Virus record (IMG/VR): IMGVR_UViG_3300035181_000428
Span: 1-35,568 of that record
Origin: a virus
Reading direction: 5' to 3' (one strand)
DNA length: 35,568 nucleotides
Positions 1-35,568 of the stretch are shown in pieces; position 1 is the first letter of the stretch, and each line of letters begins with the position of its first letter. The position numbers and the translations under genes are program-made. The notes under the pieces were generated by a model. The model ran no database searches and was not told the DNA's origin. It saw only the letters and a list, made by a program, of their open reading frames with translations.

Positions 1-176
1 TTAAAGATGATGGTGATGATACTTTTGAAATTGATGGTATTGAGTTTGAGTTTTCTTTTTCAACCAACAGCAAAGGTGATCGCTACGAAGTGTGGGCTGA
101 TAACGAGTTGATTGGTTGGAACGACGACTCGAAAGACTTCCTCGGTATTGGCCACTGCGTCAATGCTTACTTGACT
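1..176. repeat. Terminal redundancy, left copy
   Basis: These 176 bases match 35393-35568. The first 127 positions are identical. The last 49 contain six differences, at 128, 144, 145, 170, 171 and 173 of this copy. The simplest reading is a circular or terminally redundant phage genome assembled with an overlap, with a unique length of about 35,392 bp. The differences fall in four codons, three of them silent (Asp, Tyr, Leu) and one Gly to Asn. That looks like natural variation rather than read-end error. Confidence 0.85.
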
Positions 177-188
177 GATACGGAGTAA
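1..188 (+). CDS. Small acidic protein, 3' part (5' part at window end)
   Basis: The open frame enters at the left edge and stops at TAA 186-188. Joined across the terminal redundancy to the ATG at 35347, it gives a protein of about 77 residues rich in Asp and Glu. I do not recognise a family. The fragment has no membrane segment and no cysteine cluster; it is mostly charged and aromatic. The full gene sits just downstream of a sigma70-like promoter carrying a palindromic operator (35273-35301), the same control region that precedes the 597-1391 gene. It is therefore likely an early gene. The downstream gene begins six bases after this stop, which suggests a two-gene unit. Confidence 0.75.
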   Translation, partial: KDDGDDTFEIDGIEFEFSFSTNSKGDRYEVWADNELIGWNDDSKDFLGIGHCVNAYLTDTE

Positions 189-194
189 ATCAAA

Positions 195-488
195 ATGGCA
201 AAAGTTACCCTTACAGGTCAGTTCTGCTACACGCCTTCTGACTCACCAACTGGATGCAAGACAGGTGTATATGCTAAACTTGAGTTTGATTATGTCGATG
301 GGTATTTTCACCCGCCAGTTGATTATATAGCCCAGTTAGATAAGCAATGGACACCAGTCACTAAATGGTGGACAGGTGAGACAGTAAATGATTGGGATCG
401 TTTTGAGGTCATTACTTTTGAGCATAATGGTGTTTGGCACCAATCCTGCGATTATAGTGATAACCTTGTTATACAACTTAATAAGTAA
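195..488 (+). CDS. Hypothetical protein, 97 aa
   Basis: The ATG at 195 is preceded by GGAG (182-185) overlapping the end of the previous gene, so the two are probably co-translated. The 97-residue product is aromatic-rich (many Trp, Tyr and Phe) with three cysteines. It has no signal peptide, membrane helix or motif I recognise. It is the second gene of the unit that starts at 35347 and is followed directly by a terminator hairpin (485-515). Position suggests an early, possibly host-interacting protein; this is inference only. Confidence 0.7.
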   Translation: MAKVTLTGQFCYTPSDSPTGCKTGVYAKLEFDYVDGYFHPPVDYIAQLDKQWTPVTKWWTGETVNDWDRFEVITFEHNGVWHQSCDYSDNLVIQLNK

Positions 489-515
489 TACCCGACCTAA
501 ACTGCCGGGTATTAT
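485..515 (+). terminator. Hairpin terminator after the 195-488 gene
   Basis: TAATACCCG (486-494) pairs with CGGGTATTA (506-514) across an 11-base loop, giving a nine-pair stem that begins inside the stop codon region. The T-run after it is short. It separates the left unit from the next promoter at 523. Confidence 0.65.
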
Positions 516-522
516 TACACGA

Positions 523-551
523 TTGACTTTTGAGCAGATCTGCTCTATAAT
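523..551 (+). promoter_or_regulatory. Sigma70-type promoter with palindromic operator (copy 1)
   Basis: TTGACT (523-528), a 17-base spacer and TATAAT (546-551) form a near-consensus promoter. The spacer contains the perfect 14-bp palindrome GAGCAGATCTGCTC (532-545), which abuts the -10 box. That is where a dimeric repressor would block polymerase. The same promoter and palindrome occur at 35273-35301. The cognate regulator was not identified and could be a host factor or one of the unknown phage proteins. Confidence 0.85.
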
Positions 552-596
552 ACCCATATCGCAACAACGGACTAGATGTCCAGAAAGTAGTTCCAA
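552..596 (+). promoter_or_regulatory. Conserved 5' leader with small hairpin
   Basis: The leader between the -10 box and the ATG at 597 is nearly the same as that at 35302-35346. It contains GGAC (569-572) and GTCC (578-581) around a five-base loop. In the other copy the stem is unchanged while a base in the loop differs, so the hairpin is conserved. No good Shine-Dalgarno sequence is visible before the ATG. The hairpin may instead set translation or mRNA stability. Confidence 0.5.
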
Positions 597-1391
597 ATGG
601 CTTCGAAATACCTAATCGCTACACGCCTTACATTCAGCGAGATGGCAACTGCCTTGAATGTGCCATCAATCCCGCGATTGAATCAATCAATGGCAAGTAT
701 TTTGCGTAAGGTTGCTATCTCACAAGGCATTAAAGCATCCCAAGCAGGTAAGCGGCTTGAGTTCTATGTTGTCAACCCAGAGCAATTCAACGAGTTGACT
801 AATCCTGTAATGGCTACGATGGTTGCGCTGCGGACCAGTCTTGCATTTCTCCCTTTGCTGGCAGTTGATGATGATAAATTGTCTGCTGCTATCAAATCAG
901 TCAATTCTCGCCCAGAGTATATGCGAGGGATGACTTATGCGGTTAAATGCCAATACGATAAAGATTTACAAGCTGCGGTTTCTTCAGCAGTTATGAAGAT
1001 TAACGAGGACGCAAAGGTTGAACGGAAAAAGGGTTATAACACATCTGGCCTTAAAGTTGGTGACATCATTGATGTTCCAATTGGCTATCGATCAACATCA
1101 AATGCTATTATAACCAAGATTACAGAATCCAGTTATACCTATCGTGCCTGGATTCCGCTGTATAGTTTGGAAAAGAATAGTGACATGTGTACTAAGAACG
1201 GCGGCTCACGTGCTAGCGACGATTGGGTTGGGGACGCAACTCTCCCAATCAAAGGCAACGAGATCTTATTCAAAATGGGTAAGGCTACTACAAAGCGGTG
1301 GGGGAAGCCGGGTCGCTGGCAGCAAGAAGCCATAACTGAAGGCGGTTATGGGTATGGTATGGCAAGAGAATCCTGGGATCACCTCGACTAA
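597..1391 (+). CDS. Hypothetical early protein, 264 aa
   Basis: The 264-residue product is driven by the operator-bearing promoter at 523-551. I do not recognise the family. The N-terminal 75 residues are basic and resemble a small helical domain. The middle (about 85-140) is helical and the C-terminal half (150-264) is rich in Gly, Trp and Tyr, suggesting beta structure. There is no signal peptide or membrane segment. The start is set by the conserved leader and by the Met-Ala-Ser opening shared with the gene at 35347. A terminator follows at 1404-1423. A strong regulated promoter with a single long gene suggests an early protein needed in quantity, possibly for host takeover; this is inference. 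Confidence 0.8.
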   Translation: MASKYLIATRLTFSEMATALNVPSIPRLNQSMASILRKVAISQGIKASQAGKRLEFYVVNPEQFNELTNPVMATMVALRTSLAFLPLLAVDDDKLSAAIKSVNSRPEYMRGMTYAVKCQYDKDLQAAVSSAVMKINEDAKVERKKGYNTSGLKVGDIIDVPIGYRSTSNAIITKITESSYTYRAWIPLYSLEKNSDMCTKNGGSRASDDWVGDATLPIKGNEILFKMGKATTKRWGKPGRWQQEAITEGGYGYGMARESWDHLD

Positions 1392-1403
1392 GATCACTCA
1401 AAA

Positions 1404-1428
1404 AACCCTCTTATTAGGGGGTTCTCTT
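1404..1428 (+). terminator. Hairpin terminator after the 597-1391 gene
   Basis: AACCCTC (1404-1410) pairs with GGGGGTT (1417-1423), with one G-T wobble and a six-base loop, followed by a pyrimidine run CTCTT. It ends the single-gene unit started at 523. Confidence 0.7.
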
Positions 1429-1429
1429 G

Positions 1430-1451
1430 TATAAAGTATAAATACTTTATA
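1430..1451 (+). promoter_or_regulatory. AT-rich inverted repeat containing TATAAATA
   Basis: TATAAAGTA (1430-1438) and TACTTTATA (1443-1451) form a perfect nine-base inverted repeat around TAAA. The octamer TATAAATA (1437-1444) sits at its centre, 23 bases before the ATG at 1468. It is one of the recurrent octamers described in the findings, so this may be both promoter core and operator. Confidence 0.45.
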
Positions 1452-1467
1452 TACAGGAGAAAATACT

Positions 1468-1710
1468 ATGTCACAAGAACTTAAACAAGATTTAGATTAC
1501 GAGTTATCCCTTGCTGGGATTATTCGTCGTTTTGAAAAAAACGATTACAAAATGGGGTTGATGCGTATCAAAATGCAGTTAGACCAGGGGATGGCAGAGC
1601 ACGATATCGAGTTAGATCACTTTAAGCGGATGCTCACTTGCTCTTATCCTTGGCAAGAGACTGCTGAAACAAGACTGCCTGACTATATACTTGAGTTACT
1701 TAAAAAATGA
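1468..1710 (+). CDS. Hypothetical protein, 80 aa
   Basis: The ATG is preceded by AGGAG (1455-1459) at a good distance. The 80-residue product is highly charged and predicted mostly helical, with no recognised motif. Its stop overlaps the next ATG (ATGA at 1707-1710), so this gene, the 61-residue gene and the GIY-YIG gene form a translationally coupled operon. Function unknown. Confidence 0.75.
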   Translation: MSQELKQDLDYELSLAGIIRRFEKNDYKMGLMRIKMQLDQGMAEHDIELDHFKRMLTCSYPWQETAETRLPDYILELLKK

Positions 1711-1892
1711 TGATGACACCAGGTACAAAAACACTTCTTGATTTGATCAACTCGTTTAAAACACGGCATGTGATTGATTCCTGCCCACCTCCAACTACAA
1801 AAGAGGAAGAGTTGATTCTACTGCTTAAAGGATACGAGCAGTCGCTGGTTGGCCTTTACTGGATTAGGTATGGAGATTACAGAAATGACTGA
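1707..1892 (+). CDS. Hypothetical protein, 61 aa
   Basis: The ATG at 1707 overlaps the previous stop by four bases. ATG codons at 1710 and 1713 would give slightly shorter forms (the protein begins Met-Met-Met). The product is a small helical protein with no motif I recognise. Its end overlaps the start of the GIY-YIG gene (ATG 1885), a tightly packed arrangement typical of real phage genes. Confidence 0.65.
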   Translation: MMMTPGTKTLLDLINSFKTRHVIDSCPPPTTKEEELILLLKGYEQSLVGLYWIRYGDYRND

Positions 1893-2604
1893 TGAACTAA
1901 AACAGAAATCAAAAGAATTCGTCTACTCTCTATATCACGAGCGTAACGGCGAGAGGATTTACTTTTATGTAGGTCGCTCGTCTCGTGAGTTAGGCATCAG
2001 ATATGCTGAGCATCAGTATGCTGCTAAATCAAAAGCAAAACAGTTCGACACGGATGTCTACAACTACATAAGAGCGAATGTTACGCACAGCGGCGAGAAG
2101 TATGAGTTCACAGAAAAAGTGCTGTGCTGGTGTGACCCAAAAGATGATGGTAATCCAAACGATTATGAAGACTACTGGGTTATCAAAATGATTATGGATG
2201 GGCATCCGTTACAAAACGAGAAGCATGGGGATGAACGCCGTACTGCTCTTTTGAAGGAAGCACACGACATTAAAGAGTCTGAAATAACTCTGAATTCTGT
2301 CAAGAAATTGCGTGAATATCGTGAGAGGGCTACCTGGGTACGCAGTGAAGAATTACGTGCCAAGATCAAGCAAGAATCTACTGAAAATGCCCCAGAAAAG
2401 AGTAAAAAAGTGTATGAATGGCTCTCAGAACAGTCAGAAATTGCCAGGAAAAAAAACGCAGAGCTACGGGTTATTGAAGCTGTGAAAGCAAAGCGAAGGA
2501 AAGAAGGTGAACTGGAGTTTCAGAAGTATTTAGAGCAGCGTAAGTTACAAGGTGTGCTACACCCAGATATGAGCAAGGTTGTAAAAGGAAAAGATTCGGA
2601 ATGA
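1885..2604 (+). CDS. GIY-YIG family endonuclease
   Basis: The N-terminal 110 residues carry the GIY-YIG nuclease fold. VYSLY (13-17) and YVG (28-30) stand for the GIY and YIG strands. They are followed by the arginine/histidine helix GRSSRELGIRYAEH (30-43), then an acidic residue in NDYEDYW and LQN downstream, matching the family's Glu and Asn positions. The C-terminal half is a long charged, probably helical region that may bind DNA. I chose ATG 1885 over an upstream in-frame ATG (1849 or 1870) because GGAG (1872-1875) lies nine bases before it and it overlaps the preceding stop. Free-standing GIY-YIG proteins in phages act as homing endonucleases or degrade host or rival DNA; which applies here is unknown. 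Confidence 0.8.
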   Translation: MTDELKQKSKEFVYSLYHERNGERIYFYVGRSSRELGIRYAEHQYAAKSKAKQFDTDVYNYIRANVTHSGEKYEFTEKVLCWCDPKDDGNPNDYEDYWVIKMIMDGHPLQNEKHGDERRTALLKEAHDIKESEITLNSVKKLREYRERATWVRSEELRAKIKQESTENAPEKSKKVYEWLSEQSEIARKKNAELRVIEAVKAKRRKEGELEFQKYLEQRKLQGVLHPDMSKVVKGKDSE

Positions 2605-2811
2605 TTGTTTGCTAGGTAGATTTAGTTTAGACTAAATACTAGTGTAGATAGAGAGAGTAATTATTGAAACAGTGGTTATACGATTTTCCACAATTTCAAA
2701 AACTACTGCAACGGTAGCCCTTTACTGCCACTGTTTCAATAATTACTCTCGCGTACACCGTCAGCGTGGAAACTGACGTTAAACAAAGAAATTGTAAAGG
2801 AAATTTGATAT
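2605..2811. other. Non-coding gap with octamer motif and small hairpin before the replication operon
   Basis: No gene is supported in this 207-base stretch. It holds the octamer CTAAATAC (2632-2639), a long inverted repeat (2653-2750, separate entry) and a small hairpin CGTCAG...CTGACG (2760-2765 and 2772-2777). The AAAGGA ribosome-binding site of the primase gene lies at 2796-2801. It is probably the regulatory leader of the replication genes. Confidence 0.6.
2653..2750. repeat. 23-bp perfect inverted repeat (stem-loop)
   Basis: Bases 2653-2675 are the exact reverse complement of 2728-2750. The 52-base loop itself contains CTACTG-CAA-CGGTAG, a second small hairpin. As RNA this would be a long stem with an apical stem-loop; as DNA it could extrude as a cruciform. 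It is not followed by a T-run, so it is not a standard terminator. No target-site duplication flanks it. Confidence 0.85.
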
Positions 2812-3729
2812 ATGATGAGCTATCGCGTTACGTATTTTTCTCGGTTCTATGATACCTCTGTAGCAGTATATGAGGATAAGAGTTGGGGCGAAATCTGCGA
2901 ACTATTTTCTACTCACGAGAAGCAAGAAGATAAAGACGGGCTAATGTTTAACCTCTGTAAGTTTAAAGATGCAGAGGGCATACGCTGTTCGGAGAATGTT
3001 GACTCCTATTACGGACTAATCTTAGATTATGACGGACTAGGAGCTTCTATAGAGAAAATGATTGAGCGGTTTGATGGGTTCTGCTATTTGGGTTACACTA
3101 GCTACAATCACGTAGTTAAAGGTGTAGACAAATTTAGATTGATTTTTCCGTTTACTTCTCCGTGCAGTAAAGAGGAGTGGGACTTACGGAAAGAAAACTT
3201 TTTGGATTTTGCGGGACCTGAGATTGATAGGTCTTGCGTGTCGCATAGCAGATCGTTCTACTTACCCGCTTGTTCTGAGAAAAACGAACACTATGCGGAT
3301 AGGTGGTTTGCAGAGGGTGAGCTGCTTGATTGGACTGTATTTGTTCCTGTTAAAAAGGTATACACTCAACAATCGATTATTCAAAAGCCCGTGTCTGTGA
3401 CTACTTTACAGCGGGCGTTAGATGAACTCAAAAAATGTAAACCCATAATGCCAAACGAGGAAAGATACAAGATTGTTCGTGCAGTAGCAAAATGCGTGGG
3501 TGAAAAACAAGCGATTGTAGAGTGCCGTAGTAGATGGCCTGACGCAGCATATAACGGAAAGTACGAGATGCAGGTAAAGAAACTAATTCCTTCTGGTCCT
3601 GGGTTGGGCTGTATTATCCACGAGATAAGAAAGTTTAACCCAAAATACGAAGTGCAAAGTAAAGAAGAGTGGAAGCTAGAGATGAAGTTAGCAGAGATAG
3701 AAAAAAAACATAATTTTAAAGGAGTTTAA
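2812..3729 (+). CDS. Archaeo-eukaryotic-type DNA primase
   Basis: This 305-residue protein has the catalytic signature of the archaeo-eukaryotic primase superfamily. Asp72 and Asp74 lie in LDYDG (DxD); Ser97 and His100 lie in GYTSYNH; Arg109 is in KFRLIFPF; a third acidic residue, Asp139, is in PEIDRS, followed by SRSFYLPAC. These motifs synthesise primers from nucleotides using two metal ions. The C-terminal third is probably a helical linker or helicase-contact domain. ATG 2812 and 2815 are tandem; AAAGGA (2796-2801) precedes them. The stop abuts the helicase start, so the two are a primase-helicase pair split into separate genes. No phage DNA polymerase is visible, so host polymerase is presumably recruited. 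Confidence 0.8.
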   Translation: MMSYRVTYFSRFYDTSVAVYEDKSWGEICELFSTHEKQEDKDGLMFNLCKFKDAEGIRCSENVDSYYGLILDYDGLGASIEKMIERFDGFCYLGYTSYNHVVKGVDKFRLIFPFTSPCSKEEWDLRKENFLDFAGPEIDRSCVSHSRSFYLPACSEKNEHYADRWFAEGELLDWTVFVPVKKVYTQQSIIQKPVSVTTLQRALDELKKCKPIMPNEERYKIVRAVAKCVGEKQAIVECRSRWPDAAYNGKYEMQVKKLIPSGPGLGCIIHEIRKFNPKYEVQSKEEWKLEMKLAEIEKKHNFKGV

Positions 3730-5427
3730 ATGGCAACAACGGCAAAGACAACAGGAACAACAGGAGCGAGTGCGAAAAACACTTTTGCTAAATTAGAGGC
3801 AGAGCTAGAGCAGACTGAAGTGCAGCTAATGATAAAGAGTAAGCGATTAGAGATGACTAAGGACTTAACTAAATCAGACATAGAGCTGCTAAACGCAGAG
3901 GTGACAGTCTTAACGGCAAAAAAGATTTCGCTTACAGAGTCTATGGAGGAGTTAACAGTAGCAGTAGAAGATGAGCGTAATTCAAAATACTGGGCTAAAG
4001 AGAGGCCGCTTGTCGAGAAAGCAATTCTTGAATATCATGTCGGATATTTAGGTCTTGAGAACAAAATCCTATTTTGTAAAGATATGGGAAAGTCTGTTAT
4101 AAACGCAATTTTCTTTGAGTTCGAAGCAGCTGGCCAGAAACCAGTAAGAACTTTTAACATGCTGTGCAAAACAATTCTTAAAGGTGCTGATACACAAAAG
4201 ATTATAGATCTGATTAGCAAAATGGGTCGATCATATATTATGCGTACCTCGAGTTTTGCTGATACTAAATGGGATGGGGAAGGAGTTTATAATCAAGCAC
4301 AGATTATTATGAATTTTTGGACACAACCAAATCTAAACGAATACGAAACTTACAACACGGATTTTGACATCTTGATGCACTGTATAGGCGGTGGTAAGAA
4401 GGAGAATATAGACCATTTAGAGCAATGGGTTGGCTATAAATTCTGTCATCCTGATCGCGTAGCTAATACTCCTAATCTAGATATAGGTGGACAGCCAGGC
4501 GGTAACGGTAAAGGTCGATTTGTTAAATTATGCGAGACGATTTTCTCGCCCGTTTGCGTTATTGAAGCAGCAGCAAAAGAGATTATGAGTGGGTTCAACG
4601 CTAACTGGGCAAGTGCAGTGGTTATACACTATGATGAGCCAGAAGAGGATGAGTTGCCAAATAGTAAAATCAAGAATGCTACAGGGGGTGAAACACAGCG
4701 GATTGAACGCAAAGGTGTAGATGCGTTTATGGCAGATCGTAATTTTAGTTTTATCTTTACAAGTAACAATGAAACGGGTGTGGTTAAGCTGACTGGCAAC
4801 AGGGCAGGGGAAGATCGTCGTTACAGCGTAATGATTACTAACATCGTAATGGTTGATTATATTATGGAGTTAGAGAACTGTGATTTTGATACGGCTAAAC
4901 AACGAGTAAATTCAATCGCTCAGTTAGTTAAGAATAACGAGGAAGTAGCAAAATGGTTAGCACACGTTATGATAAAGCATAATGTGATGAATATGGAAGT
5001 GCTACAGCCGCTACATGGGATTGATTACAGCAATAGGTTTGAAGATCAAAAGACTATTTTGAATAGAGCGTTTGATGCTATCTTCCCAGTCTTTTTGAGT
5101 CAAAAGTTTATAGCTACAGATTTGTTGTTAGAGTTAATTCATATTCTGACTGACAACGAGAAGTATAAAGCAATTACAGTTCGTAGGCATTTTGAAAGCT
5201 ATTTGAAAAACAAGAAGATGGAACCTCGTATGATTGATCGTGTACGGATAGATTATCAATGGAAAGGGGTATCAACTCATCAGTACAAAGATAGGGTGCA
5301 ACGCTCAATCATAACGCTAGCTCCTGTTCAACCAGTAGATGTTTTTGATTATAGTACCGTTAGTTCTGCGAAAATGGTTAAAGGAATTGGGTTAACTGCT
5401 GACGCTTGCATCTTATCTCTGAATTGA
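3730..5427 (+). CDS. Superfamily 3 replicative helicase (D5-like)
   Basis: The 565-residue protein begins with a coiled-coil region (about 18-85). Its centre carries a superfamily 3 ATPase: Walker A GQPGGNGKG (254-262, Lys261), Walker B VVIHYDE (Asp302, Glu303), motif C FIFTSNNE (sensor Asn346/347), then an arginine-containing GNRAGEDRR likely to supply the arginine finger. Such helicases form rings and unwind DNA at phage origins, usually fused or paired with a primase, as here. AAGGAG (3718-3723) gives a strong ribosome-binding site. The gene ends directly at the repeat array proposed as origin, which supports an initiator-helicase role. Confidence 0.85.
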   Translation: MATTAKTTGTTGASAKNTFAKLEAELEQTEVQLMIKSKRLEMTKDLTKSDIELLNAEVTVLTAKKISLTESMEELTVAVEDERNSKYWAKERPLVEKAILEYHVGYLGLENKILFCKDMGKSVINAIFFEFEAAGQKPVRTFNMLCKTILKGADTQKIIDLISKMGRSYIMRTSSFADTKWDGEGVYNQAQIIMNFWTQPNLNEYETYNTDFDILMHCIGGGKKENIDHLEQWVGYKFCHPDRVANTPNLDIGGQPGGNGKGRFVKLCETIFSPVCVIEAAAKEIMSGFNANWASAVVIHYDEPEEDELPNSKIKNATGGETQRIERKGVDAFMADRNFSFIFTSNNETGVVKLTGNRAGEDRRYSVMITNIVMVDYIMELENCDFDTAKQRVNSIAQLVKNNEEVAKWLAHVMIKHNVMNMEVLQPLHGIDYSNRFEDQKTILNRAFDAIFPVFLSQKFIATDLLLELIHILTDNEKYKAITVRRHFESYLKNKKMEPRMIDRVRIDYQWKGVSTHQYKDRVQRSIITLAPVQPVDVFDYSTVSSAKMVKGIGLTADACILSLN

Positions 5428-5604
5428 AATGGGCTGTGAAAACACAGTTACTTCTTTTTCACAGTAAAAGTAAAAGAAGTAACTGCGTAACTATAGCCTT
5501 ATTTTTTGAGCTGAAAATGGGCTTTGAACAGTTACCCCTTTTCACAGTTTTAGCAAAAGAAGTAACTTCGTAACTGTAGCCTTATTTTTGAGATGAAATG
5601 GGCT
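5426..5604. repeat. Degenerate 81-88-bp tandem repeat within the iteron array
   Basis: The phrase GAAATGGGCT recurs at 5426, 5513 (one extra A) and 5595. The phrase TAGCCTTATTTTT-GAG recurs at 5494 and 5578. This marks two full units and the start of a third, each containing an inverted pair of iterons. The array therefore grew by duplication of a hairpin-bearing unit. Confidence 0.7.
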
Positions 5605-5918
5605 TTGAACAGTTACTTCTTTTGGTTACAGTTACTTCTTTTTGTATTTGTTGAAAAGGGGTAACTGTTCTAAGCTGTTGATTTCATTGATAAAAAAGTG
5701 AAATAGTTACGAAGTTACTGAAGTTACCCCTTTTTCAAGGTTTCCCAAGAAAACAGTGTTTTTTTGTTTTATCTGCAGTTTTGCTGTTTTGTCACAGTTA
5801 CTTCTTTTCACAGTTAAAGCAAAAAAAGTAACTGTAGTAACTGTTGCTGTTTTTGTCACAGTTACTTCTTTTTGCAAGAAGAAAAAAAGAAGTAACTGTT
5901 CAAAAAAAGTTACTTTTT
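5426..5918. repeat. Bidirectional iteron array, candidate replication origin
   Basis: Twelve copies of a roughly 14-base element (consensus CAGTTACTTCTTTT, variant CAGTTACCCCTTTT) are visible. Plus-strand copies lie at 5445, 5529, 5610, 5629, 5722, 5795 and 5859; reverse copies at 5472, 5555, 5654, 5821 and 5885. Half-copies GTAACTG or AGTTAC lie at 5487, 5570, 5705, 5713, 5837 and 5908. Most are paired head to head, so each pair can form a hairpin; 5859-5873 with 5885-5898 is a perfect stem. The array is non-coding, AT-rich and adjacent to primase and helicase genes, all typical of a phage origin. Transcriptional regulation is the alternative. Confidence 0.75.
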
Positions 5919-5992
5919 GATTACTGATTTTTAGAGTTCAAAACAGCAAATAAATATACTACCTGCTATCACAAAAATAAATTTTCAAATAC

Positions 5993-6211
5993 ATGGACCA
6001 AACCCAATTCCTTCAGAAGCTAACTGAGGTGTCTCAAATAACTTCTATTTACACTGTGACTAGTGTTACACTGAATAAACCGTTAGCTACTCGATATTCT
6101 CATGGAAAAGTTCAAAAGTTAAAACTCGATATGTCTCATTTAGATTATGGTAAAGACTTATCGGAATTTGGTCGTCGCAGTGGTAGAAACAGAAAGCGAA
6201 CATTAGGATAA
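5993..6211 (+). CDS. Hypothetical protein, 72 aa
   Basis: A 72-residue product with a basic C-terminus (RRSGRNRKR), no membrane segment and no known motif. It sits between the iteron array and the spanin gene and ends nine bases before it. No clear Shine-Dalgarno precedes ATG 5993; ATAAATAT (5950-5957) lies 35 bases upstream. The basic tail would suit nucleic-acid binding, and the position next to the repeat array makes an array-binding role thinkable, but nothing proves it. Confidence 0.55.
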   Translation: MDQTQFLQKLTEVSQITSIYTVTSVTLNKPLATRYSHGKVQKLKLDMSHLDYGKDLSEFGRRSGRNRKRTLG

Positions 6212-6220
6212 GGATAAAAT

Positions 6221-6736
6221 ATGAATTCAACATTACTCAAATACGGTTTAGCGGTGCTGCTCGCTATAGGAGCTCTTTATGCGATCTACCACAGCGGGTA
6301 TAAAGCAGGTGAATACTATGTTCAAAAAGTCTGGGATGATGAGAAGGTAAAGACTCAAGCAGCACTAGATAAAGCGGTTGCTGATTTGAAGTTAGCTCAA
6401 GCAGCAACAAACACTAAAGTAGAGGTCAAATATGTCGACAGAATCAAAATCGTTAAAGTTAAAGGAGACACCATTGAAACGCTTATCCCTCAAATCATCA
6501 CTGTTAAAGATGATGCTGCTTGCCAGTTGCCTACCAATTATGAGTGGTTGCTCAACACAGCCGCAGCACCTAGTAACGATACAACCTTACCCTCAACCCC
6601 CAGCTCAACTGATGGAGCCACCACGCCCATTACTCTCAGTGAAGCAAGCAAATCAGTTGTCGAAAACTACACCATCTGTAATCAAAACGCAGAGCAACTA
6701 AAGTCACTTCAAGATTGGGTTAAACTCCAAAAATAA
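6221..6736 (+). CDS. Rz: Inner-membrane spanin, Rz-like
   Basis: The 171-residue protein has an N-terminal membrane anchor (about residues 6-24, LLKYGLAVLLAIGALYAIY). A long periplasmic helical domain follows, with a Thr/Ser/Pro-rich stretch near 115-135 and a C-terminal segment NYTICNQNAEQLKSLQDWV that is typical of Rz proteins. A second lipoprotein gene is nested in the +1 frame, the classic Rz/Rz1 arrangement. Spanins span the periplasm and fuse inner and outer membranes at the last step of lysis, which implies a Gram-negative host. AGGATAAGGAT precedes the ATG. Confidence 0.85.
   Translation: MNSTLLKYGLAVLLAIGALYAIYHSGYKAGEYYVQKVWDDEKVKTQAALDKAVADLKLAQAATNTKVEVKYVDRIKIVKVKGDTIETLIPQIITVKDDAACQLPTNYEWLLNTAAAPSNDTTLPSTPSSTDGATTPITLSEASKSVVENYTICNQNAEQLKSLQDWVKLQK
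6474..6701 (+). CDS. Rz1: Outer-membrane lipoprotein spanin, Rz1-like, embedded in Rz
   Basis: This frame lies wholly inside the Rz gene in the +1 frame. It reads as a short lipoprotein: basic N-terminus MKRLSLK, a hydrophobic core, lipobox candidates LASC (Cys19) and MSGC (Cys26), then a proline-rich tail including QPYPQPPAQLMEPPRP, much like lambda Rz1. I prefer the TTG start at 6474 because AAAGGAG (6461-6467) lies six bases upstream and the result is a normal-length signal peptide. An upstream ATG at 6432 (with AGAGG before it) would add 14 residues. The product is about 75 residues. It should form a disulfide-linked or noncovalent complex with Rz across the periplasm. Confidence 0.8.
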   Translation: MKRLSLKSSLLKMMLLASCLPIMSGCSTQPQHLVTIQPYPQPPAQLMEPPRPLLSVKQANQLSKTTPSVIKTQSN

Positions 6737-6739
6737 TAT

Positions 6740-7060
6740 ATGGCAACAACAAAATACAGGCAATTTCTTAACGAGTATAGAATTTCTGATGTCAGATACA
6801 CTAATAAGAAAGAACAGCGAGTTAAGTATGATTTTCAATTTGACCCCATACATTACCCAAATGATTTAGTCACCTCAGCTGCTGATAACATAAGAACTGA
6901 AACAGTTAACGTAGTTCAACTCTCAATAGCTGAAGATGACTTGGTTAAAATGAATGATAATTTTGAAACAGCTAAAGAGATGATGACTTTCTTTAGGCAG
7001 CGGCCAGACTTAGCGTATGAGTTTGATAAATGGAAAACCTGGAAGGCTATAAGTAAATGA
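6740..7060 (+). CDS. Hypothetical protein in lysis block, 106 aa
   Basis: A 106-residue soluble-looking protein rich in Asp, Lys and aromatic residues, starting three bases after the Rz stop and ending directly before the holin ATG. It has no membrane helix, signal peptide or recognisable muralytic motif (no lysozyme E-D-T triad and no amidase zinc histidines that I can see). Being between spanins and holin it may be a lysis accessory protein or simply a passenger. No Shine-Dalgarno is visible, so it probably depends on translational coupling. Confidence 0.7.
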   Translation: MATTKYRQFLNEYRISDVRYTNKKEQRVKYDFQFDPIHYPNDLVTSAADNIRTETVNVVQLSIAEDDLVKMNDNFETAKEMMTFFRQRPDLAYEFDKWKTWKAISK

Positions 7061-7393
7061 ATGCAGCCCAAGCAAGACAAGCAAGAGATTTGGATACAAA
7101 CACATTGGCGACCACTAGCAGCGGTTGTCTATCTCGCTATCAATGTCTGTGACTTCATACTGTTTCCAATCGTTAACGGAGCGTTCTACTATTACACTCA
7201 TACTCCATTGATTCAATGGACTCCACTTACAATACAAGGTGGTGGATTGTTTCATGTGGCATTTGGTGCTATATTAGGTGTAGCTGCTTGGGGAAGAACA
7301 CAAGAGAAAATATATCCTGAGATAACTCAGACTAATTACCAACGGCAAAGCACGATGGTTATTAAACCATTGTCAGATGATCCAGAAAGATAA
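7061..7393 (+). CDS. Putative holin
   Basis: The 110-residue protein has two or three hydrophobic segments: about 17-40 (LAAVVYLAINVCDFILFPIV), possibly a short middle one, and about 62-77 (GGLFHVAFGAILGVAAW). It has a charged C-terminus. The combination WRPL near the N-terminus, WTPLTIQGGG before the last helix, and AAWGRTQEK after it is a pattern I associate with small phage holins. Holins form lesions in the inner membrane that trigger lysis. It is the last gene of the lysis block and is followed by a strong terminator (7433-7475). The start follows the preceding stop without a gap. Confidence 0.75.
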   Translation: MQPKQDKQEIWIQTHWRPLAAVVYLAINVCDFILFPIVNGAFYYYTHTPLIQWTPLTIQGGGLFHVAFGAILGVAAWGRTQEKIYPEITQTNYQRQSTMVIKPLSDDPER

Positions 7394-7432
7394 ATAATAT
7401 TGAAATACAGTGACATGTGTTTTACTCCTGAG

Positions 7433-7475
7433 AGGCCCACATTTTATTTTGCCGTTTAGTGTGGGCCTTCTTTTA
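7433..7475 (+). terminator. Rho-independent terminator after lysis genes
   Basis: AGGCCCACA (7433-7441) pairs perfectly with TGTGGGCCT (7460-7468) across an 18-base loop, followed by TCTTTTATT. It closes the transcription unit that contains spanins and holin and isolates the methyltransferase gene. Confidence 0.85.
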
Positions 7476-7480
7476 TTCAG

Positions 7481-7510
7481 ATAAATACCTTTGTATTGCT
7501 ACACAAAGGA
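7481..7510 (+). promoter_or_regulatory. Octamer ATAAATAC and hairpin masking the methyltransferase ribosome-binding site
   Basis: ATAAATAC lies at 7481-7488, 27 bases before the ATG. CCTTTGT (7488-7494) is complementary to ACAAAGG (7503-7509), the Shine-Dalgarno region of the next gene, with an eight-base loop between them. The seven-pair stem would hide most of the ribosome-binding site and limit methyltransferase translation. Confidence 0.5.
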
Positions 7511-7515
7511 AACTA

Positions 7516-8868
7516 ATGAATACAAATGAAAAATTGGATTATATCATCCATAATGGCGATAATCTCGCTACTCTTAAATCTTACCCAAACGACTATTTTG
7601 ACTCAATCGTAACTGATCCGCCCTATGGCATATCCTTCTTAGGCAAGGACTGGGACTCAAAGAAAGCATCACAAACTACTTCAAAACTGGTTGCACTACA
7701 AGGACTTCCTTCTGGGATGAAACATACCGCACTTGCTGATGACTTAGAGTTCCAGTATTGGATGCGAGATGTATTTAAAGAGTGTTTGCGAGTGCTAAAG
7801 CCAGGCGGTCACTTACTGGCGTTTAGTGCTGCTCGCACTTATCACCACATGGCAATGGCAGCACAAACAGCAGGATTTGAAATACGCGATCAGCTCATGT
7901 GGATCTATGCTAGTGGTTTTCCTAAGTCGCAGGATGTGGGTAAACAGTTAGACAAGAAAGAAAATGGTAAAAGAGATAAGCAGCGATTTGATCCAGCCAT
8001 AATGATTAAAGTAAGTGGAGATACTTATAAACACCCAACCACAGGCATTTCCTATCGCAAGTTGCCTGACATCAACGGTGATAGATTAGCCAACTCACAC
8101 GAAGGTAAAGGGTATGGTGCTGTATTTGAAGAAGTAAGAGAGATTGCTGATTCAGAATGGACAGGTTGGGGTTCGCAACTTAAACCGGCACACGAGCCCA
8201 TAGTTATGGCTCGCAAACCCATCCCCAAAGGTTCATCAATAGCGAAGAATTGTCAAAAATACGGTACAGGTGCTATCAATGTAGATGCAAGCAGAATTCC
8301 TATAGTGGGTGAGGATACACGCAGCGGAGGGGCTAACGGTGTGTCAAGACTTACTTTTGGAGAGGGTATTACCAGCAACGAAGATTCATCTGTTGGGTAT
8401 GAAGTAAACGATAAAGGTAGATTCCCCTCAAATGTTCTTGGTGAAGTGAGTGGATATGAGAAATATTTCTTTCACCCTAAATGCTCGCGTAAGGAAAGAC
8501 ATGTTGGAATGGGTGATGTAGCCCCATTTGCGAGAGAGAATGGCGGCACAGCTAGCGGTAGTAATGGAACGCAAGTTTTACATAAGCGTGACCCGCAAGA
8601 TTTTGCCGGTAATAATCATCCTACAGTTAAGCCTGTAGCTCTCATGGACTACTTGATTAAGCTAGTAACTAAGCCAGGTGGCATAGTTCTTGACCCATTT
8701 AACGGATCAGGTTCAACAGGTATGGCAGCAGTTAAAGCCGGATACAAGTATGTAGGTTGTGAGCTGGATAAGAACTACTGTGAGATCACTTGTAAGCGGA
8801 TTGATGCGTGGTGTAAGTTAGATTCCCCTAAGAACAATGCCGCTGACTTGTTTGATACAGAGAAATAA
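7516..8868 (+). CDS. DNA methyltransferase (N6-adenine or N4-cytosine, beta class)
   Basis: Motif IV DPPY is at residues 34-37 and the S-adenosylmethionine-binding motif I DPFNGSGST is near the C-terminus (393-401), preceded by HPTVKP. This order (IV first, I last) marks the beta class. DPPY favours N6-adenine methylation. The long central region (about 140-370) would hold the target-recognition domain. I start at ATG 7516 rather than the upstream in-frame ATG 7459 because AAAGGA (7505-7510) lies five bases before it and 7459 falls inside the terminator hairpin. No restriction enzyme is adjacent, so it is an orphan methylase. Such enzymes protect phage DNA from host restriction or regulate packaging or transcription. 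Confidence 0.9.
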   Translation: MNTNEKLDYIIHNGDNLATLKSYPNDYFDSIVTDPPYGISFLGKDWDSKKASQTTSKLVALQGLPSGMKHTALADDLEFQYWMRDVFKECLRVLKPGGHLLAFSAARTYHHMAMAAQTAGFEIRDQLMWIYASGFPKSQDVGKQLDKKENGKRDKQRFDPAIMIKVSGDTYKHPTTGISYRKLPDINGDRLANSHEGKGYGAVFEEVREIADSEWTGWGSQLKPAHEPIVMARKPIPKGSSIAKNCQKYGTGAINVDASRIPIVGEDTRSGGANGVSRLTFGEGITSNEDSSVGYEVNDKGRFPSNVLGEVSGYEKYFFHPKCSRKERHVGMGDVAPFARENGGTASGSNGTQVLHKRDPQDFAGNNHPTVKPVALMDYLIKLVTKPGGIVLDPFNGSGSTGMAAVKAGYKYVGCELDKNYCEITCKRIDAWCKLDSPKNNAADLFDTEK

Positions 8869-8879
8869 ATAACAGCACG

Positions 8880-9089
8880 ATGCTGTTTAAAATAATCCTG
8901 GAATGTGAACGCGAGCATAGGCATGACAACTGTGCTCACGGCAAGCAACCAGGAACATCTGATCACGAAAAATGTATGGTTAGAAATGCTGGCAACTGCC
9001 CATGGCATATTTTGCATCCAAGCGAACCGTTTGACTTAGATGACCTCGACGAGATTCCTGGTGATACATGGGACAGTAGACCAGATTGA
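8880..9089 (+). CDS. Small Cys/His-rich hypothetical protein, 69 aa
   Basis: A 69-residue product with four cysteines (9, 18, 32, 40) and several histidines in its first 45 residues, then an acidic tail (DLDDLDEIPGD). The spacing suggests a small zinc-binding fold, but it fits no family I know. ATG 8880 has no Shine-Dalgarno; ATAAATAA overlaps the previous stop at 8865-8872. Moderate doubt that it is expressed, although the composition is unlike a random frame. Confidence 0.55.
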   Translation: MLFKIILECEREHRHDNCAHGKQPGTSDHEKCMVRNAGNCPWHILHPSEPFDLDDLDEIPGDTWDSRPD

Positions 9090-9118
9090 AATGAAAATAG
9101 GTGTATTTATTTTGAGGC

Positions 9119-9126
9119 ATAAATAA
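9119..9126 (+). promoter_or_regulatory. Octamer ATAAATAA upstream of the packaging operon
   Basis: ATAAATAA lies 22 bases before ATG 9149. An inverted copy (ATAAATAC on the minus strand, 9103-9110) sits eight bases to its left, making an inverted pair. It is the first plausible promoter element upstream of the small and large terminase genes. Confidence 0.4.
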
Positions 9127-9148
9127 TAGTTAGGAGTTACTTAGATTT

Positions 9149-9550
9149 ATGACAAGATTAGATGATTACAACCCGTTTTTAAATAGGTCAGCAGCCTTTA
9201 CTAAGAAGTTTAATTTATTAGACAAGATGATGAACCAGCTTGCTGTCTATCTTACTTTTGAAGAGGTAGATAAACTACTTTCTGATATGGAAATAAGGAC
9301 AAAGTCCAAACTAGAAGGTAACTGGACGATGGGAGATTGTATAGACTTCTTAAAACAATCACTCGGAGCAGATAGATACGATATTTTGCGTAACTTATGG
9401 ATATTAGATAATCAAGGTATGATTTCTTCTCATCACAGCCCAAGTGCTCTTAGAGAGATTTGGATACACAAACTTACTATGCAAGAAGTAGAAGAGAATA
9501 TTGCTCTTCTTAACCCAACTCAATACGTACAATTAAAGGTTCCAAAATGA
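9149..9550 (+). CDS. Hypothetical protein, 133 aa
   Basis: A 133-residue, mainly helical, charged protein with no recognised motif. It opens the operon that leads into the terminase genes; AGGAG (9132-9136) lies 12 bases before the ATG, a rather long spacing. Its stop overlaps the next ATG (ATGA at 9547-9550). Position just upstream of the small terminase suggests a packaging or late-regulation role, but this is inference. Confidence 0.75.
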   Translation: MTRLDDYNPFLNRSAAFTKKFNLLDKMMNQLAVYLTFEEVDKLLSDMEIRTKSKLEGNWTMGDCIDFLKQSLGADRYDILRNLWILDNQGMISSHHSPSALREIWIHKLTMQEVEENIALLNPTQYVQLKVPK

Positions 9551-9720
9551 ATGAAGTTAATATTCCGCAAATGGAGAAAGTATTTAATATGCTACCGGTT
9601 TCTGAGACGGTACCGGCCCAAAATATCCTCCCTGTCCAAAGAGTAAATTCTGAAGACACCCCGCTTACTTTAAACAAGTTTAATGTTCAAGAAATTGTAA
9701 ACCAAGAGGAGGATGAATAA
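9547..9720 (+). CDS. Small acidic hypothetical protein, 57 aa
   Basis: An open frame of 57 codons starts with ATG 9547, overlapping the preceding stop by four bases, and ends TAA 9718-9720, two bases before the next ATG. The product is probably disordered, with several Pro and an acidic tail (NQEEDE). The tail codons contain AGGAGG, which is also the ribosome-binding site of the small terminase. Tight packing on both sides supports it as real. Function unknown. Confidence 0.6.
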   Translation: MNEVNIPQMEKVFNMLPVSETVPAQNILPVQRVNSEDTPLTLNKFNVQEIVNQEEDE

Positions 9721-9722
9721 TC

Positions 9723-10094
9723 ATGGCTACACCTATTTGGGAACCTGGTAAATCAGCTTACGGTGAGTATTTAAAAACTCTCACTAAAGAACAGCGTGCT
9801 GAGCATATGAATATTCGTAGAGCACGTAAGTCTATGAAAGATGCTTTTAAGTTAGTTATTGCAGCACAGCAAGAAGTATGGTTAGCAAAGATCAACAATG
9901 CATTTGAGTCAGTTATAAACAAAGCGATTTTAGAAGGTGATGCTAACGCCCTAGCTACTGTTCACGATAGGTTGGTTGGCAAACCTGACCAAGCTGTTGA
10001 CGTGACAAGTAAAGGGCAACAAGTTCAAGCACCAACTATTATCTTTTCAAGCAAAGAGCTACCTGAATGGTGTGATGAGAAAACAGACAAATAA
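9723..10094 (+). CDS. terS: Putative small terminase subunit
   Basis: A 123-residue helical protein directly upstream of the large terminase. The segment ALATVHDRLVGKPDQAVDVTSKG (about 77-99) resembles the C-terminal region of many phage small terminase or DNA-packaging proteins, in which a D-R-x-x-G-K-P element precedes the linker to the large subunit. The first half is basic and helical, as expected for DNA recognition. AGGAGG lies just upstream. The small subunit recognises the packaging site and forms a ring that delivers DNA to the motor. The assignment rests on position plus this weak motif. Confidence 0.65.
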   Translation: MATPIWEPGKSAYGEYLKTLTKEQRAEHMNIRRARKSMKDAFKLVIAAQQEVWLAKINNAFESVINKAILEGDANALATVHDRLVGKPDQAVDVTSKGQQVQAPTIIFSSKELPEWCDEKTDK

Positions 10095-10097
10095 AAA

Positions 10098-11543
10098 TTG
10101 AGTAATAAAAACATAACTCTTTATGGTGCTCAGACAGAAGTTTGGGACGCAATGTACAGCACAGATAAAAATGTGATTGCTGTCTTACCTGTTGGCTCTG
10201 GAAAGAGTTATCTTGCTTGTCTGCTACTACCTATCGCTGCGACAACACCAGCGATGCACAAGAATCGTGACATTCTGTATGTGGCACCAACCTATCCTAT
10301 GCTTGAGCGTATTATTTGGGGACCGTTAAAGAGGGCATGTATAGAGGATTGGGGATTACAAGATGAAAAAGACATCAACAACTCTAAAAAGATTATCACG
10401 TTCTCATCTGGCATTAAGATTCATTGTGTATCCGCAGAGTCTGGGCTAAAGGGTATTAACGCAGGCTTGATCATGGCAGATGAAGCGGCAGAGTTTAGTG
10501 AAGAAGCACTACAAGAGTTGTCTAATCGTATTAGACCTGTACCAGGACAAGCTGATTCACAGGGGCGGATGATACTTATCTCTACTCCTGAAGGTAAGAA
10601 TGCGTTTCACAGCATATACGAAGTTGCTATCCTAAATCCAGATCGCTGGGTTGCTATACACAAAAACTATAAACAGATGCGAGTGCAGTCTAAGAAGTGG
10701 ATTTTAGAGCAACAGTATTTGCTGTCACCTCTAAAATTTAAGAAGGACTTAGAATGTGATTGGGGGAGCGTAGAAGATCAGTTCTACTATACCTGGAAGA
10801 AGGATTATATACGATTAGACATTCTTGATCGTAATCGTGAATTGTATTCTTTCCACGACTTTAACAAGAAATGTATGACTGCTATAGTAGCCCAGGTTAT
10901 AGGTGACATGCGAACAAAATCTGGTAAGATTGAGGTGTTAAAGAGCTATGCTGTACAAGATTGCTCTACTGAACAACTCGCACAAATTATACGTACAGAT
11001 TTTCCTAAACGAAAAATAAATAGTATTATGGACGTGTCTGGATCACAACTTAACCGTGACACCACGTCAGCATTTGGTATAACAGATAGAACAATACTTG
11101 AGAGTTATGGTTTTCGCATCATAAACAATGCTAAATCAAATCCTTTAATTAGTGATTCTGACAACAGTTCAAATGCCTTTATCGCTCAAGGTAGGTTAAG
11201 CATACCATACAGCGAGCAACAACTTATTGATGCTATAGAAACCTATCATTACGAGGACGGGACTCGCAAAGCATTAGTAAAGTATAAAGAGTCAAAGTTT
11301 ATGCACATTGACGGGTTAGGTGACTGCTTACGATATGGTATTCATTACCTGTTCCCTATGCAGCACGATGACCAATCAAGTGAGCCAATGTACATTGACA
11401 GCGATAACAGAAATTATAAGATGCCTGGACAACAATATATTGATAATTACGCATATGACACAAAAACAGGGCTTCCTACAGCACAATCTATTGTTGAAGA
11501 CATGATGCGGGTAGCACAACCAGATGATGAGTACTGGACATAA
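10098..11543 (+). CDS. terL: Terminase large subunit
   Basis: The 481-residue packaging motor has Walker A LPVGSGKS (30-37), Walker B LIMADE (124-129) followed by AAEF, and the coupling motif MILISTPEG. The C-terminal half should hold the RNase H-like nuclease: an acidic FHDFN begins it, SIMDVSG is the likely second acidic strand and HIDGLGD the third. It cuts and translocates DNA into the prohead. The only start in frame that keeps the N-terminal motif is TTG at 10098, three bases after the small terminase stop. No Shine-Dalgarno is visible, so coupling is likely. Confidence 0.9.
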   Translation: MSNKNITLYGAQTEVWDAMYSTDKNVIAVLPVGSGKSYLACLLLPIAATTPAMHKNRDILYVAPTYPMLERIIWGPLKRACIEDWGLQDEKDINNSKKIITFSSGIKIHCVSAESGLKGINAGLIMADEAAEFSEEALQELSNRIRPVPGQADSQGRMILISTPEGKNAFHSIYEVAILNPDRWVAIHKNYKQMRVQSKKWILEQQYLLSPLKFKKDLECDWGSVEDQFYYTWKKDYIRLDILDRNRELYSFHDFNKKCMTAIVAQVIGDMRTKSGKIEVLKSYAVQDCSTEQLAQIIRTDFPKRKINSIMDVSGSQLNRDTTSAFGITDRTILESYGFRIINNAKSNPLISDSDNSSNAFIAQGRLSIPYSEQQLIDAIETYHYEDGTRKALVKYKESKFMHIDGLGDCLRYGIHYLFPMQHDDQSSEPMYIDSDNRNYKMPGQQYIDNYAYDTKTGLPTAQSIVEDMMRVAQPDDEYWT

Positions 11544-11560
11544 GAATGTCCCATAAATAA
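11536..11560 (+). promoter_or_regulatory. Inverted repeat plus octamer before the portal gene
   Basis: GGACAT (11536-11541) and ATGTCC (11546-11551) form a six-pair hairpin over the terminase stop codon. The octamer ATAAATAA follows at 11553-11560, 19 bases before ATG 11580. This may be an operator-promoter or an mRNA processing point between packaging and head genes. Confidence 0.4.
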
Positions 11561-11579
11561 TGATACCAAGGAATATACT

Positions 11580-13127
11580 ATGATCGTCAACGACCTATTA
11601 AAGCCGAGTTCGCTAATGGCGACTATTATGAACCAGTTAAATCTTATGCGTAATGCGTATGAGGGCGGTACACAATTTAAGCGGGTAGTTTTGCTAAAGA
11701 AACCAAGCGAAAGTCCTGCTCTTTATCAGGATAAACTAAACAATGTAGCTGCTTTACCCGTATGCAAAGCAATGATTACAGAACTATCTGACATTATCTT
11801 TGATCAACCACCAAATCGCGAACTGGCATTTATTACACAGACTGGCCAAGCACTTGCTACTCCTCCTTGGTTTGAAGACTTTCTTGAAAACGCTGACTTA
11901 CAAGATAACGACTTTACCTCCTTTATGGAACAGGTAGCGATAGTAGCAGCAGTAGAAGGTTGGGCATGGGTATTTGCTGATCTTCCTGAAGAAGTTAACC
12001 CAACTAACCGTCCGTATCTTACCCTAATCCCAGCACAGCATGTATTAGATTGGAAAATGGTAAACGAGAACGGTATCTCTACTCTTACATACTTAAAAGT
12101 AGTGGAGTATCAGGATGACAGTCGCAAACAAATCAAGATATGGCAACGAGGCGATGTAGGCGGTGTATCAGATGATGGAGAAGTAATTCCAACCACTCCT
12201 ACTACTGCTACCTTATACATTGTTCCAACAGTTGGTGGAACCTCGGCAGTAGCAACAGTAGAGCCTGAAGAAGTATATGAGTTCCCACCAGATTATCCTA
12301 TCCCTGCTGTTCAAGTTATGCCAGTTAAGGATATTCAGAACAACATCATAGGTATTAGCGACCTATCAGACGTTGCTGATTTACAGCGTGAGTGGTTGCG
12401 TTTAGAGGCAGAAGCATATGATTCAATTCGTTTTAGCAAGCCTATTATCCGTGTGGATAGTGGCATTAAGGTTCCAGCTGGTGGTGGCGGTATTGTTCAC
12501 GGTCTTAAAGACTGCATGGAAGTACACGCTATTCCGGTTATGGATGTTCAGCAGATCCGTGAGCAACAAGATGCACTAATTAAAGCATTTGACGGCTATA
12601 CAGGTAGAGCAGGAACTCGTGCAGTTGCTGAAAAAGTTCAAAGTGGTATTAGTATCGTTGAAGAACGCAAATCTTTACATAAACGAGCTCAAGCACGGGC
12701 AAGAACATTAGAGAAGGTTGAAGAATCTATCGTATCTCTCGTATGCTATATGATGGGCATAGAGTGGGTTGGTGACATAGAATACAACAGCGATTACGAA
12801 GCTCGTGATACACAATTTAAGTTAGCACTGCTTGGGCAAGCAAAGACATTGTCTGAAAATCCAATTATTCAAGGTATTATTGACCAAGAAGTTATACGAC
12901 TTATCGCTCCACCTGACACTCTTACTCAATATTTAGAGTTGCTTGGTAAATATAAATTAGATGTAAACAGAATGTCGATGTCTGATGATGAGTTAAACGA
13001 TAGCGACGGCGACGAAAGCGATACAAAACAACCAATGACTGGAGCGATTAGTTCAGATGCTGTTCAAGTAAACGCAACCTATGCACAAACAGCAAATATG
13101 AATAAGTCGGTTACCGGATCGTTGTAA
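11580..13127 (+). CDS. Portal protein
   Basis: The 515-residue protein follows the large terminase and precedes scaffold and capsid genes, the invariant portal position. The N-terminus (NLMRNAYEGGTQFKRVVLL) and the central segment ISDLSDVADLQREWLRLEAEA (about 259-279) fit the portal wing and stem helices seen in phage portals of this size, resembling the DUF4055 group. The C-terminal 45 residues are acidic and low-complexity. Portals form a dodecameric ring at one vertex through which DNA passes and to which the tail attaches. AAGGAA precedes the ATG. Confidence 0.8.
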   Translation: MIVNDLLKPSSLMATIMNQLNLMRNAYEGGTQFKRVVLLKKPSESPALYQDKLNNVAALPVCKAMITELSDIIFDQPPNRELAFITQTGQALATPPWFEDFLENADLQDNDFTSFMEQVAIVAAVEGWAWVFADLPEEVNPTNRPYLTLIPAQHVLDWKMVNENGISTLTYLKVVEYQDDSRKQIKIWQRGDVGGVSDDGEVIPTTPTTATLYIVPTVGGTSAVATVEPEEVYEFPPDYPIPAVQVMPVKDIQNNIIGISDLSDVADLQREWLRLEAEAYDSIRFSKPIIRVDSGIKVPAGGGGIVHGLKDCMEVHAIPVMDVQQIREQQDALIKAFDGYTGRAGTRAVAEKVQSGISIVEERKSLHKRAQARARTLEKVEESIVSLVCYMMGIEWVGDIEYNSDYEARDTQFKLALLGQAKTLSENPIIQGIIDQEVIRLIAPPDTLTQYLELLGKYKLDVNRMSMSDDELNDSDGDESDTKQPMTGAISSDAVQVNATYAQTANMNKSVTGSL

Positions 13128-13130
13128 AGG

Positions 13131-13159
13131 ATAAATAAAAGTATCTGGGGTTGTGCCCC
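13131..13159 (+). promoter_or_regulatory. Octamer ATAAATAA and GC-rich hairpin before the scaffold gene
   Basis: ATAAATAA (13131-13138) follows the portal stop directly. GGGG (13147-13150) and CCCC (13156-13159) flank TTGTG; an alternative pairing GTTGT with ACAAC overlaps it. There is no T-run, so I treat it as a leader hairpin rather than a terminator. Confidence 0.4.
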
Positions 13160-13178
13160 TAACAACTAGGAAAATTAA

Positions 13179-13949
13179 ATGACAATAGAAAACACCGGCG
13201 GTGCCGATAACCAAACTACAGCAGCAGACACGAATACTAGTAATACTGGTGAAGGTCAGTCGCAACAACAGCCCAATCTCGGAGCAGTTCGTAAAGCAGG
13301 GCAAAAAGAAGTTCTTGATGTTTTAAATAAGGTAACAGGTCAACAATTTGGTAACACTAGAGATGCTGCCTCGTTTGTAGAATCGTTGCTTAAAGCACAA
13401 ACAGATGGACAAAACGGTGGTAACGAACAACCAAAGAAAGAGACAACTAGCAATAAAGCTAACGGCGAGATGGCAGAGTTACGCCAGATGATTCAGGCGT
13501 TGAATTCTAAACTTGAAGAGAAGGATACGATTGTTCGTAAAACTTCACTTCAGAGTCAGATAAAAGATGCAGCAGTTAAATCGGGTTTCGATCCGCAATA
13601 TCTGGATTTAGCATCAAGTTTATTTGAACAACAAATCGCTTTTGATACTGATGGTAGTTTCTATGTTAAAGGCAAGGATGGTAGTGTTAAGCTCGACAAT
13701 AATGGCGATGCTTATACATTAGACAAACTTGCACAAGAGATTTTAAAGAGTAGACCTAAACTAGCAAATGAACAGCCTCGCACCGGAACTGGTACGAAGT
13801 TTGGTTTCAGTACTACTAGCCCAGGAGGCGAAATGCCTGATGCTGCCACAGATCCAGAAGGTTGGAAAGCGTGGAAAACAGCAAACGGTCATGGTGCTAA
13901 AGGGGGAAGAGGTATTGGTGTTAGCGTAGTAAGGCGAACTCTCGGGTAA
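13179..13949 (+). CDS. Scaffold-like head assembly protein
   Basis: The 256-residue protein lies between portal and major capsid. It has a Gln/Thr/Gly-rich disordered N-terminus (1-40) and a central coiled coil (about 93-130, including MAELRQMIQALNSKLEEKD). A low-complexity, Gly-rich, basic C-terminus ends RRTLG. This architecture and position are those of capsid scaffolds, which nucleate prohead assembly and bind capsid subunits through a basic C-terminal helix. No protease motif was found, so proteolysis of the capsid is not evident. Confidence 0.75.
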   Translation: MTIENTGGADNQTTAADTNTSNTGEGQSQQQPNLGAVRKAGQKEVLDVLNKVTGQQFGNTRDAASFVESLLKAQTDGQNGGNEQPKKETTSNKANGEMAELRQMIQALNSKLEEKDTIVRKTSLQSQIKDAAVKSGFDPQYLDLASSLFEQQIAFDTDGSFYVKGKDGSVKLDNNGDAYTLDKLAQEILKSRPKLANEQPRTGTGTKFGFSTTSPGGEMPDAATDPEGWKAWKTANGHGAKGGRGIGVSVVRRTLG

Positions 13950-13979
13950 AGACAAACAATCTATTAAAGGAGAATTTAA

Positions 13980-14978
13980 ATGTCTTATGTAATTGGTGGT
14001 GCTAATGGTGAAGCAAGTGCGTTTGAAAAAACTATTGCTAACTACGCAATCGAAGTATTGCACGAAAATTTGGGTATTGTTCAAGATACCAACATCGTAA
14101 CTCCTCAACAAGGCGTTACCTTCCGCGTTCCTCAACTTGCTCCAGTAAGTTTTGGTGATTATGATGATTCTACTGGCGACGGTATGACTTTGCTGTCACA
14201 AAACCCAGTTATGGATTCGTCATCTATCACTGCTACTCCTTGCTTGGCACAAACTACGTTCTCTTCATTCTATGATGAGATCACTAGCTTCGACTTTGCA
14301 GCTGGTTTGGGTTCAGATATGGCTAAGGCTTATTCAGAAAAAGTTGACCAGCGTGTACTGAAGGCTTTCCAAGGTTTCAACGCAACGACTGCTGATGTTA
14401 ACTACACGACTGGCAATGCCTATGGTGACGGTTTTGATCGTATCAAAGAAATTGGTGCAGTGGAACTCGTAGCTGCTGGTACATCCGTAACTGGTCACGA
14501 AGCAACTTCTGCTAACACAGTGGTTGGTTTGATTAATTTGATTATCAAGAAATGGCGTCTGTCTCGTAACCCAGGTGCTCCGCTCATCGTTCTTTCCCCA
14601 GTGGAAGAAAGCCGTTTGCTCGCAGAATTGACAAACACTGCTTCAGTTGGTTCAACTGGTGCAATGGGTGTTGGTGCATTGTCTACTGCTGGTAATGAGC
14701 TGCAAACGACTGGTATGATCCGCAACTTCAATGGTGCGACTATCAAGTTCACGACATTCTTGTCAACCGCTAGCCGCTCCACTCTTGGTGGTGTTGCTGC
14801 TCCAGTTAAGGTTGGTGGTGCATTTGGACCACAAGCACTTTACACTGTGATGGTTGCTGGTTTGACCATGAAATTGCGTGAAATGCCTAACCCAGCGTTC
14901 TACTCGTTAACCGGTACAGGCTTGCTTGGTGCTGGTGTTGGTAGCAAAGCCCGTGGTTTAGCAATTAACGTTGCTTAA
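13980..14978 (+). CDS. Major capsid protein
   Basis: The 332-residue protein follows the scaffold and has the strongest ribosome-binding site in the region (AAAGGAG just upstream). It has the composition of an HK97-fold shell protein: an N-terminal helical arm, PRVPQL-like strand elements around FRVPQLAPVSF (about 48-58), Gly/Ala/Thr-rich middle, and a C-terminal beta segment FGPQALYTVMVAGLTMKL. Its codon use leans more toward C-ending codons than neighbouring genes, fitting high expression. A hairpin follows directly (14989-15012). Confidence 0.8.
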   Translation: MSYVIGGANGEASAFEKTIANYAIEVLHENLGIVQDTNIVTPQQGVTFRVPQLAPVSFGDYDDSTGDGMTLLSQNPVMDSSSITATPCLAQTTFSSFYDEITSFDFAAGLGSDMAKAYSEKVDQRVLKAFQGFNATTADVNYTTGNAYGDGFDRIKEIGAVELVAAGTSVTGHEATSANTVVGLINLIIKKWRLSRNPGAPLIVLSPVEESRLLAELTNTASVGSTGAMGVGALSTAGNELQTTGMIRNFNGATIKFTTFLSTASRSTLGGVAAPVKVGGAFGPQALYTVMVAGLTMKLREMPNPAFYSLTGTGLLGAGVGSKARGLAINVA

Positions 14979-14988
14979 TAGAAAAGAA

Positions 14989-15016
14989 GCAGGGGAAATA
15001 AACCTCCCCTGCATTT
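14989..15016 (+). terminator. Hairpin terminator/attenuator after the capsid gene
   Basis: GCAGGGGA (14989-14996) pairs perfectly with TCCCCTGC (15005-15012) over an eight-base loop, followed by ATTTT. The short T-run suggests partial termination or 3'-end protection of the abundant capsid message. Confidence 0.75.
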
Positions 15017-15029
15017 TGGAGACTAATTT

Positions 15030-15599
15030 ATGGCGATAGCATCATTTTTAAAACCACAAGACATACTAAGTCAAAATCTTCGTGTGTCTACGGCTGGTAT
15101 TGATGAAGTTCAATATTACAGCCCTGCTGGGTATCGTCGTATGGAGCAAGTTTTCAAAGGTGATCAGGATGGTCAACTAACAACTGTGATGTTCCCAAAA
15201 GCATCTATAGAGATTTTGTTGATGATGGAAGAAGCGTGGTGGCCCTCATACATTACTAAAGCAGCGAAAACAACGTTGTGGGCAGTTAGTGCGACTGGGC
15301 AACTTATTACGGGTTTCAAACCAGAGAGTATAGTTAAAACTAATCAATGGATGATTGAACTTGAGACTTACCTTGTGGTAGCTAAGTTCTACGAGACTCT
15401 TGTAAACGACAATGCTAACATCAATGAGAAGGATAAATTTAATTGGCAGATTGCTCGTGAAAGATTTCAAGCACGCTGGAATGACTGTATGCAGGCTTCA
15501 CATTTCTATGATGTGAACAACGACGGTTTGATCAGTAAGATTGAAGAAAATAACGACATGGACATCAATTATTACAGTGCTGATAGGAGATACTTCTAA
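15030..15599 (+). CDS. Head-tail connector-like protein with EF-hand-type loop
   Basis: A 189-residue protein directly after the capsid gene, the usual place for the adaptor that docks onto the portal. Near the C-terminus residues 161-172 read DVNNDGLISKIE. This fits the calcium-binding EF-hand loop at every ligand position (Asp1, Asn3, Asp5, Gly6, Ile8, Ser9, Glu12). A single loop could bind calcium or be paired in an oligomer. The rest is helical and contains several tryptophans. GGAG precedes the ATG; its stop overlaps the next start. The connector role is inferred from position. Confidence 0.65.
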   Translation: MAIASFLKPQDILSQNLRVSTAGIDEVQYYSPAGYRRMEQVFKGDQDGQLTTVMFPKASIEILLMMEEAWWPSYITKAAKTTLWAVSATGQLITGFKPESIVKTNQWMIELETYLVVAKFYETLVNDNANINEKDKFNWQIARERFQARWNDCMQASHFYDVNNDGLISKIEENNDMDINYYSADRRYF

Positions 15600-16003
15600 T
15601 GCCTCTGGTCCAAACAGATGTGATTGCATCAACATTAGCTGCAAATCTTTATGATAAAGGTTTGGATTTGGAAGTCTTTACTGAATTTCCAACTGATGAA
15701 GAAAGTACATCTGAAGGATTATATGTTGCGAGATTCTACCAAGAAGATCGCAAAGCACTTAGCATTACCTTAGGAACGACTGGCAGTACATACAATATCA
15801 CTGACAGGTTAGAGATGTATTTAATTGAAGGGCAACTCAACTACAATGTTGATAGCTTTTTGAATGCTGTTTCTGACTTTGTTGATGACGCGATATTTGT
15901 GAATTACTTTAAACGGGAATACACAGTAGAGCAGTTATACAGAAAAAACAATGAGAGTTATCGGATTATCTTTAGTCTAACCAGACTTCAAATTTTAAAA
16001 TAA
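15599..16003 (+). CDS. Putative tail terminator or head-tail joining protein
   Basis: A 134-residue protein whose ATG overlaps the previous stop (TAATG). It lies between the connector gene and the tail tube gene, where tail terminator or completion proteins are normally encoded. The sequence suggests mixed alpha/beta structure with a long acidic N-terminal half and a C-terminal strand IIFSLTRLQILK. No motif is decisive. Confidence 0.5.
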   Translation: MPLVQTDVIASTLAANLYDKGLDLEVFTEFPTDEESTSEGLYVARFYQEDRKALSITLGTTGSTYNITDRLEMYLIEGQLNYNVDSFLNAVSDFVDDAIFVNYFKREYTVEQLYRKNNESYRIIFSLTRLQILK

Positions 16004-16017
16004 AAAGGAAATAAATC

Positions 16018-16536
16018 ATGGCATTCATGAACCCAACCCCAGGCGTTGCGAATCTAGAAACAGTATTGGAAATAGATTATGCATCAGCCGCAACTGTAAC
16101 AGCTGGTGTTATCGCGTTGTCAGCAGGGAAAATTGTTGTACCAGCATTGACAAAACTTACTGTAAACACCAGCAATGGTGTGTATGAGTGGTCTCAATTA
16201 GACAGCCGTTCAAAACACGTTGTAGCTACCGTGTCTACTAACAGCATCGTTACTGATGTCGTTATGGATCGCGATGCATTCTTTGGCTTGACTAGTGCAA
16301 CCGCAGGATCGATGGCTAAAGCGGGCATTATGAAAGCACAGGGCGATAAAACACGTCTTGCTTTCAAAGTTCGTATCGACAGCCCAGCCGGCGACGGAAC
16401 AGGTGACACAATCAGTGGCTATGGCTACTTGACACAGTTGGCACCGTCTGTAACTGCTGACCAGCCAGTATGGCAAACACCAATCACGTTAGTGGTTGAT
16501 GGTGAGTTTACAATCACTGCTGCTGACTCTTTGTAA
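16018..16536 (+). CDS. Major tail tube protein
   Basis: A 172-residue, beta-rich, Ala/Thr/Val-rich protein with a good AAAGGA site, located upstream of the G/GT chaperones. It is followed by two strong hairpins, as expected for a highly transcribed tube subunit. Length and composition fit siphovirus tube proteins, which stack as hexameric rings around the tape measure. No specific family motif was recognised, so the call rests on gene order, composition and the terminators. Confidence 0.7.
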   Translation: MAFMNPTPGVANLETVLEIDYASAATVTAGVIALSAGKIVVPALTKLTVNTSNGVYEWSQLDSRSKHVVATVSTNSIVTDVVMDRDAFFGLTSATAGSMAKAGIMKAQGDKTRLAFKVRIDSPAGDGTGDTISGYGYLTQLAPSVTADQPVWQTPITLVVDGEFTITAADSL

Positions 16537-16543
16537 AAAGTTA

Positions 16544-16561
16544 GTCCTATTACCTTAGGAC
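16544..16561 (+). terminator. First hairpin after the tail tube gene
   Basis: GTCCTA (16544-16549) pairs with TAGGAC (16556-16561) across six bases. It has no T-run of its own and probably works with the hairpin that follows. Confidence 0.5.
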
Positions 16562-16567
16562 CTGATC

Positions 16568-16595
16568 AAGGATACCCTGAAAAGTATCCTTTTTC
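16568..16595 (+). terminator. Rho-independent terminator after the tail tube gene
   Basis: AAGGATAC (16568-16575) pairs perfectly with GTATCCTT (16584-16591), loop of eight bases, followed by TTTTC. It would cut transcription between the abundant tube protein and the chaperones that are needed in small amounts. Confidence 0.8.
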
Positions 16596-16603
16596 TACGA
16601 CGA

Positions 16604-16611
16604 CTAAATAC
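16604..16611 (+). promoter_or_regulatory. Octamer CTAAATAC before the tail chaperone operon
   Basis: CTAAATAC sits just downstream of the terminator at 16568-16595 and 27 bases before the GTG start at 16639, exactly where a new transcript would have to begin. Confidence 0.45.
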
Positions 16612-16638
16612 TAATGAGACGATTAAAGGATTTAAACT

Positions 16639-16830
16639 GTGAACATTTTAGACAACAAGTCTACAGTTGAGGTATTAGATTCGCTGCTTGGTGAGATTGC
16701 CAAATCAAGCAATGAAATTAAATGTGCCCAACAAGACATAAACAAAATGCAGAATAGAGTTTCTTTTGCTATAGTTCTTATTAACGAACTAAAGCAACGA
16801 GAGGCAAAAAGTAAAACTAAAGGAGATTAA
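16639..16830 (+). CDS. Small helical hypothetical protein, 63 aa
   Basis: A GTG start with AAAGGA (16625-16630) eight bases before it. The 63-residue product is likely one long amphipathic helix or coiled coil with a basic C-terminus (KQREAKSKTKGD). It ends three bases before the G gene. It may be a tail-assembly accessory; no family recognised. Confidence 0.65.
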   Translation: MNILDNKSTVEVLDSLLGEIAKSSNEIKCAQQDINKMQNRVSFAIVLINELKQREAKSKTKGD

Positions 16831-16833
16831 TAG

Positions 16834-17145
16834 ATGAAACTTACAGAACTAGCCAGCACACCAGTGCTAACCAAGATAGTATTAGATGATGCTGACACGA
16901 TTGAAGAATTTGGTGAAGCATTAGACTTCTATACCCACTTACCAATCCCACTTGATGTATTTTTGAAGTTCCAGATGAGAGAGTCTATGGACTTAACTTC
17001 TACTGTAGCAATTTTAAAAGATGTCATCTTAGATGAGGACGGCAAACAGGTTATGGCGGATGGTAAAGTATTGCCAGTTACAGTATTGCTTCGTGCAGTT
17101 ACTAAATTGACATCAGAATTGGGAAAGTCACAGGGGAGGAGTTAG
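16834..17145 (+). CDS. G: Tail assembly chaperone, G-like
   Basis: The 103-residue protein is the frame-zero product of a lambda-type G/GT pair. It is acidic and helical and ends at TAG 17143-17145. Near its end, GGGAAAG (17121-17127) is positioned as G-GGA-AAG, the same slippery heptamer used in lambda gene G. In lambda, the G protein binds the tape measure and is absent from virions. Position just upstream of the tape measure and the slippery site make the call solid even though the sequence itself is not diagnostic. Confidence 0.85.
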   Translation: MKLTELASTPVLTKIVLDDADTIEEFGEALDFYTHLPIPLDVFLKFQMRESMDLTSTVAILKDVILDEDGKQVMADGKVLPVTVLLRAVTKLTSELGKSQGRS

Positions 17146-17381
17146 ATCCTGAATCAACTGAAGTAGCAGTATGCGTAATTCTTGATAAGATGGGGCAGCG
17201 TTATAGCATGTTGCCTTCACAAGTATTACAAAATGCATCTACTTTAGATTTCAAGATTATGGATATTTCGGATAGTTATATTAACTATAAGCGATATGTC
17301 CAGGAACATGGTCGTCCACCACCTCCGACGCTTAACGTAGACCAAATGAAAGCATTGATGACAAAGGTGAAACAAAAATGA
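16834..17381 (+). CDS. GT: Tail assembly chaperone fusion GT, by programmed -1 frameshift
   Basis: Slipping back one base at GGGAAAG (17121-17127) joins the first 98 codons of G to an open frame from 17127 to the stop at 17379-17381, giving about 182 residues. The -1 frame is open from 17106 (a TAA lies at 17103-17105), so the window in which the shift must occur contains this heptamer. The downstream part, including MGQRYSMLPSQVLQ, matches the style of T domains that recruit tail tube subunits. The frame from 17190 is therefore not an independent gene. The T part ends overlapping the next ATG. Confidence 0.85.
17121..17127 (+). promoter_or_regulatory. Slippery heptamer GGGAAAG for -1 frameshifting
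   Basis: The heptamer is in the correct register (codons GGA AAG re-pair as GGG AAA). It is identical to the lambda G-T site. Confidence 0.9.
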
Positions 17382-17674
17382 CAGTAAACTTTGACATGTC
17401 AGGACTAACTAAAAAGTTCAAAGACGCAGCAGCCGTTAAACGAGAGGTTATGAAACCTGCGTTTGATTTCTTTGTCAAGACAACACCTATTCGCTCAGGG
17501 AATGCTCGCTCTAAGACTACCTTAAATAATGATGTAATTGATGCAAACTATCCGTATGCTGGTAAACTCGATTCAGGTTACAGTAAGCAAGCACCAAAAG
17601 GTATGACTGAACCTGCGTTAAAAGAGTTAACTAGGTTAGTCAAACTTTACATCAACAGAATAGGGAACAAATAA
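17378..17674 (+). CDS. HK97 gp10-like tail completion protein
   Basis: A 98-residue basic protein. Residues around 35-60 (TPIRSGNARSKTTLN, then YPYAGKLDSGYSKQAPKGM) match the hallmark of gp10-like neck proteins, T-P-x-R-x-G-x-x-R followed by Y-A-x-x-L-x-x-G. Such proteins usually connect head completion to the tail. Here the gene lies between the GT cassette and the tape measure rather than among the connector genes. ATG 17378 overlaps the GT stop. Confidence 0.65.
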   Translation: MTVNFDMSGLTKKFKDAAAVKREVMKPAFDFFVKTTPIRSGNARSKTTLNNDVIDANYPYAGKLDSGYSKQAPKGMTEPALKELTRLVKLYINRIGNK

Positions 17675-17675
17675 T

Positions 17676-20666
17676 ATGGCTGATATCTCCGCCTCGCTTA
17701 TATTAGACGACAGTCAATACGTATCACGCATAGCTGCGGCTCAAGCAGCAGCATCTGCTCTAGGTAGTAAATTAACGGCTGCTGGTAAAGACGGCAAAGA
17801 AGCATTTAATCACCTAGCAGAAGCTGCTGAGTCACTTAAATCTAAAATGGAAGGTTTGGGTGCGGCGATTGTCGGTATTGGATTGGCTGAGTTTGTTAAA
17901 TCAAGTCTCGAATCAGTTTCCGTAATGGTTGACCTTGCTAACACGGTAGGTGTTTCAACCCAAGCGATGATGGAATTTAACCTAGCAGGATTAGCTGCTG
18001 GTAAATCTGGTGAAGATGTAGCAAATATGATGCAGAAGATGAATCTTGCTGCACAAAATGCTGCTGAAGGTAATACTAAGGCACGGTCAGCACTCAATGA
18101 GCTGGGTCTGACTAACGAATACTTACGCACACATACTACAGAAGAAGCATTCCGTAAAACAGCGATTGCATTAGCAGCGATTGAGAACCCAGCTCAACGA
18201 GCAGCTCTTGCTCTTGAAGCAACTGGTAAAGGTGGAACTAAGGTTGATTGGAAAGATCTTGCTGGTAACATTGACAAATACACTGGCTCACAAAAAGACG
18301 CCGCTGAAGCAACTGAAGCTGCTAAGAAGATCATGGATGAGATTGCGATTAAGGCACAAGAGGTTAAAAACCAATTTGTCTTACTAGCGAAACCGATTCT
18401 TGAATTTACAGCACCGCTGATGGACGGTATGCAAGGTGCAAAAGTAGCAGCCTATGGGCTAGCAGGTGCTATGACCTTGTTTGCCACGTCAGGAGCGATT
18501 GTCGCTCTTAACACAATTAAAAATGCTGTTTTGTCACTTGCTACTACATTTGGGTTAGGTGGAACTGCATCGAGACTTGAAGCGGCTGCTCTTGTAGCTA
18601 ATACTGATGCGACAGTAGCTAATGCTGCTGCTAAAGCTGCTGCGCTTAAAGCACAGATAGCATCCTATGAAATGTCAATTGCTAATGCTCGTGCAACTAT
18701 CGCGGCTGCGGCTGCTGATGGTGCGTCTGCGGTTAGTGCAGCAGAATTAAGTGCCGCTCGCCGCGTATTGTATATTACTGAAACAAGATTGACGCAAGTC
18801 CGTGCTGAATTGGCTGGTGTTACTGCTACTTTATCAGCAGCAGAAGGAGCGGCGGCAGTTACTACTGGCACATTAGCAACCGCAGAGACAGTAGGAACAG
18901 GGGCTACAATTAGATTTGCTGCTGCTTGGAACACATTAAAAACAGCGATTGTAACTACACTTGGCCCTATTGGATTAGCAATAACCGCGGCAACAGCAGC
19001 ATTTAGTGGGTTAGATGCCTTATTTGGTTCTGAGCACGGTGTTCTTAGGTCAGGGGGTGATCATTCTGGTGCTAACTTTATTTCAGATATGCTTGGCATC
19101 ACAGATCGAGCAGGAGATGAGGCAGCAAAGAAAGCATTAGAAGAAAAAAAGAAAGTAGAAGATGCTTTAAAGAAAGGATCTCCAGGTGAAGCCCCAGTAA
19201 CCTCTACAGTGCAGATTGATGTAAATGCAGCAGCTATACAGGGACTTAAGAATCAGACTGATGTTCTTCGCTTGAACAACAAGTTAGCAGTTGATAGACT
19301 CACTCTTGAAACTTCTTTAGCAGATAAATCTGATGTAGTTAGAACTTCTGAATTAGCTGCTTTTGATGCTAAGGCAAAGAAACAACAAGAAGAGTTGAGA
19401 ATTTCTGGTCAAATCAAAACGCTTAACATCGAGATTTCAAATGCGAATAAACTTGGTGACACTGAAAAGGCTAAAGGTTTAGGAGCTCAAGTAAATGCTC
19501 TCAAACAGCAAGATGCTCTATACATAAATCAAGTCGACTTGATTGCCAAAGGAACTGCTGAACTTACCAAAGCAACTAATGCACAAAAAATGAAGATGTA
19601 TTATGTTGAACTTGAAACAAAGATGCTGTCTGAGGTAGCAAACATAAATGATCAGATTGCTGAATCAACAATGACTGGCAACGAAAAGAAGATTGATGCT
19701 ATCAACAAACAAGTTCGTGCTGCGGTAGATGGTGCTATTAAAATTCGTGAAGCACAGGCGGGTGGTAGCATATCAGATGAAGAGAAGAAATCTATTACTC
19801 AAGAAGTAACGACTAAATTTAAACCGCAAGTTAACGCCCAAGTAGAGTTAAACAAGGCTGAAGAAGCAGGTAAGATTCGCGTGTATTACGAAGACGAAGC
19901 ATTTAAGATTGCTGCTAATATGCGTGACTTAAAGAGATCGACTGATGAACTTACCATGACTAACGATGAGATCAAATTGAACGCTATTAGACGGCAAGCT
20001 GATACTGAAATTGATGCTTACATTAAGATGCGAGCCGAGTCTATTGGTATAGTAGCAGCGGAACAAGAGCGTGCCGCAGTGTCTGAAAAAATCAATGGAT
20101 TACATGCTGGCGAGTTAACGGGTATGCAAAAACTTATTGATAAGTCTCGAGAATTTAGCACTGGTTGGACTAAAGCGTGGAAAGATTATAACGATGCTGC
20201 TACGAACGCATCTGCTAGAGCAAGCGACATGTTCAACACTTTTAGTCAGACATTTGAATCAGCATTTGATCAGATGGTTCGCACTGGTAAAGTATCTTGG
20301 AATTCGCTGTTACAAGACATGGTAGCATCGATGATGAAATCGGATATCAAGCGACTATTTGCTGATCTGACAGCACCAACTGCTGGTGGTAGTTCAAACA
20401 TTCTTAAATCTATTGGAAGTTTGTTCCATGCATCTGGTGGTGATATACCTGCTGGGGAAGTAGGTGTTGTAGGTGAAGTTCGACCTGAAATGGTAACTGG
20501 GCCAGCACGAGTAAGCCCAACAAATGGAAGTGGTGGGGCAACTAATGTTACCTACCATATAAATGCGGTTGATGCTAAGTCATTCCAACAGTTAGTTGCG
20601 TCTGATCCAAGTTTCATATACGCTGTATCACTTAAAGGGCAAAGAATGTTGCCTGGAGGAGCATAA
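17676..20666 (+). CDS. Tail tape measure protein
   Basis: At 996 residues this is the length-determining protein of the tail. It has an Ala-rich helical N-terminus and hydrophobic segments near 255-290 and 425-445 that could become membrane-inserting after DNA injection starts. Long coiled coils (about 500-830) follow. The C-terminal domain (AFDQMVRTGKVSWNSLLQDM near 868-887) resembles the lambda tape measure C-terminal domain. The end, GEVGVVGEVRPEMVTGP, is a common tape-measure closing motif. At about 1.5 angstrom per residue a tail near 150 nm is expected (inference). A weak AGGGA site precedes the ATG, and the stop overlaps the next start. Confidence 0.9.
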   Translation: MADISASLILDDSQYVSRIAAAQAAASALGSKLTAAGKDGKEAFNHLAEAAESLKSKMEGLGAAIVGIGLAEFVKSSLESVSVMVDLANTVGVSTQAMMEFNLAGLAAGKSGEDVANMMQKMNLAAQNAAEGNTKARSALNELGLTNEYLRTHTTEEAFRKTAIALAAIENPAQRAALALEATGKGGTKVDWKDLAGNIDKYTGSQKDAAEATEAAKKIMDEIAIKAQEVKNQFVLLAKPILEFTAPLMDGMQGAKVAAYGLAGAMTLFATSGAIVALNTIKNAVLSLATTFGLGGTASRLEAAALVANTDATVANAAAKAAALKAQIASYEMSIANARATIAAAAADGASAVSAAELSAARRVLYITETRLTQVRAELAGVTATLSAAEGAAAVTTGTLATAETVGTGATIRFAAAWNTLKTAIVTTLGPIGLAITAATAAFSGLDALFGSEHGVLRSGGDHSGANFISDMLGITDRAGDEAAKKALEEKKKVEDALKKGSPGEAPVTSTVQIDVNAAAIQGLKNQTDVLRLNNKLAVDRLTLETSLADKSDVVRTSELAAFDAKAKKQQEELRISGQIKTLNIEISNANKLGDTEKAKGLGAQVNALKQQDALYINQVDLIAKGTAELTKATNAQKMKMYYVELETKMLSEVANINDQIAESTMTGNEKKIDAINKQVRAAVDGAIKIREAQAGGSISDEEKKSITQEVTTKFKPQVNAQVELNKAEEAGKIRVYYEDEAFKIAANMRDLKRSTDELTMTNDEIKLNAIRRQADTEIDAYIKMRAESIGIVAAEQERAAVSEKINGLHAGELTGMQKLIDKSREFSTGWTKAWKDYNDAATNASARASDMFNTFSQTFESAFDQMVRTGKVSWNSLLQDMVASMMKSDIKRLFADLTAPTAGGSSNILKSIGSLFHASGGDIPAGEVGVVGEVRPEMVTGPARVSPTNGSGGATNVTYHINAVDAKSFQQLVASDPSFIYAVSLKGQRMLPGGA

Positions 20667-21253
20667 TGACAACATCAGTATTTCAATGGATAGTAGATAA
20701 CGCGGTTGACCTATCAATCAACAAGCGAGCAGTGGTTGCCCAAACAGTATCACGAGACCAAACGGTTCGTGCAACCTCACGAGGCGGTCAAATTTGGAGA
20801 TTTACTATAACTCCATCATCTGGTATCACATGGGTGGATAGTCGTCCATATATTGAACTGTTAGATAAAGCAGATAGATTTACTCCAGGAACTATTACTT
20901 TTGGTAATAATCCAGGGCTATCGTATCTGTTTGGAGCACAAACGACAACACCACCATCATCAGCATCATGGACGCAAGGATCAGATGCGGTAACACTTAG
21001 CGGTGGCTCGCTTATAACGGGTGACCTCATTCAGTTTGGTGCTAACTCAAGAGTTTACTCTGCTGCCACCTCCGGGACTGCTATAACTTTAAATCGTCCC
21101 GCACTTGATGTGTCTGGATCTGGATCAGTGGTAGTAGGAGCAAATTGTGCTTTTAAAATTATCTGCACGCAGTTTCCAGAATGGAGAATAGACCCAACTG
21201 ATCGGTGCGTTAAGTGGAGCGGCTCTTTTGTATTCTTTGAGGAATTAGCATAA
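20666..21253 (+). CDS. Distal tail or minor tail protein
   Basis: A 195-residue, beta-rich protein directly after the tape measure. GGAGG lies before the ATG, which overlaps the previous stop. It starts MTTSVFQWIVDNAVDLSINKR and has a Thr/Ser/Gly-rich central strand region (about 85-165). Gene order (tape measure, this gene, hub, TipJ) suggests it forms the tail-tip ring that joins tube and hub. No motif is decisive. Confidence 0.6.
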   Translation: MTTSVFQWIVDNAVDLSINKRAVVAQTVSRDQTVRATSRGGQIWRFTITPSSGITWVDSRPYIELLDKADRFTPGTITFGNNPGLSYLFGAQTTTPPSSASWTQGSDAVTLSGGSLITGDLIQFGANSRVYSAATSGTAITLNRPALDVSGSGSVVVGANCAFKIICTQFPEWRIDPTDRCVKWSGSFVFFEELA

Positions 21254-21918
21254 TGACAACAGCATTAGATTTAACGACTAAAACTGCTGTTCAACAATCT
21301 ACGTTTGTCAAAATGACAGTAATGGAGGGCGGTGCCCCTCTTATTATTCGAATGAGCTCGCACCAAGTTCCGTTTGCATTAACAGAAACTGACGGTTCAT
21401 CCTACACTTACCCAGCCGTAGGCAATTTGCTTGGTGTGTCACAGATCGCACAAGATGTTAAAGCATCGAACGGTGATGTCACAATCACTCTGTCTGGAAT
21501 CGGGAATAACTACATAGCAGACATTATTGCTAACCCAATTAAAGGTAGCCCAGTAGAGATTCGCAGAGCATTTTTTGATGTTAACGGACAATTTATCGCT
21601 ACAGCAGGCAACCCAGTTGTTGAGTTTTCAGGAGTGGTAAATAACTTTACGTTCAATGAAGATTGGGCTGACGGGGCAAAGCAATCAGTAACTATGACAG
21701 CATCGCTTGTTTGCAGTTCTATTATGTCAGTGCTAAAGAGAAAGGTAGCGGGTCGCAGAACTAATCAAGCAGAGCAATCTTATTGGTTTCCTGGTGATCA
21801 TAGTATGGATAGGGTTGGAGTTATTTCTGATACGATTTTTGACTTTGGTGGTACTACACCAAGTGCATCACCGTCAGCAACGCCTGGTCAGACTGCAACA
21901 AATACAGTCACAAAATAA
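21253..21918 (+). CDS. Tail-tip hub-like protein
   Basis: A 221-residue protein between the distal tail gene and the J-like gene, starting with overlap on the previous stop. It has a beta-rich body. Residues about 155-200 contain SLVCSSIMSVLKRKVAGRR and YWFPGDHSMDRV, a Cys and aromatic cluster common in tail-hub proteins next to TipJ in siphophages. The C-terminal tail is a Thr/Ser/Pro-rich linker. It probably forms part of the tail-tip baseplate; confidence is moderate. Confidence 0.6.
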   Translation: MTTALDLTTKTAVQQSTFVKMTVMEGGAPLIIRMSSHQVPFALTETDGSSYTYPAVGNLLGVSQIAQDVKASNGDVTITLSGIGNNYIADIIANPIKGSPVEIRRAFFDVNGQFIATAGNPVVEFSGVVNNFTFNEDWADGAKQSVTMTASLVCSSIMSVLKRKVAGRRTNQAEQSYWFPGDHSMDRVGVISDTIFDFGGTTPSASPSATPGQTATNTVTK

Positions 21919-21934
21919 AAAAGGATAACAGATT

Positions 21935-24900
21935 ATGGGATGGTTAGACGCAATTGGGGCGGCCTTTAGTTGGCTAGGTGGAGAAGGATTTGGTGCTGCT
22001 CTAGCACGGATTGCTATTGGGCTTGGGATCAGCAAGTTACTTCAAAATAATCAAGAAAACGCAGCAAACGGTGCTTCATCATCTACACCACGCGGTCAAC
22101 GGCAACAAATTTCACCTGCAACTGACAATAAAGTTCCAGTAGCATATGGTGACTCTTATTTTTCTGGGACTATCACAGATGTTCAGTTAACTAATGCGAA
22201 TAAGCAAATGTTCGCTGTTTTAAATCTGTGTGAGAAAACAGGTGACATCTACTCTACTAATCCTGGCAATCCAGCGTCTCGGGCAATGTCTAGCATCACT
22301 ATTGATGACATTTACATTAGCAATCAGAAAGTTACGTTCATGGCAGACGGCACTACAGTTGACTATACGACTGATGATACCGGAGTGGTCGATACTAACT
22401 TACACGGGTTGGTAGGCATTTATCTGTATCAAGGTAGCAGCAATTCACCAATGCTGCCGTGTATTACTGGAACTACAACTCCTATAGCAGGCACCACCCC
22501 AGCCGCGGCATATTCCCTTATGCCTGGTTGGGATAATACTTACACTATGGAGAATTACATCTTTGCGGTAGTAGAGATGAATTATGATCCAAGCAAAGGT
22601 GCTCACACAATTCCGCAGATAAAGTTCCATGTCCGTAACACCATGAATAAGCCAGGTGATGTGCTTATTGATTACGCAACTAATTTAATGTATGGTGCTG
22701 GGCTAACAGAGGAAGCGATTGACCTTACCTCAATCACTAACCTAAACACATACAGCGATGAGTTAGTTACTTACGGCACTTATCCTGCTCAACCTCGCTA
22801 TAGAATTAACGGGTTGGTAAGAACTACAGAAACAGTCTTGACTGTTATGGAAAAGATCGCTGCTACTGCTGGTTCAGATATTAGCTACGATGTCAGCACT
22901 GGCAAGTGGGCTGTACTAACAAACAAGCCAGTCACTAAGACTTTAGATTTTAACGACAACAATATTATTGGGCAGATAAATCTTACTTCAAGCAACCTAG
23001 ATTCTTATTACAATCAGATTGAGGTTCAGTTTCCGTATGCGATTTTAAAAGACCAGTTTAACTATGTCAGAGTTAACTTACCTGCTGGTGACTTAAATCA
23101 AAACGAAAATCCTAATATGTATCAACTCACCCACGAGTTGACTAACAATTTAGTGCAGGCATCTATTCTTGCTAATTTAGATTTACGCCAATCACGAGAG
23201 GATTTGCTCGTAACGTTCAACACAGATTACAGCAAATATAATATTCAGATTGGTGATGTATTTGGTATCACTAACTCTGTTTATGGATGGACAGGCAAAC
23301 AGTTCAAAGTAATCCGTGTCAAGAAGACAGAGTCAGATGCAGGCCAGCTAACGGTTGAGATTACAGGGCTTGCTTATAATCCTTCTGTGTTTACAGTAAG
23401 CGACATAAGCACGTTTGTTCCAAGTACAGGTATTGGTCACTCTTTGCCATCGCTTAGTCCTATCGCTACCCCAGAAGCTCCGACTGTTAACACGACAACC
23501 ATATCATCACAACCAAGCATATCTATTACTGGTATCATACCTACTGGTGTGGTTACAGAGATGGAATTTTGGTACACAAAAGATACTGATCCAGTAGATG
23601 ATAATAGAAAATATACCATGCTCGGTGTTATGCGAGCAGAGAATAGTGGTCCGTTCCTGATTGGAGTAGCCACAGTATTTAAAACTGTTTTGCTCGCTAG
23701 TGGGACCTACTATTTTAAAGTTAGAGCAGTAAATGAGAGCGGCTCTAGTAAGTTCAGTCTACCTAGTGTAGCTACTCCTTACACTTATGTTCAGACTCCT
23801 GATGCATTACCGTATCATGTGCCAGTCGTAGATTCTACAGGTGCGGCTGTAGGTGGTATGTCACTAGGGTTGATGGCAGGATATTTAGCGACTAAGTTAA
23901 ACTGGTTTGGTCCTGGTGGTATCTTTAGTGGTAATGCTACTTTAGCATCTATATTTGGATTGAGTAATACTGATGCTGCTGCTATTGATAATGCAGTTAA
24001 CGCAGATACTGCCGCACAAAACGGCGTGACAGGAGCAGTTTCGACGGCTGATGCCGCTCAAGCAACAGCAACTAATGCTATGACTGCAGCAACAAACGCT
24101 GAGTCAGCAGCTTCTCAAGCAACCTCTGCCGCTGCCCAAGCAAGTGCTGATGCCGCGGCAGCAAAAGCAGCCGCTGAAGCGGTGGGTGGTGTTTTATCTC
24201 CGCATATTTCAGTAGAGGATGGTAAAGTATTTCCGTCTGTATTTGGTGATGGCCCAACTCCTGGTGCTAGCACTCATGCAGGTATCTTTACGCACGATAA
24301 TTTAGTGTTCTCAGGATCTCTACATACTCTGATGAAACCAGAGAATGTAGTTTCTGCAGCAACTACTTTAAAAGTTGAGATCACAGGTAAGATTCAAAAC
24401 TTTTATACGATTCCTGGATCAACTTCCTGGGCAAAACCACCTCTTTACACTCAAACCATAGTAGATAAGTTTGAATACAACTCTAAGCTATGTCTGTATT
24501 ATTCAACAGCAACTTATGCTGGTGGTGCGTTAGATGCCCAATCATGGTCTCCATGGACCCTAATTAATTGTGATAATGGAGTAAGAGGAACACCAGCAGG
24601 TTATCCAACATCAACGACTACTTACACAAATCCGTATGTTGATAATCCAGATTACATTGTTGATGAAATATATGATGTTGATGCTTTTGGGTTTGTTATT
24701 TTAGGCACAGCACAAAAATACGATCCTTTCAAACCAAATATTCCAGTAACAGTAACAACTTACGCTGATCGTGATACTCGACAAAAAGAATTATGGCTTA
24801 CTGTTGGTGGCAGCAAAGCATTTAGTGCTGGTACAAGCGACTTGATTACATTTGGAACATCGCCGTTTAACCTACCTTCAGGCACACCGTTTGCTGGGAA

Positions 24901-25597
24901 TACAGCTTTTGGACACGTAGATGTGGTATATCGTCAGGTTTACCCTAATGCGTTATCGTTCCGTGAGATGGCTAATAATGGATCTCGATTTGTCGCAATT
25001 CAAACAGCATCTGATAAAGTTTATTGGAGTGATGATGGTGCATTATGGAATCGTGTAGAAGAGGTCGTTAGTGTCACTACTAACCCAGCATGGATAGATA
25101 ATGAATATCCTTTCGCTGGTGAGCAAAACTTCTTATTCTTAGTTTTTGACGGTAGTAAGTTCATTGTTTATCAAAACGATAATAGCGTAGCTACTTCATC
25201 AGATGGTAAAGTTTGGACAGAAATCAATGCCAGTCAAGGTATTGATAAAGATACAACTCAAGTGATCGCAGATTCTGGTCACTACTTAACAATCGGCCCA
25301 GCAGGAATTCAAACGAGTACTGACGGCATAAATTGGTCGGCACCATCACAACCAGCTGCATTTGAAAAACAACAAGCAAAATGCGGTTGCTGGGATGGTA
25401 GTAAGTTCATCGTCGGTGCTACTTACATATACGGTCAAGGATCAGCAATGTTTTCGTCAGCAGATGGGACTACTTGGGCAAAGATGAACATGTTTAACAA
25501 ACCATCTATATCACAACTTCTATCAGAGTCACAAACAGCCATCCTAAACGGACAGACTGGTATAATTGGTGGTATCACCAGTGCCCTTCCTATATAG
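21935..25597 (+). CDS. Tail tip host-specificity protein, J-like
   Basis: The 1220-residue protein has an N-terminal hydrophobic segment (about 15-40), a long TipJ-type body (about 60-490, with ILANLDLRQSREDLLVTF and QIGDVFGI), a fibronectin III-like domain (about 515-620), and an Ala-rich coiled coil (about 690-750). The last 200 residues contain four Asp-box motifs, near 1031 (SDDGALW), 1088 (SSDGKVW), 1128 (STDGINW) and 1175 (SADGTTW), so a beta-propeller is likely. J proteins form the tail tip and bind the cell-surface receptor. The propeller probably carries receptor specificity. AAGGA precedes the ATG. Confidence 0.85.
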   Translation: MGWLDAIGAAFSWLGGEGFGAALARIAIGLGISKLLQNNQENAANGASSSTPRGQRQQISPATDNKVPVAYGDSYFSGTITDVQLTNANKQMFAVLNLCEKTGDIYSTNPGNPASRAMSSITIDDIYISNQKVTFMADGTTVDYTTDDTGVVDTNLHGLVGIYLYQGSSNSPMLPCITGTTTPIAGTTPAAAYSLMPGWDNTYTMENYIFAVVEMNYDPSKGAHTIPQIKFHVRNTMNKPGDVLIDYATNLMYGAGLTEEAIDLTSITNLNTYSDELVTYGTYPAQPRYRINGLVRTTETVLTVMEKIAATAGSDISYDVSTGKWAVLTNKPVTKTLDFNDNNIIGQINLTSSNLDSYYNQIEVQFPYAILKDQFNYVRVNLPAGDLNQNENPNMYQLTHELTNNLVQASILANLDLRQSREDLLVTFNTDYSKYNIQIGDVFGITNSVYGWTGKQFKVIRVKKTESDAGQLTVEITGLAYNPSVFTVSDISTFVPSTGIGHSLPSLSPIATPEAPTVNTTTISSQPSISITGIIPTGVVTEMEFWYTKDTDPVDDNRKYTMLGVMRAENSGPFLIGVATVFKTVLLASGTYYFKVRAVNESGSSKFSLPSVATPYTYVQTPDALPYHVPVVDSTGAAVGGMSLGLMAGYLATKLNWFGPGGIFSGNATLASIFGLSNTDAAAIDNAVNADTAAQNGVTGAVSTADAAQATATNAMTAATNAESAASQATSAAAQASADAAAAKAAAEAVGGVLSPHISVEDGKVFPSVFGDGPTPGASTHAGIFTHDNLVFSGSLHTLMKPENVVSAATTLKVEITGKIQNFYTIPGSTSWAKPPLYTQTIVDKFEYNSKLCLYYSTATYAGGALDAQSWSPWTLINCDNGVRGTPAGYPTSTTTYTNPYVDNPDYIVDEIYDVDAFGFVILGTAQKYDPFKPNIPVTVTTYADRDTRQKELWLTVGGSKAFSAGTSDLITFGTSPFNLPSGTPFAGNTAFGHVDVVYRQVYPNALSFREMANNGSRFVAIQTASDKVYWSDDGALWNRVEEVVSVTTNPAWIDNEYPFAGEQNFLFLVFDGSKFIVYQNDNSVATSSDGKVWTEINASQGIDKDTTQVIADSGHYLTIGPAGIQTSTDGINWSAPSQPAAFEKQQAKCGCWDGSKFIVGATYIYGQGSAMFSSADGTTWAKMNMFNKPSISQLLSESQTAILNGQTGIIGGITSALPI

Positions 25598-25599
25598 CA

Positions 25600-25607
25600 C
25601 TAAATAA
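25600..25607 (+). promoter_or_regulatory. Octamer CTAAATAA before the propeller-protein gene
   Basis: Located 21 bases upstream of ATG 25629 in a 31-base gap after the J-like gene, with AAAAAGGA between as ribosome-binding site. One of the recurrent octamers. Confidence 0.4.
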
Positions 25608-25628
25608 TAGAAAAAGGATTTAAAGATT

Positions 25629-27584
25629 ATGTCAATTATAGCAGTATCATCACTTGACGGTAGTACGGTTTCTTCATTTTCCAGTGATAATGTTCTAAAC
25701 ATTTTCAATAATACCTTCCCCTCTTCATCGACCACATTGTCGTATGCTGCTACTAACGGCTCTCGAATTATTATTGTAAGGGACACAAGTGTAAATATAT
25801 CAGACGACGGCGGTTGGACGTTTACCACTTATTCAGATGCTTATCAGAGATTGACTTTATTTTGGAATGGATCAAACTTTGTTAGTTTTGATACTATCAC
25901 AAAAACTTATCTTTATTCACCAACAGGAAATTCTGGTACCTGGGTTAGTAACACAATTAGCACATACACGAGTGATTCTGACACTACTAGTATTGCTTGG
26001 TATGTTGATGCAGGGACAACTTTTGTTACCTGGGGAACTGCAACTGGAATCAAATCAACTCGTACTATTAATAATGGGGAAACCTGGACAACTCCGTTAT
26101 ATACCACATCTTATGGACATCTACGTTTTGAAAGAGATTCATTTATAAAATCTGGGTCATACTACTATATTATTGGTTACGATGACACACAATTTTATAA
26201 ATCTTATCTTTTAACATCAACTGATGGTGTAAATTGGTACACCTCATCTGCGGGGGCACCTTTTAATGTTGATCTTAATACTGGGTGGTATCCTAAAACT
26301 ATCTGTGCTAGCGGTAGCAATATGATTACAATGGGGTCAACACATACACTTCAAAATACGGCTATTTATTACTATTCATCAGACAATGGAATTACTTGGA
26401 CATATGCTTACTTAGGTGGAATACTTGATACTACGTGGCGATTACAAACTTATGCTGGTTTGTTCTATCTATCTAGTGTATATACAAACGGTACTCAGAT
26501 AACTTCAGATATGATTAACTGGACTTCTCAATTTGGAGTACCGATTTATGGTAATGGTATTGTTAGGTCACCAATAAATATTCTTAGGCGTAACGCAGCG
26601 GCAACTAGCACTTCAACTTTAATTAAGAAAGTAATAAGATTTAAAAACTTTTTAGTTACAGTCGTATCCTCAGCCAATTCTTTAAGTTCCAGAGTTAAAC
26701 TTCTAACACAATCAGTATTATCAAATTCAAACTCATATATTCAGAAATTTACAAAAATGTCAAGGAAGGCATTAGTAACATCAATACCGACATCTTTTAT
26801 AGGCAGACTTTATTTTCGAGCACTAAATGCGGTCTCGACATCAATCTCTACATTCTTTGGGTATGATACCACATTTAGACGAACACTTAATGCGGTCTCG
26901 ACATCAATCTCCAACATATCTTTTAATCAGCATTGGGCTAACATCTGGTCTATGCTGTATAAAACATCACAATGGATTGGAGTTAAAGTTGGAACTGCGA
27001 TTGGTGTTACATCGCCAGATGGTACGACCTGGACTACACAAACGTTACCTAGTTCACAAAACTGGGTCGCATTAGCAAATAATGGGACGATAAATGCCAC
27101 TATTGCTAAAGGAACAGCGATAGCAGCTAGCTCACCTGACGGTATTACGTGGACTCAACAAGCATTACCAGCAACAAGATTATGGTCATCGCTAACAGCT
27201 AAAACTGGATTATTTGTGGCGGTTGCACTTCAGACGGATAAGAGTGCTATTTCCGCAGATGGAATTACCTGGACTGAACAATCATTACCAGCCTCTGCGA
27301 ATTGGACTTCTGTCACTACTAACGGAACAATTTTTGTTGCGGTTTCAGATAATGGCATCGCTGCTACATCGCTAGATGGTATTACCTGGACACAGTATGC
27401 TATGCCTGACCAACTGCACTTTAATTGCGTTACTTGGGCACTTAACCAGTTTACAGCAGTAGCATCTGGACCAACTAACTTAGCTGCTAGTTCTCCAGAT
27501 GGTATTACCTGGACTAGAGTTTATATGCCAAGTTCACAAAATTGGACTGGTGTAGGTCCTGGCGTAGGAAATCCAAATGTCTAA
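25629..27584 (+). CDS. Asp-box beta-propeller adhesin, 651 aa
   Basis: Nine Asp-box-like motifs are visible. Four lie in the first half (DNA near 25799, 26066, 26217, 26378). Five very regular ones lie in the last 200 residues (27013, 27132, 27250, 27369, 27491), about 40 residues apart, one per propeller blade. Between them (about 317-440) is a Ser/Thr/Lys-rich linker built from degenerate units such as NAVSTSIS, of which a 25-base stretch is repeated 63 bases apart near 26825 and 26888. Asp-box propellers occur in sialidases and carbohydrate-binding adhesins. No catalytic sialidase residues were identified, so binding to host surface sugar is more likely. Its end overlaps the next gene. Confidence 0.75.
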   Translation: MSIIAVSSLDGSTVSSFSSDNVLNIFNNTFPSSSTTLSYAATNGSRIIIVRDTSVNISDDGGWTFTTYSDAYQRLTLFWNGSNFVSFDTITKTYLYSPTGNSGTWVSNTISTYTSDSDTTSIAWYVDAGTTFVTWGTATGIKSTRTINNGETWTTPLYTTSYGHLRFERDSFIKSGSYYYIIGYDDTQFYKSYLLTSTDGVNWYTSSAGAPFNVDLNTGWYPKTICASGSNMITMGSTHTLQNTAIYYYSSDNGITWTYAYLGGILDTTWRLQTYAGLFYLSSVYTNGTQITSDMINWTSQFGVPIYGNGIVRSPINILRRNAAATSTSTLIKKVIRFKNFLVTVVSSANSLSSRVKLLTQSVLSNSNSYIQKFTKMSRKALVTSIPTSFIGRLYFRALNAVSTSISTFFGYDTTFRRTLNAVSTSISNISFNQHWANIWSMLYKTSQWIGVKVGTAIGVTSPDGTTWTTQTLPSSQNWVALANNGTINATIAKGTAIAASSPDGITWTQQALPATRLWSSLTAKTGLFVAVALQTDKSAISADGITWTEQSLPASANWTSVTTNGTIFVAVSDNGIAATSLDGITWTQYAMPDQLHFNCVTWALNQFTAVASGPTNLAASSPDGITWTRVYMPSSQNWTGVGPGVGNPNV

Positions 27585-28194
27585 TACGGTTGATAAAATC
27601 ATAGCAATTTCAAGAGATACCTCAGTCTCTGCTCAGACAGAGAACGGTATTTCTTGGCAACAAGAAGACCAGCAAGATTATGTCTGGAGGGGTATTGCTG
27701 GGTCGCAAGGGAAATACACTTATTTCACTTGCGACAGGTATAACCCGTTTGCTACAGTGAACTATACAAATAACAACTACACTACCTGGGTTGGTGGTGT
27801 GTTGCCAGCACCACAGTTGTCTTGTATAATGGCAGTTGCTCGTGATGCACAAAATATTACAGTAAGCTATGATGGCTCTTCGTTTATGGATGTAGCACCA
27901 CCAGTGTTTAGCAATTCAACAGTTTACGGTGGGAATAAGATAGTTCAGAACTGTCAAGCAACTTCAACATCATTTAGCCAATCGTTTACTGCGGTTAATG
28001 TTAAGTTGTTCTTCGTTATCGGAACAGCAGTATCGCATGTTTATTCTTGGTCGCAAGAACTTAAATGTCGAGTTGTTGACTTGACTACAATTTCATTCAC
28101 AAATGCAAAAACTATAACAAATTCTATATTCAGTAGGACTTATTCAGTAGTAGCGAGTTCAGTGTCCACCTTCTTAGGAGCATTTAGATGGTAA
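27577..28194 (+). CDS. Propeller-linker tail protein, 205 aa (possible 5' half of a split gene)
   Basis: The product starts with two blade-like units (TENGISW near 22 and VSYDGSSF near 99) and ends with the same Ser/Thr linker as its neighbours (RTYSVVASSVSTFLGAFRW). It stops where the related 651-residue protein continues into a second propeller. The next gene starts in another frame, overlapping by seven bases. ATG 27577 overlaps the preceding stop, so translation is coupled. Likely part of the tail-tip adhesin complex. Confidence 0.65.
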   Translation: MSNTVDKIIAISRDTSVSAQTENGISWQQEDQQDYVWRGIAGSQGKYTYFTCDRYNPFATVNYTNNNYTTWVGGVLPAPQLSCIMAVARDAQNITVSYDGSSFMDVAPPVFSNSTVYGGNKIVQNCQATSTSFSQSFTAVNVKLFFVIGTAVSHVYSWSQELKCRVVDLTTISFTNAKTITNSIFSRTYSVVASSVSTFLGAFRW

Positions 28195-29000
28195 ATTTTG
28201 ATGGTATGATTCCTACACTAGGAATAAGTCTTGGGAAAGTAGTAAATATGCTTTTCGACAAGCAAAATAAGAGATCTATTGTTGCTTCTAATGCCCAGTC
28301 TGTTGGTGTGAGCGAGACAACTGGTGATCCATATACACAAAATAGTAATCGTGATTGGAACAAACTAACAGTCGATTCTATCTATGCAAGTGCTGGTAAA
28401 ATATTAGCATTAGGGTCTGGCATTACGTCAACCAACCAATCGCAGAAACTCGCCTGGACTAATAACTCAGGGGACTGGGTGATTGGATATAGCCCAATCG
28501 CCCAAACAATCAGACCTAAGGGGATTGGATATTCATCTGGTAAATTTGTAATCGCTACTGGGGGATACACGATTGTATCTGATTTTAAATATAAGTCATC
28601 TGGATCAAGTGGTTTAGTTAAATCGCTTCCTGGAACAGCAATCACTAATACAGGTAATCCTATCGATTCTATATCAACAGGTTCGACTGTTATGGTTGGT
28701 GCTTCTTTAAGTCGTAGTGGAACTTGGACTGTCGCAACATCAGTAGGTGCATCGTCAGATTGGGGTCATCAATACGGTGAAGCAGAGCTGGTTAAAACTA
28801 ATCATAGATCTACCTCTTATACTTTTCCTGGTTATACTGCTACAGCACCGCAAATACAACGCCCATCTGCTATACCGTTTGGTGATAAGCCCCCAGTTGA
28901 TTGGACTACAGCAAACGAGATAACAGAAGGATACTACGGTGTAAATGGTAATAAGGAGGGTGGAATACTTACTACTTTCACTACGACCTGGTCGGTATAA
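28188..29000 (+). CDS. Second-propeller tail protein, 270 aa (possible 3' half of a split gene)
   Basis: The N-terminus carries MLFDKQNKRSIVASNAQSVG and then blade-like units (SETTGDPYTQ, LAWTNNSGDWVIG). It lines up with the region after the linker in the 651-residue protein. ATG 28188 lies inside the last codons of the previous gene, in the -1 frame, right after a TAG. The C-terminus (about 195-270) is aromatic and Gly-rich and has no counterpart in the others. Likely a receptor-binding accessory. Confidence 0.6.
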   Translation: MVNFDGMIPTLGISLGKVVNMLFDKQNKRSIVASNAQSVGVSETTGDPYTQNSNRDWNKLTVDSIYASAGKILALGSGITSTNQSQKLAWTNNSGDWVIGYSPIAQTIRPKGIGYSSGKFVIATGGYTIVSDFKYKSSGSSGLVKSLPGTAITNTGNPIDSISTGSTVMVGASLSRSGTWTVATSVGASSDWGHQYGEAELVKTNHRSTSYTFPGYTATAPQIQRPSAIPFGDKPPVDWTTANEITEGYYGVNGNKEGGILTTFTTTWSV

Positions 29001-29003
29001 ATA
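28996..29003 (+). promoter_or_regulatory. Octamer TATAAATA after the 28188-29000 gene
   Basis: An exact match to the T4 late-promoter core overlapping the stop of the preceding gene, 75 bases before ATG 29079. The gap between contains no clear terminator. Confidence 0.4.
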
Positions 29004-29078
29004 AAGATGACCAAACAGATTTAACGATTTCGTAAAAGACCCCTGAAGTGGGCTCTGATTTAATAGGATATAAAATAT

Positions 29079-29483
29079 ATGGCAGTACAATACAACATAA
29101 TCGTTCCTCAAGGAGCAACCAAAGTAATACCTTTTAAGGTAACGGTACTTACTGATCCTTTGCTTGATTACGACCCTGTTACTAACCCGCGTCTCCCGCT
29201 TGATCTGACTTTAGCGTCGATTGAAATGCAGGTTCGTCAGACATATAACACATCTACAGTTTTGCTTACTGCGACTACTTTAAATGGTAAATTCGTTACT
29301 ACTAATGCTATAGCAGGTGAATTTGAACTTAGACTGTCACCAGCTGATACAGTAGATTTTAAATTCAATGCTGCTCAAGCATCTTACTTTTACGATATTG
29401 AGGCAAGGTTTTCAGCAACAAACATTTTACGCATCGCACAAGGAAACTTTGTGGTGCAACGAGAAATAACGAGGATAGCATAA
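29079..29483 (+). CDS. Baseplate/tail accessory protein, BppU N-terminus-like
   Basis: A 134-residue beta-rich protein. It follows the pattern of small phage proteins that begin with a Q-G-A-T strand (VPQGATKVIPFKV) and continue with LDLTLASIEMQVRQ, FELRLSPADT, YFYDIEARF and GNFVVQREITR. I associate this pattern with BppU-like N-terminal domains that attach receptor-binding proteins to the tail. AGGA precedes the ATG. It lies among adhesin genes, which fits a docking role. Confidence 0.6.
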   Translation: MAVQYNIIVPQGATKVIPFKVTVLTDPLLDYDPVTNPRLPLDLTLASIEMQVRQTYNTSTVLLTATTLNGKFVTTNAIAGEFELRLSPADTVDFKFNAAQASYFYDIEARFSATNILRIAQGNFVVQREITRIA

Positions 29484-29484
29484 T

Positions 29485-29664
29485 ATGGCGTCAATAAACG
29501 GACTTGGTGACTGCAAATCAGCAGAAGTATCGATGCAAATTATTCGTGCTAACGGAAAGATAGAGGACCTTGGTGTAGTAAGTTACTACCACAAGAATCC
29601 ACTTAAAAGGGCGATCTTTAAGATCAGACAGATGTTAGGTTTAAAAACCCAACAAAAAATTTAA
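29485..29664 (+). CDS. Small basic hypothetical protein, 59 aa
   Basis: A 59-codon frame begins at ATG 29485, one base after the previous stop, with GAGGA upstream, and ends at TAA 29662-29664. The product has a basic C-terminus (NPLKRAIFKIRQMLGLK), probably an amphipathic helix. Its tight position supports it. Function unknown; it might be a chaperone for neighbouring tail proteins. Confidence 0.6.
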   Translation: MASINGLGDCKSAEVSMQIIRANGKIEDLGVVSYYHKNPLKRAIFKIRQMLGLKTQQKI

Positions 29665-29687
29665 CAAACATATAAAGGAAAATTATT

Positions 29688-30077
29688 ATGGCATTCGGAA
29701 CAGCAACAGTTTTGACCTCTGCAGGTCGTGCGATTACTACAAATCGTCTTAAAGGTGCAGGCACAGAACCAGCTTACGTAGGTGTAGGCGTAGGTGCTAC
29801 TGCTGCGGCTCGCACCGCAGTTGCAGCAGATACAGCTCTTAGTTCACCAGTTGAGTCTCGTGTATTAGGTACTTCTTCGCAAGTAACTACTACATCAACC
29901 AGCGATACTTACCAAGTGGTTGGAACAGTAACAGCAACCGCGGCTCGCTCGGTTGATGAGGCAGGGTTGTTTGATGCAGCTACGGCAGGCAACATGTATC
30001 TCTCTGCTACATTCCCTGTGGTCAGCCTAAGCACAGGTGACTCGATCCAAACTACACTTAAAGTTCAATACTCTTAA
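29688..30077 (+). CDS. Phage structural protein, 129 aa
   Basis: A 129-residue Ala/Thr/Val-rich protein with AAAGGA upstream. The segments PAYVGVGVGATAAART, then ADTALSSPVESRV, then DEAGLFDAAT and YLSATFPVVSLSTGD follow a pattern often seen in small virion proteins encoded near tail fibres. It probably folds as a beta-sandwich decorating the tail or fibre. A strong terminator follows (30098-30129). Confidence 0.6.
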   Translation: MAFGTATVLTSAGRAITTNRLKGAGTEPAYVGVGVGATAAARTAVAADTALSSPVESRVLGTSSQVTTTSTSDTYQVVGTVTATAARSVDEAGLFDAATAGNMYLSATFPVVSLSTGDSIQTTLKVQYS

Positions 30078-30097
30078 TTGTAAGGGGTTTTGGGTTA

Positions 30098-30129
30098 AAA
30101 GGGTCACGTGTAAAACTGACCCTTTTTTG
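30098..30129 (+). terminator. Rho-independent terminator after the 29688-30077 gene
   Basis: AAAAGGGTCA (30098-30107) pairs perfectly with TGACCCTTTT (30118-30127), loop of ten bases, and the T-run extends to 30129. The A-rich 5' arm means it could also work in reverse. Confidence 0.9.
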
Positions 30130-30163
30130 TTATGATAAGTAATACTAGATAGGGGAAATAAGA

Positions 30164-30481
30164 ATGACATTAAAAACTATATCGGATACTATTGGGAATG
30201 TTACTGTAGTTACAGGAACTATTAATGGTATTGACCAAGTTATCACAGGTAGAGATGTGTCACAACTATTTAGAGTTATTGATGATAATTTAAGAATGCT
30301 TACTCAGTCTGAAGCATACTGCTTACTATATGAGATTCAAGCAAATTTAGTAGCAGAGGTTTTAAATTTTCAAAGTATTCCGTCCACCACATTCTTTAAG
30401 GAAGATAGTACTCTATTTTATGGGATTACTTATAATGGCATTACTATAGGAAATGTATGGTCGAGTGGGGGTAACATCTAA
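30164..30481 (+). CDS. Hypothetical protein upstream of the large adhesin, 105 aa
   Basis: A 105-residue protein with a beta-rich N-terminus, a helical middle and AGGGGA upstream. It ends overlapping the ATG of the 1074-residue adhesin (TAATG at 30479-30483), so the two are translationally coupled. It may anchor or chaperone that adhesin. No family recognised. Confidence 0.65.
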   Translation: MTLKTISDTIGNVTVVTGTINGIDQVITGRDVSQLFRVIDDNLRMLTQSEAYCLLYEIQANLVAEVLNFQSIPSTTFFKEDSTLFYGITYNGITIGNVWSSGGNI

Positions 30482-33400
30482 TGGCATTTATTGTATGTCC
30501 TGGTGCGGCAGGTGGTGGTAGTAACGGAAGATATTCTTCTGATGGTATTACTTGGGTAGCATCATTATTTCCAGGTTCTGCAGTAAATTGGACTTGCCCT
30601 GGAAAAATAAATGGGGTTTTTGTAGCGGTTCAGAATAATTCAAATATTTTTGCCACCTCAAGCGATGGTATTAACTGGACTACTGGCACTTTACCTGCGT
30701 CACAGACATCTATTGTTGGCACACATAGCGGTACGAAAATTTTAATTACAAGTGGTAGTTCTTATTTTTCGACAAGCGATGGTATTAACTGGTCAACTGG
30801 TAGTTTACCAAATAGTTCTGGTGGTATAGTACATTATAATGGGTCAAGATTTGTATCTGTTTCGGCTAACACCACATATAGCTCTTATTCCACAGATGGT
30901 GTTACTTGGTATGCTGGTGGCGTTGTCCCTCAAAGTTCAAATCAAAGAATAACCTGGAATGGAACAGTTTTTATTGTTATTGACTCTGGCAATGGGGGGT
31001 CGTCAGTAGCTACATCGCCAGACGGTATTACATGGACTGCTAAGACTTCTTTACCTGCAGTAACCTGGGGAGTAGCAGCAAAAAAGTCAACAGGGTTAGT
31101 AGTTATTACCTACGGAAACCCATCAAGTACCTGCTCATACTCTACTGATAATTGTGTTACATGGAGTACCACACCACTACCAACATCACAGCTTTGGCGT
31201 GATATAAGTTATGATGAAACATTAAATTTATTTTGTACATTTGCGTATAATTCTGCTCCTATAACTACCTCTTCAAATGGGATTAACTGGGTAAGTGCAA
31301 CTGGTGTTTCTGATGGTAATCAGAACTGGTTAATTACAGGGGATAGAGTATTTGGAAATACCTTTACTCAAACTTGTTTAGCAGCCCCTACTTCAATAGC
31401 ATCAGAATCATCATCGACATTACACGGATATATTAACCCAGTATCTCTTTTAAGTAATGTAACATCTAATGCAAGTGCAACATTAGTTAAAATAACTCCA
31501 AGTTTATTTTCTACGTCCGCTGGGACTACTTTAGCTTACTCACCGTCAGGTACGTCTGGATGGTTAACTAAAACCATGCCAGCAGCATACGGTACTAGGA
31601 AATATAATGGTTTGTATTGGTTAGGTTTAGTTTGGGGTGGTACGTCAGTTGGAAAATCAACCGACGGAATTACATATACACAAATCAGTACTGGGATTCC
31701 TAATAAGTCTTGGTACACTTTATCCTGGTCTCCTACTTTAAGTTTATGGATGGCGGCATCAAATACAGGAGACATAGTAACCTCTCCAGACGGTGTTACA
31801 TGGACTACGCGAACTCCAGCAACTGCAGGTAACACATTTTTTAAAGCAGCCTGGGGCAATGGTAGATTTGTAATAGGGGTACGGAGCTCAACTACTTTTC
31901 AAACATCTGTAGACGGTATTGTATGGACTAATGTATCTATACCATCAGCTATTGGTAGTGTAGGTGATGTAATCTGGACAGGACAAGCATTTTTAGTGTG
32001 TTCTCAAGATAATAACAATATAGCACGATCACTAGACGGAATTACCTGGGCATTAATTAGTTCACCTGCGAGTTCAAAATGGAATTTTGCATGTAATTCC
32101 AGTGGCGTAGTTATTATTGCTCTTGATAGTAGTGTTAATTGTTTATATTCTAATGATCATGGCTTAACCTGGGTTACTAAAACTATGCCAGCGAATCAAC
32201 GCTGGGGGGTTACTGGTGTTGCATACGATGGCAGTAAATTTATCATGGGAGCATACAGTTCATCTTCATGGGCTACCTCAACGGATGGGCAAACCTGGAC
32301 AAGTATTACTGGCGTTAATGGTAGTTATACTGGTGAAATGCGTAGTGCCTGGTTACTTAGTTCTGGAACTACTTTTAATCAGATATCATCTGCTTTATCG
32401 TCATCTTCCCTTAATTTTTCACTTCGTGGCAATAAAGTTTTTAAAGCGTTACCAATATCGTTATCTACTCGACCAAATTGGAATATTACAGCATCAAAAG
32501 CAGCGGCATCTACAACTACTTCGGTAATTAAGAAAGATTCGTTTCTAACTAAAGTATCAACTTTAGTCAATACAATGTCGGCTACTATCGCTAACATTGG
32601 TTCAGCCATAAGGTATTACTCTGCGTCAGCATCATCAGCAGTTATACCAATAATCCAAAAATCGATTTCTTGGACTAAGTCTGCATCTGCTAGTTCGACA
32701 TCAACTCTAAGTAAAGCGATTTCTTGGACTAAGTCTGCATCTGCTAGTTCGACATCAACTCTAAGTAAAGCGATTTCTTGGACTAAGTCTGTATCTGCCG
32801 TTACCACTTCAAAGCTAAGTAAAGCGATTTCTTGGACTAAGTCTGCATCTGCTAGTTCGACATCAACTCTAAGTAAAGCGATTTCTTGGACTAAAACAGC
32901 AACTACTGTATCTACCTCAAATACAAGTAAAGCGGTTCTGTTAAACAAGACTGTTTTAGTTAATGCTCTACCGGCTCACCAAAGAGTAGTTCAAATTATT
33001 CGTATTTCAATTACGTCGGCAGTAGTGTCGTTAACAAAAATAATTGCTAAAACTTTTAGTCTGAATTCTTTGACATCAGCATACGCTACTGTTTTAAACT
33101 TAATTACGACACAGTATATGATTGGTATGGCTTCTGCTGCTACTATACCTAAAGTTATACGTGATATCTTCGTTAGAAATAACGCAAATTCATCATCACT
33201 CGGCTCTATTAAAAAAATACCTGCTATTGAGAGATCATACAATACAGCATCGCTACCTGTATTATCTAAAACTGCGGGGTTGTTTAAAACTACATTAGTT
33301 GGAACGGCGTCACTTATTTCTAAAGCCGTATCAGTAACTAAAGACACAGCATATAGCATTATTTTAGGTTCTTCCAGTCAAGTCATTATTGGTATTAAGA

Positions 33401-33705
33401 GTGTAATAGCGGCAGCAGTGTCAATATCATCATCAATAACTGCTGGGAAGTTTGTTTATATTTCAAAGACTTTGGTAGTGAATTCAAATTCACTAATAAC
33501 GAAGTTTATTACAACAACAAAATCTGTAATTTCTTCATCAGTTAGCAGAGTCTTTGCCTTTGTACCTTCAAATATTAGATCACTTTATTCAATCTTTGTT
33601 ACTATTTTTGGCACAAATATTAAAGATCAAGAAGTAGTTATAACTGAATCAGTTGTTAACCTTGATATTGAATCAACACCTAGGATTGAGCTTCAAGTAA
33701 TCTGA
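30481..33705 (+). CDS. Large double beta-propeller adhesin with repeat stalk, 1074 aa
   Basis: Thirteen Asp-box-like motifs occur about 40 residues apart in two blocks: seven from 30535 to 31290 and six from 31658 to 32298. This fits two beta-propellers joined by a short Ser-rich linker. After residue about 640 the protein becomes a long Ser/Thr/Lys/Ile-rich repeat region. It includes five near-identical 18-residue units (32662-32931) and many degenerate ones with the pattern K-x-x-S-x-x-S-x-x-S-T-x-x-x-K. The last 40 residues turn acidic. Probably a side fibre or adhesin with the propellers binding host glycans; which end is virion-proximal is unclear. No catalytic residues identified. Confidence 0.75.
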   Translation: MAFIVCPGAAGGGSNGRYSSDGITWVASLFPGSAVNWTCPGKINGVFVAVQNNSNIFATSSDGINWTTGTLPASQTSIVGTHSGTKILITSGSSYFSTSDGINWSTGSLPNSSGGIVHYNGSRFVSVSANTTYSSYSTDGVTWYAGGVVPQSSNQRITWNGTVFIVIDSGNGGSSVATSPDGITWTAKTSLPAVTWGVAAKKSTGLVVITYGNPSSTCSYSTDNCVTWSTTPLPTSQLWRDISYDETLNLFCTFAYNSAPITTSSNGINWVSATGVSDGNQNWLITGDRVFGNTFTQTCLAAPTSIASESSSTLHGYINPVSLLSNVTSNASATLVKITPSLFSTSAGTTLAYSPSGTSGWLTKTMPAAYGTRKYNGLYWLGLVWGGTSVGKSTDGITYTQISTGIPNKSWYTLSWSPTLSLWMAASNTGDIVTSPDGVTWTTRTPATAGNTFFKAAWGNGRFVIGVRSSTTFQTSVDGIVWTNVSIPSAIGSVGDVIWTGQAFLVCSQDNNNIARSLDGITWALISSPASSKWNFACNSSGVVIIALDSSVNCLYSNDHGLTWVTKTMPANQRWGVTGVAYDGSKFIMGAYSSSSWATSTDGQTWTSITGVNGSYTGEMRSAWLLSSGTTFNQISSALSSSSLNFSLRGNKVFKALPISLSTRPNWNITASKAAASTTTSVIKKDSFLTKVSTLVNTMSATIANIGSAIRYYSASASSAVIPIIQKSISWTKSASASSTSTLSKAISWTKSASASSTSTLSKAISWTKSVSAVTTSKLSKAISWTKSASASSTSTLSKAISWTKTATTVSTSNTSKAVLLNKTVLVNALPAHQRVVQIIRISITSAVVSLTKIIAKTFSLNSLTSAYATVLNLITTQYMIGMASAATIPKVIRDIFVRNNANSSSLGSIKKIPAIERSYNTASLPVLSKTAGLFKTTLVGTASLISKAVSVTKDTAYSIILGSSSQVIIGIKSVIAAAVSISSSITAGKFVYISKTLVVNSNSLITKFITTTKSVISSSVSRVFAFVPSNIRSLYSIFVTIFGTNIKDQEVVITESVVNLDIESTPRIELQVI
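32662..32931 (+). repeat. Five-copy in-frame 54-bp tandem repeat
   Basis: Units start at 32662, 32716, 32770, 32824 and 32878. Units 1, 2 and 4 are almost identical, unit 3 and especially unit 5 are diverged. Each codes for AISWTKSASASSTSTLSK or a variant (Ser first in unit 1). Near identity of units 1, 2 and 4 points to recent duplication, so copy number may vary between relatives. Confidence 0.9.
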
Positions 33706-33741
33706 GGTTAATAGACATATTATAGAAAGATAACTACGACT

Positions 33742-34140
33742 ATGGCGGATAATAATAATACCACTAACGAGCAGTCACTAGCTCACTACGAACTAGAACG
33801 ACGCACTACCTCGTTGCAAGTGGAGTCTGCTACTTTGCGAGAAAACGCTCGTAGTGTCGAAAAACTTTTAGCTAGACTTGAATTGGGGCAGGCAAAAACA
33901 GAGACTACTTTAGCAGAGATTCAAGCAGGACTATCTAAAATCAACTCGTTTAACGAGTCATCTTTTATGACAGTTAGCAAAATGATTGATGAAAAGTTGA
34001 TCCCAATCAAATCTGAATTAGAACTTAGAAAAGAAGAAGTTCAGAAACTTAAAACTATTATAGGAGTGGTAACCTTTTTGGGTTCTATTATTTGGGGTTT
34101 AGTAGTGACCTTTAAAGATTATCTTTTTAAGCATGTATGA
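33742..34140 (+). CDS. Coiled-coil protein with C-terminal membrane anchor, 132 aa
   Basis: Residues about 15-100 are a charged heptad-like coiled coil. Residues 105-123 (TIIGVVTFLGSIIWGLVVTF) form one membrane helix, followed by a short basic tail. The layout resembles XhlA-type or holin-associated membrane proteins and could act in lysis, but no family match is certain. The stop overlaps the hemerythrin gene start by eight bases, so the two proteins are made together. AGAAAG is a weak ribosome-binding site. Confidence 0.7.
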   Translation: MADNNNTTNEQSLAHYELERRTTSLQVESATLRENARSVEKLLARLELGQAKTETTLAEIQAGLSKINSFNESSFMTVSKMIDEKLIPIKSELELRKEEVQKLKTIIGVVTFLGSIIWGLVVTFKDYLFKHV

Positions 34141-34582
34141 TTTTGAACAGTACAAGTTAAATATTCCAGAAATTGATTCAGACCACTTAGATATGTTAGA
34201 GTTGTTGTCTCAGTTAGCAAATAAATCTGTATCTGATTCAGAGAAATCGCTGTTACGGGTGAGGTTTATTGAGTTATCGGCTAGACATTTATCACTAGAG
34301 CTTAAAATAATGAGTGAGGCTCATTATCCAGTAGAAGAGGCTCATACAGCGGAGCATTTAAAAATACTACACCAGGCAATGGATTTATCTGATAATTTTA
34401 CCACAGAAGATATTACTCAATTGCTCGAATACTTATTACATCACATAGATACATTTGATCGTGCATTTTCTATTTTCATATCAAAAAATCGTTCTCGCCG
34501 CAAATCAGATCAAGAAAAACGACAAGAACGACGACAACAACAGCAACAGCTCAGTCTTTGGCCTGCTTTGCCTGAAGTTTAG
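34133..34582 (+). CDS. Hemerythrin-like oxygen-binding protein
   Basis: The 149-residue protein carries the full bacteriohemerythrin signature. IPEIDSDH supplies His18; HLSLELKIM supplies His52 and Glu56; YPVEEAHTAEH supplies His71 and His75; HHIDTFD supplies His104 and Asp109. These are all seven di-iron ligands in canonical spacing (H-x3-E, H-x3-H, H-x4-D). Hemerythrins bind O2 at a non-heme di-iron site and serve in oxygen delivery, sensing or detoxification. The C-terminal 30 residues are an Arg/Gln/Lys-rich tail absent from typical family members and could bind nucleic acid or membrane. It overlaps the upstream membrane-protein gene by eight bases and the convergent HNH gene by 32 bases. 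Confidence 0.9.
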   Translation: MYDFEQYKLNIPEIDSDHLDMLELLSQLANKSVSDSEKSLLRVRFIELSARHLSLELKIMSEAHYPVEEAHTAEHLKILHQAMDLSDNFTTEDITQLLEYLLHHIDTFDRAFSIFISKNRSRRKSDQEKRQERRQQQQQLSLWPALPEV

Positions 34583-35228
34583 CAGCACGAAGAGCAGCCA
34601 AGTCTATTATCTCATATCCACTAACTTGTGGGCTATACACAGGCCCGGTGTAATCTTTATCTAGTTCTGTCTTTTTGCGTGTAATCAGTTTTAAGTATCC
34701 TGCTTTAGCAATTGGTAGATCAAACTCTTTCATAACCTTACTACAAGTAATAGATCTGATGTAGCAGCGATAAAACGGTGTATCGTATTTCTTTCTGTAG
34801 CCACACTTTACTTCTGAGTGAAGCATATATTCATTTCGTGTGGTGCAGAGTGTAAGATGCTCTGGATTAGTACACTGTGGGTTATGGCAAGTCGCAAGCG
34901 TAAATTCCCCTTTAACTATAGGGCGACCTAATTTAAGGGCAAGAGCGAAACGCTGTGCATTCATCTGTCCAGATTTACTGTGCTCTGGATCGTTTTCTTT
35001 ACGAACATTATAAAATCCGTATCCTTGCCTGTGGTTAGCACCTTTCCAAATGTAACAGTCGTCAGGAGTAGCACCTGGAATGCTCTTACTTTCCCAATCA
35101 TCCTTGTAATATTTCCAAATATACCCTGCAAAATCTGGGTGCTCTAGTGTTTCATATGGGGACGACTTTTTTCGTCTAATAGATTTCACTTCAGCAGGCT
35201 TGATTGGGAGGAATTTTTGTTTATTCAT
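34551..35228 (-). CDS. HNH endonuclease
   Basis: The only supported minus-strand gene, 225 residues. CYIWKG (58-63) and MNAQRFALALKLGRP (89-103) are followed by CHNPQCTNPEHLTLCT (114-129). This is the HNH_3-type motif with a Cys-His pair (114/115), Asn121, His124 and a later Asn132; metal and catalytic residues are intact. A basic C-terminal region (about 140-190) may bind DNA. On the minus strand ATAAATAC lies a few bases before its ATG and no Shine-Dalgarno is visible. Free-standing HNH enzymes in phages are usually homing endonucleases; some act in packaging, but then they normally sit next to the terminase, which this one does not. Confidence 0.85.
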   Translation of the reverse strand: MNKQKFLPIKPAEVKSIRRKKSSPYETLEHPDFAGYIWKYYKDDWESKSIPGATPDDCYIWKGANHRQGYGFYNVRKENDPEHSKSGQMNAQRFALALKLGRPIVKGEFTLATCHNPQCTNPEHLTLCTTRNEYMLHSEVKCGYRKKYDTPFYRCYIRSITCSKVMKEFDLPIAKAGYLKLITRKKTELDKDYTGPVYSPQVSGYEIIDLAALRAAKLQAKQAKD

Positions 35229-35231
35229 AGT

Positions 35232-35258
35232 GTTGTATTTATGCTAGTGTAATACAAC
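35232..35258. terminator. Hairpin between HNH gene and operator promoter
   Basis: GTTGTATT (35232-35239) pairs perfectly with AATACAAC (35251-35258), loop of 11 bases. On the minus strand it sits just upstream of the HNH start and includes its octamer; on the plus strand it precedes the promoter at 35273. It may insulate the divergent units or act as an operator. Confidence 0.4.
35235..35242 (-). promoter_or_regulatory. Octamer ATAAATAC upstream of the HNH gene (minus strand)
   Basis: Reads ATAAATAC on the minus strand, six bases before the HNH ATG, so if it is a -10-like core the transcript would be leaderless or nearly so. The only reverse-oriented octamer that precedes a reverse-oriented gene. 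Confidence 0.35.
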
Positions 35259-35272
35259 TAATAAATAAATCC

Positions 35273-35301
35273 TTGACTTCTGAGCAGATCTGCTCTATAA
35301 T
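35273..35301 (+). promoter_or_regulatory. Sigma70-type promoter with palindromic operator (copy 2)
   Basis: TTGACT (35273-35278), 17-base spacer, TATAAT (35296-35301), with GAGCAGATCTGCTC (35282-35295) filling the spacer. Identical core to the copy at 523-551; drives the gene that starts at 35347 and continues at the left end of the window. Confidence 0.85.
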
Positions 35302-35356
35302 ACCCATATCGCAACACCGGACAAGATGTCCAGAAAGTAGTCCAAAATGGCTTCTT
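35273..35356 (+). repeat. Duplicated promoter-operator-leader module (copy 2)
   Basis: Second copy of the block at 523-606. The promoter, operator, leader stem GGAC (35319-35322) with GTCC (35328-35331), and the first codons are kept. Differences lie in the loop and just before the ATG. Confidence 0.85.
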
Positions 35357-35568
35357 ACATTAAACAAGTAAATGCATTGGCAAAAGCGTGGGTTAAAGAT
35401 GATGGTGATGATACTTTTGAAATTGATGGTATTGAGTTTGAGTTTTCTTTTTCAACCAACAGCAAAGGTGATCGCTACGAAGTGTGGGCTGATAACGAGT
35501 TGATTGGTTGGAACGACGATTCGAAAGACTTCCTCAATATTGGCCACTGCGTCAATGCTTATCTCACT
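35347..35568 (+). CDS. Small acidic protein, 5' part (continues at window start)
   Basis: Starts at ATG 35347 behind the conserved leader and runs off the right edge. From 35393 it repeats the left-end gene with Gly changed to Asn at one codon and otherwise silent changes. Closing the circle gives about 77 residues opening MASYIKQVNALAKAW. No family recognised; probably an early protein because of its operator-controlled promoter. Confidence 0.75.
   Translation, partial: MASYIKQVNALAKAWVKDDGDDTFEIDGIEFEFSFSTNSKGDRYEVWADNELIGWNDDSKDFLNIGHCVNAYLT
35393..35568. repeat. Terminal redundancy, right copy
   Basis: Repeats 1-176 with six differences, all within the last 49 bases. Confidence 0.85.

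What the first reader, a model, noticed from the sequence alone, without database searches (positions are those of the whole stretch)
34133..34582. Phage-encoded hemerythrin with an intact di-iron site
All seven ligands of a bacteriohemerythrin (His18, His52, Glu56, His71, His75, His104, Asp109) are present in canonical spacing, so this is very unlikely to be a decayed or chance match. Oxygen-binding proteins are not standard cargo for a 35-kb siphovirus. The added Arg/Gln-rich C-terminal tail is not part of the usual fold. Possible roles, all inference: buffering O2 during infection, sensing oxygen to time lysis, or altering host oxygen-dependent signalling.
Basis: partly seen in the sequence, partly recalled or inferred. 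Interest (0 to 1): 0.82.

Follow-up and report, generated by a model that had tools for sequence, protein, structure and literature searches.

The report
Phage-borne oxygen-binding hemerythrin gene
A complete 35-kb environmental phage genome carries a divergent but apparently intact gene for hemerythrin, an iron protein that binds oxygen, in a spot where related phages carry other optional genes; such genes seem to have been overlooked in phages although dozens sit in uncultivated viral sequences.

Summary
ORF 34133-34582 (+, 149 aa) is a bacteriohemerythrin with all seven di-iron ligands in canonical spacing (NCBIfam NF033749 E 7e-13, TIGR02481 E 3e-11, both below curated cut-offs; Pfam PF01814 misses it). 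AlphaFold gives the four-helix bundle (pLDDT 96); the 14 best solved structures are all hemerythrins. The gene lies in a complete, terminally redundant phage genome. A related phage contig (terminase 70%) has a hemerythrin only 28% identical with all seven ligands kept, at the same place: after a coiled-coil/transmembrane gene and before an HNH gene. A closer relative (terminase 90%) lacks it, and other relatives have a glycosyltransferase or TylF-type methyltransferase there, so it is cargo in a variable slot, not core machinery. No PHROG, no convincing isolated-phage record and no paper found describes phage hemerythrins, yet a ligand-motif scan of IMG/VR found about 46 distinct ones, 11 in a virus-only clade. 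Most likely it is a soluble O2-binding protein that buffers or scavenges O2 in the infected cell; O2 binding and role are untested. The Arg/Gln tail is a low-complexity extension of helix 4, absent from the relative. Timing of lysis has little support.

The parts
34133..34582 (+). bacteriohemerythrin (149 aa); ligands H18, H52, E56, H71, H75, H104, D109; oxygen-pocket Leu101 (aligned with McHr Leu114)
   Evidence: ORF; NCBIfam; fold; ligand conservation
34286..34357 (+). core di-iron motif HxxxExxxMxxxxYPxxxxHxxxH
34484..34579 (+). Arg/Gln-rich C-terminal extension (residues 118-149), pI about 11.4 against 4.8 for the domain; CAA/CGA-rich low-complexity DNA; predicted continuation of helix 4; absent in the relative P0002
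33742..34140 (+). coiled-coil protein with one C-terminal transmembrane segment; its end overlaps the hemerythrin start (34133-34140); a homologue precedes hemerythrin in G003 and stands without hemerythrin in G001
34551..35228 (-). HNH endonuclease-like gene, convergent, overlapping the 3' end of the hemerythrin gene; homologue at the same place in G003 and G001
30481..33705 (+). large tail-fibre-like protein upstream of the cargo slot
   Evidence: position and repeats

Best explanation
A genuine bacteriohemerythrin carried as accessory cargo by a tailed phage. Shown by computation: family, fold, intact ligand set, complete phage genome, conserved place and ligands in a second phage, variable content of the slot in relatives. 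Inferred: it is made late, translated together with the preceding coiled-coil/TM gene (8-nt overlap), loads two irons, binds O2 reversibly and acts as a soluble O2 buffer or scavenger in the infected cell. This would protect O2-sensitive Fe-S enzymes, or keep O2 available to oxidases, while host gene expression is failing, as HerA/HerB do in Campylobacter and McHr-type proteins are thought to do in methanotrophs. Probability that it is a real di-iron hemerythrin: about 0.95; that O2 buffering or scavenging is its main role: about 0.5.
For: Profile matches; model pLDDT 96.2, pTM 0.84, with the same helices from the single sequence at lower confidence; the 14 best solved structures, all hemerythrins, at Z 15.9-16.9 and 1.5-1.9 A, with the next row at Z 13.7. 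All seven ligands conserved against 28% overall identity in phage G003, which was found by its terminase and not by the motif. Leu101 corresponds to the McHr Leu114 position (alignment). G003 has the same order CC-TM, Hr, HNH. A terminal repeat of 169 bp shows a complete genome. GC and GC3 of the gene are like the phage's. Viral hemerythrins are nearly all single-domain: 2 of 47 lie in ORFs of 400 aa or more, against 21 of 62 domains in the bacterial loci sampled, which favours the O2-binding module itself over fused sensors. Known single-domain hemerythrins protect Fe-S enzymes (PMC4257069) or are proposed to deliver O2 (PMC12607906).
Against: No biochemical, expression or host data. Scores are below the curated cut-offs and Pfam PF01814 misses it. 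The host and its oxygen regime are unknown. The gene is absent from the closest relative G001, so it is not needed by this phage group. The basic tail could give it a different partner or place.
Confidence: 0.6

Rival explanations
1. O2 (or NO) sensor that works with the co-translated coiled-coil/TM protein to time lysis or signal to the membrane; the basic helix-4 tail would transmit the signal.
For: 8-nt gene overlap in the window and adjacency in G003; weak match of the CC-TM protein to phrog_937 'hemolysin' E 0.05; L042 also has a coiled-coil/TM gene two genes away; hemerythrin domains act in O2 sensing when fused to MCP or GGDEF domains (PMC4919030).
Against: The CC-TM gene occurs without hemerythrin in G001, and look-alikes precede a glycosyltransferase or TylF-type gene in G414, G411 and G413. 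A Rz/Rz1-like pair and a GTA-holin-like gene lie at 6.2-7.4 kb. The tail is missing in G003.
Confidence: 0.12
2. ROS, NO or peroxide defence, or iron sequestration, rather than O2 handling.
For: Hemerythrin-like proteins affect the peroxide response in mycobacteria (PMC4295536 and PMC4660385, abstracts); a di-iron site can bind NO (general knowledge).
Against: The ligand set and pocket Leu are those of O2-binding hemerythrins, and the matched models and structures are the O2-binding subgroup, not YtfE or HHE-type models.
Confidence: 0.15
3. Transient passenger recently taken from the host, with no role in infection.
For: Absent in the closest relative; placement in trees unresolved.
Against: Same slot and ligand set in G003 at 28% identity, and a tree holding the two together is not rejected and scores 6.3 lnL higher (p-AU 0.72); base composition like the phage; no cellular hemerythrin with the shared HHIDx[FWY]DRxF signature in the genome scan.
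Confidence: 0.1
4. Scaffold with a hemerythrin fold that no longer binds iron (structural or binding protein).
For: Low scores against curated cut-offs.
Against: Seven of seven ligands kept, and conserved at 28% identity in the relative.
Confidence: 0.03

Closest known systems
Methylococcus capsulatus bacteriohemerythrin McHr (PDB 4xpx)
   Same: seven ligands, four-helix bundle (Z 16.3, 1.8 A over 118 residues), pocket Leu, single domain
   Different: about 20% identity; the present one is phage-borne, lacks the N-terminal Trp motif and has a basic C-terminal extension
DcrH-Hr (PDB 2avk, hemerythrin domain of a chemotaxis protein)
   Same: best structural match (Z 16.9; tied with the others)
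   Different: DcrH-Hr is the sensor end of a chemoreceptor; here there is no fused domain
Campylobacter HerA/HerB
   Same: single-domain bacterial hemerythrins; proposed analogue of function
   Different: cellular; not compared by sequence here
Uncultivated-virus hemerythrins found here (L024-L076; G003/L061 closest in context)
   Same: virus-borne, single-domain, ligand motif
   Different: 15-28% identity to the window protein; most sit in other genomic contexts

Membership tests
O2-binding bacteriohemerythrin (TIGR02481 / NF033749) | five His, one Glu and one Asp ligands in the spacing H...HxxxE...HxxxH...HxxxxD | tested here: met
O2-binding bacteriohemerythrin (TIGR02481 / NF033749) | significant match to the family profile | tested here: met
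   E 7e-13 and 3e-11
O2-binding bacteriohemerythrin (TIGR02481 / NF033749) | score over NCBI's curated cut-off (an annotation threshold rather than a biological feature) | tested here: not met
   48.8 of 84 and 43.5 of 51.75 bits: a divergent member that automatic annotation would not name
O2-binding bacteriohemerythrin (TIGR02481 / NF033749) | antiparallel four-helix bundle of the hemerythrin type | tested here: met
O2-binding bacteriohemerythrin (TIGR02481 / NF033749) | oxo-bridged di-iron centre that binds O2 reversibly | not testable with these tools
   needs purified protein
Pfam PF01814 (hemerythrin HHE) | score over gathering cut-off | tested here: not met
   no hit; several other viral relatives pass
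Phage accessory (cargo) gene | inside a phage genome, present in some relatives and replaced by other genes in others | tested here: met
   terminal repeat
Holin or other lysis component | membrane segment or homology to lysis proteins in the hemerythrin ORF itself | tested here: not met
   soluble acidic domain, no such profile

The most novel reading that the evidence does not exclude
Phages maintain their own long-standing lineages of O2-binding hemerythrins, separate from present bacterial ones, and use them to manage oxygen in infected cells: a widespread and overlooked class of viral auxiliary gene acting directly on O2.
Probability: 0.4. Interest if true: 0.78.

Novelty: new member of a known kind. 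Interest (0 to 1): 0.58.

Why it matters
Viral auxiliary genes are known for photosynthesis, carbon, sulphur and nitrogen metabolism (general knowledge), but a dedicated O2 carrier was not found among the families catalogued for phages (no PHROG). If these proteins bind O2 in infection, viruses would act directly on the oxygen budget of infected cells, and the idea is testable with one small soluble protein that has a diagnostic absorbance spectrum.

Tried and rejected
Pfam and PHROG scans gave no hemerythrin for the window protein. tblastn of the protein against INPHARED: nothing; with McHr, three records, of which the Acinetobacter 'phage' MD-2021a contig examined carries bacterial chromosomal genes around the match (the second is the same organism name and score) and the third is an unannotated 7.7-kb fragment. 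IMG/VR scans with one or two sequences found no further relative; the ligand-motif pattern did. That pattern fixes H52, E56, H71, H75 (and M60, Y65, P66), so only H18, H104 and D109 are independent evidence in that set. Two of its 53 stretches (L026, L031) are not hemerythrins. Some others may be host or prophage sequence (e.g. L027, fused to a chemoreceptor). Structure library of viral proteins (BFVD): no hemerythrin named among the hits, which does not show absence. Genome scan with the shared C-terminal signature: 31 hits, none a hemerythrin; a strict pattern, so weak negative evidence. Phylogeny cannot place the window protein firmly. No intrinsic terminator separates the CC-TM and hemerythrin genes. 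Literature searches in the open library found no phage hemerythrin; subscription papers and preprints were not searched. The idea that the HNH gene mobilises the hemerythrin gene is not favoured, since HNH is at the same place in G001 without hemerythrin.

Full report
What is there. ORF 34133-34582 on the + strand encodes 149 aa. NCBIfam profiles recognise it as bacteriohemerythrin (NF033749 E 7e-13; TIGR02481 E 3e-11) but under their curated cut-offs; Pfam PF01814 does not see it. It is a true but divergent member.

Fold. With an alignment of 34 viral hemerythrins AlphaFold2 gives mean pLDDT 96.2 and pTM 0.84: helices 12-28, 35-62, 68-83, 91-141. Alone, the sequence gives the same helices at pLDDT 68. 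Foldseek and VIA-align place hemerythrins first: ranks 1-13 and 1-14, Z 15.9-16.9, 1.5-1.9 A over 106-119 residues, with a gap to Z 13.7 for a de novo bundle. Leu101, three residues before His104, aligns with Leu114 of the Methylococcus protein, the position changed in the solved mutants 4xpw, 4xpy and 4xq1.

The tail. Residues 118-149 are basic (pI 11.4; the domain is at 4.8), encoded by CAA/CGA-rich DNA, and modelled as a continuation of helix 4 before some eight loose residues. The related phage protein P0002 ends soon after the domain and lacks the tail. The simplest reading is a low-complexity 3' extension reaching into the convergent HNH gene (the ORFs overlap at 34551-34582); a function is possible but not indicated.

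The genome. The window has a 169-bp direct terminal repeat at 98% identity, as does the relative G001 (187 bp), so it is a complete, terminally redundant phage genome of about 35.4 kb with terminase, portal, capsid, tape measure and J-like tail genes. The hemerythrin gene has phage genes on both sides, and its GC (0.36) and GC3 (0.28) lie within or near the phage's range (0.40; GC3 0.23-0.36). The nearest annotated phages are distant (portal 24-26%: Pelagibacter phages, lake phage DSL-LC06). The host is unknown.

A second phage with the same arrangement. Terminase searches found 8 and then 29 contigs, nearly all of this group. G003 (terminase 70%) encodes a hemerythrin 28% identical to the window's. 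All seven ligands are among the 36 conserved of 128 aligned columns (hypergeometric P 9e-5), while the non-ligand His64 and His80 are not kept. Its gene follows a homologue of the 33742-34140 coiled-coil/TM gene (E 4e-9) and precedes a homologue of the HNH gene, about 10 kb before the terminase, as in the window across the terminal repeat. So the site appears to be under selection, and the gene has either been in this phage group for long or entered the same slot twice. Holding the two hemerythrins together in a tree is not rejected (p-AU 0.72, likelihood higher by 6.3).

A cargo slot. G001, the closest relative (terminase 90%), has the CC-TM gene followed at once by HNH, with no hemerythrin. 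In G414 and G411 a similar short coiled-coil/TM gene after the tail fibres is followed by a family-2 glycosyltransferase gene (in G411 with a small gene between) and in G413 by a TylF-type methyltransferase (these CC-TM genes match the window's by place and architecture, not by significant sequence score). None of the 16 relatives searched except G003 has hemerythrin, though most are fragments. The position is therefore a variable slot for accessory genes.

How common in viruses. The ligand-motif pattern found 53 stretches in IMG/VR; about 46 distinct ORFs are hemerythrins. The three ligands that the pattern does not fix (H18, H104, D109) are conserved in most; the exceptions (L025, L036, L051, L053 first copy, L058, L072) lose H104 or D109 in the alignment. 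L053 and L059 carry two hemerythrin genes in a row. Eleven form a virus-only group, many with the start ERFxHYxxG (support 87/83); the window protein lies elsewhere and is unresolved. None of those tested has a PHROG. In INPHARED no convincing hemerythrin was found. Some IMG/VR contigs may be host-derived; context was examined only in part.

Function. The most likely reading is a soluble O2-binding protein made late in infection. Single-domain hemerythrins protect Fe-S enzymes from O2 in Campylobacter (PMC4257069), and in methanotrophs a McHr-like homologue is thought to supply O2 to methane oxidation under hypoxia (PMC12607906). Viral copies are rarely fused to signalling domains (2 of 47 in ORFs of 400 aa or more, against 21 of 62 bacterial domains sampled; the bacterial sample was picked by similarity to viral proteins), which speaks for O2 handling more than sensing. 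Lysis timing is possible through the overlapping CC-TM gene, but that gene stands without hemerythrin elsewhere, and a nested Rz/Rz1-like pair and a holin-like gene lie at 6.2-7.4 kb. O2 binding, expression and any phenotype are not shown.

Verdict. What is new is the phage cargo slot with hemerythrin, ligand conservation across two diverged phages, and dozens of viral relatives that no catalogue searched here names.

Noticed in passing
window 6221-6736 and 6432-6701 (+): Rz-like protein with an out-of-frame nested small lipoprotein ORF (lipobox-like LPIMSGC): looks like an embedded Rz1; homologues of the outer gene occur in relatives G001, G003 and G007.
   Followed up: partly
window 21935-33705: Tail proteins carry about 20 repeats of the type S.DG..W (Asp-box-like), and 32659-32934 is a 54-bp tandem repeat; no Pfam match for the 1074-aa protein.
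   Followed up: no
L053:1983-2821 and L059:2633-3462: Two hemerythrin genes in tandem in large viral contigs, one of each pair much more divergent; in L053 the first copy lacks the aligned Asp ligand.
   Followed up: partly
L191 (G414), L195 (G411), L193 (G413): The same slot in related phages holds a family-2 glycosyltransferase or a TylF-type methyltransferase: a general accessory-gene site in this phage group.
   Followed up: yes
L012 (CAKLQH020000030.1): GenBank record named Acinetobacter phage MD-2021a carries bacterial housekeeping genes around its hemerythrin; it looks like a mislabelled chromosome contig.
   Followed up: partly
window 5444-5899: Two intergenic tandem-repeat arrays (83 and 64 bp units) sharing AGTAACTG-type words, in the non-coding stretch after the DUF5906 (primase-like) gene; possible replication origin or regulatory site.
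   Followed up: no
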